From Nostoc sp. UHCC 0302 (GTDB lineage: Bacteria; Cyanobacteriota; Cyanobacteriia; Cyanobacteriales; Nostocaceae), in contig NZ_CP151100.1 in NCBI RefSeq assembly GCF_038096175.1, forward strand, positions 248,001 through 312,000: a DNA stretch of 64,000 nucleotides, written 5' to 3'. The notes beneath the pieces were generated by a model, which had not been told where the DNA came from, did not search any database, and was given only the letters and a program-made list of their open reading frames with translations. Below are positions 1-64,000 of the stretch, in pieces; position 1 is the stretch's first letter; each line of letters begins with the position of its first letter. A program made the translations under genes and the position numbers.

Positions 1-1085
1 TAACCTATCTGTTTAACCTGAGTTAGAATTTGGTGCAGACAATTCATCTGTGTATTGCCAGTCCAATAAAAAGCAGGCAGTGGATGAGTGTGGTTAAACC
101 AGTTACTTTCTTGGTAATCCTGTTGTAAGTAAACATAGACACCGTGCATATACTCTCGCCAACCAAGTACCTGACGGATAAAGCCTTCAACGCTGCTCAA
201 CTCCCAGTTGCTGCTGTTGTAATAAGCTTGTTGCGCTGCAATCACAACTTCTAAAGGATGCAGCAATCCAATGTTGAGATAAGGAGAAAGCATCGCGTGC
301 CACATTGTCTGTTCGCCTGTCACCATTGCATCCTGATATGGCCCAAATGAAGACAAACGTGTTTCGATAAAAAACTTCAGTACAAGTAGTGCTTGCTGTC
401 GGGTTACACCCCAGCGAAATGGTTCTAATTGCCAGTAAGAGCGATTGTCCTGGAATGCCTCAGATTGCTTAATGAAGTCAATAACATCTTGTGTGATTGA
501 GTCTGGTTCAAACCATAAAGCTTCGGGTAAGGTGAGTTTGCCCTTTGGTGGTTTGCGATTTTGCTTGTCAAAGTTCCATCGACCGCCAACAGGCTGGTTG
601 CCGGACATTAGAATGTTGAACCGTTGCCGTCCCTGACGATAAAAGTCTTCCATGATTAAACGTTTGCGACCACTGGCCCATTGTTGGAACTGTTGGTCAC
701 TCCAGATGAAGCGATTATTGGGTGTAAAAGTGACTTGAATTGTCAATTTTAGGTTTTGAATCAACACAGCAAAAGGGCGATCTGTTGGAGTCATCACCCG
801 CAGTTCGGTAATTTGGTATTGCTCAATCCATTGAAGTAAAGGCGTGTTGAAGTCTTGGCTTTGAGCGTATGTTACTGCCCAGCCGAGCGAGCGCAATTCG
901 TCCGCGAAGTGACGCATGGCTGACCAGACCAATACCAGTTTTTGCAAGTGATAAGGAAGTTGCCCTGCATGGGTTAGAGATTCAATAAAAATTACGGAAG
1001 TCTGTTGCTTTTGTTGCAAGCAACTTTGCAGTGCTGACTGCTGTGACCAAAGTTGATCTCCGAGAACCCAAACACCAATGGTCAT
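1..1085 (-). CDS. Cryptochrome/photolyase-related flavoprotein (FeS-BCP/DPRP type), partial
   Basis: An uninterrupted minus-strand frame of 361 codons begins at an ATG at 1085 (MTIGVWVLGDQLW) and runs off the left edge, so the C-terminus is missing. The start GVWVLGDQL is the alpha/beta photolyase-like N-terminus of the 'deoxyribodipyrimidine photolyase-related' family. Further motifs agree: TPTDRPFAVLIQNL, an FRWGVTRQQALLVLKFFIETRLSSFG segment, QDAMVTGEQTMWHAMLSPYLNIGLL and VEGFIRQVLGWREYMHG, which in this family line the FAD site. Known members repair (6-4) photoproducts and carry a 4Fe-4S cluster in the missing C-terminal part, so the cluster cannot be checked here. The gene diverges from the dinB remnant at 1301, giving a DNA-repair neighbourhood. 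Family assignment is confident; substrate is inference. Confidence 0.85.
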   Translation of the reverse strand, partial: MTIGVWVLGDQLWSQQSALQSCLQQKQQTSVIFIESLTHAGQLPYHLQKLVLVWSAMRHFADELRSLGWAVTYAQSQDFNTPLLQWIEQYQITELRVMTPTDRPFAVLIQNLKLTIQVTFTPNNRFIWSDQQFQQWASGRKRLIMEDFYRQGRQRFNILMSGNQPVGGRWNFDKQNRKPPKGKLTLPEALWFEPDSITQDVIDFIKQSEAFQDNRSYWQLEPFRWGVTRQQALLVLKFFIETRLSSFGPYQDAMVTGEQTMWHAMLSPYLNIGLLHPLEVVIAAQQAYYNSSNWELSSVEGFIRQVLGWREYMHGVYVYLQQDYQESNWFNHTHPLPAFYWTGNTQMNCLHQILTQVKQIG

Positions 1086-1300
1086 CCTCTTGCTCCCTCT
1101 CATACCGTGCGTTGGCAACGTGACGACAAAATGTTACAAAAGCTTTCTCAATGAAAAAGCGGATGAAAGCCCAAAACTCGCGCTAGTGCTAGTGTACTAT
1201 TATGGTGATAAGTTTCTCAAATATTCAGAGCGAATCACAAATTTACCAGAGATTATAGTCGTTCCCGCCGCTTGGTAGAAATGGTAATACTTCAACAACA
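1086..1300. other. Intergenic region between photolyase gene and dinB remnant
   Basis: A 215-base divergent spacer. It holds the presumed promoters of the photolyase gene (minus) and of dinB (plus), but I could not point to a clear -10/-35 pair or a cyanobacterial LexA box. A short plus-strand reading frame here overlaps the photolyase start and has no recognisable features. Confidence 0.4.
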
Positions 1301-1840
1301 ATGCAGGCTAGAAAAATAGTTCACGTTGATATGGACGCCTTCTACGCATCAGTAGAACAACGGGACAACCCTAGCTACCAAGGCAAACCGTTAGTAGTTG
1401 GTGGCAGCCCGAATCAGCGAGGTGTGGTTACAGCAGCCAGTTATGAAGCCCGCAAGGGCGAATCGGGTTCGTAAGTCCGTTGGTGCAGAAACGAATGTCA
1501 CGCTTGAAAACGTGAAATCTCGCGCTTGGCTATCTTGTTGGGGGTAGGGTGTAGGGTGTAGGGTGTGGTGTTTAAGACAATTAAACTTTAGTTGCGTCAA
1601 GGAGTTCAACATTTTCTTGATTTCCCAAACCTGCAACCCCACACCCCACACCCCACACCCTCTCATCCAGTTATATAAGGGGTTTACGCTTAACTTAGTG
1701 CCATTCGGTGCAGAAACCTCATTCGCACAGGACTTAAACGATGTCGGCCAGATGTTGCAGGAACTCGAAATTATTGCCCAAATAGTGGAGCAGCGGTTAG
1801 AGCAGCACGAAACACGGGGGCGCACATTACAACTCCCTTT
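1301..1840 (+). pseudogene. dinB: DNA polymerase IV (DinB), internally deleted and interrupted remnant
   Basis: The ATG at 1301 begins a typical Y-family polymerase N-terminus: [18 protein letters not shown] followed by KPLVVGG and AASYEARK, including the metal-binding DMDAFYA motif. Directly after YEARK the sequence jumps to the little-finger region ([13 protein letters not shown], 1456 onward), so palm and finger parts are deleted, and a TAA follows at about 1473 in the first frame. The C-terminal text SFAQDLNDVGQMLQELEIIAQIVEQRLEQ resumes at 1717 after a 216-base insertion (1492-1707). It ends near RTLQL, where unrelated sequence begins. A second copy of the C-terminal half lies at 9175-9704. 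The gene cannot make an active polymerase. Confidence 0.85.
1492..1707. mobile_element. MITE-like non-autonomous element, copy A (216 bp)
   Basis: Terminal inverted repeats are visible: the left end reads CGAATGTCACGCTTG and the right end is a degraded partner ending GTGCCATTCG. The copy at 41108-41254 has the better right end, AAGCGTGCCATTCG. The insert is flanked by a direct repeat GTGCAGAAA (1483-1491 and 1708-1716) that fits a target duplication within dinB. Inside are G-rich GGGGTAGGGTGTAGGG and C-rich CCCCACACCCCACACCC arms that can pair into a long hairpin around a conserved TTTAAGACAATTAAA core. No transposase is encoded. Confidence 0.75.
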
Positions 1841-1873
1841 TTTGGTCATGGTTGATCATGGAGATAAAGGATT

Positions 1874-2017
1874 GAGAAAATTCCGCCTCGGCAGCACAGA
1901 AGTAATCCTCGCTTAGTCAAAAAAACTCGTTCTAAATTTCCGTCTAAGAAACCTATTCATCGTGGCACTGGTACTCAACGTCAGCCACTCAATTTTTCCA
2001 TTATCAACACTGCTTAA
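1874..2017 (+). pseudogene. IS4-type transposase C-terminal remnant
   Basis: A 48-codon tail in one frame reads KIPPRQHRSNPRLVKKTR and continues to SIINTA followed by TAA. Tails of the form NPRxVKxKxSxFxxK are common at the C-terminus of cyanobacterial IS4-type transposases. A TAA lies in frame just upstream (1865-1867), and no catalytic part is present. The dinB remnant frame runs into it from the left, so this is the right end of a lost insertion sequence. Confidence 0.5.
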
Positions 2018-2406
2018 TTCTTAACCAAAAAGTATTGGTTTTACTCGATTCAATCACTCAAACCATTCACTCTTTTAAAACCAGTACATAGGTTCAATCG
2101 TTCAATCATTCTATTAGCGCTATCTAGCAAGTCCATTACAAGATATAAACGATTAAAACGTACAAACTAACTTGAACGATTTAATGGGCTTTAATGGTCA
2201 AAATAATGCCCAAGTTCTGAAAGCCTGGGCAAATGATTGAATGATTTACTGGATTGGTTGTGTAAATCCAAATTCCAACTAAAGTTGGAATGATTTATCA
2301 ATCATTCTATTGAGTAAAAATTTCAACTTTTAGGGGACGACAAGTTAGAGTTGATTGCATATTATTTGTACAGTATTCAGAATTGGTAAAAAAGGCGGAA
2401 TACATT
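2018..2406. other. AT-rich intergenic region with short repeats
   Basis: No gene seen. The words TCAATCATTCTATT occur at about 2099 and 2298, and inverted forms (GATTGAATGATTTA) lie between them near 2235, so the region could fold or serve as a regulatory leader for the small gene at 2407. A possible ribosome binding site (AAGGCGG) precedes that gene. Confidence 0.4.
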
Positions 2407-2691
2407 ATGGATGTTTGGAATTTGGGTAAATTAGGAGTTGCAATCGTTGGTGCAATAGTTTTGTCTGGAAACTCTGCTATTGCCACAATCAATCCGGATG
2501 TGACTCTAGAGAATAATCTGAATGCACCTACCTTAAACACAGCGATAAAAAAGCACAATACATTAGGTAGCAATGCGCTGAAAATTAATTACAGCATTAA
2601 ACAAACTCAATTTCAAAATAGAAATGCTGTAGATAAGAAAAAAGTTTTACTAGCAGGCTGCTGGAAACCCGGTACCCCCTACTGTTTTTAA
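2407..2691 (+). CDS. Small secreted protein with a C-terminal Cys-Cys loop
   Basis: Encodes 94 residues from ATG 2407; an upstream in-frame TTG at 2383 is a poorer start. Residues 1-28 form a signal-peptide-like stretch (GKLGVAIVGAIVLSGNSAIA) with an AxA-type end, suggesting export to periplasm or medium. The mature part is polar and has only two cysteines, both in the last 11 residues (GCWKPGTPYCF), which could make one small disulfide loop. No domain is recognised. It could be a secreted peptide precursor, or simply a small orphan exported protein. A strong hairpin follows 20 bases after the stop, supporting a monocistronic unit. No modification or export genes sit beside it. Confidence 0.55.
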   Translation: MDVWNLGKLGVAIVGAIVLSGNSAIATINPDVTLENNLNAPTLNTAIKKHNTLGSNALKINYSIKQTQFQNRNAVDKKKVLLAGCWKPGTPYCF

Positions 2692-2711
2692 GCTTTAGCG
2701 TTTTTTATTTC

Positions 2712-2760
2712 AACCTAATAAAAAAGTTGCTTAAATCACAGCCAGCTTTTTTATTAGGTT
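2712..2760. terminator. Hairpin after the small secreted-protein gene
   Basis: A perfect 15-base inverted repeat (AACCTAATAAAAAAG at 2712-2726 and its complement at 2746-2760) with a 19-base loop. It lies just after the stop at 2691. The T-rich right arm makes it terminator-like, although no long T run follows. It could instead be an old insertion-sequence end. Confidence 0.5.
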
Positions 2761-3410
2761 GGATTACAATACTGTCGATTATAATCGCTACAAAAAAAAC
2801 GCTCCATTGACTACTATGGAGAAAGTTGATACAGCAAACTAATTCAGCAATTATTTAAGCTTTTAAAGCTAATTCATGATTGTAGATTCCGACAATCAGA
2901 TTAGACCTTAATCCAAATCTGCGATGACGATTACGATATTGGTTAGATAAAATATTGAAAATCTTTAGACGACCATTAACGTGTTCGACAACAATTCTTA
3001 ATCGATTCAGTTCTCGATTATATTCCTTCTGTTCTTTAGCTAACTTTTTTCCTTTTGGTTTCTTAATCGGTGTTTCACTTAATTTATGAACTTTAGCAAT
3101 CCCTTGATACCCTTTATCCGCTATAACTTTTAGTAATTCACCAAACCTTACACCACTGGTTTTAAATAGTCGAAAATCATGAATTCTTCCCTTACCATGC
3201 CCTAAATAGATCAGGGCGAACGCATCTAAATATTGATGGAGATTAAAATAACACGATGAAAGCAGACAAGAACGGGATTTAGAGGGTAGAGAGCGAAAAA
3301 GAAAACAGTTGCGATCGCCCAGGATGAAAGATATGGCAGCAAGGATAGGCAAATGTGGTATCCTAACCTGGATTTAGGTGTGCTGTCATAGAAATAGATA
3401 TTAAATAAAC

Positions 3411-4568
3411 ATGAAACTGAAGCCCAAAATTACAATAGCTGACCACTTTGGGGGAATAGAAGATCCAAGAATAGAGCGGACAAAAAGACACAAATTAATT
3501 GATATTCTGACGATAGCGATTTGTGCAGTGATATGCGGAGCAGAGGGTTGGATAGAAATAGAAATGTATGGATGTGCAAAACATGGTTGGCTAAAAACTT
3601 TTTTAGAATTGCCAAATGGGATTCCGTCTCCTGACGGAGACGCTACGCGAACACATGATACTTTTGCGAGAGTATTTGCCAGAATAAAACCAGAACAATT
3701 TCAACAGTGTTTTGTGAATTGGATGAAATCAATACAAAAGATAATAGAGAAAGATATAGTAGCAATAGATGGAAAAACATTGCGTGGTTCTTATGATAAG
3801 GGCAGTGATAAAGCAGCAATACATATGGTAAATGCTTGGGCTGTACATAATAGATTAGTACTAGGACAAGTCAAAACAAATGCCAAATCAAATGAAATTA
3901 CAGCTATACCAGAATTACTGAAAGTATTAGAAATATCTGGATGTATAGTCACAATAGATGCTATGGGTTGTCAAAAAGAAATAGTGAAAGAAATAGTTAG
4001 GCAAGATGCAGATTATGTAATTACATTAAAAGAAAACCAAGGTCATCTATATTCGTATGTAGAAAACTTATTTAAAATCGGTATACAGACAGGATTTGAG
4101 GGATTAGATGAGGGAAGATACACAACAGAAGAGAAAGGGCATGGACGAAAAGAAATTCGTCATTACGTAATGATATCATCAGAAAAAGCACAGTTAAATT
4201 CTAATACAGACTGGATACAATTAAATAGTGTTGGTATGGTGGAGCATATTCGTCAAGAAAAAGGGAAAACAACAGTAGAAATTCGTTATTTTATTAGTAG
4301 CCTTCCGAATAATATTGAAAGGTTTACTAAGGCAGTTCGTAGTCATTGGGGAGTAGAGAATTCTTTGCATTGGGTATTAGATGTAGCATTAAAAGAAGAT
4401 GAATGTCGCATCAGAAAAGATAATGCGCCAGAAAATTTTGCAGTATTACGTCAAATAGCAGTAAATCTTTTAGGTAAAGAAAAACGGATGAAAGTTGGGA
4501 TAAAAAACAAAGGATTTTTAGCAGCAATGGATAACGAATATTTAGTCAGAGTATTAGCGCAACTTTAA
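3411..4568 (+). CDS. ISAs1-family transposase with an 8-residue SDR insertion
   Basis: A 385-residue DDE transposase. Visible landmarks are the N-terminal DHFGGIEDPRIERTKRHKL, DGKTLRGS with the first Asp near residue 120, TIDAMGCQKEI with the second Asp near 183, and a C-terminal LHWVLDVALKEDECRIRKDN block. The family text GIPSHDTF is interrupted by eight residues, PDGDATRT (residues 74-81). The cause is a 24-base insert at about 3630-3653 that resembles a Nostoc small dispersed repeat. The frame stays open, so the protein may still fold and act, but this is untested. The gene starts 199 bases inside the element. Confidence 0.92.
   Translation: MKLKPKITIADHFGGIEDPRIERTKRHKLIDILTIAICAVICGAEGWIEIEMYGCAKHGWLKTFLELPNGIPSPDGDATRTHDTFARVFARIKPEQFQQCFVNWMKSIQKIIEKDIVAIDGKTLRGSYDKGSDKAAIHMVNAWAVHNRLVLGQVKTNAKSNEITAIPELLKVLEISGCIVTIDAMGCQKEIVKEIVRQDADYVITLKENQGHLYSYVENLFKIGIQTGFEGLDEGRYTTEEKGHGRKEIRHYVMISSEKAQLNSNTDWIQLNSVGMVEHIRQEKGKTTVEIRYFISSLPNNIERFTKAVRSHWGVENSLHWVLDVALKEDECRIRKDNAPENFAVLRQIAVNLLGKEKRMKVGIKNKGFLAAMDNEYLVRVLAQL
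3630..3653. repeat. Small dispersed repeat inserted in frame
   Basis: A 24-base block containing GACGGAGACGCTACGCGAAC lies inside the transposase gene. The complement, GTTCGCGTAGCGTCTC, is shared with repeats at 9175-9198, 52339-52362 and 54939-54962. It adds eight residues without breaking the frame. Elements of this size class are known as SDRs in Nostoc. Confidence 0.7.
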
Positions 4569-5317
4569 GTAAAATAATTACTTAAAATTTGAAACATCAA
4601 TAAAATATTTATATTTAGTAGTAGTGATGGTACGAATTCTCTACTTATATTGTAATATTTAATTTTATTGAGTTATCATTTAAAATTATTTTGAGTATCT
4701 AGGAATATAACTGTTAGTTATTATAACTAGAGATTGATTAAAGTTTACTATTTTATTAATAAAAAAATAGTTTTTAATTAATAGTCTCAATGTAGCTTGC
4801 TAAACTGTTAATAAATAAGATGCGTTTGCCCTGCTAAATAGATGATTTGACTGGTTTTTTGGTGAATAACTAATTGGTTTTTTAAAGTATGCTCCCTTTG
4901 TTTACCGCTGAAAAATTTCTTTTGACCTCTTTTTGGTCTTTCAATTGGGCTTTCAATAACATCCTTCCCTTCCAAATCTTCTTGACAGGACATTTTCAAC
5001 AATTCTTTCTTACCAGGCAGGCTAAACTTTCTTGAGCTAATTAAAATGTTTTCAATTTTATAAACTGTCCGGCAAACAGCAGATTCTGATAGCCCCCAAT
5101 CTAATCCGATATGGGAATAAGTACGGTACTCTCTCCAATATTGAATAACCATTAAAACTTGGTCTTCAATAATTAACTTAGGACGACGGCCTAGTTTCTT
5201 TTTCTTTTGAGCATCAGCTTTAACTACATCAACCATTAATTCAAAGGTTTTACGCCTCGCTCCAGTCAATCGCTTAAATTCTTTTGCACTTAGCTGTTTG
5301 GCTTTCTCTATTTTCAC

Positions 5318-5843
5318 TGCTTCTCGATACTATTAAATGAATTCTTCGCTGTCATTTTGGCTTCCGATACTGTCATAGTTATTCTAAGAATTTTAACAAG
5401 AAAGAATTCTGTACGAGTGGCGGATGAATAAGTGGGTTTAAATCCCCATTAAATCTTCTCTTTCAGAGATCTGACTTTTCCCGTTATCTCCTTGATTGAG
5501 CGATAAGCGAAGCTTAAGCCTTCGGCTATCGCTTACTATACCCCTAGCCCAAAGCCCTATTCCCTCGTAATTTATTGTCAGTAATATTAGGCTATTGAGA
5601 ATAGAGCCTAGTATGAAACTCTTGCTGCTTCGTTGTTTCATGACTTAAAGGGAAAAGTCAGATTGGTATCCAGGTACTTTGGCGAGGTTGGTTAAAATTA
5701 CACGACCTCTGTGAGGGCTGGCAGCTTGCAAAAGAGACTTAACGGGAAAAGTCAGATACTGCTTGGCTTGCATAAGGCTGGGTTAATGCTCGTGTTTAGA
5801 CCTTGTGTGTTGAAAAGTTATGGTCAGATAAAAAAGCTAAACA
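5318..5843. other. Degenerate intergenic region
   Basis: No supported gene. The phrase GGGAAAAGTCAGAT occurs near 5650 and 5740, with a partly inverted copy (ATCTGACTTTTCCCGTTA) near 5467. This suggests the worn ends of an old mobile element. A palindromic stretch around 5510-5536 (GCGATAAGCGAAGC to GCTATCGCTTAC) is SDR-like. Confidence 0.4.
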
Positions 5844-6040
5844 ATGGCTAAACAATATCAAGTTATTTGCTGTAAGTTAAATGCGTATGTGAAAGTAACG
5901 TTTGAGCTGATGAGTATTGATATTTTAGACTTAAGTAGTTTGACGGCTATTATTAAAGCACTGAAAAGTTGCAATGATGATAATGTCTTTAATAATACTG
6001 AAAAACTGTTAAATCACAACAATAGCCAGGATATTGTCTT

Positions 6041-7587
6041 GTAAGGATTCAGGTGGCAGGGTATTGACAAAGGGGACACTTGAGGGAGAATATCGCAAAT
6101 ATGAACCAAAACCTGCCTCAAGAATTAGATCGAGAAAGCTTGAACCAGTTATCAAAAGAAGAACTGGTGGATATCATCATTGAGCAGAGCAAGGTAATAC
6201 GTGATTTACAAAAAATCATTTTAGAACTACAGCAAGAAATAGAGCGTTTAAAAATCAGTAGGGATTTAGACAGTTCTAATTCGTCGAAACCACCATCTGG
6301 AGACATCCACAAAAAGAGCGAAAACAAAAAGGTACCCCTGCAAGAAGAATCAAATCAACCGAAAAAGAAACCAGGTGGACAGCCAGGACATCAAGGTAAA
6401 ACTCGTAAGGGGTTTGGCAGAGTAGACCGTTATGAAATCTTACGTCCAAGTGATTGTATCTGTTGTGGTAACAAAGCATTTGCACCCCTAGCAGTAAAAG
6501 TAGAAAAACAGGCTGTAGCGCAATTAGTAGAACGTCCCATTGAAATAGTAGAATATCAACGCCATACCTGCGTGTGTGAGTGTTGTGGAAATGTACAAAC
6601 AGCCTCATGGTCGCCAGATATCGTTCCAGGACAAGATTTAGGAGTTAGATTACAGGCGTTTTTAGGATGGGTAAACAATTATGCACACATGCCTTATGAA
6701 AAACAGCAAGAAATGTTGTGGGAACTGGGGCAAATTGAAATTGGGTTAGGAACGTTAGTTGCAACTAATGAACGAATCCAACAAGCGATTGAACCAAGCA
6801 TTAATGAATTGAGCAATTGGGTAAAACAGACACAACCTAATGTTCATGTGGATGAAACACCTTGGTCAGTCAAAGGGATCAAAGAATGGTTGTGGGTAGT
6901 TGCCAATTCTGATTTCTGCCTGTTTACTGCTGCTGACACTCGTTCACGAGCCGAATTATCAGCCATTTTAGGGACTGAATATACAGGGGTACTCAGCAGC
7001 GATGATTTTAGCGTTTACAATGGTTATCCAGCTTTTGCCCAGCAGAAATGTTTGGCTCATCTACGCCGACACTTCAAAAAACTAATTATTCTTCCAGGTC
7101 TTCACAACCAAGCTATCGGTGAAACGTTTGTTAATTTAATTGATGAAGCCTTTAGGAATTACGCTCAATGGTTTGAGAGCCTTGACTCCTTGGGTTACAA
7201 CGATTGGGTCAATCAATTTAAATCTAAGTTGCACTCCTCACTTAATCAGTGGATTGACAAGGCAGGAGCTACAGCTGGCAACCTTTTACGTTCTTTGCGT
7301 GATAAAGCAAATCAATGGTGGTATTTTCTTGATTATCCTGAAGTTCCTCCAGATAACAATCAGGCTGAACGATCGCTTCGTTTGGCTGTGACAAAGCGTA
7401 AGGTTAGCGGTGGTTCCCGTTCAATGGAGCGGTTTCAACACACTGCTAATTTGTTGACTGTGGTACAAACCTGCCGCCGTCAAGGTAGGTCTGTAATTGA
7501 TTTTTTTGCACAAGCTCTACTGGTTGGTTCTCTTGACTATCAGTCTCGTCCGTCTCTACTTCCTGGATATTAGACCTGAATCCTTAC
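6041..7587 (+). mobile_element. IS66-family element carrying only tnpC (1547 bp), complete
   Basis: Perfect terminal inverted repeats GTAAGGATTCAGGT (6041) and ACCTGAATCCTTAC (ending 7587) are flanked by the 8-base direct repeat ATTGTCTT (6033-6040 and 7588-7595), the size expected for IS66. Only the large transposase gene is present; tnpA and tnpB are absent, as in simpler IS66-type elements. Confidence 0.93.
6101..7573 (+). CDS. IS66-family transposase (TnpC)
   Basis: About 490 residues from ATG 6101, which has GGGAG 12 bases upstream; a TTG at 6080 is a weaker start. An N-terminal coiled coil (LQKIILELQQEIERLK) is followed by DSSNSSKPPSGD, the KKPGGQPGHQGKTR basic segment, a zinc-finger-like CICCGN...CVCECCGN region, then the catalytic core with HVDETPW, CLAHLRRHFKK and DNNQAERSLR. 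All hallmark motifs of the family are intact, so the transposase is probably active. Confidence 0.95.
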   Translation: MNQNLPQELDRESLNQLSKEELVDIIIEQSKVIRDLQKIILELQQEIERLKISRDLDSSNSSKPPSGDIHKKSENKKVPLQEESNQPKKKPGGQPGHQGKTRKGFGRVDRYEILRPSDCICCGNKAFAPLAVKVEKQAVAQLVERPIEIVEYQRHTCVCECCGNVQTASWSPDIVPGQDLGVRLQAFLGWVNNYAHMPYEKQQEMLWELGQIEIGLGTLVATNERIQQAIEPSINELSNWVKQTQPNVHVDETPWSVKGIKEWLWVVANSDFCLFTAADTRSRAELSAILGTEYTGVLSSDDFSVYNGYPAFAQQKCLAHLRRHFKKLIILPGLHNQAIGETFVNLIDEAFRNYAQWFESLDSLGYNDWVNQFKSKLHSSLNQWIDKAGATAGNLLRSLRDKANQWWYFLDYPEVPPDNNQAERSLRLAVTKRKVSGGSRSMERFQHTANLLTVVQTCRRQGRSVIDFFAQALLVGSLDYQSRPSLLPGY

Positions 7588-7812
7588 ATTGTCTTTATTG
7601 ACCAGGCAGTTAAGAATTGCCAAGCTATTGTCCAAATAACAATCCCTGATGCTGAAGTTATTATACTGAATGATACGACTAATAAAGTTAATCAAATTAC
7701 TGAGCTACTAAAACAACGCCGCCAGATCACAGCAATTCACATTGTCTGTAATGGAACTTCTAACTCGTTAAATTTGCTCACCATCCCGTTGCCAACCTAC
7801 TACTCACACTAA

Positions 7813-8002
7813 ATTCGTGAGCAAAGAGAGCTTCTTTGAGTTTTTTTGAGCAAGGGAAGGTCTTATACACAGAGATAAAAAATAAGTTTATCTAAGGCTG
7901 TTGTAGTAGTAAGAGTTATTAAGAATTACTCTTTTCTCCTCCATCGGGAGCGTCTCTTTTCAAGCGTACTATTCCAATATCAGCTAATGTATTTCTGTTG
8001 AG
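7813..8002. other. Intergenic spacer
   Basis: Between the end of the DUF4347 fragment and the convergent propeller gene. No hairpin terminator or gene is evident. Confidence 0.3.
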
Positions 8003-9061
8003 TCATGTTTTGTTAACTACTAACTTAGCAACCCAGGTATTACCGTCTCTTGCACTAGTGCTGTTGAGTTGGCTAAAAGTTCCACCTGTAATATAAATAT
8101 TCCCTTGACTATCTACAGCTAAATCATTGCAGACGTCAAAGCTTGAAAAGCCAAGTTGTTGCAGCCAACGCAACTGCCCACTTGGCTCATATTTAGCAAG
8201 CCAAGCGTGACGGTTTAACTCACTACTGTTTAATTGACTCCATGTATATCCCGTAATATAAATATGACCAAAGTTGTCTACAGCAATACTTTTGGATACA
8301 TTTACCTCTGAAGAAGGTAGTTGATGCTGCCAGTACAACTGCCCGTGGGAGTTATATTTAGCAATCCAGGCTGAACGATTGCTCTGACTGCTGCTGACTA
8401 CTTGGTTAGAGATGTATCCAGTAATATAGATATAGCCGAAACTATCTACGGCAATGCCTTTAGCTACATCAGTCCAAGAAGATTGCAGTTGATGCTGCCA
8501 GCACAACTGCCCTTGGGGATCATATTTAGTAATCCAAGCTGAACGGCTGACTTCACCGCTGCTGGCTAATTCGCTAGCAGTATAACCAATATACACATAA
8601 CCCTGTATGTCTAATGCAATTCCATTGGATGCGTCCGCTCCTTGAGGGAGTAATTGCTGATGCCAGCGTAGAGAGCATAGCTGTCCGTGTGGATCACATT
8701 TAGCTAACCAAACATCAACACCGCTTGTACTATTACTAGCTAATTGACCAAATATTCCACCTGTAATATGAACATAACTCTGGCTATCTACGGCTATGTC
8801 ATTGAATACGTCATACCTTGAAAAGCCCAATTGATGTTGCCAGCACAACTGCCCTTGCGCGTCATATTTAACAACCCAGGCATTAACATTTCTGACATTG
8901 TTGCCTAATTGGCTCAAGGTATAACCCGTAATATAGAAATACCCCTGGCTGTCTACTGCAATACTTTTTGAGACATTAGCATCTGAAAAGGGCAGTTGAT
9001 ACTTCCATTGAACAACAATCTCTTCACCATTACTATTTTTTGTGTGAGTTTCTGGTTCCAC
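8003..9061 (-). CDS. SBBP-type beta-propeller repeat protein
   Basis: A 352-residue protein built from six repeats of about 55 residues, each with a core like SIAVDSQGYFYITGYT followed by WVVKYDAQGQLCWQHQL. This is the SBBP (beta-propeller) repeat seen in cyanobacterial cell-surface and secreted proteins. There is no signal peptide on the predicted start, so the N-terminal part, which often carries a targeting or DUF4347 domain, seems to be missing. The neighbouring DUF4347 fragment on the other strand supports the view that both come from large surface proteins. Ligand and function are unknown. Confidence 0.75.
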   Translation of the reverse strand: MEPETHTKNSNGEEIVVQWKYQLPFSDANVSKSIAVDSQGYFYITGYTLSQLGNNVRNVNAWVVKYDAQGQLCWQHQLGFSRYDVFNDIAVDSQSYVHITGGIFGQLASNSTSGVDVWLAKCDPHGQLCSLRWHQQLLPQGADASNGIALDIQGYVYIGYTASELASSGEVSRSAWITKYDPQGQLCWQHQLQSSWTDVAKGIAVDSFGYIYITGYISNQVVSSSQSNRSAWIAKYNSHGQLYWQHQLPSSEVNVSKSIAVDNFGHIYITGYTWSQLNSSELNRHAWLAKYEPSGQLRWLQQLGFSSFDVCNDLAVDSQGNIYITGGTFSQLNSTSARDGNTWVAKLVVNKT

Positions 9062-9174
9062 AACTTTTTCAGTATCATGAAATTATGTTTGCTAAGACTT
9101 TTGGGAAAACCTAGCTTTACTATACAGCTACTTGCTTGATTTGTTCTAACTATTTTACTGGAGCAAGCGATGCC

Positions 9175-9220
9175 GTTCGCAAAGCGTCTCGTAGAGAAGG
9201 CGGGCGCTTACGCCATCGCC
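9175..9220. repeat. Compound small dispersed repeat
   Basis: Two SDR-like blocks lie head to tail. One is 24 bases (GTTCGCAAAGCGTCTCG then TAGAGAA, 9175-9198); the other is 22 bases (GGCGGGCGCTTACG then CCATCGCC, 9199-9220). The first recurs at 52339-52362 (inverted) and 54939-54962. The second recurs at 27128-27149 with one difference. Confidence 0.7.
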
Positions 9221-9704
9221 TTTGTAGAGCAACTGCCGATTGAGAAGTTTCACGGCATTGGAGAAGTAACAGCGGCTAAAATGCATTCGCTTGGCATTCA
9301 TACTGGCGCAGATTTGAAAAGGCGATCTCTTTTGGAGTTAACACACCACTTTGGGAAAGCTGGTAATTATTACTACAAAATTGCCAGGGCAGAAGATGAT
9401 CGACCAGTTGAGGCGAATCGGGTTCGCAAGTCGATAGGTGCAGAGACTTCATTTGCACAAGACTTAAACGATATCGGACAAATGTTGCAAGCAAGAACTC
9501 GAAATTATTGCTCAAATAGTTGAGCAGCGATTGGAGCAGCACGAAACACGGGGACGCACATTAACGTTGAAAGTCAAGTTCTCTGATTATCACCGCCTAA
9601 CCCGCAGTAAGACTATGCTTGCTCCAATCACCGAACTGGATACAATTTTTGAGATAGCCAAAGCACTGTTTGAGTCGATAGACAAGAGAGAATCGCAGTA
9701 TTAG
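9175..9704 (+). pseudogene. dinB: DinB C-terminal half, frameshifted
   Basis: From about 9218 the text FVEQLPIEKFHGIGEVTAAKMHSL continues through the thumb and little-finger region to SIGAETSFAQDLNDIGQML. There a 4-base tandem duplication (GCAA GCAA near 9488) shifts the frame. The other frame carries on with ELEIIAQIVEQRLEQHETRG to TAG at 9702-9704. The 5' border is made of two adjacent small dispersed repeats (9175-9220). The first half of the gene is not here; a matching N-terminus sits 7.8 kb upstream at 1301, and between them lie IS elements. Confidence 0.85.
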
Positions 9705-10063
9705 GCTACTGGGCATTTCCTTGTCCAACCTGGATAACGCCAAACAAACCCAAGTAATTCAATTGCCACTATTTCAGAATGAGGGTGTCATTTTTTAATG
9801 ATTGTGCTGTCTGAGCAGTGAAACCACATTTCTAAACTTTGGTAAATATTTATACTATACAAATATAAATATTTACCAAAAAATTTGAAGCACACCTTCA
9901 TTTGAACTTACTCCATTTTTGCTACAGAAAATCGTCAGTAAGCTTGCTGTATATGCGTAAAAACTTAATACATATTTTTATTTTACATAGGAATAATAAA
10001 AATTATAGCTTTACTGTTTGTTAGAGCTAATTACCTTAGTTCGCTGTATAACTTAATGCTATC
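9705..10063. other. AT-rich intergenic region
   Basis: No gene seen. An inverted repeat GGTAAATATTTATA...TATAAATATTTACC lies at about 9841-9877 and could act as a transcription terminator or a protein-binding palindrome. Confidence 0.35.
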
Positions 10064-10357
10064 TTACCCACAGAAATCATCCACGCGGATATCGCGCCAG
10101 ACATCAGACACTTGCCAGCCAGAGTTGCCCACAGAGCGCAGAGGACGATATTCGGGGATGTATGCAGCAGATTCAGGTACTTCGGTGTATGCGGGTGGTG
10201 TGGGTTCTTCAACAACTGGTTCTGACTCAAATAGGGATTCAGGAATTTGGCTCTCAGGTTGAACAATTTCGTCTTCTGGTGGCGGGATTACTTCTGTTCT
10301 CTTACGAACTGGTTTTTCAAATTTTTTGATGAGTCGGCGCATTTCTATAGGATTCAT
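10064..10357 (-). CDS. Hypothetical proline/glutamate-rich small protein
   Basis: About 97 residues from the ATG at 10357 (MNPIEMRRLIKKFEKPVRKR). A basic start is followed by an acidic Pro/Glu-rich middle (IPPPEDEIVQPESQIPESLF) and a short C-terminal segment with WQVSDVWRD. No domain is recognised and the start is uncertain because no good ribosome binding site is visible. Low-complexity composition would suit a linker or adaptor, but no function is proposed. Confidence 0.4.
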   Translation of the reverse strand: MNPIEMRRLIKKFEKPVRKRTEVIPPPEDEIVQPESQIPESLFESEPVVEEPTPPAYTEVPESAAYIPEYRPLRSVGNSGWQVSDVWRDIRVDDFCG

Positions 10358-10538
10358 TCGGTTTACACAGAGTAGGGTAGGATATCCCAGAATACAGTAA
10401 GTTAGAACCAAATCCTCGCACATCTTGCCGTTTGTTGTATGGGTGTAGATTGCTTGAAGAGGAACGTGTAGGCGTAGCCTGCTATAGATATAGCTTTAAC
10501 TATAGCTATGAAGTTGTCTACTCCCATATTGACAAATA

Positions 10539-10561
10539 TTTGCCGACCAGTGGTCGGCAAA
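10539..10561. promoter_or_regulatory. Perfect 10-bp-arm palindrome upstream of 10655 gene
   Basis: TTTGCCGACC, a 3-base spacer and GGTCGGCAAA form a strong stem about 95 bases upstream of the gene at 10655. No T run follows on either strand in terminator order, so an operator or a leader hairpin is more likely. Confidence 0.45.
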
Positions 10562-10654
10562 AAAATAATGAAAGTGAAAGCTTACGGGTTCACCTTTGTG
10601 CCTTACTCTGTGATGTGTGAGTAGTAAATGAAAATGTATTTATGAGAATTATCC

Positions 10655-11017
10655 ATGAGCCAGTCAAAAGATAAAAACAAGAGTCTGTCTGTAAAGTCAA
10701 GTAACCCAAAGAGCAAGAGAAGAGAGATAAATTTAGAGGCGAGAAGCCAAGAAATTATACAGGTTATAGCATTTCTTCAGCCTCTGGGTTTTCTAGAGAA
10801 TACTGATTACACTTTTAGCTTATCGGGTAACATTCATCTAGTGACAAATGCCAGTATAGAAAAACTCAAACAGCATCAACGTGCATTAATATGGCAGAAA
10901 TCGGGAATAGTGAATTGGGCAGGGTCTGCGCCTACAAAAAAACGTCAGAAAAGTTTAGAAGATTTTGAACAGGAAATTCTATTTAGCGTACAATTATCGG
11001 GCGATGCAACAACTTAG
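10655..11017 (+). CDS. Hypothetical basic protein
   Basis: Encodes 120 residues. The first 35 are Lys/Ser/Arg-rich (SKDKNKSLSVKSSNPKSKRR). The rest looks globular, with an alternating pattern (FLENTDYTFSLSGNIHLVT and ALIWQKSGIVNWAGSAPTKK) and a hydrophobic/acidic C-terminus. No family is recognised. It stands alone between a convergent gene and a divergent palindrome. Confidence 0.5.
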   Translation: MSQSKDKNKSLSVKSSNPKSKRREINLEARSQEIIQVIAFLQPLGFLENTDYTFSLSGNIHLVTNASIEKLKQHQRALIWQKSGIVNWAGSAPTKKRQKSLEDFEQEILFSVQLSGDATT

Positions 11018-11078
11018 CCGCTATACACTCACCCGATACGGAGAATGGAAATCAGTTCGCTATTAGATTGCTCCCGCG

Positions 11079-11585
11079 TTAACGCTTGCCTAAGAAGTCT
11101 TTTTTGCCAAGCTCTACACCGCAGTGCCTGAGAATGTCATAGGTTGTGGTGGCATGGAAATAAACGTTTGGCAAAACAAAATATAGGAGAAATGGCATTC
11201 CTTCAAAAGATAGGCTCTTGTCACCTTGCGTAATGGTAATTGTTTTATCTTCCGAACCATCTATTTGTTCGGGTTGAAATGTGTGTAAATAAGAGATAGT
11301 TTTCTGAACGCGGTCAATAAGTTCGGGTAATGTAGTTTCATTGTCCTCAAACTTGGGTGCTTCTACTCCTGCTAATTGTGCAGCACCTCTCTTGGTAATG
11401 TCAGAAGCAATTTGTACTTGTCTTGACAATGGAAACATATCTGGAAATAGACGACTATTAGGCAACACATACTGATCTATTTTTTTTGTTTGTGCGTATG
11501 TAGCACCTTTTTCAAGAATACCTACAAGGTTAGTTAGTGTGTGAATAAACACTGGTACTGAAGCTTGATACATTGAAATGGTCAT
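11079..11585 (-). CDS. DUF1993 family protein
   Basis: Encodes 168 residues. The family signatures are YQASVPVFIHTLTNLVGILEKG at the start, a central LFPDMFPLSRQVQIASD, and PNVYFHATTTYDILRHCGVELGKKDFLG at the end. DUF1993 has a DinB/YfiT-like four-helix fold, with histidines that may bind metal. Cellular role is not established. It is a single gene with a good ribosome binding site (AGGAGA) before the ATG at 11585. Confidence 0.85.
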   Translation of the reverse strand: MTISMYQASVPVFIHTLTNLVGILEKGATYAQTKKIDQYVLPNSRLFPDMFPLSRQVQIASDITKRGAAQLAGVEAPKFEDNETTLPELIDRVQKTISYLHTFQPEQIDGSEDKTITITQGDKSLSFEGMPFLLYFVLPNVYFHATTTYDILRHCGVELGKKDFLGKR

Positions 11586-11858
11586 TGATATTTCTCCTGA
11601 GAAAGTTCAATCTTCGTATAGTATCTGTATTTAATCATTTATAATGCCGATGTACGCTGCTCTCTCGAAACACGGTTGCAATGGATATCGCCTTTGCTTC
11701 CAAGTGCAAAGATATAAACTTTAGTTCCAATTGCAAAGATGTATTTATCAGTTTACTGTCAGCAAAACTGTTTGGAATTTGTGAGGTCACACTTAGCCAC
11801 AATGTCATATCCTAATCAGTGATGTTTGATTGAGAGTCTAGAATTTGCGTTATCAATT
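11586..11858. other. Intergenic region before tandem repeat
   Basis: No gene seen. Two near-repeats (GCAAAGATATAAACTTTAG and GCAAAGATGTATTTATCAG, near 11707 and 11735) are present and may be regulatory for the DUF1993 gene. Confidence 0.3.
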
Positions 11859-11953
11859 GTGTTAAGTACAATCAACTTTGATGTGTTAAGTACAATCAAC
11901 TTTGATGTGTTAAGTACAATCAACTTTGATGTGTTAAGTACAATCAACTTTGA
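11859..11953. repeat. 24-bp tandem repeat, about four copies, overlapping MFS gene end
   Basis: A 24-base unit containing GTGTTAAGTACAATCAAC repeats with no differences from 11859, through 11883 and 11907, to a nearly complete fourth unit from 11931. The last unit covers the final codons and stop of the transporter gene (minus strand), so each further unit carries another copy of that gene's end including a stop. Confidence 0.95.
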
Positions 11954-13124
11954 CCAACCAACGATGTAAAATCACCATTACAACTACTAAAGGAATCATC
12001 AAAACTGGAATAATTTCCAAACCCGTATGATTTGCAACAGCACCAATGACTGCTGGAATGAAGGCAGCCCCCAAACTTGCAACGCAAGTAATAAAACCAA
12101 TTCCGGCTGGCACGAGTGCAATAGGTATTCGCTGCGGCATTAACCAGATTGTTAGCGGGAAGATGGGAGCCAAAGCAAAGCCGATTATCGGTAAATTGAG
12201 TAATTGTGTTGGTAGCAACCACCAAGCAATTAAACTGACTGCTAACAAAGTTAAAGCACTATCTAATGTACGAGTTGCACCAAGATATTTAACTACACGT
12301 CCGGTAACTAAACGTCCTAAAGTTAGTCCCAACCAATAAGCACTGATACTATAGCCTGCAAGAACTTCTGGCGTACCTCGGCTGACTGTCTGGACACTAT
12401 AAGCCCAATTACCTATTGAAGCTTCCGTACCTACGTAAACTAGTAATAATAAGCCTGCTATTAATACCGCAGGTGTTTTCAAAACTACAGGTAGATTTGA
12501 GGTTGCATTTGAATTTTGAGACTTAGTAGGCTTAGTAAGTGGTCTGTAGTTAGATAGAACTGCCCAAAGCATCCCTAGCACTGTTAAAGCAACAATAGAA
12601 GCGAACACTAAGTAAACAGCTCGCCAATTGAGGTTCATTGCTAATAGCGTTGTGGCAAGCGTCGGGCCTAAAAACGCACCAAGTCCGTAAAAAGCGTGGA
12701 GTAAACCGATTAAATCAGCATTACCTTGGTGGTTAGCAATATAACTGTTGATGCCAGCATCAATTAAGCCAATTCCTAAACCAAGGAATGTACCTGCAAC
12801 AATCATTAATAACCAGTAAGGAGAAACAGCGTAAGTCACAAGAGCGCAGGTAAGGCTAATAGATGCTAGCAATAACATCCGTGCTAATCCAATATGGTTG
12901 CCCAGAGAACCACTAGCCAATGCAGCGAACATATAACCAGAAACCTGTCCTAGGAAAAGTAAAGTAATAGTTGCATTATTCAAGTTAAATGTTGCTTGAA
13001 TCGAGGGGATTAAAACACCTAAGCCGCCCTCAGCAATGCCAATTGCAATAAAAGCATAAAAAGATAGAGCGATACCAATCCAGGCTTGATTGTTTAAGCA
13101 TCCCCGCTGGAATAAATTGAACAA
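11934..13124 (-). CDS. MFS transporter
   Basis: A 396-residue protein with about 12 hydrophobic segments in two sets of six, and the loop between helices 2 and 3 (GSLGNHIGLARMLLL) resembling the MFS signature. The second half carries a similar GRLVTGRVVKYLGATR loop. It sits in the inner membrane and probably moves a small organic solute by proton exchange; the substrate cannot be told. The gene end lies in a 24-bp tandem repeat. It is a single gene with no helpful neighbours. Confidence 0.85.
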   Translation of the reverse strand: MFNLFQRGCLNNQAWIGIALSFYAFIAIGIAEGGLGVLIPSIQATFNLNNATITLLFLGQVSGYMFAALASGSLGNHIGLARMLLLASISLTCALVTYAVSPYWLLMIVAGTFLGLGIGLIDAGINSYIANHQGNADLIGLLHAFYGLGAFLGPTLATTLLAMNLNWRAVYLVFASIVALTVLGMLWAVLSNYRPLTKPTKSQNSNATSNLPVVLKTPAVLIAGLLLLVYVGTEASIGNWAYSVQTVSRGTPEVLAGYSISAYWLGLTLGRLVTGRVVKYLGATRTLDSALTLLAVSLIAWWLLPTQLLNLPIIGFALAPIFPLTIWLMPQRIPIALVPAGIGFITCVASLGAAFIPAVIGAVANHTGLEIIPVLMIPLVVVMVILHRWLVKVDCT

Positions 13125-13662
13125 ACCTTCGATACCTCACGATTAATAGTGTTGACTTCACAGATACCCCAAAAAAGTTTGTTCAATTTATTTTTGCTCA
13201 ACTCCTAAACGTGAGCGTGAAGATGACATAATTATTACTCCTATAGCCAACCATAGCAAAAGTTTCATGTTTAAAAGCGTGCCATTCCCTTTCACAGCCT
13301 AAGATTGCCAACTTGGGATAAAATGGCGCAGCGTTGAAGGAGCGAAGGGCAAACACTGGGCAAAGACTCATTAATGGAGGTCAAAAGCTCGTTCACGAGT
13401 ACTAAAAGCTCATTTACAAGTCAACAATGTCGTGTGAGCGCTAATTTTTCTTGTAAAACGGGTGAGACACCTTGATTTACAATACACTCACAATAATAAA
13501 GCGCCCTTGATCACAAACCAAGCTGTTGGGGGTAAGCGTAGTCATGCCGTCAGGCTTATCGCTTTTGTTCACTCTTGTATAGTGCATCTAATTTGCATAT
13601 CTTTCAGCAGGTGAGAGAGATATCTCCTTAGACTCTCTACTTTACTTTTTACTCTAAAATCT
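13125..13662. other. Intergenic region upstream of CHAT gene
   Basis: No gene seen in 538 bases. It contains scattered short direct repeats (AAAAGCTCGTTCACGAGT and AAAAGCTCATTTACAAGT near 13385-13420) and an SDR-like palindrome near 13530-13562 (GGTAAGCGTAGTCATGCC to GGCTTATCGC). The promoter of the CHAT gene must be here. Confidence 0.4.
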
Positions 13663-16293
13663 ATGCGCGATCGCAAACTTAGTTTAACCGTATTAATCAC
13701 TCTCATCTTGACTGTTTCACAACCCATCGCAAATTTGCCTCCACTATTCGAGGCGTCGCAGGTATTGGCGCAAACACCAGCAGACCGGAAAGCAGAAGCA
13801 GATCGACTGTTGCAGCAAGGTAATGAGCAGTTGCAAATTAGTCAAGTTCAAGCCGCATTACAATCTTGGCAACAAGCGCTAATTATTTATCGAGAAATCA
13901 AAGATCGTAAAGGTGAGGGAAATACCTTGGTTGCTCAAGGTGTTGCTTACCTTTTTCTGGGAGACAACGCTAGTGCGATCGCATCTTTAGAACAAGGTTT
14001 AGTCATTGCTAGGGAAACCAATAATCAGGATTTGGAGAAAATAGCTGAGGAAAGTCTACAGTATGCTAAAAATCGAAGTCCCCGCCGAGTAGAAGCTGAT
14101 AGACTCTTGGCGCAAGGTATGGAGCAACACAAAATCAGTCAATTTGAAGCTGCATTACAATCTTTCCAACAAGCGCTAATTATCTATCGAGAAATCAAAG
14201 ACCGTGTAGGCGAGGCTGCTACTTTGGGTAATCTGGGACTGACTTACTCTTATGTGGGGGACTACGCCAAGGCGATTGAATACCAGCAGCAGGCTTTGGC
14301 GATCACACGAGAAATTAAAGACCGCCAAAACGAAGGTCTAACTCTGGGCAATCTGGGAATTGCTTACTCTTTTCTGGGAGACTATAGTAAGGCCATTGAG
14401 TATTACCAGCAGAGTTTGGCGATCGCACGAGAAATTAAAGACCGCCAAAACGAAGGTCAAATTCTAGACAATCTGGGAAATGCTTACTCTTCTCTGGGAG
14501 ACTATAGTAAGGTCATTGAGTATTACCAGCAGAGTTTGGCGATCGCACGAGAAATTAAAGACCGCAAAGGCGAAGGTCTAACTCTGGGTAATCTGGGAAT
14601 TGCTTACAGGAAGTTGGGAGACTACACCAAGGCCATTGAGTACTACCAGCAGAGTTTGGCGATCGCCAGAGAATTTAAAGATCGTAATAGTGAGGGTGCT
14701 GCTCTGGGTAACCTGGGACTTGCTTACTCTTATTTGGGAGACTATGCCAAGGCCATTGAATACCAGCAGCAGAGTTTGGCGATCGCCCGTGAAATCAAAA
14801 ACCGTTTAGGGGAGGGACAATCTCTGAGCAATCTGGGGCTTGTTTACCAAGAATCTGGCAAGCTCACAGAAGCAGAAACAACCCTCCGCACTGCGATTGA
14901 AGTCTTGGAATCTCTCAGAGAACAGTTGGGTAAAAATGATAGCTACAAAGTCTCAATTTTTGAAGAACAAGCTCGTACTTACCGCACATTACAACAAGTC
15001 CTAATTGCTCAAAATAAAACCAAAGAAGCGTTAGAAATTTCTGAAAGGGGGCGTTCTAGGGCATTTGTGGAGTTATTAACTTCACGCTTGTCTGACAAAA
15101 ATATAGATCAAATCCCAGAAAAACCTACACTGTCGCTACTGCAACAAAGCGCTAAACAACAAAATGCTACCCTCGTTGAATATTCGATTATTTATGATTC
15201 TTTCAAAATTCAGGGTAAACAAGAAACTCAAGAATCAGAACTCTACATTTGGGTAATCAAACCCACAGGTGAAGTCACCTTTCGTAAAGCTGACCTCAAA
15301 CCCCTGTGGCAAAAAGAAAATACAACTCTTGACAAGCTTGTTACTACCAGTCGTAACTTCATTGGTGCAACAAGTACACCTTTTCGCGGTGGTATTATCC
15401 CCAGGGAAAATCCTGATAAATCCAAAGCCAAACAAAAATTTCAGCAACTTCATAAACTGCTGATTGAACCCATTGCTGACTTGCTTCCCAAACAAGAAAC
15501 TGAAAAAGTTATCTTCATTCCCCAAAGTAGCCTATTCCTCGTCCCCTTCCCCGCATTACAAGACGCAGACGGTAAATACCTGATTGAAAAACACACTATT
15601 CTCACATCACCATCAATTCAGGTTTTAGACTTCACCCACAAACAGAAACAACGAATCGGCACAAAACCCATAGAAGGGAAAGATACGCTGATTGTAGGTA
15701 ATCCAACAATGCCTTTTCTTGCACCAAAAATCGGTGAAACTCCGCAACAATTAACACCTTTACCTGGTGCTGAACAAGAAGCGATCGCCATTAGTAAATT
15801 ACTCAAAGCTGAACCTCTCATTGGCAAGAAAGCGACAATTGCAACTGTAGTGCAGCGTTTACCCCAAGCGCGATTTGTTCATTTAGCAACCCACGGTTTA
15901 TTTGATGATATCCAAGGATTAAATAGCGGTATTGCTTTAACTCCATCGGGTAAAGATGATGGTTTATTAACTGCCTCGGAAATTCTCGATCTGAAGCTAA
16001 ATGCCGAATTAGTCGTGTTAAGTGCTTGTGACACCGGACGCGGACGCCTAACTGGAGATGGGGTAATTGGTTTATCTCGTTCTTTAATTAGTGCTGGTGT
16101 ACCCAGTGTCTTAGTGTCGCTTTGGTCGGTTCCAGATACGCCCACAGCCCTATTAATGACGGAATTTTATCAAAATCTTCAAAAAAATCCTGATAAAGCA
16201 CAAGCACTGCGGCAGGCAATGTTGACGACGATGAAAAAGAGTCCAAATCCTGTTAATTGGGCGGCTTTTACTCTTATTGGAGAAGCAGAATAA
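13663..16293 (+). CDS. Secreted TPR-CHAT protease-like protein
   Basis: An 876-residue protein. Residues 1-38 form a signal peptide (LSLTVLITLILTVSQPIA, then a VLAQ cleavage region). Residues 45-410 hold about eight TPR repeats of 40 residues, several almost identical (YSKAIEYYQQSLAIAREIKD). Residues 560-876 form a CHAT domain, a caspase-like protease fold, with the catalytic His in LATHG (H744) and Cys in VLSACDTGRG (C789), followed by LVSLWSVPD. Both catalytic residues are kept, so proteolysis is plausible. CHAT-TPR proteins are abundant in filamentous cyanobacteria, and some relatives act in type III CRISPR or gasdermin-type defence, but no such partner is seen here. A DUF928-like scrap lies 1.2 kb downstream. 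Confidence 0.92.
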   Translation: MRDRKLSLTVLITLILTVSQPIANLPPLFEASQVLAQTPADRKAEADRLLQQGNEQLQISQVQAALQSWQQALIIYREIKDRKGEGNTLVAQGVAYLFLGDNASAIASLEQGLVIARETNNQDLEKIAEESLQYAKNRSPRRVEADRLLAQGMEQHKISQFEAALQSFQQALIIYREIKDRVGEAATLGNLGLTYSYVGDYAKAIEYQQQALAITREIKDRQNEGLTLGNLGIAYSFLGDYSKAIEYYQQSLAIAREIKDRQNEGQILDNLGNAYSSLGDYSKVIEYYQQSLAIAREIKDRKGEGLTLGNLGIAYRKLGDYTKAIEYYQQSLAIAREFKDRNSEGAALGNLGLAYSYLGDYAKAIEYQQQSLAIAREIKNRLGEGQSLSNLGLVYQESGKLTEAETTLRTAIEVLESLREQLGKNDSYKVSIFEEQARTYRTLQQVLIAQNKTKEALEISERGRSRAFVELLTSRLSDKNIDQIPEKPTLSLLQQSAKQQNATLVEYSIIYDSFKIQGKQETQESELYIWVIKPTGEVTFRKADLKPLWQKENTTLDKLVTTSRNFIGATSTPFRGGIIPRENPDKSKAKQKFQQLHKLLIEPIADLLPKQETEKVIFIPQSSLFLVPFPALQDADGKYLIEKHTILTSPSIQVLDFTHKQKQRIGTKPIEGKDTLIVGNPTMPFLAPKIGETPQQLTPLPGAEQEAIAISKLLKAEPLIGKKATIATVVQRLPQARFVHLATHGLFDDIQGLNSGIALTPSGKDDGLLTASEILDLKLNAELVVLSACDTGRGRLTGDGVIGLSRSLISAGVPSVLVSLWSVPDTPTALLMTEFYQNLQKNPDKAQALRQAMLTTMKKSPNPVNWAAFTLIGEAE

Positions 16294-16578
16294 GTTGTTT
16301 AAAATTATCTAGTAACCTGAAAAGCACTGTAATATGCTGCATAGCCTTACACAACCCAAAAATACAATCCTTTTAGGCAAAAGGCTTTTGACATTAAGTG
16401 AAGCGAGAGGTTCATGAATTAAGCCCAATCATTAATATTCTTGAGCGTTGTTTCCATAGATCCAAATATTGATCGGGAGCATAGCTCCATACACTCAAGA
16501 AGTTACGCTGCTTGGGACTGGTTCAACTGCTGCAACCAAAGAATAATTCTCTCCCTCTGGCTAGCACCAACCTTAGTA

Positions 16579-16734
16579 CTAGCAATCTTCAGCGCTTGCC
16601 TGGGAAATATCTCTCGGAAATCCGCCAGCCGGAGCGAAATTCTCACACGCCTCCAGGCACTCAACAATATAGTCGATTGAGTCGAGGGCTAACCATTCCT
16701 TCGTCGCGTCTAAGTCACAGATATAATACTGCAT
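16579..16734 (-). CDS. Possible small acidic protein (51 aa)
   Basis: The frame from ATG 16734 reads MQYYICDLDATKEWLALDS and ends with TAG at 16579. The composition (acidic, three cysteines) is protein-like and the plus-strand frames look worse. No family is recognised and there is no clear ribosome binding site, so it may be a fragment. Confidence 0.35.
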   Translation of the reverse strand: MQYYICDLDATKEWLALDSIDYIVECLEACENFAPAGGFPRDISQASAEDC

Positions 16735-16773
16735 AGCTTCGCATTAGCTTTGACCATTATTTTAATACAGCCT

Positions 16774-17054
16774 TCACTCACCAGGAGGATTTGAGCCGTT
16801 GCCACCTTGCCTAAAAGCTTTGGAAATCATCTGTTCCATGTGGTCAATTGCATAATCGATAGTATGTATGAGGTCAGCCACGCTATCTCCCAACTGCTGA
16901 CATAACTCGCCAATTGCAGCATTATTTTGAGCGATTGCCTCGCTGTTCTGCTGGGTCACTTACTGTAACTCGGCAATCGCAGTACTATTCTGTTGAACAG
17001 TCTGTTGCAGTACTCCTTGGTTAGCAGCGACTTGCTTCAAAATCCTCTCAAGGA
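16774..17054 (-). pseudogene. Coiled-coil protein with an internal stop
   Basis: One frame reads FLERILKQVAANQGVLQQTV to AIAELQ, then a TAA at about 16960, then continues QQNSEAIAQNNAAIGELCQQ to the end at 16774. Heptad-like repeats (QQNSTAIAELQ and QQNSEAIAQNN) point to one coiled-coil protein now cut by a stop. A further frame break seems to lie upstream, near 17055. Such small proteins with 'QNxxAI' repeats are common and unassigned in Nostoc. Confidence 0.5.
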
Positions 17055-17475
17055 AGGACTAGGCAGTTGGCTGACTGTCGGGCGTCGCTCATGCTGGCCC
17101 TAGTTTCTACAGGTTACTCAAGAACATGAGAGAGTCTAGCTGCTGGGATGATAACTTATCATATCAAAGCTGACTAGCTCCTGAATTCTTCAAACCTTAA
17201 TAAGTAATGAAAAGGTGGATTTCTGCTGCTGGCTGGGTGTCTCGCCTGAAAAGTTTTCGCGGGCGGACAGTTTCAGCTTTTGATAACCATTGGTTAACAC
17301 GCATTGGGCCAGTGGTGTTGCATTGGGCGAATGGTTGAGAGCGTCTAATCCTTGCTTAATAAAGCTTTCAAGGTTTCTCGTTATTTTTGCGTAAATTACA
17401 AAAGTATAGCTGAAAAATATTACATGCCAAACTTTTCAAATGTAAAACAGGGACAAGATTTAAAAGGAGAAAAAA
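17055..17475. other. Intergenic region
   Basis: No supported gene. Short open frames are present without ribosome binding sites or recognisable sequence. Confidence 0.3.
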
Positions 17476-17610
17476 GTGGTAAAAATAGCTCGAGAAGAAG
17501 AATTGTTGAGAAATCAAGGGAATTTTAAACCGCCCAAAGTTGGCTCTCCTGACAATCGCCAAGGAGGAGCAACTCGTCAACTAGAAGTACCTGAAATCAA
17601 ATTAGGATAA
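17476..17610 (+). pseudogene. DUF928-like N-terminal scrap
   Basis: A GTG at 17476 with AAAAGGAG upstream opens 44 codons containing FKPPKVGSPDNRQGGATR. This resembles the start of the mature part of DUF928 proteins (F.PP..G.P.....G..R), secreted cyanobacterial proteins that often accompany CHAT-TPR genes. The signal peptide and the rest of the domain are missing. Identification rests on one short motif. Confidence 0.35.
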
Positions 17611-17954
17611 TAATTGCTTTATTTTCTGTCTGTCCGGAAAGTCCAAAACTCTAGCTGTATCCTATTACATACCGAATCTCCTATATTTAGCCAGGGACAA
17701 CAGCCTAAAAGTCCCTTATACAAATTCATTCCACTGCTTAAAACTGCCCTGATTCTACTTTCATGGGCAGTTTTTTCTTGCACTCTTGCTACAAGAGCCA
17801 GTACCCACTGCCAACAATAGAATCACACGTGCAGTGCGTTGTTTACTCGCTGTAAGAGGAATATTGCGCGGAGCGTCCGTAAAAGCGTTAACCTCAAGTG
17901 TATCAAACATAGACCCTGACCAGTAGTAAAACTCCTAGCACAGGAATTTAAGTA

Positions 17955-19184
17955 ATGGCGAAGATTCAGCAGACTTGGCAACTTTGGATTTCTGGACTCC
18001 TTGGCAAATTGGTAAAGCGTGGAGAAACAGTAGAGTCGGGAGCAGAAGTTAGTAAACAGTTTGCGATCACAAACTCCAAATTCTTGTGGCGTGTTCTAAT
18101 TACTATATCTATTGTGGCTACGCTTATTCCTGTTGTCTCAGGGACGTATTTGTATGGTACAGGATTTGGGACAGATTCAAATAAATCAGTAACCATAGAA
18201 GAAGTAATAAATCCTAAAGATGGAAAGATTATTAAGGTTAGGAAAGAAACTGAGCAGTTTCAATCAGGTAAGACTCTTTGGGACTGGTTAAGCTTAGCTG
18301 GTACATTAGCTATTCCGGTTATAGTAGCTATTTTAGGATATCAATTTCAGCGTAGAGAGCAAAAACGCACTGAGCAGCAAAGCAACCTTGAAAGAGAAAT
18401 AGCAGAGATTAATTCGCGTGAAGAAGGTATAGAAGCTTATATTGACCGAATGTCAGATATATTGCTTGACAAGCAATTATCACAAAAAATCAAAACTTTA
18501 GATTTTAGTGATGTTAGAAAAATAAGAGAAAAGATAGAACAAGATTCAGAATTAGATACAGCAATTAATGTTGCTCGCGTCAGGAGTTCGTCAATATTAC
18601 GGAGGTTGAGCGGTGACCCAGAGCGTCAAACAAGGGTTTTATATTTTTTACGTGATACTGAACTTTTGAAATTTATTTTTATAGAAGCAAAGCTCGAAAA
18701 GATTAACCTTAAAGAATCAGTACTAAACGATAGTAACCTCTCTGGCGCTTACCTCTATGACGCTAACCTCTCTGGCGCTTACCTCTATGACGCTAACCTT
18801 TCTGGCGCTTACCTCTATGACGCTAACCTTTCTGGCGCTCACCTCTTTGGCGCTAACCTCAGAGGTGCCAACCTCGAAGGCACTAACCTCTCTGGCGCTC
18901 ACCTCATAGGCGCTCACCTCAAAGGCGCTATCCTCATACTTGCTCACCTCGATGGCGCTGACTTCTCTAGCGCTGACCTCTCTGAGACTTGCTTCTATAG
19001 CGCTAACCTCGAAGGCGCTAACCTCGAGGGCGCTAACCTTCTCAATATTATTTGGGATGAGCATACAAACTGGAAAGAAGTTCGGGGATTAGATAAAGCA
19101 CGAAACGTACCTAAAAGCTTACTTTCCCAATTAAACTCAACTGCTCACCCCTTGCCCCCTCCAAATACTCCACCGTCAGCCTGA
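17955..19184 (+). CDS. Membrane-anchored pentapeptide-repeat protein
   Basis: A 409-residue protein. Two membrane segments (about residues 44-66, LWRVLITISIVATLIPVV, and 110-127, LSLAGTLAIPVIVAILGY) are followed by a coiled coil (QFQRREQKRTEQQSNLEREI) and a helical middle. Residues about 255-370 hold some 20 pentapeptide repeats of the A(N/H/Y)L.G type, forming a right-handed quadrilateral helix. Three 30-base DNA units (18736-18835) are almost identical, so the array is expanding or being homogenised. The repeat side faces the cytoplasm if both segments span the membrane. The role is unknown; position next to an ATPase and a nSTAND gene suggests a signalling cluster. Confidence 0.85.
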   Translation: MAKIQQTWQLWISGLLGKLVKRGETVESGAEVSKQFAITNSKFLWRVLITISIVATLIPVVSGTYLYGTGFGTDSNKSVTIEEVINPKDGKIIKVRKETEQFQSGKTLWDWLSLAGTLAIPVIVAILGYQFQRREQKRTEQQSNLEREIAEINSREEGIEAYIDRMSDILLDKQLSQKIKTLDFSDVRKIREKIEQDSELDTAINVARVRSSSILRRLSGDPERQTRVLYFLRDTELLKFIFIEAKLEKINLKESVLNDSNLSGAYLYDANLSGAYLYDANLSGAYLYDANLSGAHLFGANLRGANLEGTNLSGAHLIGAHLKGAILILAHLDGADFSSADLSETCFYSANLEGANLEGANLLNIIWDEHTNWKEVRGLDKARNVPKSLLSQLNSTAHPLPPPNTPPSA

Positions 19185-19508
19185 CACAGCCGCCTCCGCT
19201 AGTGATCGCAGCAACCGCCTCCGATAGAATTCCTGTTGCAAAGAAGACAACACCCCAAGTTCCGACCAATCGCCCAACTCCTGCCCATCCAGAGATATCC
19301 GGTAGTAGCCACAGGGGATGTGATCGCACTTCACAGGAACAAGAGCATCTACACACTTGGTCAAATTTAGTAATTTACGGAATATTACCCTTGAGGGTAC
19401 TACTGAGGGTAACCCATGACTGCAAGTATTTGAATATTCATGTCAAGGCATAAACACTTAAAATATGGGAGTAAAGATAAGTGTAGTGTCATTTAATAAA
19501 GTCTTGAA

Positions 19509-19747
<239 letters not shown>

Positions 19748-19811
19748 TTTTAATAAAGTCTAATATTATTCTTTTTCTAAAAAATATTAATAATCAATAT
19801 ATTACTTATTT

Positions 19812-21161
19812 ATGACCACAGATTTACTAGAGTTTTTCCAGCGAACAGACCCCAGCCGGACTTTACAGGTCAATCAAGGTTTAGATAAGAAGTACTACAT
19901 TGATTTCTCTTCAGTCAGGGGTGGCGATATTATTGGCAAGCTGAAGCAGAAAATTACGTTTTTCAAGGCAAACGAACCGACCTGCACCCTGTTCACTGGT
20001 CATATCGGCTGTGGGAAATCGACAGAGCTAGTCAGGCTACAGGTGGAACTAGAGGCGCTGGACTTTCATGTAGTGTATTTCGAGTCAAGTGAAGACTTAG
20101 AAATGACCGACGTGGACATTGCAGATGTACTACTCGCGATCGCACACCGTGTAAGCCAAAGCCTGGAGAAAATCACGCTCTCTGAGCCGAACAAATTCCA
20201 TGAACTGCTGCAAGGGGCATTGAGGGCGCTGGACTCCGAGGTGACAGGGTTCAAAGTAAAAACACCAGTTGGCGACGTTGGCTTGTCTACTGAAAAAGAA
20301 AAATTCTCCCTCGCGTTGGGTATCGGTGAAATCACAGCCAAGACGAAAAGTAATCCCATACTGCGGGAGAAACTCAACCAATACCTGGGGCCACAGAAAA
20401 CCAGACTACTGGAAGCGATTAATCGGGAACTACTAGAGCCGGCGATCGCCAAACTAAAGCAGCAGGGGAAAAGAGGACTGGTGGTGATAGTCGATAACCT
20501 CGACCGCATAGACAACCGGATTAAGCCGTGGGGTCGTCCACAACAAGAATATATGTTCGTGGATCAGGGGGAGTTTTTGACAAAGCTCAACTGCCATTTG
20601 GTTTTCACAATGCCCCTGGCGCTGAAGTTCTCCAATGATTACGGAACGCTGACCCAAAGATTCCCGGAAGACCCGAAGGTACTGCCGATGGTTCCAGTGC
20701 AATGGCCAGACGGCAGCATACATGAGCAGGGGATGGGGCTGATGCAGCAGATGGTATTGGCTAGGGCATTTCCTGAATTGCAACCAGACGAGCGGTTAAA
20801 CCACATAAGTAAAATCTTCGACAGTAGAGAAACATTAGAACGTTTGTGCAGAGCGAGTGGTGGTCATGTACGAGATTTGCTCAGGTTGCTTAACACCTGG
20901 ATTCAGGAGGAAATGACACTGCCACTTTCCCGTAATACCCTGGAGCAAGTGATTCGCTCTCGACGCAATGAGATGACGATGCCGATTTCGGATTCGGAGT
21001 GGGAGTTACTACGTTATGTTAAGCAAAAGAAGAAAGTCAGCGATGACCAAGGATACCAAAAGCTAATCCGTAGTAGATTTGTATTTGAATATCGAGATGG
21101 GGGCGAATCCTGGTTTGATTTAAATCCCATTTTGGCAGAGGCAACGGAGTTGAGTAGTTGA
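19812..21161 (+). CDS. P-loop AAA-type ATPase
   Basis: A 449-residue protein with Walker A GHIGCGKST (residues 63-71) and a Walker B-like GLVVIVDNLDRID (about residues 222-234). A C-terminal helical/winged-helix part (YVKQKKKVSDDQGYQKLIRS) ends in a short DLNPILAE motif. This arrangement is that of AAA/KAP-like NTPases common in Nostoc genomes next to STAND proteins. It is cytoplasmic, with no membrane segment. The nSTAND gene follows 224 bases later on the same strand, so the two may work together as a sensor/effector pair; that is inference from position. Confidence 0.8.
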   Translation: MTTDLLEFFQRTDPSRTLQVNQGLDKKYYIDFSSVRGGDIIGKLKQKITFFKANEPTCTLFTGHIGCGKSTELVRLQVELEALDFHVVYFESSEDLEMTDVDIADVLLAIAHRVSQSLEKITLSEPNKFHELLQGALRALDSEVTGFKVKTPVGDVGLSTEKEKFSLALGIGEITAKTKSNPILREKLNQYLGPQKTRLLEAINRELLEPAIAKLKQQGKRGLVVIVDNLDRIDNRIKPWGRPQQEYMFVDQGEFLTKLNCHLVFTMPLALKFSNDYGTLTQRFPEDPKVLPMVPVQWPDGSIHEQGMGLMQQMVLARAFPELQPDERLNHISKIFDSRETLERLCRASGGHVRDLLRLLNTWIQEEMTLPLSRNTLEQVIRSRRNEMTMPISDSEWELLRYVKQKKKVSDDQGYQKLIRSRFVFEYRDGGESWFDLNPILAEATELSS

Positions 21162-21385
21162 GGGAGTAGTGAACTTTTTACTAGGGGGAAAGGGTAAAGG
21201 GAGCAAGTATAAAAGCTTTTCCCCACAAGGTATAGAACAAGTATTTTTAAATGTGGAGAACCTTAAAGAAGATGATGCCGCCATGTAGAAAGGAGAATTA
21301 GCGTATAACTACTTGAAATCCCTGTTTCCTAATTAATTAGTTCCCTTTCCCCTTTTACCTTTCCCCGTTTCCCTTCTTCAATTCT
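21162..21385. other. Spacer between ATPase and nSTAND genes
   Basis: Contains runs of TTCCCTTTCCCCTTTTACC and the inverted AGGGGGAAAGGGTAAAGGG (about 21184-21201 and 21343-21365). These can pair as a long stem, which may separate or attenuate transcription of the two genes. Confidence 0.45.
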
Positions 21386-24300
21386 ATGAGTACACCGCAC
21401 CAATCAGATGAACCCCCAAATTATGAGCGATCGCTACAACAGCTAGCTTGGACGCTTCAAGCTTCGGTGGGACAATTTAAGTTGATTTGGGCGCGGTGTA
21501 ACTACAGTGATTTACGAAGTCGCTTAATAGAAAGGTTAAGCGAAATCTGTAAAATTAAAATTCAGGTACTGCAACTTAAAGAATCAGAAAGAACGCTATT
21601 TACTGCAATCCGTTCAGAATTACAGCCAGATGCCCAAGCTCTAATGATTGTGGGCTGGGAATCATTGCAGGACTTACCGCAGATGCTGACAAGTGCTAAT
21701 CAGGTGCGCGAAGAATTTCGCAAAAACTTATCTATTCCCGTAGTCGTGTGGATTAGTGAAGAAATCCACCACACCATCATGGAGATTGCCCCTGACTTGG
21801 AAAGCTGGGGAACTAGCAGAAGTTTTGCGATCGCGCCTGATGATTTAACCCAATTTATTAACCAACTGGCTAAGGAATATTTTGGGAGTAAATTAAGTAT
21901 AAATGATTACTCTTTACTAGAGTTAGAATTAGAGGCAGCACAGAGAGAATTGCGGTCTAATGACCAGGAAACAGAAGCTAATTTAGCCTCTGTGCTAGGT
22001 TTTGTAAAACAAACTAACAAGAAAATAGACCATGCTTTAAAGTATTACCAGAAAGCCTTATTGCTATGGCAGCAACTGAATAATGCCAAAAAGCAAGGAA
22101 ATACTCTTGGTGAAATAGCTTATTGTTATTATCTCAAAGCTTTCAAAAATAAAGATACCAGCCACCCAGACTGGCAAGCAACTCGGCAGTATACGCAAGA
22201 ATACATTACATTTCTCAACGAAGCTAATAGTCCAGATTTAATTGCTAGCTCTATTACCAAATTTGGTTACATACTACGTGATTTGAAAGAGTGGGAGCAA
22301 CTCAAAAATTTAGCTCAGCAGGCTTTACAAGTACACCAAGCTAACATTCAGCTTATAGAGTTAGCTTTAGATTACGGGTTTTTAGCCCAGGTTGCGCTGG
22401 CTCAGTCACGCTGGAGCGAAGCTAAACAATTAGCACTTCTAGCATTAGATGTCTTACCAATAAATTCTAGGACAGAGGTAGTACCTGACCTCTTGCAAGA
22501 ATCTGTAGAATTACATAATTCGAGCTTTTATAAATATATTTTGGCACAGGCTGAATATGAATTAGGCGAACCCCAACAGGCAATTCAAAACTTAGAAGTT
22601 GCAAGAGATGGTAGCAGTCCTATTAAAGATTTACAGCTTCATCTGGATATTCTTAGTTACTTGCAGCGCGTCTACTTTGAGAAAAAAGAATATCTCAAAG
22701 CTTATGAAACAAAACAGCAGCAGAGGTCTATTGAGCAGCAGTTTGGGTTACGAGCGTTTATTGGTGCAGGTCGATTACAGTCCACAAAGCTTACTCAAAT
22801 AGCCCTGAACAAAACTGACATTCAAGAAAACATTGCTCCTGAAATCGCTGCATCAGGTCGCCTATTGGATGTAGAGAGATTAGTAGAACGTCTGGGGCGG
22901 CATGATCACAAACTAATAGTTATTCATGGGCAATCAGGTGTAGGTAAAAGTTCGTTAGTGAATGCTGGGTTAGTTCCGGCTTTAAAGAATAAAAGCGTAG
23001 GCATTCAAGACTATCTACCTGTAGCAATGCGAGTTTACACCAATTGGGTGGAAGAACTTGGGCGCTCATTGCAGCAGGCTTTGCATGAAAGGAGGGGAGC
23101 CGTAAATGAGCAAGCTTTAGAATTTGAGGTTGACGCTTTAATTGCCCAACTGCGTGAAAATGAACAGCACAATCTCAGAACAGTGCTGATTTTTGACCAG
23201 TTTGAGGAGTTTTTCTTTGTTTACACCGAACCAAAGTACAGACAGCAATTTTTTGAGTTTTTAGGAGAATGCCTGAATATTCTATCAGTGAAAATAATTT
23301 TGTCACTGCGGATTGATTATTTGCATTATTTGCTGGAGTGTGATGATTTACCCAGCATGACAATTATTGGTAATGACCTTCTTGGTAAAAACGTACTTTA
23401 CAAGTTAGGAAATTTCTCAGCTGATGATACCAAGTCAATTATCAAACGTTTAATAGGAACTACCAGTTTTCACTTAGATCCTGATTTAATTGACCAGCTA
23501 GTGGAGGATTTGGCCGTAGAATTAGGCGAAGTACGTCCCATTGAATTACAGATAGTGGGATCGCAACTACAAACAGAGAACATAACGACTCTGGCAGAAT
23601 ATCAACAGCGTGGAACGAAAGAAGAACTAGTTAAACGCTATTTGGCTGAGGTGGTTAATGATTGTGGTGTAGAGAACCAACAGATAGCCGAATTTTTGTT
23701 GTACTTGCTGACAGATGAAAAAGGGACTCGTCCACTTAAAACGCGTGTTGAAATAGAACTAGAACTACAAGCATTAGCCGCAGAGATAGCCACGAATAGC
23801 AATAGTTTAGATTTGGTGTTAGAAATTTTAGTCAAATCTGGTTTGGTGATTTTGTTACCAGAGAATCGGGCTAATCGTTATCAGCTAGTACATGATTACA
23901 TCGCTGTGCTTGTTCGCCAGCAGCAGGAGCCGAAGTTAAATCAGTTGATGGCTCAACTAGAACAAGAAAAGCAGCAAAGAAGGCTCAGTGAAGAACAAAG
24001 AAGACTCAGTGAAGAACAAAGAAAACTCAGTGAAGAACAAAGAAAACTTGGTGAAGTCAAACTTAATAGTTTTTTGAAACGCGCTCTGTTTGGTTCAGTT
24101 GCAGCCGGAGTAGTCTTAGCTGTGCTGGCAGTTACAGCGTTCTTTCAAACACAGCAAGCCAAAGAACAGAAAAAACTTGCTCAAGAACAAAGAAATCAAG
24201 CCACAATTAACGAGATTAAAGCATTAGCTAATTCTAGTGAAGCACTTTTGCTTTCAGAACAAAACTTTGATGCTTTAATACAATCCTTAAAAGCAGGGGG

Positions 24301-26920
24301 AAATCTTAAGAATGCAGAAGTTTCAAAATCAAATAATATCCGGATGCAGACAATTATAGCGCTACGGGAAGCGAGCTATTTACAATTAGGCGAAAATCAA
24401 TTTAGAGAACGTAACCGTTTAGAGGGGCATAGCGGTGCAATCCGGGGTGTAAGTTTCAGTCCGGATAACCAGACCATCGCCACTGCAAGTGATGACAGTA
24501 CAGTAAAACTGTGGGATAGGAGTGGCAAGGAACTTAAAACACTCAAGGGGCATAGCGGTTTTGTCTTAAGTGTAAGTTTCAGTCCGGATAACCAGACCAT
24601 CGCCACTGCAAGTTTAGACAATACAGTAAAACTGTGGGATAGGAGTGGCAAGGAACTTAAAACACTCAAGGGGCATAGCGGTGCAATCCGGGGTGTAAGT
24701 TTCAGTCCGGATAACCAGACCATCACCACTGCAAGTCAGGACGGTACAGTAAAACTGTGGGATAGGAGTGGCAATCTAGTTAAAACACTTAAGGGGCATA
24801 GCGATGCAGTCAATAGTGTAAGTTTCAGTCCGGATAACCAGACCATCGCCACTGCAAGTTATGACGGTACAGTAAAACTGTGGGATAAGAGTGGCAATCT
24901 AGTTAAAACACTCAAGGGGCATAGCGGTTATGTCAATAGTGTAAGTTTCAGTCCGGATAACCAGACCATTGCCACTGCAAGTTCTGACGGTACAGTAAAA
25001 CTGTGGGATAGGAGTGGCAATCTAGTTAAAACACTTAGGGGGCATAGCGATGCAGTCAATAGTGTAAGTTTCAGTCCGGATAACCAGACCATCGCCACTG
25101 CTAGTTCTGACAATACAGTAAAACTGTGGGATAGGAGTGGCAAGGAACTTAAAACACTCAAGGGGCATAGCGGTGCAGTCTGGGGTGTAAGTTTCAGTCC
25201 GGATAATCAGACCATCGCCACTGCAAGTTATGACGGTACAGTAAAACTGTGGGATAGGAGTGGCAAGGAACTTAAAACACTTGAGGGTCATAGCTATGGA
25301 GTCAGAAGTGTAAGTTTCAGTCCGGATAACCAGACCATCGCCACTGCTAGTTCTGACAATACAGTAAAACTGTGGGATAGGAGTGGCAAGGAACTTAAAA
25401 CACTCAAGGGGCATAGTGGTGCAGTCAATAGTGTAAGTTTCAGTCCGGATAACCAGACCATCGCCACTGCAAGTGATGACAGTACAGTAAAACTGTGGGA
25501 TAGGAGTGGCACTCTATTTAAAACACTCAAGGGGCATAGTGGTGCAGTCAATAGTGTAAGTTTCAGTCCGGATAACCAGACCATTGCCACTGCAAGTTAT
25601 GACAACACAGTAAAACTGTGGGATAAGAGTGGCAATCTAGTTAAAACACTCAAGGGGCATAGCGGTGCAATCCGGGGTGTAAGTTTCAGTCCGGATAACC
25701 AGACCATCGCCACTGCTAGTTCTGACAATACAGTAAAACTGTGGGATAGGAGTGGCAAGGAACTTAAAACACTCAAGGGGCATAGCGGTGCAATCCGGGG
25801 TGTAAGTTTCAGTCCGGATAACCAGACCATCGCCACTGCTAGTTCTGACAATACAGTAAAACTGTGGGATAGGAGTGGCAAGGAACTTAAAACACTTAAG
25901 GGGCATAGCGATGCAGTCAATAGTGTAAGTTTCAGTCCGGATAACCAGACCATCGCCACTGCAAGTTCTGACAATACAGTAAAACTGTGGGATAGGAGCG
26001 GCAAGGAACTTAAAACACTCAAGGGGCATAGCGATGCAGTCAATAGTGTAAGTTTCAGTCCGGATAACCAGACCATCGCCACTGCAAGTTCTGACAGAAC
26101 AGTAGTTTTATGGGATTTAAATTTAGATAATTTATTAAAAGATGGTTGTAATTGGCTGAATAATTATCTAGCTATTCATCCTGATACCTTGGAAGAATTA
26201 TCAGCTTGCCAGATTTCAGAAATTAAAAAACAAGCGGCTAGTGCGTTAGTTGCACAAGGTGAAAACTTAGCACGCAAAGGTAATATCCAAGCTGCTGTTA
26301 CTAAGTTTCACAAAGCACAGCAGTGGAATGTTGATTTAAAACTTAACCCAACTGACCCAGGTAAAAAAGCGCAGCAATTAGCTGATTCTTCTTCTCTAGT
26401 TGCTCAGGGTGAAGAGTTAGCACAAGCAGGTGATCTTGAGAGTGCAGTTGTTGATTTTCAAAAAGCTTTGAAACTAGATTATAAATTAGAGATTGAGCCA
26501 AGGACGAAAGCTGCCTCAATTTTGATTGACACAGGTACAAGTCTTGTTTTCAAAGAAAAGTTTAAAGAAGCGTTAGAAGCTTATAATAAAGCCCAAGCAT
26601 TTGATAGTAAAATAGAAATATCTGCTGAAAATTGGAACTCACTTTGTTGGCAAGGTAGCTTAAAAAGACAAGCCAACATTGTGTTACCTGCCTGCAACAA
26701 AGCCGTAGCACTTTCGCCAGATAATCGCATCCAAGACAGCCGTGGGTTAGCCAGAGCGTTGACAGGGGACTTCGAAGGAGCAATTACAGACTTTGAGGCC
26801 TACATTGTTCAGGCTGATGATAAAGATACTAAAGTACAACGGCAACGCTGGGTGAAAGAGTTACGGGCTGGCAAAAATCCGTTTACAGATGCAGAACTCA
26901 AGAAACTGAGTGGCGAGTAG
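21386..26920 (+). CDS. Giant nSTAND NTPase with TPR, membrane segment and 14 WD40 repeats
   Basis: An 1844-residue protein. Residues 1-175 are an alpha/beta N-terminal domain of unknown type; 200-450 are TPR-like helices. The nSTAND NTPase follows, with Walker A GQSGVGKSS (515-523) and Walker B LIFDQFEEFFF (about 599-609). A Gln/Glu/Arg coiled coil made of repeated RLSEEQR and a hydrophobic segment (FGSVAAGVVLAVLAVTAFF, about 900-920) lead to 14 WD40 repeats (1014-1587), enough for two seven-blade propellers. The C-terminus has more TPR-like helices with DALIQSLKAG-type and VAQGE.LA..G motifs. STAND proteins switch on by binding a ligand through the repeat part and then oligomerising. The N-terminal domain would be the effector or its adaptor; it is not a recognised nuclease, protease or TIR domain. 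Membrane anchoring is likely. Confidence 0.9.
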   Translation: MSTPHQSDEPPNYERSLQQLAWTLQASVGQFKLIWARCNYSDLRSRLIERLSEICKIKIQVLQLKESERTLFTAIRSELQPDAQALMIVGWESLQDLPQMLTSANQVREEFRKNLSIPVVVWISEEIHHTIMEIAPDLESWGTSRSFAIAPDDLTQFINQLAKEYFGSKLSINDYSLLELELEAAQRELRSNDQETEANLASVLGFVKQTNKKIDHALKYYQKALLLWQQLNNAKKQGNTLGEIAYCYYLKAFKNKDTSHPDWQATRQYTQEYITFLNEANSPDLIASSITKFGYILRDLKEWEQLKNLAQQALQVHQANIQLIELALDYGFLAQVALAQSRWSEAKQLALLALDVLPINSRTEVVPDLLQESVELHNSSFYKYILAQAEYELGEPQQAIQNLEVARDGSSPIKDLQLHLDILSYLQRVYFEKKEYLKAYETKQQQRSIEQQFGLRAFIGAGRLQSTKLTQIALNKTDIQENIAPEIAASGRLLDVERLVERLGRHDHKLIVIHGQSGVGKSSLVNAGLVPALKNKSVGIQDYLPVAMRVYTNWVEELGRSLQQALHERRGAVNEQALEFEVDALIAQLRENEQHNLRTVLIFDQFEEFFFVYTEPKYRQQFFEFLGECLNILSVKIILSLRIDYLHYLLECDDLPSMTIIGNDLLGKNVLYKLGNFSADDTKSIIKRLIGTTSFHLDPDLIDQLVEDLAVELGEVRPIELQIVGSQLQTENITTLAEYQQRGTKEELVKRYLAEVVNDCGVENQQIAEFLLYLLTDEKGTRPLKTRVEIELELQALAAEIATNSNSLDLVLEILVKSGLVILLPENRANRYQLVHDYIAVLVRQQQEPKLNQLMAQLEQEKQQRRLSEEQRRLSEEQRKLSEEQRKLGEVKLNSFLKRALFGSVAAGVVLAVLAVTAFFQTQQAKEQKKLAQEQRNQATINEIKALANSSEALLLSEQNFDALIQSLKAGGNLKNAEVSKSNNIRMQTIIALREASYLQLGENQFRERNRLEGHSGAIRGVSFSPDNQTIATASDDSTVKLWDRSGKELKTLKGHSGFVLSVSFSPDNQTIATASLDNTVKLWDRSGKELKTLKGHSGAIRGVSFSPDNQTITTASQDGTVKLWDRSGNLVKTLKGHSDAVNSVSFSPDNQTIATASYDGTVKLWDKSGNLVKTLKGHSGYVNSVSFSPDNQTIATASSDGTVKLWDRSGNLVKTLRGHSDAVNSVSFSPDNQTIATASSDNTVKLWDRSGKELKTLKGHSGAVWGVSFSPDNQTIATASYDGTVKLWDRSGKELKTLEGHSYGVRSVSFSPDNQTIATASSDNTVKLWDRSGKELKTLKGHSGAVNSVSFSPDNQTIATASDDSTVKLWDRSGTLFKTLKGHSGAVNSVSFSPDNQTIATASYDNTVKLWDKSGNLVKTLKGHSGAIRGVSFSPDNQTIATASSDNTVKLWDRSGKELKTLKGHSGAIRGVSFSPDNQTIATASSDNTVKLWDRSGKELKTLKGHSDAVNSVSFSPDNQTIATASSDNTVKLWDRSGKELKTLKGHSDAVNSVSFSPDNQTIATASSDRTVVLWDLNLDNLLKDGCNWLNNYLAIHPDTLEELSACQISEIKKQAASALVAQGENLARKGNIQAAVTKFHKAQQWNVDLKLNPTDPGKKAQQLADSSSLVAQGEELAQAGDLESAVVDFQKALKLDYKLEIEPRTKAASILIDTGTSLVFKEKFKEALEAYNKAQAFDSKIEISAENWNSLCWQGSLKRQANIVLPACNKAVALSPDNRIQDSRGLARALTGDFEGAITDFEAYIVQADDKDTKVQRQRWVKELRAGKNPFTDAELKKLSGE
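24425..26146 (+). repeat. 14 x 123-bp WD40-coding tandem repeat
   Basis: Fourteen 41-codon units share the invariant core VSFSPDNQTIATAS and TVKLWD. Differences cluster at the residues after GHS (GAI, DAV, GYV, YGV, GFV), at the SVS/GVS pair and around D-S/G/N-T. Synonymous sites are nearly identical between units, which shows recent duplication or gene conversion. The final unit diverges after TVVLWD. Confidence 0.97.
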
Positions 26921-27330
26921 ATGATTTTTACAACTGCACAGTAGAGTTTGCTACAGCCTTCTCCACCTCACCAAACACCGCCACACACTCCCCGCTGAAG
27001 ACCTTCTGCACCCGCCTCCCAAGCATACCACCAGAAACCCCCCTGGTTCCCAATAGTCCGTCACTACTCCGGGTTGTCATTGGCGGGAAGTGAGGTTGTA
27101 GACTTGCACCTGTGTTCCGATGCCTACGGCGGGCGGTTACGCCATCGCCACATCTGCAATAACCTCCACGTTCTTCCAGCCGGGAGGAAGGTAGTCGTAG
27201 CTCTTAACCCCGCCAAGCAGTTCAGGAATGGTCAAGTGTTCAGTAGTAGATTTGACTGGTGGAAGGGTACTCTCATTGCCAGTAACCAAAGATTCAACTG
27301 TAGATTGTTCCCTTGAAAGACAAGAGTTTG
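26921..27330 (-). pseudogene. Decayed plasmid gene with an SDR insertion
   Basis: The minus strand reads, in one frame, STVESLVTGNESTLPPVK, then HLTIPELLGGVKSYDYL with PPGWKNVEVIADV, then VGIGTQVQVYNLTSRQ, a stop, QPGVVTDYWEPGG and a shifted tail. The tone resembles the DUF1392-type plasmid proteins at 30895. Between IADV and GIGTQ lies a 24-base SDR-like insert (around 27125-27149) that brings in a TAA. No family is firmly recognised. Confidence 0.5.
27128..27149. repeat. Small dispersed repeat
   Basis: GGCGGGCGGTTACGCC then ATCGCC matches the block at 9199-9220 with one change. It sits inside the decayed minus-strand gene and supplies an in-frame stop there. Confidence 0.65.
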
Positions 27331-27539
27331 GGCAATTGCACCTTTACTAATGCTGGCTTGTGGTGTGATTGACTCTGTAATGTTACGCTTATAAAATTGT
27401 TGTAGAACTGTATCAGTATATTTTAGGGTATCGGTTAATCCGCTACCCTTATTTAATTGGGTAGGCGTGAGTATAAACCCATTTTGTGATCCATTTGTGG
27501 ACATTTGGTCAGCCACTAACCCAACTTCTCCACCCCATA

Positions 27540-27750
27540 ATTCCGGCAGCGATGCCTCCGGCAACGTCAAGGACGAACGCTCAAACACCTCCTGCCCAAC
27601 GATATGGCTGTGACAGAAATCCCCAATTTTCTCAAAACACAACAAGGTAATATCTGCACACGAAAAGCTGCTGTCTCCGAACCCAAAGCTCAATCAACTG
27701 CTGCCGCTCCTGAAGAATCAGCAGAAACCAACGCTCATACTCAAGTTCAG
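27540..27750 (-). pseudogene. DUF488-family fragment, copy A
   Basis: Two minus-strand frames together read LEYERWFLLILQERQQLIELW and then FSCADITLLCFEKIGDFC, HSHIVGQEV. This is the C-terminal half of DUF488 (the TLLCFE..G..CHRH..G motif). The change of frame lies at a TTTT run near 27680, exactly where copy B also changes frame. Changes between the copies fall mostly at third codon positions in the CFEKIGDF frame, which shows that both descend from a coding gene. Downstream the frame continues for about 100 codons of unfamiliar text (to 27232). Confidence 0.65.
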
Positions 27751-28004
27751 GTAGTAGGATTGCTAGCACAGATAGCTTGCAGCAGGGACTCTGCACAAAA
27801 TTTAAGAATATCTGCATTTGATTAAATGCTACTTCTTCGGTCTGTAATTGTATCTCAATCCTGCATACGCAACAGCTTTTTGTTTTGTAATGAGCTTGCT
27901 TTTTGTGAGTAACTATGAGATATTTTGCTTGAGATTTAAATGCTATATTCCTATCAACTTACTGTAAAAAACTAATAATTAGCAGGCTGTATCAGTTTTT
28001 TGAC
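27751..28004. other. Intergenic region upstream of chorismate mutase
   Basis: AT-rich, no gene seen. Promoter for the gene at 28005 expected here. Confidence 0.3.
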
Positions 28005-28676
28005 ATGAAATTAAGTTTTTTGACAAAGCACCCACTTCTGTTTATTATCATAATTTTATTTGAGCTTTTTTCCAGTAGTAGAGTAGTTGCTGCTAGCTTC
28101 AAATTAGAATTTGCTGCCAAGAACTCTGGGTTGTTACAATCAGCAAATCCTCAAGATATTACAAGTGCAGAGCAACAATTACGTGTAGATAAATTACTAA
28201 AATTGATCCAGCAAAGATTGCTAATTGCACATGATGTAGCCCGATGGAAATGGAATCACAAACGTCCTATCGAGGATCGAAAGCGTGAACAAGAGTTATT
28301 ATTAAAGGCTAGGCAACAAGCAATAATCCATAGCCTAGAACCCGATACAGTTGCAGCATTTTTTCAAGCACAAATAGAAGCAGGAAAACTTATCCAAGCA
28401 GTTGATTTTCAAAACTGGCAAAAGCAAGGCATTAAATCTTTTCCTCATGTGCCAGACTTAAACCAGATATTGCGACCATCTTTAGATAAATTAAATACAG
28501 AGTTTCTTTTTGCTTTAACAGAACTGACTCAATTTCTAGGTTGTCCGCAGATACGGGAATTAATTCAGTCACGTTCCCAGGTGATTATTCAGGGAGATGG
28601 TATTGTCAAGCAAGTGCAGTCTATTGCAATTTCACCCTTGTTGCAATTTCAAAGCACTTCTTGCTCCCGTCAGTAG
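28005..28676 (+). CDS. Secreted chorismate mutase (AroQ, gamma-like)
   Basis: A 223-residue protein. A signal peptide (HPLLFIIIILFELFSSS, then VVAAS) is followed by an all-helical AroQ domain: LRVDKLLKLIQQRLLIAHDV with ARWKWNHKRPIEDRKREQELL, and SLEPDTVAAFFQAQIEAGKLIQ. These contain the Arg, Lys, Asp/Arg-Glu and Gln residues that bind the chorismate in this fold. AroQ-gamma proteins convert chorismate to prephenate outside the cytoplasm; their role in free-living bacteria is unclear. The gene stands alone, flanked on each side by pieces of DUF488, and its 3' end overlaps the tail of copy B on the other strand. Confidence 0.85.
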   Translation: MKLSFLTKHPLLFIIIILFELFSSSRVVAASFKLEFAAKNSGLLQSANPQDITSAEQQLRVDKLLKLIQQRLLIAHDVARWKWNHKRPIEDRKREQELLLKARQQAIIHSLEPDTVAAFFQAQIEAGKLIQAVDFQNWQKQGIKSFPHVPDLNQILRPSLDKLNTEFLFALTELTQFLGCPQIRELIQSRSQVIIQGDGIVKQVQSIAISPLLQFQSTSCSRQ

Positions 28677-28923
28677 ACCGAAAAATTCTGCGACTGTCTT
28701 CTTCTAAATGAGACGATCGCCCGATCACCTCCCGCCCGACGATGTGCCTGTGGCAGAAATCCCCGATCTTCTCGAAACACAACAAGGTAATATCTGCACA
28801 CGAAAAGCTGCTGTTTCCGAACCCAAAGGTCAATCAGCTGCTGCCGCTCCTGAAGAATCCCTCGGAACCGACGCTCGTACTCTCTTTTCAGCTTCAGCAT
28901 CCTGGGCTGAAGACTTCCACCCC

Positions 28924-29810
28924 CTAGCTATCTAATTGGTATTTCAGGGCTTGAGACTCAAGCACAGTCAGAAGTTCCGTATGTTGATCGACTAAAGCTT
29001 GTATTGTGGTAACTGGATGACGATGAAGGCGATGTTTTTGTTGACGGGGTGCTTCATCCATTGCTAATCTGCGACGTTGAGTGTTGTATTCCGCTACAGG
29101 CACTTCCCGAATTTGTGTCAGCAACATTTGTTCACTTTCGGCGAAGAAAAGAACTTGATATTGCCCAAAATCACGTAATTCGGCAGTTGATTTGCGCCCA
29201 CTAATTCGCCGTTGATTGCGACGCAAAAGGCTAAACATAGCTTCCATTTTCAAGTTATCTGGCGGTAAGCCAGGAATGTCATAGCAGTGCAATAAATCAG
29301 TACCGTATTTATGCCATAGTTTTTGTAGCTTTTTCTTCAAGGCAAACTGTGCGGGATTTTGTTGAGGGTCGGGCTGAAATTGCTGTAATAACTCTTCCAT
29401 TTCGCGCCGAACTTGAAAACTTGTTAAAGGTAATTTTACAGTTTGTGTAACATCGGTCGCGCAATCAATGCGTGGACTGGTTTGTTCAGGATAGTGCAAA
29501 CATTCTGCAATTCGTTGCAACCAATTGTGTGTTTCTTCTAAGTCGGAGGCTAATGAACGATTGCTACTTAAGGCTTGGTCAATCCATACTGACAAGAGAG
29601 ACAAATAATCTGTATCAAGTTCTCGACATGGTAAACTACGTAGTATCTGTCCAATAGTTTCTAATTGCTGGTAGCCGCTTAAACCGCCCCAGCGAAAAGG
29701 TTTGCGACTGGTGCGATTGACACAATCCCGAACCGCAGCCCGAATCTGGGATTCGATTGCCATTAACTCTATGTCTCGTGACAAATAGGGGATTCCTGAA
29801 AAAAAGGGAG
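28924..29810 (-). CDS. Transposase, downstream frame
   Basis: About 290 residues in the -1 frame relative to the upstream part. It is open through the T7 run and continues to a stop that lies in the terminal repeat. It holds DNLKMEAMFSLLRRNQRRIS, whose Glu fits the third catalytic residue of a DDE enzyme. The upstream part has two Asp candidates and no such Glu, so an active enzyme of about 600 residues would need -1 ribosomal frameshifting or polymerase slippage at CTTTTTTTC. A simple inactivating deletion is the alternative. Confidence 0.75.
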
Positions 29811-30746
29811 ACTGTCTTGCTGCTGTTCGGAGCCTGGGTGTTGGGCTCTTTCTGAGTACTCAGGGACTTTTGGCAGATCATCTAAATCTGCTTTTAATTG
29901 CTGTCTGAGCTTTGTGTCTAATGGCAGCACCACTTCACTTAAATTACTGAGAAAGTGGGCTTGACAACGTTGATGGGGTGCATCTGGCCAACTTGAATTC
30001 ATTGCCGCAATGATTGATTTTTCCCCATCTGACAATGTTGCTAGCACTTTATACGGTAACTCTTTATATGGTTGCAGCCACTCAATTAACCTTTGTGCCT
30101 GTGCCTGTGGTAACTGAATTCCACTTACTGGTGTACCGCTTAATACCTCGTACAATACATACAGTAAGGTTCCGTGGCCTTCGGGCTGTAAGGCATCTAT
30201 TGCCCAAATCAAGCCACCATGATGGACTGCTGTGGCAGCTAATTTCTCCTGTGTATGTGCAATCGTTCCACCCAATAGTGCCAGAAATTGACGGTATAGC
30301 TTACCTACATTGCTTTCGTTAATTTCAACACCACGCTGGTTTAATAAGCGCCGAATTTCTGCCAACTGTTGATGCTCATTTTCATGTTGCCAACCAATAA
30401 ATGCCAGCACGTCTAGCCCATAAGTACTGTAAGGCAGACTGTATTTTAACACGCCAGTCGCGTAGTAATGTTTACCAAAATGTGTGCAACTATGATTGGT
30501 ACATTCTTTACTCTTGCCTGCCACAAATACTGCACCATCCATTGTTTGAATGGTTTTACGCATGTGTCTTGGTCTGCGTAGCGCTAATTCTGCCCCACAA
30601 TGCACGCACTCAATGAGTGAACATTCTAATACTATTCGTTTGATATTACTGAATTTTCGTTCTGGGCGATGGCGAGGCAACTTTACTATCACTAATTTTT
30701 TACTGCTGCTAGGTGCTTTCCTCAGTTTACCTGCTTTGTATACCAA
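29769..30746 (-). CDS. Transposase, upstream frame
   Basis: Up to 325 residues. Zn-binding-like cysteines (CVHCGAE, and CTNHSCTHFG) are followed by LPYSTYGLDVLAFIGWQHEN, IWAIDALQPEGHGTLLY (first catalytic Asp candidate), TLSDGEKSIIAA (second) and RCQAHFLSNLSE. The only upstream start is a TTG in the terminal repeat, so the true start is unclear. The frame passes a T7 run (29799-29805) and ends 30 bases later. Confidence 0.8.
   Translation of the reverse strand: MVYKAGKLRKAPSSSKKLVIVKLPRHRPERKFSNIKRIVLECSLIECVHCGAELALRRPRHMRKTIQTMDGAVFVAGKSKECTNHSCTHFGKHYYATGVLKYSLPYSTYGLDVLAFIGWQHENEHQQLAEIRRLLNQRGVEINESNVGKLYRQFLALLGGTIAHTQEKLAATAVHHGGLIWAIDALQPEGHGTLLYVLYEVLSGTPVSGIQLPQAQAQRLIEWLQPYKELPYKVLATLSDGEKSIIAAMNSSWPDAPHQRCQAHFLSNLSEVVLPLDTKLRQQLKADLDDLPKVPEYSERAQHPGSEQQQDSLPFFQESPICHET
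29799..29805 (-). promoter_or_regulatory. Candidate slippery T7 run (programmed frameshift)
   Basis: On the coding strand CCCTTTTTTTCAGG lies just where the two transposase frames overlap. A -1 shift there joins TTT TTT to TCA GGA in the downstream frame. Confidence 0.5.
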
Positions 30747-30894
30747 TTAGATAGCTAGGGCTTCCACCACTTTAGGAGTTCTGGAGTTGGCGCGAACAGG
30801 GGAAGGTGTTTGCCTTTCCAGTTTTTGGGAGGGTACAGCGAGATGGAGATGCCCTCGCCTCGGATTTCGCCACGGTAGTATGAAGTGTACACTG

Positions 30895-31365
30895 TCATAA
30901 TCGCACCCGCTCCAAATCATAGTCAGTCACCCGCGCAATAGAATCTCTGGAGGTAAAAACCTCGTCACCTTTTTCAGATATCCCCGGCGACATCCACTCC
31001 ACACTGTAGAACCAGCAATCGGTAATCAAATGAATCCCCTGGACAATCCTTATGGGTGGCCCATCACCATGAAACCGAAACTCGACCAACTCACCCAAGC
31101 GAAACACAGGTTTTTCTTTAGTAACCGGTTGCAAATTTCCTGTACCAATAAGTTCGTGTCTCAAAACAGTAATATTGTCATTACCAGTAGCAATCTCGTA
31201 TTTCCAACCCTGTTGTGACCATTCCACCCCACAGCAGTAACCGAATGCTTTGACTCTTTTGACGTACACCCGCTCAAGCAAACTTACCAGTAACGGCGGG
31301 ATTCGTGGGCCCCACGGCGGGGAAATGTACCAGCACTGTTCTAAGTCGTGGACAAGATTAGTCAT
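30895..31365 (-). CDS. DUF1392 family plasmid protein
   Basis: Encodes 156 residues from ATG 31365 (MTNLVHDLEQCWYISPPWG). The family pattern of a short helix then CWYISPPWG, LLERVYVKRVKAFGYCCGV and a C-terminal FYSVEWMSPG with LGELVEFRF is clear. DUF1392 proteins occur mainly on Nostoc and Anabaena plasmids; function unknown. The start overlaps the stop of the methyltransferase (ATGA), and its own stop overlaps the start of DUF488 copy B, so the three formed one operon. Confidence 0.85.
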   Translation of the reverse strand: MTNLVHDLEQCWYISPPWGPRIPPLLVSLLERVYVKRVKAFGYCCGVEWSQQGWKYEIATGNDNITVLRHELIGTGNLQPVTKEKPVFRLGELVEFRFHGDGPPIRIVQGIHLITDCWFYSVEWMSPGISEKGDEVFTSRDSIARVTDYDLERVRL

Positions 31366-32843
31366 ACTATGTCGGCTCCTTTTAATGTACTTTGTACTGA
31401 TGCGAATAACTGACTTGCAAAACTGGGAGGGACAGAGTAGCCGATGATTGACCCCGCCGTAGCAGTTTTGTTGGGGAATTCGTACCAACTGGGAAACCCT
31501 TGCAAGATTGCAGCCCCTTCAATAGACAAGGATTTGACCGTACCATCCGGCAACCAGATATTAGCGAACTTACTACGGTTGCAGCCTTTGTGGTCGGTGA
31601 AATGTGATCGTAAGATAGTGTTACAGGGCAAGTGTGCAGGTTTATACTTTGACTCTGTACGTCCCCCAACTCTCTGTATTAGCAATGGCGTTGGTTCGTT
31701 AGCCATCAGAAATTGTTCTACCGCTTGCCGTTGTTTGGGGAGTAGTTGGGAATCGGTCATGGTGGGGATGAGGTGAGCGATCGCCTCATACCACCCTATT
31801 TGTTTTCTGTGAGTGGGTATTGCAACGCGAAACCCCCTACTGGCAACCAGAACTAACCGCCGCCGCGCCTGGGGTAGTCTAAATTTGTCCATGTTGACCA
31901 CGCTGTAATCAACTGAGTACCCCTCTTTTTCCAAAGCTGACAGAATGATACTGAAACTCTGGCTATTCTGATAGCGCGGCACATTCTCCAGCGTGAACAC
32001 CCGTGGCTGCAACTGTCGGATAGCTTCTGCTACAGCTAATGCTGCCGTCAGATCATCAACCGTTTCAATGCCCTTGCCTGCTTTGGCTGTGTGGGCTTGG
32101 CTGAAGTTGGCGCATACTGGGGAGGCATGGAGATAGTCAGGGCGGCGGGGAAAACCTATGAATCGTGACTGCGCTACTTCTTGAACTGTTAGCTGAATGA
32201 CTTTGCAGCCGTATTCGCTGAAATTGCGGTGATGAGTTTTGGCGATCGCCTGACTTAAATCTGGTTTAGTCGGGTCGAATTCCACCGCGATGACCGGACG
32301 AATACCAGCTTCGACCATCCCCGCTTCTATCCCACCGCCACCCGCGAAAAGTACTACAGCGATGGGGGCATCATCTGGAAGTGTTGGTTTTAATTTTGTG
32401 TTATCAAAATTCTTGCAGACATCTAAAATTTTTGGTGATGTCTTTTTGGTTTTCGCTTTTTTGATAAAAGCGATAATATCTTCCCTGGTTGCCCCCTGCT
32501 GTTGTAGTGTCCGAATCATTGGGACAGCGCCAGGGGGAATTGAACCTATACTTCGTCCTTTCCAGACTCCATTGTGTTTTTCCTTCCAATTAAAAGCCCA
32601 TCGCCAATGAAAGGGGTTATTTGGGTCACGTTCACTAATCACACGCGGATAAGAAACAGTCTCACTATTTTGTAGCTTTTTAGTTTCAATGTACGGATAA
32701 AGACATCCAACCGATTCCACCCATGCGGCTTTCATCCCTTTCTCTAAGAATTTTTCGGGTGTCGCAGATAACTCAATGCTTACAGGCTCATCGAAAGTAG
32801 GAACTGGAGAGTGTAGCCTGTTGTTACCGCCAGTTTTAGGCAT
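31362..32843 (-). CDS. DNA (cytosine-5) methyltransferase
   Basis: A 493-residue protein. An N-terminal plasmid-type domain (about residues 1-150, with PFHWRWAFNWKEKHNGVW) precedes a C5-methyltransferase core: motif I VVLFAGGGGIEAG, motif IV SPVCANFSQAH with the catalytic Cys, motif VI TLENVPRY, motif VIII LPQARRRLVLVAS, a target-recognition region, and the C-terminal SVPPSFA motif X. Motif IV has Val where Pro normally precedes Cys. No restriction endonuclease is visible next to it, so it is an orphan methylase, perhaps for plasmid protection or regulation. Sequence specificity cannot be read. Confidence 0.9.
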   Translation of the reverse strand: MPKTGGNNRLHSPVPTFDEPVSIELSATPEKFLEKGMKAAWVESVGCLYPYIETKKLQNSETVSYPRVISERDPNNPFHWRWAFNWKEKHNGVWKGRSIGSIPPGAVPMIRTLQQQGATREDIIAFIKKAKTKKTSPKILDVCKNFDNTKLKPTLPDDAPIAVVLFAGGGGIEAGMVEAGIRPVIAVEFDPTKPDLSQAIAKTHHRNFSEYGCKVIQLTVQEVAQSRFIGFPRRPDYLHASPVCANFSQAHTAKAGKGIETVDDLTAALAVAEAIRQLQPRVFTLENVPRYQNSQSFSIILSALEKEGYSVDYSVVNMDKFRLPQARRRLVLVASRGFRVAIPTHRKQIGWYEAIAHLIPTMTDSQLLPKQRQAVEQFLMANEPTPLLIQRVGGRTESKYKPAHLPCNTILRSHFTDHKGCNRSKFANIWLPDGTVKSLSIEGAAILQGFPSWYEFPNKTATAGSIIGYSVPPSFASQLFASVQSTLKGADIV

Positions 32844-33299
32844 AAATTAACTCTGGTAATGAATGACGTTTCCTTTTTCACAAAAATGCTTCATCCTATT
32901 TGTTATTGGTTCGGATTCCTGCTTTGATTTGCCACTAGATTAATTCTGAAGGTAAAAGAAATATGCTCTATAGTTTGAGGTAGGAGAGCATATTATGGAC
33001 AAAAATTATTAAATATAATTTGCCAACATCTAAACAGAATTCTAGTTATGCAAAGTGTGTAATTAAATAAAGATAGGAGCTTCCACGAAAGAATTCCATC
33101 TTTTTTATGTGTTGTCATTCCGTTATACCAATGAATGCTTTTGCTCACTAAGTTTTACAAGCATTTAAACTAAAAATCGCTAAGTTATTTATTTTTCTCT
33201 CGTCGTGGTAAAGTTTCATCTGAGTTTAAATTAAAGGGAATTTATATAGGTGCGCGGAACTACATTTTTAACGCCGCGAACCTTTTTCTTTGTACTTTG
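32844..33299. other. Intergenic region
   Basis: About 450 AT-rich bases with no gene. It would hold the promoter of the methyltransferase operon. Confidence 0.4.
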
Positions 33300-33722
33300 C
33301 TAAGTTTGGAAGTTGACCACTGAGGTTGCTTCTGTTGTTACTTTCTTCACCAAATCGTCTGGTATTTCAAAAATCCCCAACTGCCCAATGTAGGGAATCG
33401 GTGTGATCTCTCGTGGATTCTCCAACAGCCAATGGTATTGCCCAGGCATCCCCCAGCCAGACGCAACTTGTGAGAACCGACAGTCAACTATTGTGACGAT
33501 GCCGATGACTTGACCACGACGGAGGCTTTTTAACTCTGGAATAAATATACCTATGCTTTTACAGAAGATAAAGGCGCTTTCGTATTCTTTCTTGGTACAC
33601 TTTTTCGCTGCATGGATGAGAATATCGCCTCGATAATTGATGGGCCAGCCACGATTTTCTATGTTTTTGGTGGAGTAGATAATTCCCCATGCCCAAGGCT
33701 GACGAACAGATATCGCTTTCAT
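33300..33722 (-). CDS. ASCH domain protein
   Basis: Encodes 140 residues. ASCH/PUA-like features: MKAISVRQPWAWGIIY, NIENRGWPINYRGDILIHAA, GQVIGIVTIVDC and YHWLLENPREI. The ASCH fold binds RNA or modified nucleotides; plasmid and phage copies are frequent. It ends a minus-strand run of small genes (35026 to 33300) with a 10-base gap to its upstream neighbour. Confidence 0.85.
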   Translation of the reverse strand: MKAISVRQPWAWGIIYSTKNIENRGWPINYRGDILIHAAKKCTKKEYESAFIFCKSIGIFIPELKSLRRGQVIGIVTIVDCRFSQVASGWGMPGQYHWLLENPREITPIPYIGQLGIFEIPDDLVKKVTTEATSVVNFQT

Positions 33723-33732
33723 AGCAGCGCCT

Positions 33733-34113
33733 CTAAAAATTCAGTAGTTGAACATAAGCATCTAAAGCTGCAAGTGCCGGATGTGGATGTATTTGCGACT
33801 TCAGCCCGTTACAGATTGTGGCGATAGTTCCTTGCTCGGAGAAAGTGAAATTGATATTGACCTGTCGATCTGTGAAGTGGTAAAAAATTATGAGCAAGAT
33901 AAAATTCAACTGCAACAAAGTAAAATCTTTTCCATTCGCTAAATGCCAAGTAAAGTTTTCGGTAGTAATTAAACGCCACGCTTCTGTAGAAGAACATTTT
34001 TCAACTGCTGGTAAGATTTTGACTTTGAATTTGTAATTTCGTTGCGTTTCTAAACATTCATCAGGGGCAAGAGCTGCCCATTGTTGTAAAAGTTGTTGGT
34101 AAGTTTCAACCAT
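33733..34113 (-). CDS. Hypothetical plasmid protein
   Basis: About 126 residues from ATG 34113 (MVETYQQLLQQWAALAPDE), which overlaps the upstream stop; an earlier ATG at 34143 is possible. Mixed alpha/beta with a hydrophobic stretch LLQLNFILLIIFYHF that is probably buried rather than membrane-spanning. No family recognised. Confidence 0.6.
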   Translation of the reverse strand: MVETYQQLLQQWAALAPDECLETQRNYKFKVKILPAVEKCSSTEAWRLITTENFTWHLANGKDFTLLQLNFILLIIFYHFTDRQVNINFTFSEQGTIATICNGLKSQIHPHPALAALDAYVQLLNF

Positions 34114-34297
34114 TTTCAGCTTCTTGCCTGGCGTAAAAGACAATTTTTACTTCGTCGGAACTTCTTTCAATTTGGAATGTGATCATCTCAATCTCATGTT
34201 CAGAATTTGTCAGATCCTTAAATGCTTTAGCGATAGCGGATTCAATTTGTAAGCCGGAAAAGTTTTTGAGATGTCCTGTTTTGGGTTGGTTGTGCAT
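34106..34297 (-). CDS. Hypothetical small protein
   Basis: Encodes 63 residues (MHNQPKTGHLKNFSGLQIES). Overlaps the next gene start by a few bases, which suggests translational coupling. No known domain. Confidence 0.55.
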   Translation of the reverse strand: MHNQPKTGHLKNFSGLQIESAIAKAFKDLTNSEHEIEMITFQIERSSDEVKIVFYARQEAENG

Positions 34298-34307
34298 ATT
34301 GTTGTAT

Positions 34308-34511
34308 TTATTTACTGGTGTTTCTTACTTGTTCGAGAAAATCAGGCAGTAAAGATTTCAAAGAGTTATCTATCAGAAGTTCCTTGCTCTTTACTTGACG
34401 AAAGATAATTTTTGTAACTTCGCAAGCTTCTTCAAATGAACAATCAAGCTTGTCTTGAATCATCAAAGTTAACTTTGTAGTTTCGTTTAAAAGTTCAATG
34501 CTGTACTTCAT
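34308..34511 (-). CDS. Hypothetical small helical protein
   Basis: About 67 residues from ATG 34511 (MKYSIELLNETTKLTLMIQD); a TTG nine bases upstream that overlaps the previous stop is an alternative start. Mostly helical by composition. No family recognised. Confidence 0.55.
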   Translation of the reverse strand: MKYSIELLNETTKLTLMIQDKLDCSFEEACEVTKIIFRQVKSKELLIDNSLKSLLPDFLEQVRNTSK

Positions 34512-34516
34512 AATCT

Positions 34517-35026
34517 TCAAAAGCCCCGATACTTAACCCATGACTTCCAAACATTGAATATTGGCTTGCCCAAGCTCTCGGCATAATTAACACAGTTACC
34601 AGTACCACTAGCCGCACCATTAAAAAGCGCTAATACTTCATCACAGTGATCCACCATATATTGATTACGCTTGTACATCTTCTCACTGCTATATCCTGAT
34701 GATGATGCTGAATATTCTTCAAGGAGATCAACATAGATAATTGATGAAGTTTGAAACAGAATGTGTTCGTAACGTTCTTTATCTTGTGGCTGCCATTTAT
34801 CATCTTGTCCTTTGAATGGGACTGCTGCAATCAAGGGGATTTGTAACTCAATTGCAGCCTCTTCATGGGCTTGGTCGAATCCCAATGCCATACCGCTAAT
34901 GACTTCCGTAGCTTGCATTTTCTGGAGAGACACTTTGCATAAGGCTATTAATCGGATAAAAACTTCTTCGTTGTGTCCCCCAAGCTTTTCGGGACGGTGG
35001 CCTGTACCAGCAATGATTTTAGTCAT
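34517..35026 (-). CDS. SLOG-family (DUF1273/YspA-like) protein
   Basis: A 169-residue Rossmann-like protein with the GTGHRPEKLGG start, ISGMALGFDQAHEEAAIEL and DEVLALFNGAASGTGNCV motifs of SLOG proteins. These bind nucleotide-derived ligands and are frequent in phages, plasmids and conflict systems. It is the first gene of a minus-strand set with four short genes behind it; the promoter probably lies at 35030-35200. Confidence 0.85.
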   Translation of the reverse strand: MTKIIAGTGHRPEKLGGHNEEVFIRLIALCKVSLQKMQATEVISGMALGFDQAHEEAAIELQIPLIAAVPFKGQDDKWQPQDKERYEHILFQTSSIIYVDLLEEYSASSSGYSSEKMYKRNQYMVDHCDEVLALFNGAASGTGNCVNYAESLGKPIFNVWKSWVKYRGF

Positions 35027-35454
35027 GTGTAAGCCTCTTTTCTAATTTTTCAGTAATGATGATGGGTTTTTCACATGAATACTTTATCTGATTAGTTATT
35101 ATTCCAGATTTCTCATAAATGCTTGAGTTTAGTAACAAAACTCTAATCTAAAAATGAGTTAAACTCTGTCTTTTGATAGAGTAGGATATATACCATTAAG
35201 TCAGGTATTTTTGAATGTAATGTACCACCATAGAGGCTAGTCTTAGATTCATGAAAGCCGAGGATTACGTCCGATTTTTCTCCGGCTTTTTTATGTTTAT
35301 CAACTTATTTTTAATAAGACGGTAGAATATTAGAAATAGTTAATTGTGGTGTAATGCAGAGGTTTTTATATACCAACATCTGCATTAATTATTGAAATTC
35401 CCAAGTTTCAATAATTATAGACTTGGAGAAATGTCAGCTAAGATTAATCACCAA
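35027..35454. other. Intergenic region with a hairpin
   Basis: No gene seen. A stem AAAGCCG (35254) to CGGCTTT (35283) followed by TTTT could terminate plus-strand transcription, but no plus-strand gene ends here. The part 35300-35350 resembles 41505-41560 (TTTTTAATAAG...ATAGTTAATT). Confidence 0.4.
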
Positions 35455-38400
35455 CTATTTACTGTTTAACCAAGCTACTAAATCTTCAACTGATGAAAAA
35501 TCTAGAAAGGCTTCTCCTAAAGCCTCTAATTGCTCAGTAGATAGCGCTCGAATTCGTTCAATTATGGATGTATCAATTTCTCCAAAGCGTCGATTTAATT
35601 GACGATAGAAAAACTTAAAAGCTTCCTTCTGAACAATATCTTGATAAATAACAGATTCTTGCATAATCTCCTCCTGTAAAAATTGGCGAATTAAGTCCTT
35701 ACTAAACCTTAAACCAGCTAAAATCTCAGTACACCCGGCAATATTCTGTCTTTCATTCCTATCTGGAATTCTAACGAGTCTGTCAGCAATTTGCTCTAAT
35801 AATCTTTGTGGAGAGTCAGTTCGAGTTAAAGGGGCTAGCGGCAACAGTGCTGGATTATCAAGAAACTGCGTAGAATCCTGTTCCCATAACCGTAAAACTC
35901 GATAGCGGTGAATCGTTCCTTCATCAGTATATTCTGTAGTAAAAGCAATTGAATCGTCAGTTTGTTGTAAGAAAACTACTACCTGTGTTACTGGTTTACC
36001 ATATTGACGTTTCAACCTGACGTAATAATCTAGCATCCGCAATGGAATCGGAGGAGTAGATTTTGTAAGTGTTGGTAGAGTCGATGGGAGGTATTATCCT
36101 CCGCACCTCTCTGTTAAATCTGGACGTGCTGCTTTGACAGCATCCAGCTTCCGACATTCTTAAAGGCAAGAGTCAAACTGACTTGTAGTAATTTTCCGAT
36201 GATTTTGCAAAGGTTCTCCTTAGCAAGAATCGACTGAGTTTACCACAGTTCCCGTATCTTCAATACCTTTTTTGCTCATGTGAATATAGTCATGGCAACT
36301 TTCATGTAAAACGGTTAGATTGACATCTTTCCAGTTATTATGATTGCCGTCTTTATGGTGTAGATTAACCCGTTCTCCAGGTATGATCTTATATCCACAA
36401 TATCCACAAGTATGGCTTTGCTTTCTAAGCAATTTCGAGGTAATACCGTCATATAGTTTACTGTTTCTTTCGCTCCAGTAGACTAAATCTCCGTCGAATG
36501 GTGATTTATCCCCTCTGACTTTGATATGGCGATTTTCAGAGTAAGAAACTGACGGAAACGCTTTATCTAATATTTCTTTACTAGTTTGACGATTCTGTTT
36601 TGCTTCTTTGTTAAATACCTTAAAAGCTCTGTTTTTCATGAAGTATAGAGAGTATCTAGAACCATTCATTTTGCAGAACTTGTGGTAATTTCTCCAACCT
36701 CTTACTATTGGTGCCAGCTTGCTCGCTTTTACCTTAGCGCCATAATTCGAGTTGTTAACTACGTGTTTTACTTTCTTACGAAATGCTTGGAAATTTTCCA
36801 CTGAGGGAATACATCGAAACTTTCCGTTTTTCTGGACACTTATGTGCCAGCCGAGGAAATCAAACCCGTCTGTCGATGCGGTTAGCTTTGTCTTCTTATT
36901 GCTAACCTTTAATCCCCTTTTTGCTAAGAACTGGCTGATTTTTACAAGTATTTCTTTCTCGTCATCTTTCGGTTTTAGGAAAAATACCATATCGTCAGCA
37001 TATCTGACTGATGGATGTATTTCTTCTATTCCGTTGAGAGCGATATTAGCTAGTAATGGACTTACCACACCACCTTGACATGTTCCTTGTTCCGGGAATT
37101 CTGGATTAATACCAGATTTTAGACATCGGAAAATTCCGATTTTTAGCCCACAGGGAGCAATCAAGCTGTTCATGATGGTGGAATGATTAATCCTGTCGAA
37201 AGTGGGTAGCTAGCTAGCGAGGTTTCCAATTATTAGCTCCTTTTCTAACTAGCCCCCTCCGAACCGTGCTTACGAGATTTCCAGGTACACGGCTCTCCAG
37301 TACTCTGTTATCACGAGACTCGTTTAGATGTTGGTTTACCAGCGTGTATTGCATCATGGCATTGAGGGCAAACCATGAGAGTTTTCCTTCTACGTGCGGA
37401 CATAATTTGCATCCATTGCGGTTTTTCCTTTCTACCCTTGGCTTTGAGGTCTTTAAGGGCACGAATATGGTGAACCTCAATATCACCTTTTGCCCCGCAA
37501 ATCTCACATTCTGAAGCAAGAAGCCGTTTAATTAGTTCATTTCTGAACGCAGGCTTTCTATTTGTTGGCAGGTCTAGAATGGTTGCTTTTAGGTTGCGTT
37601 TTAATTGGATGCCGCCAAAGCGAGCCACCAGGGATTTCTTACCTTCTACCAGGACAGTTATTTCCACACACTTTCTCAAGCCTTGTGGAAGCTTTACCGT
37701 CTTCTTATACTTGGCGCAGATTTTAGCCACGCTAGTTTTGTGTTTACAGGCAAGGGTTTTCATCAGCGAACTCGACATAATCCATTGAAGTTTTCGCAGC
37801 CATGCAATATTTTGGGCAAGGCTATAGAATTGTACATACCCTCTAAATTCTGATTGGTAAATGTTGATAATAGTAAAATCATCATCATTTATTAATTCAG
37901 GGCGATGAATGGGTTTACCATTCCTCATGTATAGGGTACATTTTTCTTCTATAAATCTTGCTGGGATTCTTAGTGCAATAATTCCGTTGATTGAGCGTTT
38001 ACCATTGGTATGCTTATCGTCAGAATATTGGACTAGAATTTTGTAACCTAGAAAGCTTGCTGCCTCATTCCTAGCATTAGTAATCAGGGTCTTTTCTGGT
38101 GACAGTTCCAACTGGAGATTTTCAGCTAAAAATGTCTTGAGTTTTTCCTTAATTTCTTTTGCTTCTTGGAACGAGCCAATAAAACCAAGTAGGAAATCGT
38201 CTGCATAGCGGACGTAATTTAACCTTCTGTATTCAGGGTCACGAACATTTTTAGAAGGCATTTTCTGGTATTTAATTTCCAGTTGACGCGCTTTATCAAC
38301 TTGTCCGTTTTTCCTGTAATACCAAGCAAGTTTTACGAGTTTTGAATACTCTGGATTTTCTGCCCGATGTTTACCAAGCGTATATTCTGGGATGAGTATC

Positions 38401-40904
38401 TGTTCGATAAATTTATCGAATTTGTCAAGATAGATATTGGCGAGTATGGGTGATACAATCGAGCCTTGCGGCGTTCCGCTCAGGGTGGAATAATATTTCC
38501 ATTGCTCACAGTAACCTGTCTTGAGTAAGTTTTCAATCAATCTCAAGAAACGATTATCTTGGATTGTCTCGCGTAAGATTGACATTAAGATTTTATGATC
38601 TATATTGTCAAAGCAACCGCGAATATCTCCTTCGATAAACCATTTAGTTCCTTGCCAAGTACGGTCTATTACTGTTAGTGCCGTATGACATCCGCGCTCT
38701 TGTCGAAAACCATGACTGCTGTTAGAAAATTGAGGTTCGTAGTACGCTTCTAATATTAAACGTATTACTTCCTGAATCAATTTGTCCTTCCAAGTGGGAA
38801 TACCCAGAGGTCGAGTTTTTCCATTTTTCTTGGGAATATTAATTCGCCGTACTGGTGTCCACCGAAAACGTTCATAGCGAATATCCTCTATGAGGTTTTC
38901 AATCTTTTTGATGGACATCCCATCAGCAGTCTCTGATGTAATTCCTTGCGTCATTGTCCCATCATTTTTGTAGATGCGGCTGTACGCCAAGAGGTATAAA
39001 TTGAGGTTGAAAAGTTGTCTGTAGATATCATCCAGAGGTAAACCACGGTAGCCTCTGTCTCGGATTACACTTAAAATCGTTTCGGCGTTTCGCATCTCGC
39101 GTACCTCTCGATACAAGTGTGAAGAATACCTGTTCCTCTTCGCCATGTAGACGGCTTTCCCGTCCTCGGACTACTATAGGAACTCTGTAACCATAGGGGT
39201 CGCCCCCCGTAGGTCATCCCGCGCTTTATTAACTCAGTACGTAATAGTGTGATTTAGGTGTCCCATTCATTCGTTAAGCCATCTCATCGCTGGCTGACTT
39301 CGTTTGAAGAAGTTGTGTGGTTCAAATGTTTAAAACTACACACAAACGATTATTCCTTTTTAGGCGTTGTAGGAATAGGCAATCGCGTATACCGTCAGAA
39401 TTGGGCTTCAGGTAGTTTAACCTTCACCATGTCACACAAGTCTTGCCGGACTCTAGTTTTAACGCCTTCTCTCTATTTCCGGCTTTACCAACATGCTGTT
39501 GTCCCTTTTGTCTTTCAACTCCAGGTAAGTTGGTCGACTTAGAGACGTTCTTCTTAGTCTCTCCCAACTTGGTTGGGGATACCGCGTTAACTGTCACGGC
39601 GCACGCATTTCTCAATATCGAGTTCTATAACTCGTTTGGATATTCCGTTTACTTTTGAGCGTAGGTTGTTGAATATCTGTTTCTGAGCATCTTGTGCCGA
39701 GCGTCCAGTTCTAAACCCGTAACTGTGAGCATGGAATATTGCTTCATGCGCTGGTTCCAGTGCGAATTTTGCGAGACATTGCCAAGCTCTATCCGCCAGA
39801 GTAGGAATTTTCAGAAATCTGGTGGAGCCATCTTTCTTCGGAATTGGTATCAGCCGTAATTGTTGATGATGCCAATCTTTGACGTTATTCTTAAGTAGTA
39901 GCTCAAGGGTGAATCGTTCCTTAGATGAAAGGGACTTTTTACCATCAACGCCAGCCGTTTTTTTCCCAGCATTTAGCTGTGTAACTTGTCTGATAGCCAA
40001 AAACCTAGCAGCAAGAGATTTCAGAATCAGCTTTTGTAATGACTTTGCTTTACGCATATCACCAACTTGAACAGCTTTAAACACTCTTTTTTGTAAGCGG
40101 AAAAGGTTCACCCGAAATTTCTTCCAGGGTAATGATTTCCATGATTCACTAGTTTTTATACTGTGCCTAATCATGCTCTACTCCAAACAAGTGTTTTCTG
40201 AATACCTCAGAGCAGTTACGCTCTGTCCTACCCTATATACAGGTGTTCCGTAGCTCGTCTTACCTACTAGGGTTTTCGACCTTTTCCCTAGACCTGTATA
40301 TAGTTTTTACTCGTTCCGTTCCTGAGATTGATTGATGACTTAGGGTAGTTCAATTTGCCTATCCTCTTCTCGGAGATTGCAGCTATCATTCCAGGAATGC
40401 TGCGAGAATATATGAGGATGAAATCTACATTTGTTACTCAGGTTGTCGTTTTCATCGTGAGACACTTTTCTAGAACTTGTTTGCCCATATCATCCCCCCA
40501 TTAGCGCCAGTGTTGTTACCTGCTTGTTTTACAACTGGTTGCGCCCTGTTACCAGCTTCACTCTATAGGATTCCGAGCCTATTCGGTGTGGTCAGATTGG
40601 GAGTCACTTATCTCTTAAAGGGTGGGACTTTCACCCACATCAGAGGAACAGTTATACGTTTTGAGTGTTACCTTCAAAACATACTCTAGATTATGTATTT
40701 ACCTAGAAACGAGCCGCACTGAAACTCAATATGTAAAATTCGGCTTTCCGTTTGCAGAAATATTACAGAATCAGCACGAATTGGTTCAAGAGAAAGTTCA
40801 GTTTTCAAAACTGTAACTTCTTGTGGCTCTGAGGTTAGTAACCACTTAGCAAACTCGGCGGGATATTTTTCAGCTAAATACTTAGCAGTGTTATCAAAAC
40901 TCAA
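35455..40904 (-). CDS. Rpn-family PD-(D/E)XK nuclease gene, split by a group II twintron
   Basis: Exon 1 (40904-40720) reads MSFDNTAKYLAEKYPAEF to ADSVIFLQTESRILHIEF. Exon 2 (36073-35455) goes on with TLTKSTPPIPLRMLDYYVRL and ends DLVAWLNSK. The exons total 804 bases, 268 codons, in one frame, and the junction restores the typical HIEFQ-to-PPIPLRMLDYWVRL text of Rpn (recombination-promoting nuclease, DUF4351) proteins. The nuclease motif straddles exon 1, with the IEFQ part right at the splice point. Splicing of the sense-oriented intron would give a complete 267-residue protein. Without splicing only a 70-residue stub is made. Confidence 0.8.
36117..36150 (-). ncRNA. Domain V of the outer group II intron
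   Basis: The minus strand reads AGCTGGATGCTGTCAAAGCA then GCACGTCCAGATT, a 34-base hairpin with the AGC triad and a GTCAAA-type loop region as in group II domain V. Domain VI follows towards 36074. Confidence 0.7.
36220..40174 (-). CDS. Outer intron-encoded reverse transcriptase/maturase with HNH, split by inner intron
   Basis: The N-terminal part (40174-39605, 190 codons) reads RT0-RT2 text ending VIELDIEKC. The C-terminal part (37200-36220, 327 codons including stop) resumes FDRINHSTIMNSLIAP, giving DIEKCFD, the first catalytic Asp block of RTs. It continues with QGGVVSPLLANIAL, VRYADDMVFF (second catalytic pair), the maturase (X) region, and a C-terminal HNH-type zinc finger CGYCGYKIIPGERVNLHHKD. 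The joined protein is 516 residues in one frame. The interruption falls exactly inside RT motif 3, so the outer enzyme can only be made after the inner intron is removed. Confidence 0.85.
37261..37295 (-). ncRNA. Domain V of the inner group II intron
   Basis: The minus strand reads GAGCCGTGTACCTGGAAATC then TCGTAAGCACGGTTC, the textbook GAGCCGT...GAAA...ACGGTTC domain V hairpin. The intron end is 60 bases further on, leaving room for domain VI. Confidence 0.9.
37311..39146 (-). CDS. Inner intron-encoded reverse transcriptase/maturase with HNH endonuclease
   Basis: A 611-residue protein. The RT domain shows INIPKKNGKTRPLGIPTWKD, SSHGFRQERGCHTAL, FIEGDIRGCFDNIDH, LSGTPQGSIVSPILANIYL and VRYADDFLLGF with all three catalytic Asp residues. 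It is followed by a thumb/maturase region and a C-terminal HNH finger (CEICGAKGDIEVHHIRAL and CPQCHDAIH). It should assist splicing and retrohoming. The extra stretch after ANIYLDKFDKF (an insertion of about 70 residues before YADD) is typical of some cyanobacterial maturases. The start has about 460 bases of intron RNA (domains I-III) upstream. Confidence 0.95.
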   Translation of the reverse strand: MAKRNRYSSHLYREVREMRNAETILSVIRDRGYRGLPLDDIYRQLFNLNLYLLAYSRIYKNDGTMTQGITSETADGMSIKKIENLIEDIRYERFRWTPVRRINIPKKNGKTRPLGIPTWKDKLIQEVIRLILEAYYEPQFSNSSHGFRQERGCHTALTVIDRTWQGTKWFIEGDIRGCFDNIDHKILMSILRETIQDNRFLRLIENLLKTGYCEQWKYYSTLSGTPQGSIVSPILANIYLDKFDKFIEQILIPEYTLGKHRAENPEYSKLVKLAWYYRKNGQVDKARQLEIKYQKMPSKNVRDPEYRRLNYVRYADDFLLGFIGSFQEAKEIKEKLKTFLAENLQLELSPEKTLITNARNEAASFLGYKILVQYSDDKHTNGKRSINGIIALRIPARFIEEKCTLYMRNGKPIHRPELINDDDFTIINIYQSEFRGYVQFYSLAQNIAWLRKLQWIMSSSLMKTLACKHKTSVAKICAKYKKTVKLPQGLRKCVEITVLVEGKKSLVARFGGIQLKRNLKATILDLPTNRKPAFRNELIKRLLASECEICGAKGDIEVHHIRALKDLKAKGRKEKPQWMQIMSARRRKTLMVCPQCHDAIHAGKPTSKRVS

Positions 40905-40984
40905 TTTTTTTCATCCTTTTTAGTCGAATAATCCTAACATTTGGCAAGTGGACTCAGCTATATTCACATAGATTTTTTATTTAT

Positions 40985-41107
40985 CTAATCGCGTCTAACT
41001 AAATTTTTAAACTTTATATACTGGGTATCAAAAAGCAGCTTGACTGTACCAGTAGGGCCATTCCTTTGCTTGACAACAATCATTTCCGCAATGCCTTTGT
41101 CAGGGCT
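40985..41107 (-). pseudogene. dnaB: Replicative helicase DnaB C-terminal remnant
   Basis: The frame ends at 40985 and reads SPDKGIAEMIVVKQRNGPTG then TVKLLFDTQYIKF, the very C-terminus of DnaB (P(D/E).G.AE.I..KQRNGPTG..KL.F). The upstream part is replaced by the MITE-like repeat at 41108. Only about 40 residues remain. Confidence 0.8.
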
Positions 41108-41254
41108 CTTTGTTGGGGGTAGGGTTGCAGGTTTGTGTTTAAGACAATTAAATTTTAGTTGCGCGGCGGAGTTTAACATCTTCTTAATTCCCTACACCCC
41201 ACACCCTCTCATCCAGTTAGATCAAGGGTTTGTGCTTAACAAGCGTGCCATTCG
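41108..41254. repeat. MITE-like element, copy B (truncated)
   Basis: Shares with copy A (1492-1707) the order GTTGGGGGTAGGG, TTTAAGACAATTAAA, CCCTACACCCCACACCCTC, TCATCCAGTTA and a right end GTGCCATTCG. The left terminal part seen in copy A is missing here, where DnaB text abuts directly. Confidence 0.75.
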
Positions 41255-41578
41255 ACTCAGATATCGCTGTCCATTATTGGAGGAGCCCTTGGTAGGTTCC
41301 GACTAATGACTTATTTTTGTGGAGTTATCTGCTGAAACAAACTATCAAGAATTCAGTTATTCCTTAAGAGGTAATTGAATATATTTCTTTCGGTGATGAT
41401 TCCTTAATTTTAGTACATTAGCATTGAAAAAATAATCCTCGAGTCATAGACGTTTAATAGTTTGTCTCCAAGTGGAGGTTGCATATCTTCCTCCGCTTTT
41501 TATTACTGAAGTCCAATTTTTAATAAGGCTTGAGAACACTAGAGATAGTTAATTTTGGTTTACAAGCTTTTTCATGAG
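41255..41578. other. Intergenic region
   Basis: No gene seen. A hairpin GTGGAGG (41473) to CCTCCGC followed by TTTTTATT near 41491-41505 is terminator-like on the plus strand. The following TTTTTAATAAGG...ATAGTTAATT matches 35300-35350. Confidence 0.4.
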
Positions 41579-42451
41579 CTAAAACTCCACATCTTCATCT
41601 TGTGCCAACCATTCTCGTGCAATTGCTTTAGCATCAATTTGGGAAGTTGGAACTCGATAACCACTAATCTCATCAAAGACTGATGTTGCTGAACGCCACA
41701 AAGTCTTGTTTCTCATTGCAAAGCCAAATTTGGTCATAAACTGCTGTTTAGCATCTTTATCTAACTGTACAAAATAATCCAATCGTCCAGAATCAATTTG
41801 CCAATCATAACGAGCAAAAGCATTAATGCACGCTTGCTCTGGTGGAATATCAAGACCATTAGAACGTAAATTTAGAGTTTCCAACACTCGACGAATTGAT
41901 GGGGACTTGGTTGATAAATCAATTGGTTTACTATCAGATGACTGTGGAATTACTTCAAGAGGATACTGCTTTGATGGTGGTGAAGGTGGTAAAAACTTGA
42001 TGTTGTCATGAGTTGCACAATAAACAGTAATAAACTGTTTCTCCAACCTGTGTAGTTGCCATTCTTCAGCCATTGCAACTGGCTGCAATCCGCCAATAGC
42101 TTTAAGTGCAACATGAGCGCGTTCTTTGAGAGGTTGAAGAATTTCTAATTGCCATTGCTCATTAGAACTTTTTGCGGCTCTTATAATCATACGCCAATCA
42201 GCGATCGCTTGCACTTCGTAACTGGCAGTGGCAAACTCGACTAACTTCTTGGCACTGGGAAAGAAATCTAAAGTCAGAATTGCTTCTTTAACTGCACAAG
42301 TAAATTCTTGATCGTCAAGATGTTCATTGAGGTATTCTGACCAAATTGCGATCGCTTCTGGGCATAATTCACGGCGGAAGTGTTTTTCTAAAAGCGCAAT
42401 GCCGTTATCAAACTTGAGTTTAGTAATCAAAACAACACTCCTACAATTCAA
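41579..42451 (-). CDS. Hypothetical plasmid protein, possible helicase-loader-like
   Basis: A 290-residue protein. The N-terminal 90 residues (ALLEKHFRRELCPEAIAIWS, then a run ending FPSAKKLVEFA) resemble the small helical domain of replicative helicase loader-type proteins. The C-terminal part (about 180-290, with RYDWQIDSGRLDYFVQLD) is unrecognised. It overlaps the end of the upstream replication-type gene by 11 bases, so the pair is one operon. Role in plasmid replication is inference. Confidence 0.6.
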   Translation of the reverse strand: MNCRSVVLITKLKFDNGIALLEKHFRRELCPEAIAIWSEYLNEHLDDQEFTCAVKEAILTLDFFPSAKKLVEFATASYEVQAIADWRMIIRAAKSSNEQWQLEILQPLKERAHVALKAIGGLQPVAMAEEWQLHRLEKQFITVYCATHDNIKFLPPSPPSKQYPLEVIPQSSDSKPIDLSTKSPSIRRVLETLNLRSNGLDIPPEQACINAFARYDWQIDSGRLDYFVQLDKDAKQQFMTKFGFAMRNKTLWRSATSVFDEISGYRVPTSQIDAKAIAREWLAQDEDVEF

Positions 42452-43637
42452 ATTTGGTACTGGAAGCTTTAGAGATTCGGTCTAGTTGTTGCTGTCGAGC
42501 AAAGACATCCTCGTACTGAGCTTGAGATATACCCTCAACATTCGGCAGCATTCGCTTCAAGTCCATTGATGGCGCTCGACCTTCGACGCGTAAGCGGTAA
42601 CTTGCGTCGTACTTCATTGCAGTGATGTGTTTATCGGCGTAGTCGAGAATTTTGCCATTGGTCATCAAATTGTTCAGGGAAAATTGTTTTTGTCGCCACC
42701 AACTATCGGATTGTTCTCTGACCCAGGTGAGTGCTGATACAAATATCTCAATAGCGGTGTCTGGAAAGTCCTTAAGAAGGTGTTTAATCTTCTTCAGGTG
42801 TTCTGGATTGATTTTGGTATGTTCGGTGAAATTAGACGGCTTGTGCGCGTTATAAGCTTCAAGGAATAAACGGCATATTTCTTCATCGCTGACTTTCACC
42901 ATTCGTTTTTCAGTTCGGGCTAGTTTATTCGATTGTTCGAGATTGTCGAACTTGCTCGGAACTTTTGATTCAGAGTTAGGGTCATCGGTTTGTGCCAAAG
43001 ACTCAGATTGATTTAACAAGAAAGTAAGTTGCTGGGGTTTTGGGTTTTTGTCTTGTTCTTGCTCTTGGGTAATTGGTTCCGGTTTTAATTTCTCGACTTC
43101 GATTTGTTCAGAATTTTTTAACTCATCTGACACAAAGTCACTTTGAGGGGTAGGGGTGTCTTCTCCCCTTTTTTCTTCTTTAATTTGGTTTTCTCTATAT
43201 TGTTCTTCTTTATGAGGGTCTGATTCACCACCTCTGGCTGAACCACCTCTGGTTGATCCACCCCTGGTTGAACCACCTCCTGAAAACACGTCACTGGTTA
43301 ATTCCTCTTGTGGTAAGGATTCTCGGAAAGCGATCGCATCTTCCGTATCTTTAAAGATATGGTATTCAAAATCAAATAGTCCACCTTCAACACGGATTTT
43401 TCTTCTAACTAAATAGTTTTGATTTTCCGCAGTTTTGAGGATCTTTCGTAGTTTATCTCGACCATAACTCAAGGCTTTTTGAATGCTAGCGAAGTTGACT
43501 TCCCAGCCTTCAACGTGTGATGTCATCCAGCAAATTAATCTGAATGTACCGTCATCAATTTCCGGATTACGAATTAAAGCATTAGATACTGGGGTATAAT
43601 GCTGTTTAGGAGATTTGCCCGCTACAACTTTGCTCAT
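42441..43637 (-). CDS. Replication-type winged-helix protein
   Basis: About 398 residues from ATG 43637 (MSKVVAGKSPKQHYTPVSNA). Residues 1-110 look like a winged-helix replisome-organiser/initiator domain (ALIRNPEIDDGTFRLICWMT, SIQKALSYGRDKLRKILKTA). A flexible linker follows, with repeated GGGSTRGGSTRGGSARGG and a Glu/Gln-rich stretch, then a helical C-terminus (KMVKVSDEEICRLFLEAYNA to end). The layout, DNA-binding N-terminus and helical C-terminus, is that of plasmid or phage replication initiators such as DnaD/RepA-like proteins. Assigning it as the Rep protein is plausible but not proven; no iterons were found beside it. Confidence 0.6.
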   Translation of the reverse strand: MSKVVAGKSPKQHYTPVSNALIRNPEIDDGTFRLICWMTSHVEGWEVNFASIQKALSYGRDKLRKILKTAENQNYLVRRKIRVEGGLFDFEYHIFKDTEDAIAFRESLPQEELTSDVFSGGGSTRGGSTRGGSARGGESDPHKEEQYRENQIKEEKRGEDTPTPQSDFVSDELKNSEQIEVEKLKPEPITQEQEQDKNPKPQQLTFLLNQSESLAQTDDPNSESKVPSKFDNLEQSNKLARTEKRMVKVSDEEICRLFLEAYNAHKPSNFTEHTKINPEHLKKIKHLLKDFPDTAIEIFVSALTWVREQSDSWWRQKQFSLNNLMTNGKILDYADKHITAMKYDASYRLRVEGRAPSMDLKRMLPNVEGISQAQYEDVFARQQQLDRISKASSTKFEL

Positions 43638-43752
43638 AAAAACCTCCAGCAATTGTTTTGTAGTAACTCTTGATCTCTACTCATATTTCTCACCCCATAT
43701 ACGGGATTTATCTAGCCCCACACTGCGTTTACAGGTGGGGTTTTTGCTTTAG
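43638..43752. terminator. Possible terminator between operons
   Basis: The stretch CCCCACACTGCGTTTACAG then GTGGGGTTTTTG (about 43714-43744) can form a CCCCAC/GTGGGG stem followed by TTTTTG on the plus strand. Minus-strand transcripts would have an A/G-rich tail instead, so its strand is doubtful. Confidence 0.4.
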
Positions 43753-44439
43753 TCACACATAGGTAGAGGCAATTTGACCGCTAGCTATTGCATTGACAAT
43801 GGTCAAAGCGGATTCAGGGCTAATCGCTTTGTCTGGGGTTTTGTAAAAGCCAGCAATTCTATTAGCAGGGCGTATAATAATTCGTTGTTGTGTAGTGCGT
43901 TTGTCCCAAACGAAGCACGAAATTGTAATGTTATCTGTTGCCCAGCGCTTACCTTTCTTATCCTTGCGAAAGCAGTAACGAGGCATGATCAGTACAAGTG
44001 ACGGCGGATATTCTTCGAGGAATGCAGCCCGATCATCACAGGGTTCGAGAAAGCTGGTTAACAAGAACGCCGCAACCCCTACACGAGCTTTGTGATAGGC
44101 ATTCTTGATAATTGGTGCAACGAGATCAGAATATGGGGGGTTAGTCACTACAAAATCCGATTCAGGGAATTTCTCCCATGACTGGGATAGCGTTGCGTCT
44201 AGGTGAAAATGAGCCTCTTTGTCGGGGTCAATATCGTTAGTCCAAACTCTATCGGTATCAGGCCAAACCCGAAGCAAAGAAGCAATCGCCCCCATCCCAA
44301 CACATGGCTCCCCAATCACACCAGATAGCGGAACATGGCGCAGTAGTTCAGTTGTGAACCATGATGGAGACTCGTAGAAGTTCAGAGGATGCCTACTAAT
44401 AGTTTGTGGTTGTGGTGTCAGAAGTTGTGCAACAGTCAT
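43753..44439 (-). CDS. N6-adenine DNA methyltransferase-like protein
   Basis: A 228-residue protein with GEPCVGMGAIASLL (AdoMet motif I), NDIDP and the catalytic VVTNPPYSD motif IV. It is a short class I methyltransferase of the kind found in phages and plasmids. No separate target-recognition domain is seen. It overlaps the upstream gene by four bases (ATGA), consistent with an operon starting near 45300. Confidence 0.8.
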   Translation of the reverse strand: MTVAQLLTPQPQTISRHPLNFYESPSWFTTELLRHVPLSGVIGEPCVGMGAIASLLRVWPDTDRVWTNDIDPDKEAHFHLDATLSQSWEKFPESDFVVTNPPYSDLVAPIIKNAYHKARVGVAAFLLTSFLEPCDDRAAFLEEYPPSLVLIMPRYCFRKDKKGKRWATDNITISCFVWDKRTTQQRIIIRPANRIAGFYKTPDKAISPESALTIVNAIASGQIASTYV

Positions 44440-44642
44440 ACTGAGTCCTCTGGTGTTTGTTTAACAATTTTGGCGCTGATTGATTCAAAATCAACGTGGA
44501 AAATATTCAAATCAGTCAGTATTTCACCACTGTTATAGCGGTCTACAATGTGCTGCTTAATGCTATCTGTTGAGAGTCCATCAGGAACATCTATGTGGGC
44601 AACACTCTGGACTTTTTCAACTACTGTGACTACGACTTTCAT
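44436..44642 (-). CDS. Hypothetical small protein
   Basis: Encodes 68 residues (MKVVVTVVEKVQSVAHIDVP). Beta-rich start. Translationally coupled to the methyltransferase through an ATGA overlap. No family recognised. Confidence 0.6.
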   Translation of the reverse strand: MKVVVTVVEKVQSVAHIDVPDGLSTDSIKQHIVDRYNSGEILTDLNIFHVDFESISAKIVKQTPEDSV

Positions 44643-44690
44643 ATCTATTCCTCATCTTGTAATTTCTAATAAAGTACTTACAAAGGTGTA

Positions 44691-44969
44691 CTACTCACGC
44701 TTTAACTGAACCCCTGGCAACAAACGTTCTTCAGGGAATAAACAATCGGTTTCATATTCGTCATCATCATCTTCATATTCTTCTGATAAACCATTGATTG
44801 ATTCAAATTCTTCTACTGCAAAAATAGCCATTGCTACACACGCCCTTTCTTGCGGATGTGTGGCTAATTGCATCCGGTAGTCTTCAGGAACTACATAGCC
44901 TTGAATTGTGTAGAAGTTACGGGCTAACTTTTCAATGAGTACATCTTTCTGGAAGTATCCGAGTTGCAT
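44691..44969 (-). CDS. Hypothetical acidic small protein
   Basis: Encodes 92 residues with a strongly acidic C-terminal half (SEEYEDDDDEYETDCLFPEE). A ribosome binding site (AAGAGGAAAATAT) precedes the ATG at 44969. Unknown function; acidic plasmid proteins may mimic DNA, but nothing here proves it. Confidence 0.6.
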   Translation of the reverse strand: MQLGYFQKDVLIEKLARNFYTIQGYVVPEDYRMQLATHPQERACVAMAIFAVEEFESINGLSEEYEDDDDEYETDCLFPEERLLPGVQLKRE

Positions 44970-45006
44970 ATATTTTCCTCTTACTTGTTAACGTGAAGCA
45001 GTTTAA

Positions 45007-45300
45007 TTAGGGTTCAGTAAATCCTTCTTTAAATACCTTGAGATGATGTTTTTGTTCTAGATGAAGTGCGATAGCTTGGGCTAATTCTTTGTTGTTGTAT
45101 GGGCTTTTGCCAATAAAAAAATAACCTTGATTTTTTCGGTAATCATGAACTTCTACGCCATCTTGTGCCAAAGAAAGAAGATCATTGACAATTTCGGAAT
45201 CTACTTCTCGATAGAAATTGATTTCAATCCGAAAGTCGTGATAGGCATAAATTTTGCAATCATACTTATCAGAAGGTAATTTGATGTTTCCAAAGTTCAT
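45007..45300 (-). CDS. Hypothetical small protein
   Basis: About 97 residues from ATG 45300 (MNFGNIKLPSDKYDCKIYAY), GAGAAAG being just upstream; a GTG at 45312 is another start. Predicted alpha/beta. First gene of the short operon that ends with the methyltransferase. No family recognised. Confidence 0.6.
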   Translation of the reverse strand: MNFGNIKLPSDKYDCKIYAYHDFRIEINFYREVDSEIVNDLLSLAQDGVEVHDYRKNQGYFFIGKSPYNNKELAQAIALHLEQKHHLKVFKEGFTEP

Positions 45301-45440
45301 AAGCTTTCTCACTTTTTACTAGTTGTGTTCTAGCGTATTACCTCCACGGCGTAAAATTATTCCATTGAAACCAACTTGAGCCAGCCTTGGAATAAGTAGC
45401 AGTGCGTTGACACTCTGTGGTCTAATGATGCACAGATTCT
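45301..45440. other. Right end region of the TnpB element
   Basis: Holds the sequence directly downstream of tnpB. In IS605/IS1341-type elements this is where the right end and the guide (omega) RNA scaffold lie. No exact element border could be fixed. Confidence 0.35.
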
Positions 45441-46755
45441 CTAAGAGTTTTTGCCGTATCTCTTGGATTTCCGACTGTCAGCAACTGTATACTGTGTTAA
45501 ATCAAACAGACTTAACTGAATAGCCAATTGCTCATAGGCATGGTTCCTGGACTCCCCACCCATCGGCAGTGATATCTTCACAGGCATAACTTTCCGAGAG
45601 TCCCCCGGTAGAGTCTTGTTACAAAGTTCGATTGGACGGGAACCGACCCCGCCGACTTCGCGCTTTTGATTTTTGGGAAAGACTAATCCTACACGTTTTG
45701 CAGTTGTTCTAGAAGCTTTGGTATCAGCGTGTTCTGTATATCTGCAATTAGTACATAAGAACTTTTCGCCACTGCGATTATGTTTGTCGATATGTCCGCA
45801 TTTTGGACATTCTTGTGATGAATGTCGAGGGTTAACGACAAAAACTGGCTTTGCAGACTTAGCAGCTAACCAAGCAATTTTAGTAAATAAATCACCCCAA
45901 GCACAATCAAGGATAGCCCTGTTTAAACCAGCCTTGCGACTAGCACCATTTCTGTTGTATCCACCTTTGCCGTTATGTTTTGGTTTAGCACGTCTTACCA
46001 TCGCTTTGATATCGAGGCCTTCACGTGCAATAGAGTCAGCAGTCTTAACAATTTTATTAGCAGCTTGCCAATTATACCCGCTTCGATGTTGTGCTAATTT
46101 ATGTTGTATTCTGGCAAGGCTAGTGTATGCCTTTTTTTGATTTTGAGAATCTTGACACTTGCGGTTAGCAGCACGTTTACGCATCGCCAAACGCCTAGAT
46201 GTCCTGGGGTTAGTTGTAACTCTAATATTTTCGACAAAACTCCCGTCTGAAAGAGCAACAAGCTTGTTGATTCCTACATCGATACCGACTACTGATTTAA
46301 TTTCAGAGATCGGTTTTTCATCAGGTAATTCTTGGGGAGTTTTAACTAACATCGAGATAAACCAGTATCCACCTGATATGCTGACAGTGCAACTTCTCAA
46401 GGATTGAATGCTAGTGAAATCCCGGCTGTTGTGCATTTTGACATTGCCGATTCCTGGAAGATAAATAATAGCATAATTATCTTTAATTGCCCGAAGCTTG
46501 ACTTGCCCTGGTTTGTACTCGAAACTGTTTAACTTCTGTAAATAACGTGGAAATCCCCTACCATGTTGCCAAAAGTTTGTGAAGGCAGCGTCTAAATGAG
46601 CAATATTACACTGCAAAACATCTGAATTAATCTCAGCAAAATTTTTCAGTCTATGTCTTAATCTTGTTGTAACTTTTATCTGAATATTAGAAGCGCTATC
46701 CCATTTGATAAGATTTTTAGATGTTTTGAGTGCAATGTTTAAATCATTTGGGATG

Positions 46756-48025
46756 CTTGAGGGGATACGAAATACCCTGAAATAGATATAGGGCAACGAG
46801 TGTAGCAATTTGTGGTAAAACAAAAAGAGCATTCATTCGCAATAAGCTCTATTTAATGATAATATTACCAGAATTCTACGAGACACACCTCAAGCGAGAG
46901 CTTGGACGTACTGAATACTTATTACTAAAACTCCTTATCTGTTTATTACAATCTATTAAAACTGTTAGCCTTGAGGCGCTAGCGACTGCTTTACCAATAC
47001 CAATACTATTTGAAAGTAGAAGGAAAAAACTTCAGCGATTTTTATCTTTAAATTACATCAATGTTGAAGAAATTTGGTTTCCAATTATCAAAAGCTGGCT
47101 AGAAATAAATTTTCCTTTAAATGAAGTTATTTATGTAGTTATAGATCGGACTAATTGGGGATGCATTAATCTATTAATGATTAGCGTGGTTTGGGACAAA
47201 AGGTCTATCCCAATATATTTTGAGCTATTAGACAAGTTAGGCTCAAGTAATTTTGATGAACAAGAAGCAGTATTTAAAAAAGCATTACCGATTTTCAAGG
47301 ATTATAAAATTGTAGTGTTAGGAGACCGAGAATTTTGTTCAATAAAGTTGGCTAACTGGCTCACAGAGCAGAAAGTATATTTCTGCTTACGCTTAAAAAA
47401 GGACGCATTTATAGAAATAGAACCAGAAATTTGGCTGCAATTAAGAGATTTGGGTTTAGCACCTGGTCTTTCCTTCTTTTACCAAGGTATTAAATATACG
47501 AAATCTCAAGGGTTTGTTAGCTTTAATCTCGCTACTAAATGGAAACGGAAACGTTTTGGAGTTGCGCCGGAAGAGGGCTGGTTTATTCTGACTAATTTAG
47601 ATGATTTAGATTCGGCTATTAAGGCTTATAAACAACGTTTTGATATTGAGGAAATGTTTAGAGATTTTAAAAGCGGTGGTTATAATTTAGAAGATACTAA
47701 TGTATCAGGTCAAAGGCTAATTTCCCTAATATTATTAATCTCACTTGCATACACGGCTGCAACTATATCTGGTCAAAAAATTAAACGCATGGGTGTTCAA
47801 AAATATGTAGGCAGAATTAAAGAATCTGGGCGGACAGTTCGCCGTCATAGCAGTTTTTATATTGGATTATATGGGTCTAACTGGGTCGATTTCATGGAAA
47901 ATTCTTATGAATTGGTGGCTGAGTTAATGACACTAGCTCCTAATAAGCGTAAGTATTATCAACAAGGAGAAAGGGCTATGAGGCTTATTTTATCTGCATT
48001 CTAGCCCTTTTTGTCCCCCCTCAAG
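46756..48025 (+). mobile_element. IS4-type insertion sequence (1270 bp), complete
   Basis: Ends CTTGAGGGG (46756) and CCCCTCAAG (ending 48025) are inverted, and the flanks carry the direct repeat TTTGGGATG (46747-46755 and 48026-48034). It holds one transposase on the plus strand, opposite to the tnpB it interrupts. Confidence 0.88.
46856..48004 (+). CDS. IS4-family transposase
   Basis: A 382-residue DDE transposase with VIDRTNWGCINLLM (first Asp), VLGDREFCSIKLANWL (second Asp) and QRFDIEEMFRDFKSGGYNLE (Glu in the YREK-like block). These are the IS4-family signatures of the IS4Sa/ISH8-like branch. Uninterrupted and likely active. Confidence 0.93.
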   Translation: MIILPEFYETHLKRELGRTEYLLLKLLICLLQSIKTVSLEALATALPIPILFESRRKKLQRFLSLNYINVEEIWFPIIKSWLEINFPLNEVIYVVIDRTNWGCINLLMISVVWDKRSIPIYFELLDKLGSSNFDEQEAVFKKALPIFKDYKIVVLGDREFCSIKLANWLTEQKVYFCLRLKKDAFIEIEPEIWLQLRDLGLAPGLSFFYQGIKYTKSQGFVSFNLATKWKRKRFGVAPEEGWFILTNLDDLDSAIKAYKQRFDIEEMFRDFKSGGYNLEDTNVSGQRLISLILLISLAYTAATISGQKIKRMGVQKYVGRIKESGRTVRRHSSFYIGLYGSNWVDFMENSYELVAELMTLAPNKRKYYQQGERAMRLILSAF

Positions 48026-48282
48026 TTTGGGATGACACCATGTTTAAGCACAGGACAAGTAAGTGGACAAAATCCACCATACTCAATTTTAGTTGACAAA
48101 TCACAGTAACTACCCCAAGCATAATTAACTGGTTCATCCGCGCCTTGGTTATTCGTTTTATATCCTATATCTCGTTCTCTCAGTGCATAGTTTCTGTGTT
48201 TCCTAAGAGTAGTTAACCACTGGGACATTTTTGCTTGTTGAGATTGAGAGGGTTTTAACTTAAAGTTCCATCGAACTAACAC

Positions 48283-48456
48283 TATTATCACCTCCTGTTA
48301 AGATTTTGAATCTATTAATTTTCCAAAATATATAAAGAAAGATTCAGAATTAAGAATGCATCTAGAAAAATCAATTCTTGTAGTGTTCCGAATTTATCTA
48401 GAAATTAGTCAGGCTCAAATTCTGAATTCTGCTTCCTGATTTGATAAAGGTCTAGA
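48283..48456. repeat. Inverted-repeat stretch upstream of tnpB
   Basis: Between 48341 and 48442 the text GATTCAGAATTAAGAATGC faces AAATTCTGAATTCTG then CTTCCTGATTTGATAAAG. This can fold as a hairpin and resembles the arms of the 19509-19747 element, without the heptamer array. Confidence 0.45.
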
Positions 48457-48846
48457 TTACCCCACAAGATAACTAATTGCTTGTTTATCCAATTCAGCAA
48501 TGCGAGTTCTAACTTGTGGAGGTGGTTGCTTCAAAAACTTTTTCAAATCCCGTGATTTAACTTGCCAATGCCGAGCAGAACGGCGTATACCTTTAAGCCA
48601 TCCTTTGCGTACCCAACGGCAAACAGTAGAAGAATCGAGATTGAGAACTTTAGCAATTTGTTGACAACTATAATTATCTAAAGAGGGTTTGCGAGAATAA
48701 CCCAAAGTAAAAAGCTTTTGAGAAATGGCGGCTGGTGTACGATGAAAACCTTGTCTTTTTAGCCGATATGCTATTTGTTTGACTGTGTAGGCTTCAGACA
48801 TAATATCGAGAGTATCTAATTCTTTTTCAGTCCATTTTCGGGTCAC
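48457..48846 (-). CDS. HTH/SANT-like DNA-binding protein
   Basis: A 129-residue protein. The first 50 residues (RKWTEKELDTLDIMSEAY, IAYRLKRQGFHRTPAAIS) look like a Myb/SANT-type helix bundle. The second half has an HTH (CQQIAKVLNLDSSTVCRWVR) and then KGIRRSARHWQVKSRDLKKF, as in MerR/excisionase-like helix-turn-helix modules. It probably binds DNA on the plasmid. Good start with an AGGTTAAC region upstream. Confidence 0.75.
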   Translation of the reverse strand: MTRKWTEKELDTLDIMSEAYTVKQIAYRLKRQGFHRTPAAISQKLFTLGYSRKPSLDNYSCQQIAKVLNLDSSTVCRWVRKGWLKGIRRSARHWQVKSRDLKKFLKQPPPQVRTRIAELDKQAISYLVG

Positions 48847-48892
48847 AGTTAACCTCCAAATTGTCCTTAAAAGATACTAATTCTATTTCTAG

Positions 48893-49198
48893 TCATTGAC
48901 ATTCGTCCCAATTCCTGGGATTATCAGGTGATGAGATTACTTGTTCAAAATCCCAGTTTTGGGAACTGTTATCGAATAGTTCAATGGCAGCATCAAAGCC
49001 ACACTGCAAAAATCTGTTGTATGATTCTTCAGACCAGAGAATTGATTCAACAATTGCAGTTAACAACCTGAGATTGGTAGTACTGGTTGCATCTTCATCA
49101 TCTAGCCATTCGATTGTTGCTAATAGCCGTTGTTTAGCACCCCTAGCTGTAGATTCTGGTAATGCAGCGATGGGAATAGAGCCTGTTAGTTGTTTCAT
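48893..49198 (-). CDS. Hypothetical small acidic protein
   Basis: Encodes 101 residues (MKQLTGSIPIAALPESTARG). Central helical stretch (LRLLTAIVESILWSEESYNR) and an acidic C-terminus. No family recognised. Confidence 0.55.
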   Translation of the reverse strand: MKQLTGSIPIAALPESTARGAKQRLLATIEWLDDEDATSTTNLRLLTAIVESILWSEESYNRFLQCGFDAAIELFDNSSQNWDFEQVISSPDNPRNWDECQ

Positions 49199-49315
49199 GC
49201 TGTTGCTTGCTGTACGATGCTAATTGATTCATTCGTATATCTCCTCGCCTGTGCTTTAAGGGCGGGTTTTACTTTTGCAGTTCAACAACCCGCCCCATCA
49301 ACTAAAGAATCTACG

Positions 49316-50077
49316 TTACTGCTTCTTACTCTGTGGCAACACCTGCTGGTTCTGCGGTTGCAGAGATGCTCTGGCTTCTGCTTCCGAAACTGCGGGTAGC
49401 GCTGATACAGTCTTGTTGGCGTTATCTGCCCAGCGTTCGTAAGTCTCGTTAGTGACCCAGTGCAGAGTTGTTCCATCTTCAGCACCAGAGCGAATCATTT
49501 CGGCTGCTTCTAATGCGTCCCTTTCAAAATCAGATTCCGGGTTGCGGTATGACCACTGAATGAACCAATACGTTCCCAGCGCACCGTCTACCTTCTGGAA
49601 CTCGGCGCAGAAGATATAATTTTTGAGGACAGATGCGATCGCCGTATAGCAAAACTCTTTCGGATCTCCCGGCATCCCTTCCTCGCACCATTGCTGGAAT
49701 GCACGATGGGCAAAGTGATTGTAGAGTCCAGCAAAACTGTCTTTGCTACGGCGGTGTATCAGAAAACTGAGCAGCATGGAAGCACTACCCTTGAACTGGT
49801 CTTTTAATTGCCCAGCCACAGGAACACCCCACAGTTCAGTGAATGGTTCATTGATAAAGTTTTCGTTAATAGTCATGGGGCGGTCAGGGCGAGAAATTGC
49901 AATCGCGAAGTCTGCTTTATTGCCTTTGAGATATCCCCCTGCTTGTGCTTCTAGAATTGTGAGTTTCGGGGGACAATCAAGTAAGAATTGCCCGTATTCT
50001 TTAGCACAATTAGCTTGAAGTTTAGGTTGTGATGGTGGAATGAGAAAAACGCTGTTGTTGATTTTGATGGTCTCCAT
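49316..50077 (-). CDS. Hypothetical plasmid protein
   Basis: A 253-residue protein (METIKINNSVFLIPPSQPKL). Globular, with no membrane segments and a Gln-rich C-terminal tail (SLQPQNQQVLPQSKKQ). It sits in a minus-strand set of plasmid genes (51445 to 48457). No known domain. Confidence 0.7.
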   Translation of the reverse strand: METIKINNSVFLIPPSQPKLQANCAKEYGQFLLDCPPKLTILEAQAGGYLKGNKADFAIAISRPDRPMTINENFINEPFTELWGVPVAGQLKDQFKGSASMLLSFLIHRRSKDSFAGLYNHFAHRAFQQWCEEGMPGDPKEFCYTAIASVLKNYIFCAEFQKVDGALGTYWFIQWSYRNPESDFERDALEAAEMIRSGAEDGTTLHWVTNETYERWADNANKTVSALPAVSEAEARASLQPQNQQVLPQSKKQ

Positions 50078-50116
50078 GATTGCGTAGATTGTTGGTGTTG
50101 GGTTTGCGTTCTAGAG

Positions 50117-50442
50117 TTAGCTATTTATGACAATGCGAGGAATTGCTTTTAATTCGTAGGTCAGCAGTTCAATTTGATACAGTCGTTTCTTGATTTCTGC
50201 TTCTAAGAGCGTTTTTAATTCCTGTGGGGTTAGTAGTCGAAGTTGGTTCTCTGTGTGGTGTTGTTCGTTTTTGGAATTGTTATCAGGCATAACTGCATAA
50301 CGCCAATCGTTGCCGTATTGATGGGCTAAAAGACTACCTTGTGGTAATATTTGATGCCGATAATCAATCCTTCGTCTGTACGCTGTCCCAAGGTAAAGTG
50401 CGGGTATTTCCAGCCTTGTGGAATTGATATTGTTGATTCCAT
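50117..50442 (-). pseudogene. Hypothetical plasmid protein gene with one frameshift
   Basis: From ATG 50442 the protein reads MESTISIPQGWKYPHFTLGQ to DEGLIIGI and then meets a stop. The next frame takes over at once with LPQGSLLAHQYGNDWRYAVM and continues to IPRIVINS ending at 50117. Adding one T to the TATTACC at about 50356 would rejoin the frames, giving about 108 residues. Either a point deletion or a sequencing error. If broken, the downstream part could still be made from ATG 50290 (57 residues). Confidence 0.6.
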
Positions 50443-50463
50443 CGTTGTAATTGGTGAAGTTGA

Positions 50464-50787
50464 CTATGCTGCTAGGGGTTTATCTACTGCTCTGGATTTT
50501 CCGGCTACTTTCATAAAGTCATCCAACCCGATTGCTGCATCTAAAGCTTGGGCATAACGAATCTGATCCACAGCGTTAGACCAGTGGGTGAGGTGCTGAA
50601 AGATTACACCCAGCATGGAATGAGCAATGTATACTCGGTAAACTCTGGGGCAGGCTCCGTTGAAGTAAACGAGTATGTAACCAGGGATTTCGATGATATC
50701 TGCGTTTGGGTCTGTTGGCGGTAGCAGAATTTTTTCTAGAGATTCGTCAAAGCCGGCTACTTGAAGTCCGGGCGTAGTATTTGCCAT
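50464..50787 (-). CDS. Hypothetical plasmid protein
   Basis: Encodes 107 residues (MANTTPGLQVAGFDESLEKI). Contains an aromatic/beta segment (GYILVYFNGACPRVYRVYIA). No family recognised. In line with the neighbouring minus-strand genes. Confidence 0.65.
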   Translation of the reverse strand: MANTTPGLQVAGFDESLEKILLPPTDPNADIIEIPGYILVYFNGACPRVYRVYIAHSMLGVIFQHLTHWSNAVDQIRYAQALDAAIGLDDFMKVAGKSRAVDKPLAA

Positions 50788-50866
50788 GATTCTATTAACA
50801 AGTCTTGTTGTGAGTTGTGAGGCGATTGCACCTGCTAGTTGACAATCGCCTTTTTCATACCAGCTA

Positions 50867-51445
50867 CTACGCAGCTACAGGTTGCCTGACTCCGAGCAAT
50901 GCGATTGCAGCATCAACACTATCAGCTGTACGACTGCTCCCCAGTTGATTGCGGCGGCTGTACCATTGCCCGACTCTGTTGTATCCAATGAAGCCAATAC
51001 ACAGACGGTTCAGATATAAAGTCGTGCTGAAGGAGAGCCAGTCAATTTGTCCGTGTGTCAAACCAAACTTTGTGCAAGCTGCTTCCAATTCATCACTGAG
51101 GTGTTCGTTACGTTCCAGTGGGGTTTCTGGTAACGTGGCTTTAACTTCTGCAACTCTTTTTGCGAACCAGTTACGGTCAAAGGGTAAGCAGCCACCGTCT
51201 AGAAACCGCACCCATAATGTAATCCCGCCTTCAAGCCAGATTGTACGAACTGTTTCGGGTTTCACCTGAATAATCTCGCCAATGATGCGGCGGTCGCGAG
51301 TAGTCAGGGGGTCTTTGGTTGGGGCTACAGCTTCGGCTTGGGTTTCCAGATGGTTGTCGAGTTCTGCTTGTGCTAGGGCTTGCTCGTCAATGCAAGAGCC
51401 TGCAAAGCTGGAAATTGTTTGCTGTGCCAGTGTTTTGTAAGGCAT
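50867..51445 (-). CDS. Hypothetical plasmid protein
   Basis: Encodes 192 residues from ATG 51445 (MPYKTLAQQTISSFAGSCID), chosen because AAGGAGATAATCATT lies directly before it; an earlier start at 51523 is less likely. A central block (TVRTIWLEGGITLWVRFLDG) looks beta-rich. First gene of the minus-strand set, facing the XRE gene; the palindromes at 51644-51772 probably control both directions. Confidence 0.7.
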   Translation of the reverse strand: MPYKTLAQQTISSFAGSCIDEQALAQAELDNHLETQAEAVAPTKDPLTTRDRRIIGEIIQVKPETVRTIWLEGGITLWVRFLDGGCLPFDRNWFAKRVAEVKATLPETPLERNEHLSDELEAACTKFGLTHGQIDWLSFSTTLYLNRLCIGFIGYNRVGQWYSRRNQLGSSRTADSVDAAIALLGVRQPVAA

Positions 51446-51643
51446 AATGATTATCTCCTTAATTGGGGAAAAGGCGATCGCACTTGTTTGGTAGACCGGA
51501 GCGGTCGCCTTTGTTTTGTACATAGAGGGGAGTATAGAGTGCAGTGTTTAGACATAGCGCTCGACTCGAATCAGCAAAGCTTGTAAAAATGTTTTATTGC
51601 TTTAGGGCTTAGGCAGTCAAGCTTTCCTCTATGTATTAATACT

Positions 51644-51772
51644 ACCTCCATTGAATGGAGGTGTCAATGAATGGAGGCATACCATTAGATGAGAGTTAGC
51701 TATCAAAATAGGTATGGTCAATCAATGTTGCTTATCATCTGATGATAGTGCCATTGAATGGAGGTAGTATAT
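51644..51772. promoter_or_regulatory. Operator array between divergent genes
   Basis: A perfect 19-base palindrome ACCTCCATTGAATGGAGGT at 51644-51662 is followed by half sites: AATGAATGGAGG (51666), ACCATTAGATG (51681) and CCATTGAATGGAGGTAGTAT (51751-51770). The outer copies are inverted relative to each other. The last lies just before the ribosome binding site of the XRE gene, as expected for autoregulation by that repressor. Confidence 0.7.
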
Positions 51773-51791
51773 ATATAGGAGTCATTTGGGG

Positions 51792-52118
51792 ATGCCAATG
51801 ATTAACGTTTTAAAGGAGTTCTTAGCAGCTAAAGGAGTAGAAACGGCTTATCAATTTCACAAAAAGACTGGTTTACCCCAAGCAACGGCTTATCGCCTCT
51901 ATAACAAACGCAATGTTTACCCTGATCAAAAAACTCAGGAAATAGTTTGCAGAGTTTTTGATGCTCAACCCGGAGATTTCCTTCGGTATGAAAGAGATGA
52001 TACACAAGAATCACCTAAACAGAATAGTCAAGAGCAAAGCCGTAAGGTAAACAACCTTAACACTAGACCACTTTCACCAGATGATGAATCTCCTAGTTTA
52101 ATGAGAGAAGCAGCATAA
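51792..52118 (+). CDS. XRE/Cro-type HTH regulator
   Basis: About 108 residues from ATG 51792 (AGGAG ten bases upstream). An HTH is clear: AAKGVETAYQFHKKTGLPQA followed by TAYRLYNKRNVYPD, with the C-terminal half disordered and charged. This is a small Cro/CI-like repressor of the type found on phages and plasmids. The operator palindromes directly upstream suggest that it represses itself and the minus-strand genes. Confidence 0.75.
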   Translation: MPMINVLKEFLAAKGVETAYQFHKKTGLPQATAYRLYNKRNVYPDQKTQEIVCRVFDAQPGDFLRYERDDTQESPKQNSQEQSRKVNNLNTRPLSPDDESPSLMREAA

Positions 52119-52405
52119 GTATAAATACTGTTTAACAACCCATTAATACTAAAGTTAAATACTTAGCAAAAGTGGAGGTCTTGTTATGCAATTTCTCAAC
52201 TTACTATTTGCTGTTTGAAACTATTGAACTTCAAGGACTTGGAGTTCTTCATTTGAAGTTGACAGTTACAAAGTTGTTGGAATTCTTCTTAAAGCGATCG
52301 CCTCCAGACAAGAAGCATGATAGCGCTTTTCGCCCGCCTTCTCTACGAGACGCTTCGCGAACGCGAACGGCATTGCTGGACTAATACCTAAACATAAAAA
52401 TAGCT
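52119..52405. other. Intergenic region with SDRs
   Basis: No gene supported. It contains a HIP1 site (GCGATCGCC near 52295) and the SDR at 52332-52362. Confidence 0.4.
52332..52362. repeat. Small dispersed repeat (inverted copy)
   Basis: GCCCGCC followed by TTCTCTACGAGACGCTTC then GCGAAC. The complement matches 9175-9205 in the same order with one or two changes, so the pair of blocks moves as one unit. Confidence 0.65.
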
Positions 52406-53119
52406 ATGTCTAACTTATCAGTTTTTAGCTTTGAGTCTCAAGAAGTTAGATTTGTTGGTACAGCAGAAAAACCAGAATGGGTTGGGGCTGATGTTTGTGC
52501 TTGTTTGCAATTAAGCGATACAAGTAAAGCCCTAGAGACTTTGGAGTTAGACGAAAAGGGTACGAAGAATGTTCGTACCCCTGGTGGGGAGCAAGAAATG
52601 CTTACAGTCACAGAAGCTGGGCTGTATCGCCTCATCTTTAAATCGAGGAAGCCAATTGCAAAACGTTTTCAGCGTTGGGTATTCCATGAAGTATTACCCT
52701 CAATTCGCAAAACAGGCATATACTCTGTTTCTCAAGGAGCTATGACACAGATCCAGATTATTGCTGCTCTAGCTCAACAGATGGCAGAACAGGAGCAACG
52801 CTTACTGGAACAAGAGCGTCAGCAGGCTGAAGTACTAGCAAGGTTAAAGGCGGTAGAAGTCGAGCAAGACCGATTCAATACCCCTTGTGGTCATAAGTAC
52901 ACCATCATGGGTTTTGCTAAACTCCAGGGATTGGAGATATCACTCTCACAAGCTGGCAGCAAGGGAAAGAAGGCCAGTGCATTATGCCGTAAGCAAGGAA
53001 TAGAAGTAGAACAGATACATGATCCACGTTTTGGTCATGTAGGTTTGTACCCCCAAAGCATTTTAAATCAAGTCTTTTCCACTAATACAAAAGATAAAGC
53101 TACAACTAGCAGTAAGTAA
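52406..53119 (+). CDS. BRO-N domain antirepressor-like protein
   Basis: A 237-residue protein. Residues 1-110 form a BRO-N domain (VRFVGTAEKPEWVGADVCA, RFQRWVFHEVLPSIRKTGIY). A glutamine/glutamate-rich coiled coil (LAQQMAEQEQRLLEQERQQA) leads to a C-terminal domain with KYTIMGFAKLQGLEISLSQA. BRO-N proteins are phage/plasmid regulators that bind DNA or antagonise repressors. It lies after the XRE gene, as expected for a repressor/antirepressor module. Ribosome binding is weak. Confidence 0.85.
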   Translation: MSNLSVFSFESQEVRFVGTAEKPEWVGADVCACLQLSDTSKALETLELDEKGTKNVRTPGGEQEMLTVTEAGLYRLIFKSRKPIAKRFQRWVFHEVLPSIRKTGIYSVSQGAMTQIQIIAALAQQMAEQEQRLLEQERQQAEVLARLKAVEVEQDRFNTPCGHKYTIMGFAKLQGLEISLSQAGSKGKKASALCRKQGIEVEQIHDPRFGHVGLYPQSILNQVFSTNTKDKATTSSK

Positions 53120-53284
53120 GCGATGTCTGCTTGAAGGGCTGTGCTTACGGATCAGTCCGGTAGCGATTGAGTATTCGTTACTAGTCTAACCATCAGTTTT
53201 CAAAAACAACCAAAGAGCATTGAGAGCGGCATGAGTTGATTGACCGTGATATTGCCTTGCGCTAAAAATTTGGAGTCAAGCATT

Positions 53285-53884
53285 ATGCAACAACTTAACC
53301 TGTTTGAAGAACTAGCCCCTGCTTTACCAGTCAGCTATTACCCTGACTTCTTGAGTGTTCAGGAAGCAAATGAACTTTACCAGCACTGTCTTCAACTCGA
53401 ATGGCAGCAAAATTATATCAAGATGGTGGGCAAGATTATAGCTGTGCCTCGTCTTGAATCCATTTATGGTGATGCTGGTTGTGATTATATCTATTCCAAC
53501 AGTGTATTTCTACGACCATTGCCTTGGACGGAAAAACTAGCCCAACTTCGAGACTCTATCACTGCATTAACAGGTCACAAGTTCAACATAGTGATTGGCA
53601 ACCAGTACCGTAGCGGCGAGGATTCGATAGGCTGGCACGCTGACAACGAGCCATCAATGGGTGTTGAGCCTGCAATCGCTTCAGTCAGTTTGGGGGCAGT
53701 TCGTAAATTTCAACTCAAACCAAAACAAGGTAAACCGACAGATTTCTGGTTAGAACATGGGAGTTTGCTCATTATGCATAGAGGTTGTCAGTCTACCCAT
53801 CTCCATCAACTTCCTAAAACTAAAAAATTTGTCAGTACACGAATTAACCTTACCTTTCGCTCACACGTAGGAAAAACGGCGTAA
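53285..53884 (+). CDS. AlkB-like 2-oxoglutarate/Fe(II) dioxygenase
   Basis: About 199 residues from ATG 53285 (MQQLNLFEELAPALPVSYY). Shows the Fe ligands WHADNEP (HxD) and a later His in LEHGSLLIMHRGCQSTHLHQ, plus RINLTFR with the 2-oxoglutarate Arg. Also SVSLGAVRKFQLK. AlkB enzymes remove alkyl groups from DNA or RNA by oxidation. Together with photolyase, DinB and UvrD pieces it adds to the repair genes in this window. Confidence 0.9.
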   Translation: MQQLNLFEELAPALPVSYYPDFLSVQEANELYQHCLQLEWQQNYIKMVGKIIAVPRLESIYGDAGCDYIYSNSVFLRPLPWTEKLAQLRDSITALTGHKFNIVIGNQYRSGEDSIGWHADNEPSMGVEPAIASVSLGAVRKFQLKPKQGKPTDFWLEHGSLLIMHRGCQSTHLHQLPKTKKFVSTRINLTFRSHVGKTA

Positions 53885-53963
53885 TCAGGGGCAGCAAATA
53901 GTTTTGACGACCGCATTGCAACTATGCCGCCTGGATTGTTATGGAAAAATTAGGGGAAAGAAC

Positions 53964-55223
53964 ATGACCACAGCATTAAAAGCAATTAACGGTGGTAGCA
54001 AACAGCGAAGCGAGCGCAAACAAGTAGACCCAGATAAATCAATTAGACCACATTGTAAAGTATCAATTGAGGATATCAACTGGGTTCGTCAGCAGCCCCC
54101 GTCTGTGCAGCAGCTTTGGTTAGATAGCGTTGCAGCAGAACAATTTGGCGGGGCAGCCCATAAACTCGATACTAACCTCACTTATAAATCGTTCCAAAAA
54201 GCAGGTGCGGCATTGACAGCCCAAGGATTGTTTCAGTTTGAGGAATTGTTTGGCCGCTTACCCTCCGGTAGACCTGGGCTGATTGGTTATCGGGTTCGTA
54301 ACCTTCACGGTTACTACAATCGCTTTTACTGGGAATCGTCCACGTCTGAGGAAAGTAATTCTTGTGACGAGAAAGCTGTCCACGCTGGGGAGAAAATAAA
54401 CCAGCCCGAACAGAATCAAAACCGCCCCAAAGTGGAACAAATCCACGCTGATTTGGAATCATTCCAAAAGAATGGTCAAAAAAGTGAGGATTTGCAAGGC
54501 TTCCAAAATCCTAACAACGTTTCTAACTACCAGTTAACTACCTACCAACAACCAACTAATGTTGTTGTTGGTATGGTAGTTGGTTCTGACGCACAAAGTG
54601 AAAATTTACAAGTTGAGGAGACGGCGATCGCGCCTTTTGGGGGCGCGTCGTCTCAAGTTATCGAAAGCGCGTCAGAACAAGAGAAATCGCCTACGGCGAA
54701 TGACTGCACGTCGCTGACGCTCGTGGATGCTTTACAGGATGAATCTGCTTTTTTGAAAAAAGAAAGCCAAGATTGTGGTGATGAGCAGAAAGACTGTCTT
54801 GAAGACACTTGTTCCGCCGCGCCGCTTGCCCAGAATGAAAAATCCGCAACTGTGCTTGAAGAGCAAGTAGAACCGAGTCAGCCTGCTGAGTTGATAGTTG
54901 AAAACTCAGCTTCAGGTAAAGCATTGCAAGCGGATCGTGTTCGCGTAGCGTCTCGTAGAGAAGACAACTGTTCCGCTGCGCCTGTACCACAGCCTGAAAA
55001 ATGGTCTCCTGAAGCAATTGTCGCGAGGTCAAAAGCAAGACCCTGGCGAATGGAGAAACTCAAAATGGCAGGAATTCTAAGAGAAGAACTTGATTTTGAG
55101 TTTCTTGTGGAATGTTGGGAGGATGACCCCGCTTTACAGATTGTGATCAAGAAATTACTGGTGAAGTTTCCGCAATGGGGTTTTGTTGTGACGGATGGGG
55201 TGCTGATGAAATGGAATGATTAG
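53964..55223 (+). CDS. Hypothetical protein with HTH-like N-terminus and disordered middle
   Basis: About 419 residues from ATG 53964, preceded by AGGGGAAAGAAC. The N-terminal part (PHCKVSIEDINWVRQQPPSV, YKSFQKAGAALTAQGLFQFE) is a compact winged-helix-like domain of the kind found in Nostoc plasmid replication or regulatory proteins. Residues 130-350 are low complexity, with SDR-derived text (ADRVRVASRRE from 54939-54962, SPTANDCTS near 54690). The C-terminal 70 residues (RMEKLKMAGILREELDFEFL to the end) are helical. Function unknown. Confidence 0.65.
   Translation: MTTALKAINGGSKQRSERKQVDPDKSIRPHCKVSIEDINWVRQQPPSVQQLWLDSVAAEQFGGAAHKLDTNLTYKSFQKAGAALTAQGLFQFEELFGRLPSGRPGLIGYRVRNLHGYYNRFYWESSTSEESNSCDEKAVHAGEKINQPEQNQNRPKVEQIHADLESFQKNGQKSEDLQGFQNPNNVSNYQLTTYQQPTNVVVGMVVGSDAQSENLQVEETAIAPFGGASSQVIESASEQEKSPTANDCTSLTLVDALQDESAFLKKESQDCGDEQKDCLEDTCSAAPLAQNEKSATVLEEQVEPSQPAELIVENSASGKALQADRVRVASRREDNCSAAPVPQPEKWSPEAIVARSKARPWRMEKLKMAGILREELDFEFLVECWEDDPALQIVIKKLLVKFPQWGFVVTDGVLMKWND
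54939..54962. repeat. Small dispersed repeat in a coding region
   Basis: GTTCGCGTAGCGTCTCG then TAGAGAA, 24 bases, in frame within the gene at 53964. It adds the residues VRVASRRE. Similar blocks lie at 9175 and 52339. Confidence 0.7.
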
Positions 55224-55498
55224 CAAGGAGAGCAGCAAATCTTTAGCATGGAAAGTGACAAGCCGATGCAGCGTTTTCTACCAGTATTTTTTTACCATTG
55301 TAAATTCTTTGCGATTACCAACTAAGTTATTCTACTAAATTTGCTCAATCTTTCTATCTAAAACTGTGAAAATACTTAAATATTAATTTAAGGGTATAAT
55401 CAATAACCGTATATTAACGGCTTACAGTAGCCTTTTGCACTATTATGATGTAGCAAATTACATATTATTTGCTACTCAAGTAGTGGATTATGAGCTAA
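55224..55498. other. Intergenic region
   Basis: AT-rich, no gene seen. Promoter of the XRE/UvrD pair expected here. Confidence 0.3.
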
Positions 55499-55765
55499 AT
55501 GACTATCAAAAAACCTTTGGTAATCGAACAACCAAAACTAGGGCAGCTCATCCATGAACTCCGTACTGGAGCCGGTTTAACGCAAGAGCAGTTTGCGACA
55601 CATTTGGGTGTTACTTATTCCACAGTTAACCGTTGGGAAAATGGACGCTCTAAGCTGTCACCTCTGGCTATGCAAAAGATTGAAAATTTATTGCAAGAGA
55701 TGGGTAAACAGGGTCAAAAACTGTTGATAAAGTATTTGCCGACTCAACCCGACGAAAATAACTAG
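55499..55765 (+). CDS. XRE-family HTH regulator
   Basis: An 88-residue protein with a complete HTH_3 domain (LGQLIHELRTGAGLTQEQFA, THLGVTYSTVNRWENGRSKL). It lies 78 bases upstream of the helicase gene on the same strand and may regulate it. Ordinary length for a single-domain regulator. Confidence 0.9.
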   Translation: MTIKKPLVIEQPKLGQLIHELRTGAGLTQEQFATHLGVTYSTVNRWENGRSKLSPLAMQKIENLLQEMGKQGQKLLIKYLPTQPDENN

Positions 55766-55843
55766 TTCTAATGTGACGAAGATTCTTGCTCAATCTTGAT
55801 ATTAGGATTGTAGTTTTGATGTGCCAACTACCAGTTCAATGAA

Positions 55844-57974
55844 ATGATACTAAGTGCTTTTACAACTAACGCTAATCCTCAACAGCTACAAGCTATTCAG
55901 ACTACTGAAGGTGCTTTGTTAATCATTGCTGGCCCTGGTTCAGGTAAAACTTTCACCCTAGTTGAGCGGATTGTTTACTTAATTACACAAAAAGGAGTAG
56001 CACCTGAGAATCTGCTGGTTGTTACCTTCACCGACAAAGCAGCCCAAGAACTGACAACCCGAATTTCTAATCGTCTCCTTGAACTTGGTGTACGCTTCAA
56101 CCTCAACGAGATGTACTTGGGAACCTTTCACTCAGTCTGTTTACGCTGGCTGGATGAGCATCGGGAGTTCACCCGCCTCAAGCGCAACTTCATGATGATG
56201 GATCAGTTCGACCAGCAGTATTTTCTTTACCGCCTTTCGGAATTTCAAGCCATCCCTGATATTGAGCTTGTCATTGGCAGCCCTAAGCAATCTGCATGGG
56301 ACAAGTCCGAGAAGCTGATGAAATGGATTAATACTGTTAGCGAAGAAGCTCTAAACTACCAGACGCTCATTAATGCTCCTGAACCAGAGGTAAGGGCATT
56401 GGGTCATTGCTATGCCCTCTACCAAAAACACCTGGAGGAAGAAAACGCGATTGATTTTTCTACCATCCAGTATGAAGCCCTCAAGCTCCTCAAGCAAAAC
56501 CCGCAGATTCTTACAGAACTCCGAGACAAAATTAAATACCTGATGGTGGATGAGTACCAGGATACTAACACCATTCAAGAATTAATTTTGAATTGTCTTG
56601 CAGGCGATCGCCCAAACCTTTGTGTAGTTGGTGATGATGACCAGGGCTTATACCGCTTTAGAGGAGCCAGCATCCGCAACATTTTACAGTTTAAAGATCA
56701 ATTCCCTAATGGAGACTGCAAACAGGTATATCTAACTACTAATTATCGTTCCCACCCAGATATTATCGACTTCTACAACCGTTGGATGAATGAGCAAGAG
56801 TGGAAGGATAACGGCAAAGAATTTCGGTTTCAAAAATTAATTAAAGCAAAGGAAGACAAATTATTTTCTGAAGTCCCGTGTGTGGTGAAACTTTCAGGTA
56901 AAACTCAACAGGCATGGCATCAGGAAGTTTTAGTGTTTTTGCACACCCTCAAAGACAAAGGAAATTTAACAGACTGGAACCAAGTTGCTTTTTTATTTCG
57001 CTCTGTTAAGAATGATAAAGTCGTTGCTCTCTCACAGTTCCTAGAGAAAAACGGCATTAACGTTTACTCCCCGCGCTCTAATCAGTTTTTTGAGCGGGAA
57101 GAAATTCGCTTAATCATTGGGGCGTTAATTTTCCTCTTCCCCCAGTACCCCAATATCCGCAAGTGGAATGATGATGCTCACCTCGAAATTTGGGATTATT
57201 ACGATAATCAATGCTTCCAGCCATTTGCTGATCAAATTCGCCAGCCTGAGAATGCAGATTTGTGGAAGTGGGTAAGAGCGATCGCTAAAACGCATTTGAC
57301 CCTTAACCAAAATGCTGACTATGCTTTCTCAGGTCTGTTTTACCGATTGCTACAGTTTCCTTTATTTAGTCGTTAGGGACTTCCAACTAAAAAAATATAC
57401 AATCGCTTTGGTGAGTAGGGAAGGCAGGGGAAGAATCTAAAATGATATTTGCTCCCACCCATTGAATAATTTATTTTCTGGAAGTCCCTTACTTAGATGA
57501 AAACTTACTGCAACAAAAGGGCATTCAAAACAGCCGCTCTATGCGGAATTTAGCTATTTTCTCGCAGCTGCTCGATAAGTTTGAATATCTCTACAACATT
57601 GATGTATTAACTTCTGCTTACTTAGAGAAAAACCTCAAGGATTTGTTTAACCAGTTTTTCAGGTTCTTGGAGGATGGAGGCATTGATGAGTATGAGGACA
57701 AGTCAGAATATGCCCCTAGCGGCTGTGTGTCATTCCTGACGATTCACCAGTCAAAAGGGCTAGAGTTCCCAGTGGTGATTACAGGTTCACTGGAGGCTGT
57801 ACCCCGCAAACAGTATACCCAATTGGATGAGTTACTAGAAAATAATTACCTGCTCCGCCCACCCTTTGAACCACTAGAGTTAATTAAGTTTTTTGACTTT
57901 CGCCGCTTGTTTTATACAGCATTTTCTCGTACCCAAAACATACTAATTCTGAGTTGTTTAGAGAAGGAAGGTAA
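55844..57974 (+). pseudogene. UvrD/Rep-type helicase, broken by a MITE and cut by IS1380
   Basis: An N-terminal part to 57375 reads all motifs up to the middle: AGPGSGKTFTLVERI (Walker A), DEYQDTN (Walker B), GDDDQGLYRFRGA and TNYRSHPDIIDFYN. A 113-base MITE (57376-57488) brings in a stop. Removing it with one TTA joins LFSR to YLDENLLQQKG in frame, then LTIHQSKGLEFPVVI (motif V) and RRLFYTAFSRTQNILIL (motif VI). IS1380 cuts the gene at 57975. Everything after LEKEGN is insertion-sequence text. It was a complete SF1 helicase of the ATP-dependent 3'-5' group; it cannot now be made whole. Confidence 0.87.
57376..57488. mobile_element. MITE (113 bp) in the helicase gene
   Basis: Inverted ends GGGACTTCCA and TGGAAGTCCC, with TTA on both sides (57373-57375 and 57489-57491) as a likely target duplication. 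No coding capacity. The interior is AT-rich. Confidence 0.8.
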
Positions 57975-59809
57975 CCCGGATTTCTCACAAAGCCGGAGAA
58001 AAGAGGAGTCAAAAACTGCCAAAATATCTATTGCACATGAATTCCAGCAGTTTTAAGCATGACCCCTCAGAAAACAGATTGTATACCGGAACAGTTCAAA
58101 TTTGAACAAGTTAAATCATGTCCAGTCGTAGTTAATTTCAAGGGTGAGAGGGTAACATCAGATGCAGGATTGACTTTAATTGCGGAGCTAGACCGAAAAA
58201 GAGAAATTACATCGCGAGTAGCAAGATGTTTTAAAGATTACCGAGATTCCAATAGAATTGACCATTCAGTAGAAAGCCTAATCACGCAGAGAATATATGG
58301 TTTGATAATGGGTTATGAAGACTTAAACGACCACGAGGAACTGCGTCACGATCCAATGTTTATCCTGGCGCTAGGGAAAATAATGGGTTCAGAAAAAGAA
58401 CTACCAGTCCTAGCAGGTAAAAGCACTTTAAATCGTATCGAACACTGTCCAGAAACTGTTGAATCAAGAGCATCAAGTCGATATCATCGCATTGGACATG
58501 ATGCAGAAGCTATAGAGAAATTATTAGTTGAAATATTTTTAGAATCCTACTCCAAAGCACCACGACAGATAATTTTAGACTTGGACGTGACTGATGATTT
58601 AGTGCATGGCAATCAAGAAGAAGTGTTTTTTAACCCTTATTATAGAGGATATTGTTATGCTCCACTTTATATTTTCTGCGGTAAACATTTAATTGCAGCA
58701 AAGCTTCGTGCTTCTAATGTAGATCCAGCGTCGGGTGCATTATCAGAATTGCAACGAGTAATAAAACTAATACGTTTACGTTGGGATAATGTGAAAATTA
58801 TTGTACGTGGAGATAGTGCGTATTCGAGAGAAGATATTATGAGTTGGTGTGAATCTCAAGTTGGAGTAGATTATGTCTTTGGGTTAGCCCAGAATAGTCG
58901 GTTAATTCAACTATCCCAACCAACCCAATACCGGGCTTATCTTGAATATTCGCAAAAACTGGAAACTGTAGTAGAGTTTTTTGAAACTTTATTTACTCCG
59001 TCAGATGACTTGAAAAAACAAGCAGCAGCCTTTGTTGATAACTCAGTTTGGTATTGTTCGCTTGATTATAAAACTTTAAAATCTTGGAGCCGTAATCGCC
59101 GTGTTGTCTCAAAAATTGAGTATAGTAAGTCAGGGGTAAGTACTCGTTTTGTTGTCACTTCACTCCCTACTAAATTAGTGCCTCCAGGACGACTTTATAC
59201 CCAGAAGTATTGCCCACGAGGTGATATGGAGAATCGTTTAAAAGAACAGAAGTTATCACTAAAAAGTGATAGAACTAGTACTCATACATTTGCTGGAAAT
59301 CAACTACGTCTGTGGTTTTCTTCTGTTGCTTATATTTTGATAAACGCTCTCCGAGAGCAATGTTTAACAACAAGCGAACTCAAAAATGCTACTGTTGGAA
59401 CTGTTCGTACAAAGTTACTGAAATTGGGAGCCGTTATTACTGTTAATAGCCGATATATTTTAATCGCTATTAGTAGAGATTGTCCATACAAGAATATTTT
59501 TGCAACAGCTTACAGCTATTTATCTCGGCTAAACTGTTCTGGTTGATTTTCAGCTAATTGGAATTATAGTTATTAGCTTTAACTTGGGTAGATTTCATTG
59601 ATTTAACCCTAGCTTTAGGCTGTCTATTTATCATTTTCAATAATCTTTGCTTTAGTATTTATTGTTTAGAATGTATCATATTTGTCTTTGTAGTTTCGGT
59701 TTACACGTTGTCATAATCTGTTGTTGATTATAGTTTAGTGTTGTATAAAATAATTTACTTTAAGTTTTACTCATCTCAATGATTTTTTCTCACTTGTGAG
59801 AAATCCGGG
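57975..59809 (+). mobile_element. IS1380-family insertion sequence (1835 bp)
   Basis: Perfect inverted ends CCCGGATTTCTCACAA (57975-57990) and its complement (59794-59809). The bases outside differ (GTAA left, TTGA right), so there is no target duplication. The left side is the end of a helicase gene and the right side the tail of a ParM gene, which suggests deletion or recombination next to the element. Confidence 0.88.
58059..59546 (+). CDS. IS1380-family transposase
   Basis: A 495-residue DDE transposase (Tnp_DDE_1): SDAGLTLIAELDRKREITS at the N-terminus, LDLDVTDDLVHGNQEEVFF (first Asp), IIVRGDSAYSREDIMSWCE (second Asp) and RGDMENRLKEQK (Glu). Complete and probably active. Its ATG follows the helicase-frame stop by two bases, an accident of the fusion, not an operon. 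Confidence 0.95.
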   Translation: MTPQKTDCIPEQFKFEQVKSCPVVVNFKGERVTSDAGLTLIAELDRKREITSRVARCFKDYRDSNRIDHSVESLITQRIYGLIMGYEDLNDHEELRHDPMFILALGKIMGSEKELPVLAGKSTLNRIEHCPETVESRASSRYHRIGHDAEAIEKLLVEIFLESYSKAPRQIILDLDVTDDLVHGNQEEVFFNPYYRGYCYAPLYIFCGKHLIAAKLRASNVDPASGALSELQRVIKLIRLRWDNVKIIVRGDSAYSREDIMSWCESQVGVDYVFGLAQNSRLIQLSQPTQYRAYLEYSQKLETVVEFFETLFTPSDDLKKQAAAFVDNSVWYCSLDYKTLKSWSRNRRVVSKIEYSKSGVSTRFVVTSLPTKLVPPGRLYTQKYCPRGDMENRLKEQKLSLKSDRTSTHTFAGNQLRLWFSSVAYILINALREQCLTTSELKNATVGTVRTKLLKLGAVITVNSRYILIAISRDCPYKNIFATAYSYLSRLNCSG

Positions 59810-59811
59810 TT

Positions 59812-59997
59812 GATGCCAAGCACACGGGAGATGAGATTTGGGCGATTGGTGGAGGCTGCCTCTTACCTGGATTTAGGAAGTTATTAGAGAAAAACGGGTT
59901 CAAAATCCGTGACAATCCGGTGGAAGCCAATGCGAATGGACTCTTAGAAATGGCAAAAGCCATTCTCAGCAAGAATCCAGTAACCGCCTCTAAGTAA
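59812..59997 (+). pseudogene. parM: ParM-like actin, C-terminal remnant
   Basis: Sixty-one codons continue directly from the IS1380 end: DAKHTGDEIWAIGGGCLLPG then FRKLLEKNGFKIRDNPVEAN and ANGLLEMAKAIL. This is the last part of a plasmid segregation actin, with the GGG..LLPG nucleotide-binding loop and NPVEANA.G end. All of subdomains upstream are gone. The likely ParR gene follows at 60105. Confidence 0.8.
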
Positions 59998-60104
59998 GTG
60001 AGCAACCAGAATACTCATGCCTGACTCTATTCTGGATTCACTACCTACTGTTTCCCCTAAAGCCAAGTTCTGGCTCCTGAAAACTGAATTATATAAAGCT
60101 CACA

Positions 60105-60410
60105 ATGACTGAGAAACTTGACTTGCCCGCAGAAAAGGTTCGGATCAAAGATAGCTACCGCGAACGCATATTTGCAGAATCACAGCAGCTAGGTAAAAGT
60201 TATCTGGAGACGCTTTACTTTATCATTGATTGCTATTTTGCCTTCAAAAGGGGTGCATTCCCCATGCAACAAGTGCTTACGCAACAACCATCTTTGACGC
60301 CAATGACTACTGAGCAAAACCAGATGACAGAGCCTGCTCCACAAACATCTAAACAAGAAAAACAAGACAATATCGAAGGCGAAACATTCACCCTTGATTT
60401 TAATTTGTAA
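60105..60410 (+). CDS. parR: ParR-like partner of ParM
   Basis: A 101-residue protein. The N-terminal half (MTEKLDLPAEKVRIKDSYRE with SYLETLYFIIDCYFAFKRGA) looks like a small DNA-binding ribbon-helix-helix-type adaptor. The C-terminal half is disordered and ends in an acidic/aromatic tail (GETFTLDFNL), as expected for a ParR that contacts ParM filaments. The call rests on position just after the ParM remnant and on this layout, not on a strong sequence motif. Confidence 0.6.
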   Translation: MTEKLDLPAEKVRIKDSYRERIFAESQQLGKSYLETLYFIIDCYFAFKRGAFPMQQVLTQQPSLTPMTTEQNQMTEPAPQTSKQEKQDNIEGETFTLDFNL

Positions 60411-60533
60411 CGGAGCCTGGGAGCCGGAAATGTAGCTCTTAATCCTGTATTTTGATATTTATGTACTATATAGGATTTCTACTTCTAAATCCTGATTGAC
60501 TCAGAAAAATAGGCCAAACCCAGAGGTAATTGA

Positions 60534-60752
60534 ATGAGTACAGCAGAAATTTGTTGGTGTGTCTCAGGAAGAATCGAGCAGGGTGAGTTAGTTACTGATT
60601 TCTGTGAAGCAATAAAAATTAAGAGCGGTCAAGAACTAGCTGCACTTGCACATCAGGGAATATGGAAGTGCATTCCTTCTACTGATTCTACAGGGGATGT
60701 TACAGGCGTTTCCTTGGTAGAAAAACTCGAGCAGATTGCACCCTCTTATTAA
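60534..60752 (+). CDS. Hypothetical small protein
   Basis: Encodes 72 residues (MSTAEICWCVSGRIEQGELV). An AGAGGTAATTGA stretch precedes the start. No family recognised. Confidence 0.5.
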   Translation: MSTAEICWCVSGRIEQGELVTDFCEAIKIKSGQELAALAHQGIWKCIPSTDSTGDVTGVSLVEKLEQIAPSY

Positions 60753-60996
60753 AACTCTTGCATAAATATTTTCTGGTAGAATAGAAGATTATTTTTCTTC
60801 ACGTTAGAGAAGTTCAAATAGCCACAATTTAAAAAATTTCTAATATTAACTGTCGCTGGAGAATACTAACTTAAAAATTTGACCGAACAATTCGCAATTG
60901 TGAATTGGTTTGACAGTCATAACTGGAGATTGGACTAATTTTAATTGTTAGGCTCGAACTGAGATAATTTCCTTAACGAAGCTAATATCTACTTTC
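60753..60996. other. Convergent intergenic region
   Basis: No gene seen. It contains AATTCGCAATTGTGAATTGG (about 60888-60907), an imperfect palindrome. Confidence 0.3.
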
Positions 60997-61293
60997 TCAG
61001 GCGGCTAAGTCTCTCAGTTTCTCTTCTATTTTCTTGTCTAGTATGTCGTCTAGTCTCTTTTCTACTGCTTCTAGAATTACCTCCAGAGAAAGTGAAGACT
61101 GATTGGAAGACGGTTCTTCTTGCTGCCAACCTACAGAAGACTTTAAGGCATTGATAACAAAACTGTTAACACTGGTGTTTTGTCTAGCTGCCTCCGCCTT
61201 TACTGCCTCATATAGTTCTCTATAGCCGTCCAGACGCAAATTTAACTGTAGTCTCTCTTTTTCACTCATAGCACTAGCCTTGTAACTAGACAT
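60997..61293 (-). CDS. Ribbon-helix-helix-type DNA-binding protein
   Basis: Encodes 98 residues, or 90 from the second Met (MSEKERLQLNLRLDGYRELY). The pattern RLQLNLRLDGYRELYEAVKA then ARQNTSVNSFVINALKSSV matches an RHH (Arc/HicB-like) domain: a beta strand followed by two helices. The C-terminal half is a Leu/Glu-rich helix (VILEAVEKRLDDILDKKIEE) suited to oligomerisation. A CTAGACA repeat array covers its start and promoter, so autoregulation or centromere binding is likely. Confidence 0.75.
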   Translation of the reverse strand: MSSYKASAMSEKERLQLNLRLDGYRELYEAVKAEAARQNTSVNSFVINALKSSVGWQQEEPSSNQSSLSLEVILEAVEKRLDDILDKKIEEKLRDLAA

Positions 61294-61432
61294 AATGCTA
61301 GCACTGATTGGCTATTGAAAACTACCTATAAGCTAGACAACTTGCTAGACAAAATTTGGATCAGAAATACTCATCATACACTAGACAATTGCGCTAGACA
61401 CTGATACTAGACAAGTGATATTATATGTCTAG
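61286..61432. repeat. CTAGACA heptad array
   Basis: Six direct copies of CTAGACA start at 61286, 61333, 61345, 61381, 61394 and 61407, with one inverted copy (TGTCTAG) at 61426. The spacings are 47, 12, 36, 13, 13 and 19 bases, mostly multiples of about 12. More copies in the opposite sense occur inside the adjoining gene (61035, 61181). RHH proteins such as omega of pSM19035 bind 7-base heptads of this sort. Confidence 0.8.
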
Positions 61433-61530
61433 TGGTGGTGAAAGACATTGTTCACTAAAACTAATCAAAAGGGCGATCGCTCACCCTAGGAAAGTCTGCG
61501 ATCACCCCTTCACCAAAACCGAAAAAGGAA

Positions 61531-61878
61531 ATGATGATTACTACAACATTAGCACCAATTCAACAAGCACAGTCCACCGACGAAAACGCTGTTACTTCTT
61601 TGCGACTAGCTTATATAGAAGCCAGAGTGGACTACCAAATCCTTGAGCAGCAAATCATAAATACTCCAGTAGACCAGTTTAGTTTGTTGACACAACTTAA
61701 CTCTGAATTAGCGGCAGTAGCACAAAAGATAGAAGCGGCGCTTGCGGCTTGGAGTGACGAGCTAGACCGCTTTTTAAACGTGCCATTCCAGCCAAATCCG
61801 CTACCCACACCAGGACTAAGGCTGATTGACGGGTGGTTGCACGACAGCCACGACGGGCGCACGTTAGTTCTGAGCTAA
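61531..61878 (+). CDS. Hypothetical protein
   Basis: Encodes 115 residues (MMITTTLAPIQQAQSTDENA). Helical central part with VTSLRLAYIEARVDYQILEQ, and a proline-rich C-terminus (NPLPTPGLRLIDGWLH). AAAGGAAATG before the ATG fits a ribosome binding site. No family recognised. Confidence 0.6.
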   Translation: MMITTTLAPIQQAQSTDENAVTSLRLAYIEARVDYQILEQQIINTPVDQFSLLTQLNSELAAVAQKIEAALAAWSDELDRFLNVPFQPNPLPTPGLRLIDGWLHDSHDGRTLVLS

Positions 61879-61969
61879 CCCCAATAACAGCTAGAACTCA
61901 TACCCCACAAAGAGTTTTAGTTCTCCTTTGTATTTTATTCGCTTCATTTATCAACGAGGTTTTGCAATG

Positions 61970-62266
61970 GAATTGTTAACCGCAGAGATTCGCGCTCAAT
62001 TGTCTGCTCTTGATGCACAGTCAGAATCTTCAGATGCGATCGCTTATGTGAAATTCTTCACCCCTGATTCTAACTGGACTTGGTACGGGAGTGAGTTTGA
62101 CGGTAAAGATTTGTTCTTTGGTTTGGTGCAAGGCCTAGATGAGGAATTGGGTTACTTCAGTTTAAGCGAACTTCAGTCGGTGCGTGGGCCAATGGGTTTG
62201 CCTGTAGAGCGTGATTTGCACTTTAAACCCACACCGCTTTCACAACTTCGCAGCGGCGACGACTAA
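61970..62266 (+). CDS. DUF2958 family protein
   Basis: About 98 residues from ATG 61970 (MELLTAEIRAQLSALDAQSE). Motifs AYVKFFTPDSNWTWYGSEFD, DLFFGLVQGLDEELGYFSL and LPVERDLHF are characteristic. DUF2958 proteins are common on conjugative and other plasmids; role unknown. Confidence 0.9.
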   Translation, partial: ELLTAEIRAQLSALDAQSESSDAIAYVKFFTPDSNWTWYGSEFDGKDLFFGLVQGLDEELGYFSLSELQSVRGPMGLPVERDLHFKPTPLSQLRSGDD

Positions 62267-62411
62267 TCAATCATAATCCTTGGTAGTTTCCGGGGATTCA
62301 AACCGCATAGGGAGCGCATGAATCTACCTATTGTCGGGTTTTATACCTGTTTGGCGCTCCCTTGCCCGCTTCATCTACCAAAATTTGCATTTAGGCGAGG
62401 AAAACTGAATC

Positions 62412-63206
62412 ATGGCTAAGAAAAAGTCTAACTTAGAAGCTAGGCATACATTAATCAACATTGGTAATATTGTCATAGACGGCTATGAAGTCCTTCCAGA
62501 GGGAAGTGGAGATTACGTTTGTGCGAAAGTTCAAGTTTCTTCCATACTTGAGATTGATCATAGACGGTTCGCGCAATTGATCCGTTTAAACCTAGCTAAA
62601 ATCCTTATGCCAGAAGGGCTACAGGTTCGCGCAATTTCTACTGGTACAGCACAAATAGATGGCATTTCGCTAGAGCAGATCACAAAATTGTGGGCGCTGG
62701 CGGCATCAAGAGGAAATGAAAAAGCTGCGATTTTATTAGCTGCTTGTGGTACGGAGACATTAGAGCGCAGATTTGATAGAGCATTTAACAAACAGGTAGC
62801 AGAGAAGGAGCGAGATGATAAACTCACCTCTCGAATTTTGAATGCGCCACAGGCTTGGACAAGAATGTTTGAAAAGGAGTTCGAGGAGCATCTTGCACGG
62901 ATTACCAAGTTGCATAAACGACACATTAAAAATGGATTTTTCTATTGGGAGTTCATATATGAATGGATGACAGCAGAAGAAAAAGCCAAGCTTGATATCG
63001 TCAATCCAGCGCTCCCTAACGGACGTAGGAAGTACAAGATACACCAAATGCTAGACGAGGAAACCAAAAAAAGACTATCCCCACACGTCACGTCAATTCT
63101 TATTCTGATGAAGTCCGCAAACACAATTGCAGAACTACGGCGATTGGTTAGCCGACAGTATGGGGTTGACCAACCAAACTTGTTCGATGGCTGGAATTTG
63201 GGATAA
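62412..63206 (+). CDS. P63C domain protein (antirepressor-like)
   Basis: A 264-residue protein. After a helical N-terminus, residues about 145-255 show the P63C pattern: AWTRMFEKEFEEHLARITKL, then a loop, then a run ending GRRKYKIHQMLDEETKKRLS and TSILILMKSANTIAELRRLV. P63C domains are found at the C-terminus of phage antirepressors and related plasmid proteins. Start supported by GCGAGGAAAACTGAATC upstream. Confidence 0.8.
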   Translation: MAKKKSNLEARHTLINIGNIVIDGYEVLPEGSGDYVCAKVQVSSILEIDHRRFAQLIRLNLAKILMPEGLQVRAISTGTAQIDGISLEQITKLWALAASRGNEKAAILLAACGTETLERRFDRAFNKQVAEKERDDKLTSRILNAPQAWTRMFEKEFEEHLARITKLHKRHIKNGFFYWEFIYEWMTAEEKAKLDIVNPALPNGRRKYKIHQMLDEETKKRLSPHVTSILILMKSANTIAELRRLVSRQYGVDQPNLFDGWNLG

Positions 63207-63253
63207 TCAGCAATTGGGAAATTTGAGCCAACCAAAATTAGTGCCATTCAACC

Positions 63254-63472
63254 ATGTACAAGAAATTAATGAGCCAGACTCTGCGAGCAATTTTTGTCAC
63301 TTCTGCGATTAGCGCTGTCTATTTGCAAATATTGCTATTTGCATCAACGAAGGCGGAAAATATGAGCAGAACTCAACAATATATATTGCTGCAAGGAATG
63401 TGTGGGAGCATTGTGCTTTTATTTGGGAGCAGTTTGCTAGGCGCTTCTCTTAATTCTTCTCTCCATGAATGA
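63254..63472 (+). CDS. Small membrane protein
   Basis: Encodes 72 residues with two hydrophobic segments (AIFVTSAISAVYLQILLFAS, and YILLQGMCGSIVLLFGSSLL). Start at 63254 or at the in-frame ATG 63272. No family recognised; it could be inner-membrane. Confidence 0.5.
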   Translation: MYKKLMSQTLRAIFVTSAISAVYLQILLFASTKAENMSRTQQYILLQGMCGSIVLLFGSSLLGASLNSSLHE

Positions 63473-63577
63473 GGTTTAGATTTGGGTGCAATCGCCGACC
63501 TGTACTAGTCCTAACGGCGAGGCGAACGCTCCCTAATTTCAAAGACTAATTCGCCAAATCTACACCATTCCTATAAG

Positions 63578-63922
63578 TCATAGCTCTGGGTTTTGTTTCC
63601 GCAGAGGAACCACAGAAGACTTTTTCGGTGCTTGTGGCGGACGGCATTTCTCGCAATATAGAGGACGAACCCCGAAAGTTTCTCTTTGTGTGGGTTGATC
63701 GCATTGTTTGCATACAAAATTGAATACGCGAATATGAATCTCGCGTTTATCAGAAGGATCGCGGTTCCAGTGATGAACTTGGAGGGTGTAGGCGCGGCGT
63801 TTTCCGGTCAACTCAGGTGGTTTTTCGCCAGGGCGCAAACCAGGACGACCGCACTTACTGCAACGCCAATTAGAGGATTCTTTAATAGATGTGGCTATTT
63901 GTTTCCAGTTATCTGGATACAT
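63578..63922 (-). CDS. HNH endonuclease-like zinc protein
   Basis: Encodes 114 residues: [18 protein letters not shown], then [13 protein letters not shown] (the HH..N/D core), CKQCDQPTQ and YCEKCRP, two zinc-binding pairs around an HNH motif. Small free-standing HNH proteins are common on cyanobacterial plasmids. Nuclease activity is plausible because the HH pair is kept. Confidence 0.8.
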
Positions 63923-64000
63923 ACCCTTACTAATAAAATGTGACTAATCTCAAAATTAGCACACAGCACAAACGACAATTAATTACTTGGGACGTTTAGG
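63923..64000. other. Right window edge
   Basis: Only the promoter side of the HNH gene is visible; nothing else can be supported. Confidence 0.3.

Follow-up and report, generated by a model that had tools for sequence, protein, structure and literature searches.

Phased CTAG sites before an Arc-like ribbon-helix-helix gene of Nostoc: a predicted operator with a possible part in plasmid maintenance

A small gene encoding an Arc-like ribbon-helix-helix (RHH) protein in Nostoc sp. UHCC 0302 is preceded by nine phased CTAG sites. The same pairing of gene and array recurs on other cyanobacterial plasmids, and for this reason the sites are very probably targets of the RHH protein. This comparative evidence strongly supports the array as the operator of the RHH gene, a reading put forward in an earlier note on this DNA. 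The locus as a whole is read, with somewhat better than even confidence, as an Arc-like autoregulator on a long array with a probable second job in plasmid keeping.

The window is the whole stretch of 64,000 nucleotides that was analysed, bases 248001-312000 of C2, a contig of 383,299 bp. The host genome comprises 9.59 Mb over nine contigs, C2 among them. C2 is treated as a plasmid because it carries two full-length ParM genes (196939-197892 and 234710-235663) and two open ParA-like frames, the nearest of which (C2:232223-232987) lies about 76 kb from the RHH gene. The RHH protein has relatives encoded on plasmids and contigs of cyanobacteria.

The family is compact, and the predicted DNA sites of its RHH protein can be read from sequence alone. 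It also includes a natural Arg-to-Lys contrast that coincides with the absence of arrays. The titles and abstract openings of the literature searched, which included few subscription papers, describe no cyanobacterial RHH/partition or CTAGACA system, nor do those on RHH proteins with CTAG operators or on cyanobacterial plasmid segregation.

The CTAG array and its gene in the window

The features of the locus are as follows.

61274..61432, no strand: phased CTAG array of nine sites, most with a TGT/ACA flank
61286..61292, plus strand: CTAGACA, exact copy
61333..61339, plus strand: CTAGACA, exact copy
61345..61351, plus strand: CTAGACA, exact copy
61381..61387, plus strand: CTAGACA, exact copy
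61394..61400, plus strand: CTAGACA, exact copy
61407..61413, plus strand: CTAGACA, exact copy
61426..61432, minus strand: CTAGACA, inverted, exact copy
61470..61487, minus strand: terminator-like hairpin with a T-run after it, located between array and divergent gene
60997..61269, minus strand: RHH gene, 90 aa, with ATG 61269 chosen from relatives
ATG 61293, minus strand: alternative start of the RHH gene, giving 98 aa
61035..61074, minus strand: three in-gene CTAG (61038, 61050, 61071), two of which encode LDDILDK
61181..61187, minus strand: in-gene CTAGACA, exact copy

The nine CTAG start at 61274, 61286, 61298, 61333, 61345, 61381, 61394, 61407 and 61429, at successive distances of 12, 12, 35, 12, 36, 13, 13 and 22 bp. 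Most spacings thus equal one, two or three steps of 12-13 bp. The seven CTAGACA copies reported earlier at 61286-61432 were recovered as exact copies (six on the plus strand and one inverted), as was their phasing near multiples of 12 bp. A count of the motif across the replicon had been named beforehand as a check on random occurrence, and it found the cluster to be unique on C2 and not random. The densest 200 bp of C2 hold nine CTAG and are those of the array; the best 200 bp elsewhere hold five. The longest phased run on C2 has nine members, against 2-4 in 20 dinucleotide shuffles, and the only phased run of at least four sites on C2 is the one at the RHH locus. CTAGACA occurs 37 times on C2, and nine of these copies fall inside 0.4 kb at the RHH locus.

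The strict heptad was rejected as the unit of the array. It is not over-represented across the window (10 copies vs 7.3 expected, with 10 reached by 21 of 100 shuffles), and relatives conserve CTAG instead of CTAGACA. The conserved unit is CTAG, with TGT-CTAG-T/C as its best flank.

The start of the RHH gene is probably 61269, since this ATG (MSEKERLQLNLRLD) coincides with the start position in relatives. All nine CTAG then lie upstream, and the array stops just before the start codon. The overlap of the repeats with the start codon, as first described, therefore holds for ATG 61293 only and is lost with the preferred ATG 61269. The terminator-like hairpin is partly conserved in two relatives. 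A promoter scan gave four promoter-like sites vs 1.9 in shuffles, one of them (9/12) inside the array on the RHH strand; neither result is relied upon.

The RHH protein combines an Arc-like strand, RLQLNLRLD, with a C-terminal helix. It has the Arc-like feature of Q-x-N-x-R contact residues in the strand of a strand-helix-helix. An AlphaFold model of the monomer has helices at 17-29, 34-45 and 62-89 (mean pLDDT 72); the strand, which would need a dimer, is not formed in it. Foldseek with this model gave matches of E 0.45 or worse, with Arc chains among the first (E 0.75 or worse), a weak hint of Arc. Among PDB sequences, the profile matched AvtR (4hv0) best (E 4e-4), with Arc at E 0.02. In A1, an alignment of ten rows from similarity searches, the Arc-like PHROG 582 matches all ten rows (best E 4.5e-4) and PHROG 228 matches nine (best E 3.1e-5). 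The window protein falls short of the cut-off of every Pfam and NCBIfam model. PHROG 795, labelled 'partition protein ATPase', also matches nine of the ten rows (best E 2.7e-4); its label is doubtful because this 116-position profile fits an RHH protein, and it was not counted for partition.

The neighbouring segment holds a C-terminal ParM/StbA remnant of 64 aa at 59803-59994, with 80% identity to a Nostoc ParM, and the small partner gene of that remnant at 60105-60410; both follow an IS1380-type transposase gene. A small unknown ORF at 60534-60752 has a 93% identical copy at C2:236279-236494, beside a full-length ParM locus, so the segment has been duplicated on the plasmid. The N-terminal part of a UvrD-type helicase was found with Pfam at 55844-57376, and ORF 57541-58056 continues it by eye; 55844-58056 is probably a broken helicase gene, just before the IS1380-type transposase gene. 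The earlier view that parM had been lost nearby did not survive. The remnant is a truncated extra copy, and with two full-length, open parM genes elsewhere on C2 there is no missing function to replace. Partition called for by loss of parM was rejected on account of these two genes. Each is followed by a small partner gene, of 101 aa in one case and cut to 59 aa in the other.

Arrays at the loci of relatives

Twenty-four RHH loci were compared, the window included. At least seven CTAG lie within 200 bp upstream of the RHH gene in 18 of them (range 7-13), against shuffle means of 1.2-3.0. At 17 of these 18 loci the count is reached by at most 1 of 2000 shuffles, and that of L013 is reached by 19 of 2000 (p 0.0095). 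The six loci without a full array have five (L020), four (L012), three (L059), two (L009) or one upstream CTAG (L014 and L018); L009 has the same strand as the array loci, yet lacks a full array. The named array carriers span three orders (Nostocales, Oscillatoriales and Coleofasciculales).

Spacing was measured in 16 less redundant loci with 134 neighbour spacings. Of these, 76 are 10-13 bp, with a mean of 11.5 bp for the class, and 28 are 20-26 bp. Flanks at 139 sites of 14 loci favour T (0.71), G (0.58) and T (0.60) on the 5' side and T/C (0.92) on the 3' side, frequencies that are biased upward because each site was oriented to its better TGT side.

The sites are conserved as well as clustered. 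In Nostoc sp. MG11 the array matches that of the window in the positions of all nine CTAG, and 36 of 36 core bases are kept, vs 100 of 128 for the rest of the array (p 0.0005). The comparison with Anabaena azotica gives 32 of 36 and 91 of 128 (p 0.02). CTAG sites are kept while the spacers drift. These p values, like those of the upstream and in-gene tests, treat loci as independent despite kinship: L011 and L061 are apparently one locus, and L019, L060 and L062 are close relatives.

Relatives of the protein at E 1e-8 were found in 28 of 387 related genomes, in a sporadic distribution. The protein search yielded 31 places, of which 30 loci were examined, and 11 of the 30 carry arrays. The reverse, array-first approach ran a four-site pattern on the same number of related genomes (387) and matched 17. 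Five of the 17 (G654, G553, G693, G060 and G109) have their match within or at an RHH gene; the other 12 show coding or tandem repeats or scattered sites, with no RHH-like ORF by eye. The G693 protein had been missed by the protein search. It was recognised by profile comparison (E 2.9e-6, 34 columns, probability 88%), and no Pfam model supports it. The pattern missed the window array because consecutive 10-13-bp steps join only three of its sites. G654 has a second CTAG array, of near-perfect 24-bp repeats (L096:1469-1704), about 0.85 kb from its RHH array. Among viral contigs, the protein scan found no RHH relative, and the array scan gave at least 14 matches, of which most among those listed are coding or tandem repeats by eye.

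Phased runs of at least four sites were also located on whole replicons. Scytonema plasmid2 has two, one in the RHH gene and one directly preceding it. With Microcoleus CP146623 taken as a closed circle, all four of its phased runs are no more than about 1.2 kb away from the RHH gene; one run has 13 sites and one run precedes a Uma2 gene. The RHH gene of pMIC7113.06 is preceded by the only phased run of that plasmid, which has four sites; 2 of 100 shuffles give a run as long. In pOSC7112.03, scanned over the first 150,000 of its 150,927 bases, there are four runs. Two are no further than about 1 kb from the RHH gene, and the other two are at a distance of about 8 kb; one of the distant pair is an 11-bp repeat of six sites in front of a Uma2 gene.

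No gene family besides the RHH gene is common to most of the loci compared. An ATPase-like protein recurs at six loci, and a small divergent gene is found at some Oscillatoriales loci. A conserved protein with a P-loop-like motif by eye (656 aa at L015:2721-4691) occurs at L015, L017, L019, L056, L058 and L077. Its distance from the RHH gene is about 3 kb or less at five of them and about 11 kb at the remaining one; one tblastn gave no C2 match for it. A long helical, coiled-coil-like tail is part of the RHH gene itself at L019, L060, L062 and L085, and a coiled-coil-like protein is encoded as a separate ORF after the RHH gene at L017 and L058.

The recognition strand and the Arg/Lys contrast

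The strand of the RHH protein is strongly conserved. In A1, R6, Q8, L9, N10 and D14 are invariant and R12 is present in nine of the ten rows. In alignment A3 the entire R-x-Q-L-N-L-R-L-D is invariant, an outcome that in part reflects how A3 was made, since its nine relatives had been collected with the pattern R[ILV]QLN[LI]RLD. The excerpted source on Arc describes contacts to a TAGA box through Gln9, Asn11 and Arg13 (PMC12645479).

The residue at the third contact position divides the loci. With Arg, a phased run of at least four sites is present in 11 of 19 loci and absent in 8; with Lys, it is present in 0 of 11 (p 0.001, with kinship ignored and the Lys group largely one clade). The 30 loci of this comparison overlap the 24-locus upstream set. 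At the start codon of the 11 Lys loci lie two or three cores (CTAG, CTAC or GTAG) in 10-bp steps, either at -26, -16 and -6 or at -16 and -6. This sister RHH group (L240, L242-L246, L248-L252) has the strand QLNIKFD or QLNIKLD. Given the short start-codon operator of the sister clade, the array appears to be an expanded version of it.

CTAG sites inside coding sequence

CTAG sites are also present within RHH genes. Their number was compared in 21 genes with 3000 synonymous recodings, for which codon usage was taken from C2 and not from each host; 1.1 to 4.4 CTAG are expected per gene. The observed counts were reached by none of 3000 recodings in L008 (8 vs 1.6 expected), L013 (10 vs 3.0), L015 (14 vs 2.2) and L083 (15 vs 4.4). 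L059, L019, L057 and L056 also show an excess (p 0.004 to 0.013), and L014, which lacks an upstream array, a slight one (p 0.03-0.04). The remaining genes of the 21 show no excess by recoding. Permutation of each gene's own codons is a harder test. It leaves the excess in L008 (p 0.0007), L015 (p 0.0013), L019 (p 0.007) and L083 (p 0.008), and that of L013 is gone (p 0.55).

The copies that had been reported inside the window gene are present, at 61035-61041 and 61181-61187, but the excess of CTAG in this gene is not significant: four sites vs 1.4 expected by synonymous recoding (p 0.05), and p 0.29 with its own codons permuted.

The in-gene sites of L008 and L083 occupy both frames that avoid a TAG stop. 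In L015, eleven sites separated by ten 12-bp steps encode an LDTK-type repeat. This array is also a plain 12/48-bp tandem repeat, and duplication alone could therefore explain its in-gene sites. In Scytonema HK-05, a C-terminal LDTK-type protein repeat is encoded by a 12-bp CTAGACA-type DNA repeat, and the protein would read the same repeat that encodes part of it. It has been considered that arrays running through the promoter into the coding sequence form a motor-less plasmid centromere that includes the binder's own gene; this is unlikely, at something like one chance in a handful.

Possible functions of the array

Binding of the CTAG sites by the RHH protein is predicted with high confidence, and autoregulation of its own gene is likely, on the grounds of site conservation, clustering and the strand. 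The gene and array would form a self-contained plasmid module, an Arc-like RHH protein with phased sites before its own gene. Dimers would read CTAG through the Gln-x-Asn-x-Arg strand, one dimer per site, and a site spacing of about 11.5 bp, roughly one helical turn, would let adjacent dimers touch. We infer that neighbouring dimers cooperate on the array. The protein would coat about 160 bp in a single cooperative assembly, with the promoter beneath it and the RHH gene repressed. The second job would be plasmid keeping by a compact or tethered nucleoprotein, in the manner of the R388 StbA-stbDR complex, which has no need of its ATPase. It is considered probable within this joint reading because the array goes far beyond the 2-3 sites of the sister clade and, on some plasmids, enters the gene or recurs beside neighbouring genes.

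Taken by itself, a centromere-like role of the array complex in maintenance is a conjecture that falls short of an even chance. Array length, the in-gene arrays and the small Microcoleus replicon CP146623 weigh for it. This replicon of 21.9 kb has both the array and the RHH gene, and none of the 15 ORFs of at least 150 aa listed for it has a ParA/ParM Pfam match; by tblastn it has no ParA match and a ParM match of only 83 residues at E 0.005. Weighing against it are the sporadic distribution of the family and the arrays at other promoters, which suit plain regulation equally well. A partition role would also be redundant on C2, where both full-length ParM genes and both ParA-like frames are present. 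Should the maintenance role hold, the locus would be a cyanobacterial inheritance module without a filament or ATPase of its own, and would show operator arrays embedded in the coding sequence of their own binder.

A plain autorepressor is the alternative that survives best, and its chance comes close to even. The array would then be a long operator for tight, cooperative and concentration-sensitive repression with no role in inheritance, and on some plasmids neighbouring genes would be repressed as well. The nine sites between the gene and its upstream neighbour, which reach the start codon region, are consistent with this. So are the extra arrays that CP146623, pOSC7112.03 and G654 carry in front of other genes in the neighbourhood of the RHH gene, and the ordinary 2-3-site operator at the same place in the sister clade. 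However, 7-13 CTAG per 200 bp upstream are seemingly beyond the needs of repression, and the coding-sequence arrays of L008, L015 and L083 exceed synonymous expectation.

The array could also be an orphan ParR/parC-like centromere, its RHH complex captured in trans by a plasmid ParM filament, which is improbable. The ParM genes of C2 each have their own small partner gene, no phased run of at least four sites lies near them, and CP146623 pairs its 13-site run with the lack of a ParA/ParM Pfam match given above. The layout of ParMRC is also absent, as the repeats are not upstream of parM and the RHH gene is not with a whole parM. Such capture would suit the ParM-like proteins encoded on C2, Scytonema plasmid2 and pMIC7113.06, and ParR is typically an RHH protein on 10-20-bp direct repeats in the excerpted source (PMC9426499).

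A centromere of the pSM19035 omega/delta type with a ParA ATPase is very improbable. The comparison with omega heptads had been drawn in the earlier note, and the locus does share with omega an RHH protein and iterated sites at its own promoter, sometimes at several promoters; in pOSC7112.03 the RHH gene and a ParA gene are about 3 kb apart. Contiguous 7-bp repeats are absent, however, and the CTAG cores are 10-13 bp apart (about 11.5 bp on average). No ParA gene adjoins the array, the closest ParA-like frame being the distant one on C2. RHH-type ParBs contact ParA through the N-terminus, according to the excerpt consulted (PMC9499535); the RHH protein has about five residues ahead of its strand, hardly any N-terminal tail. 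The omega reading is unsupported on these three counts.

An iteron-type replication origin, also raised in the earlier note, is the most remote of the alternatives: intergenic direct repeats of about one helical turn and a Prim-Pol gene of CP146623, whose end, on the closed circle, is separated by about 1.7 kb from the nearest array and by 2.9 kb from the RHH gene, would fit it, but nothing at the window locus speaks in its favour, the array-associated protein is RHH, no Rep gene stands beside the repeats and no Rep or primase is among the nine window proteins scanned around them, no replication gene is common to most loci, and the GC skew of two small plasmids shows no clear change at the array.

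Comparison with known systems

Arc of phage P22 is not known to have the long C-terminal helix of the RHH protein. The two share the Gln-x-Asn-x-Arg strand, a TAGA-type core and, by prediction for the RHH protein, dimers in adjacent major grooves, as far as the excerpted source describes Arc (PMC12645479). In contrast to the many-site run found here, Arc places two dimers on a 21-bp operator, and it is a phage protein whereas the RHH protein is encoded by a plasmid gene. AvtR of the Acidianus filamentous virus (4hv0) is the best solved sequence match (E 4e-4), but two RHH-like units are matched per chain and the virus is an archaeal lipothrixvirus.

Partition systems with RHH proteins resemble the locus in part. 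The omega/delta/parS system of pSM19035 has an RHH protein with iterated sites over several promoters, and in the excerpt available these promoter sites double as centromere (PMC9499535). It differs in its contiguous 7-bp WATCACW, its ParA partner and its N-terminal ParA contact. ParR/parC likewise joins an RHH protein to direct repeats of 10-20 bp in the part of the source consulted (PMC9426499). However, parC usually lies before parM, whereas here the array lies before the RHH gene with no whole parM adjacent.

Two further stability proteins, KfrA of RA3 and StbA of R388, are not known to be RHH proteins. KfrA shares with the long-tailed relatives a DNA-binding domain and an alpha-helical coiled-coil tail, and plasmid stability needs its DNA binding, as stated in the excerpted source (PMC8124265). 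Unlike the locus described here, it is an accessory to an active ParAB-type system. In R388, the stbDRs are two sets of five 9-bp repeats, 2 nt apart, with an 11-bp period; they flank StbA's own promoter, and extra copies lie at other promoters. StbA gives plasmid stability without the ATPase StbB, again according to the portion of the source available (PMC3098194). The core sequence of the stbDRs (TTGCATCAT) is different, and StbA is encoded in the operon stbABC. In both systems the promoter of the binder's gene is surrounded by repeats of about 11 bp, with a mean of 11.5 bp here. By analogy, the RHH-array complex may work like R388 StbA, its nearest working model.
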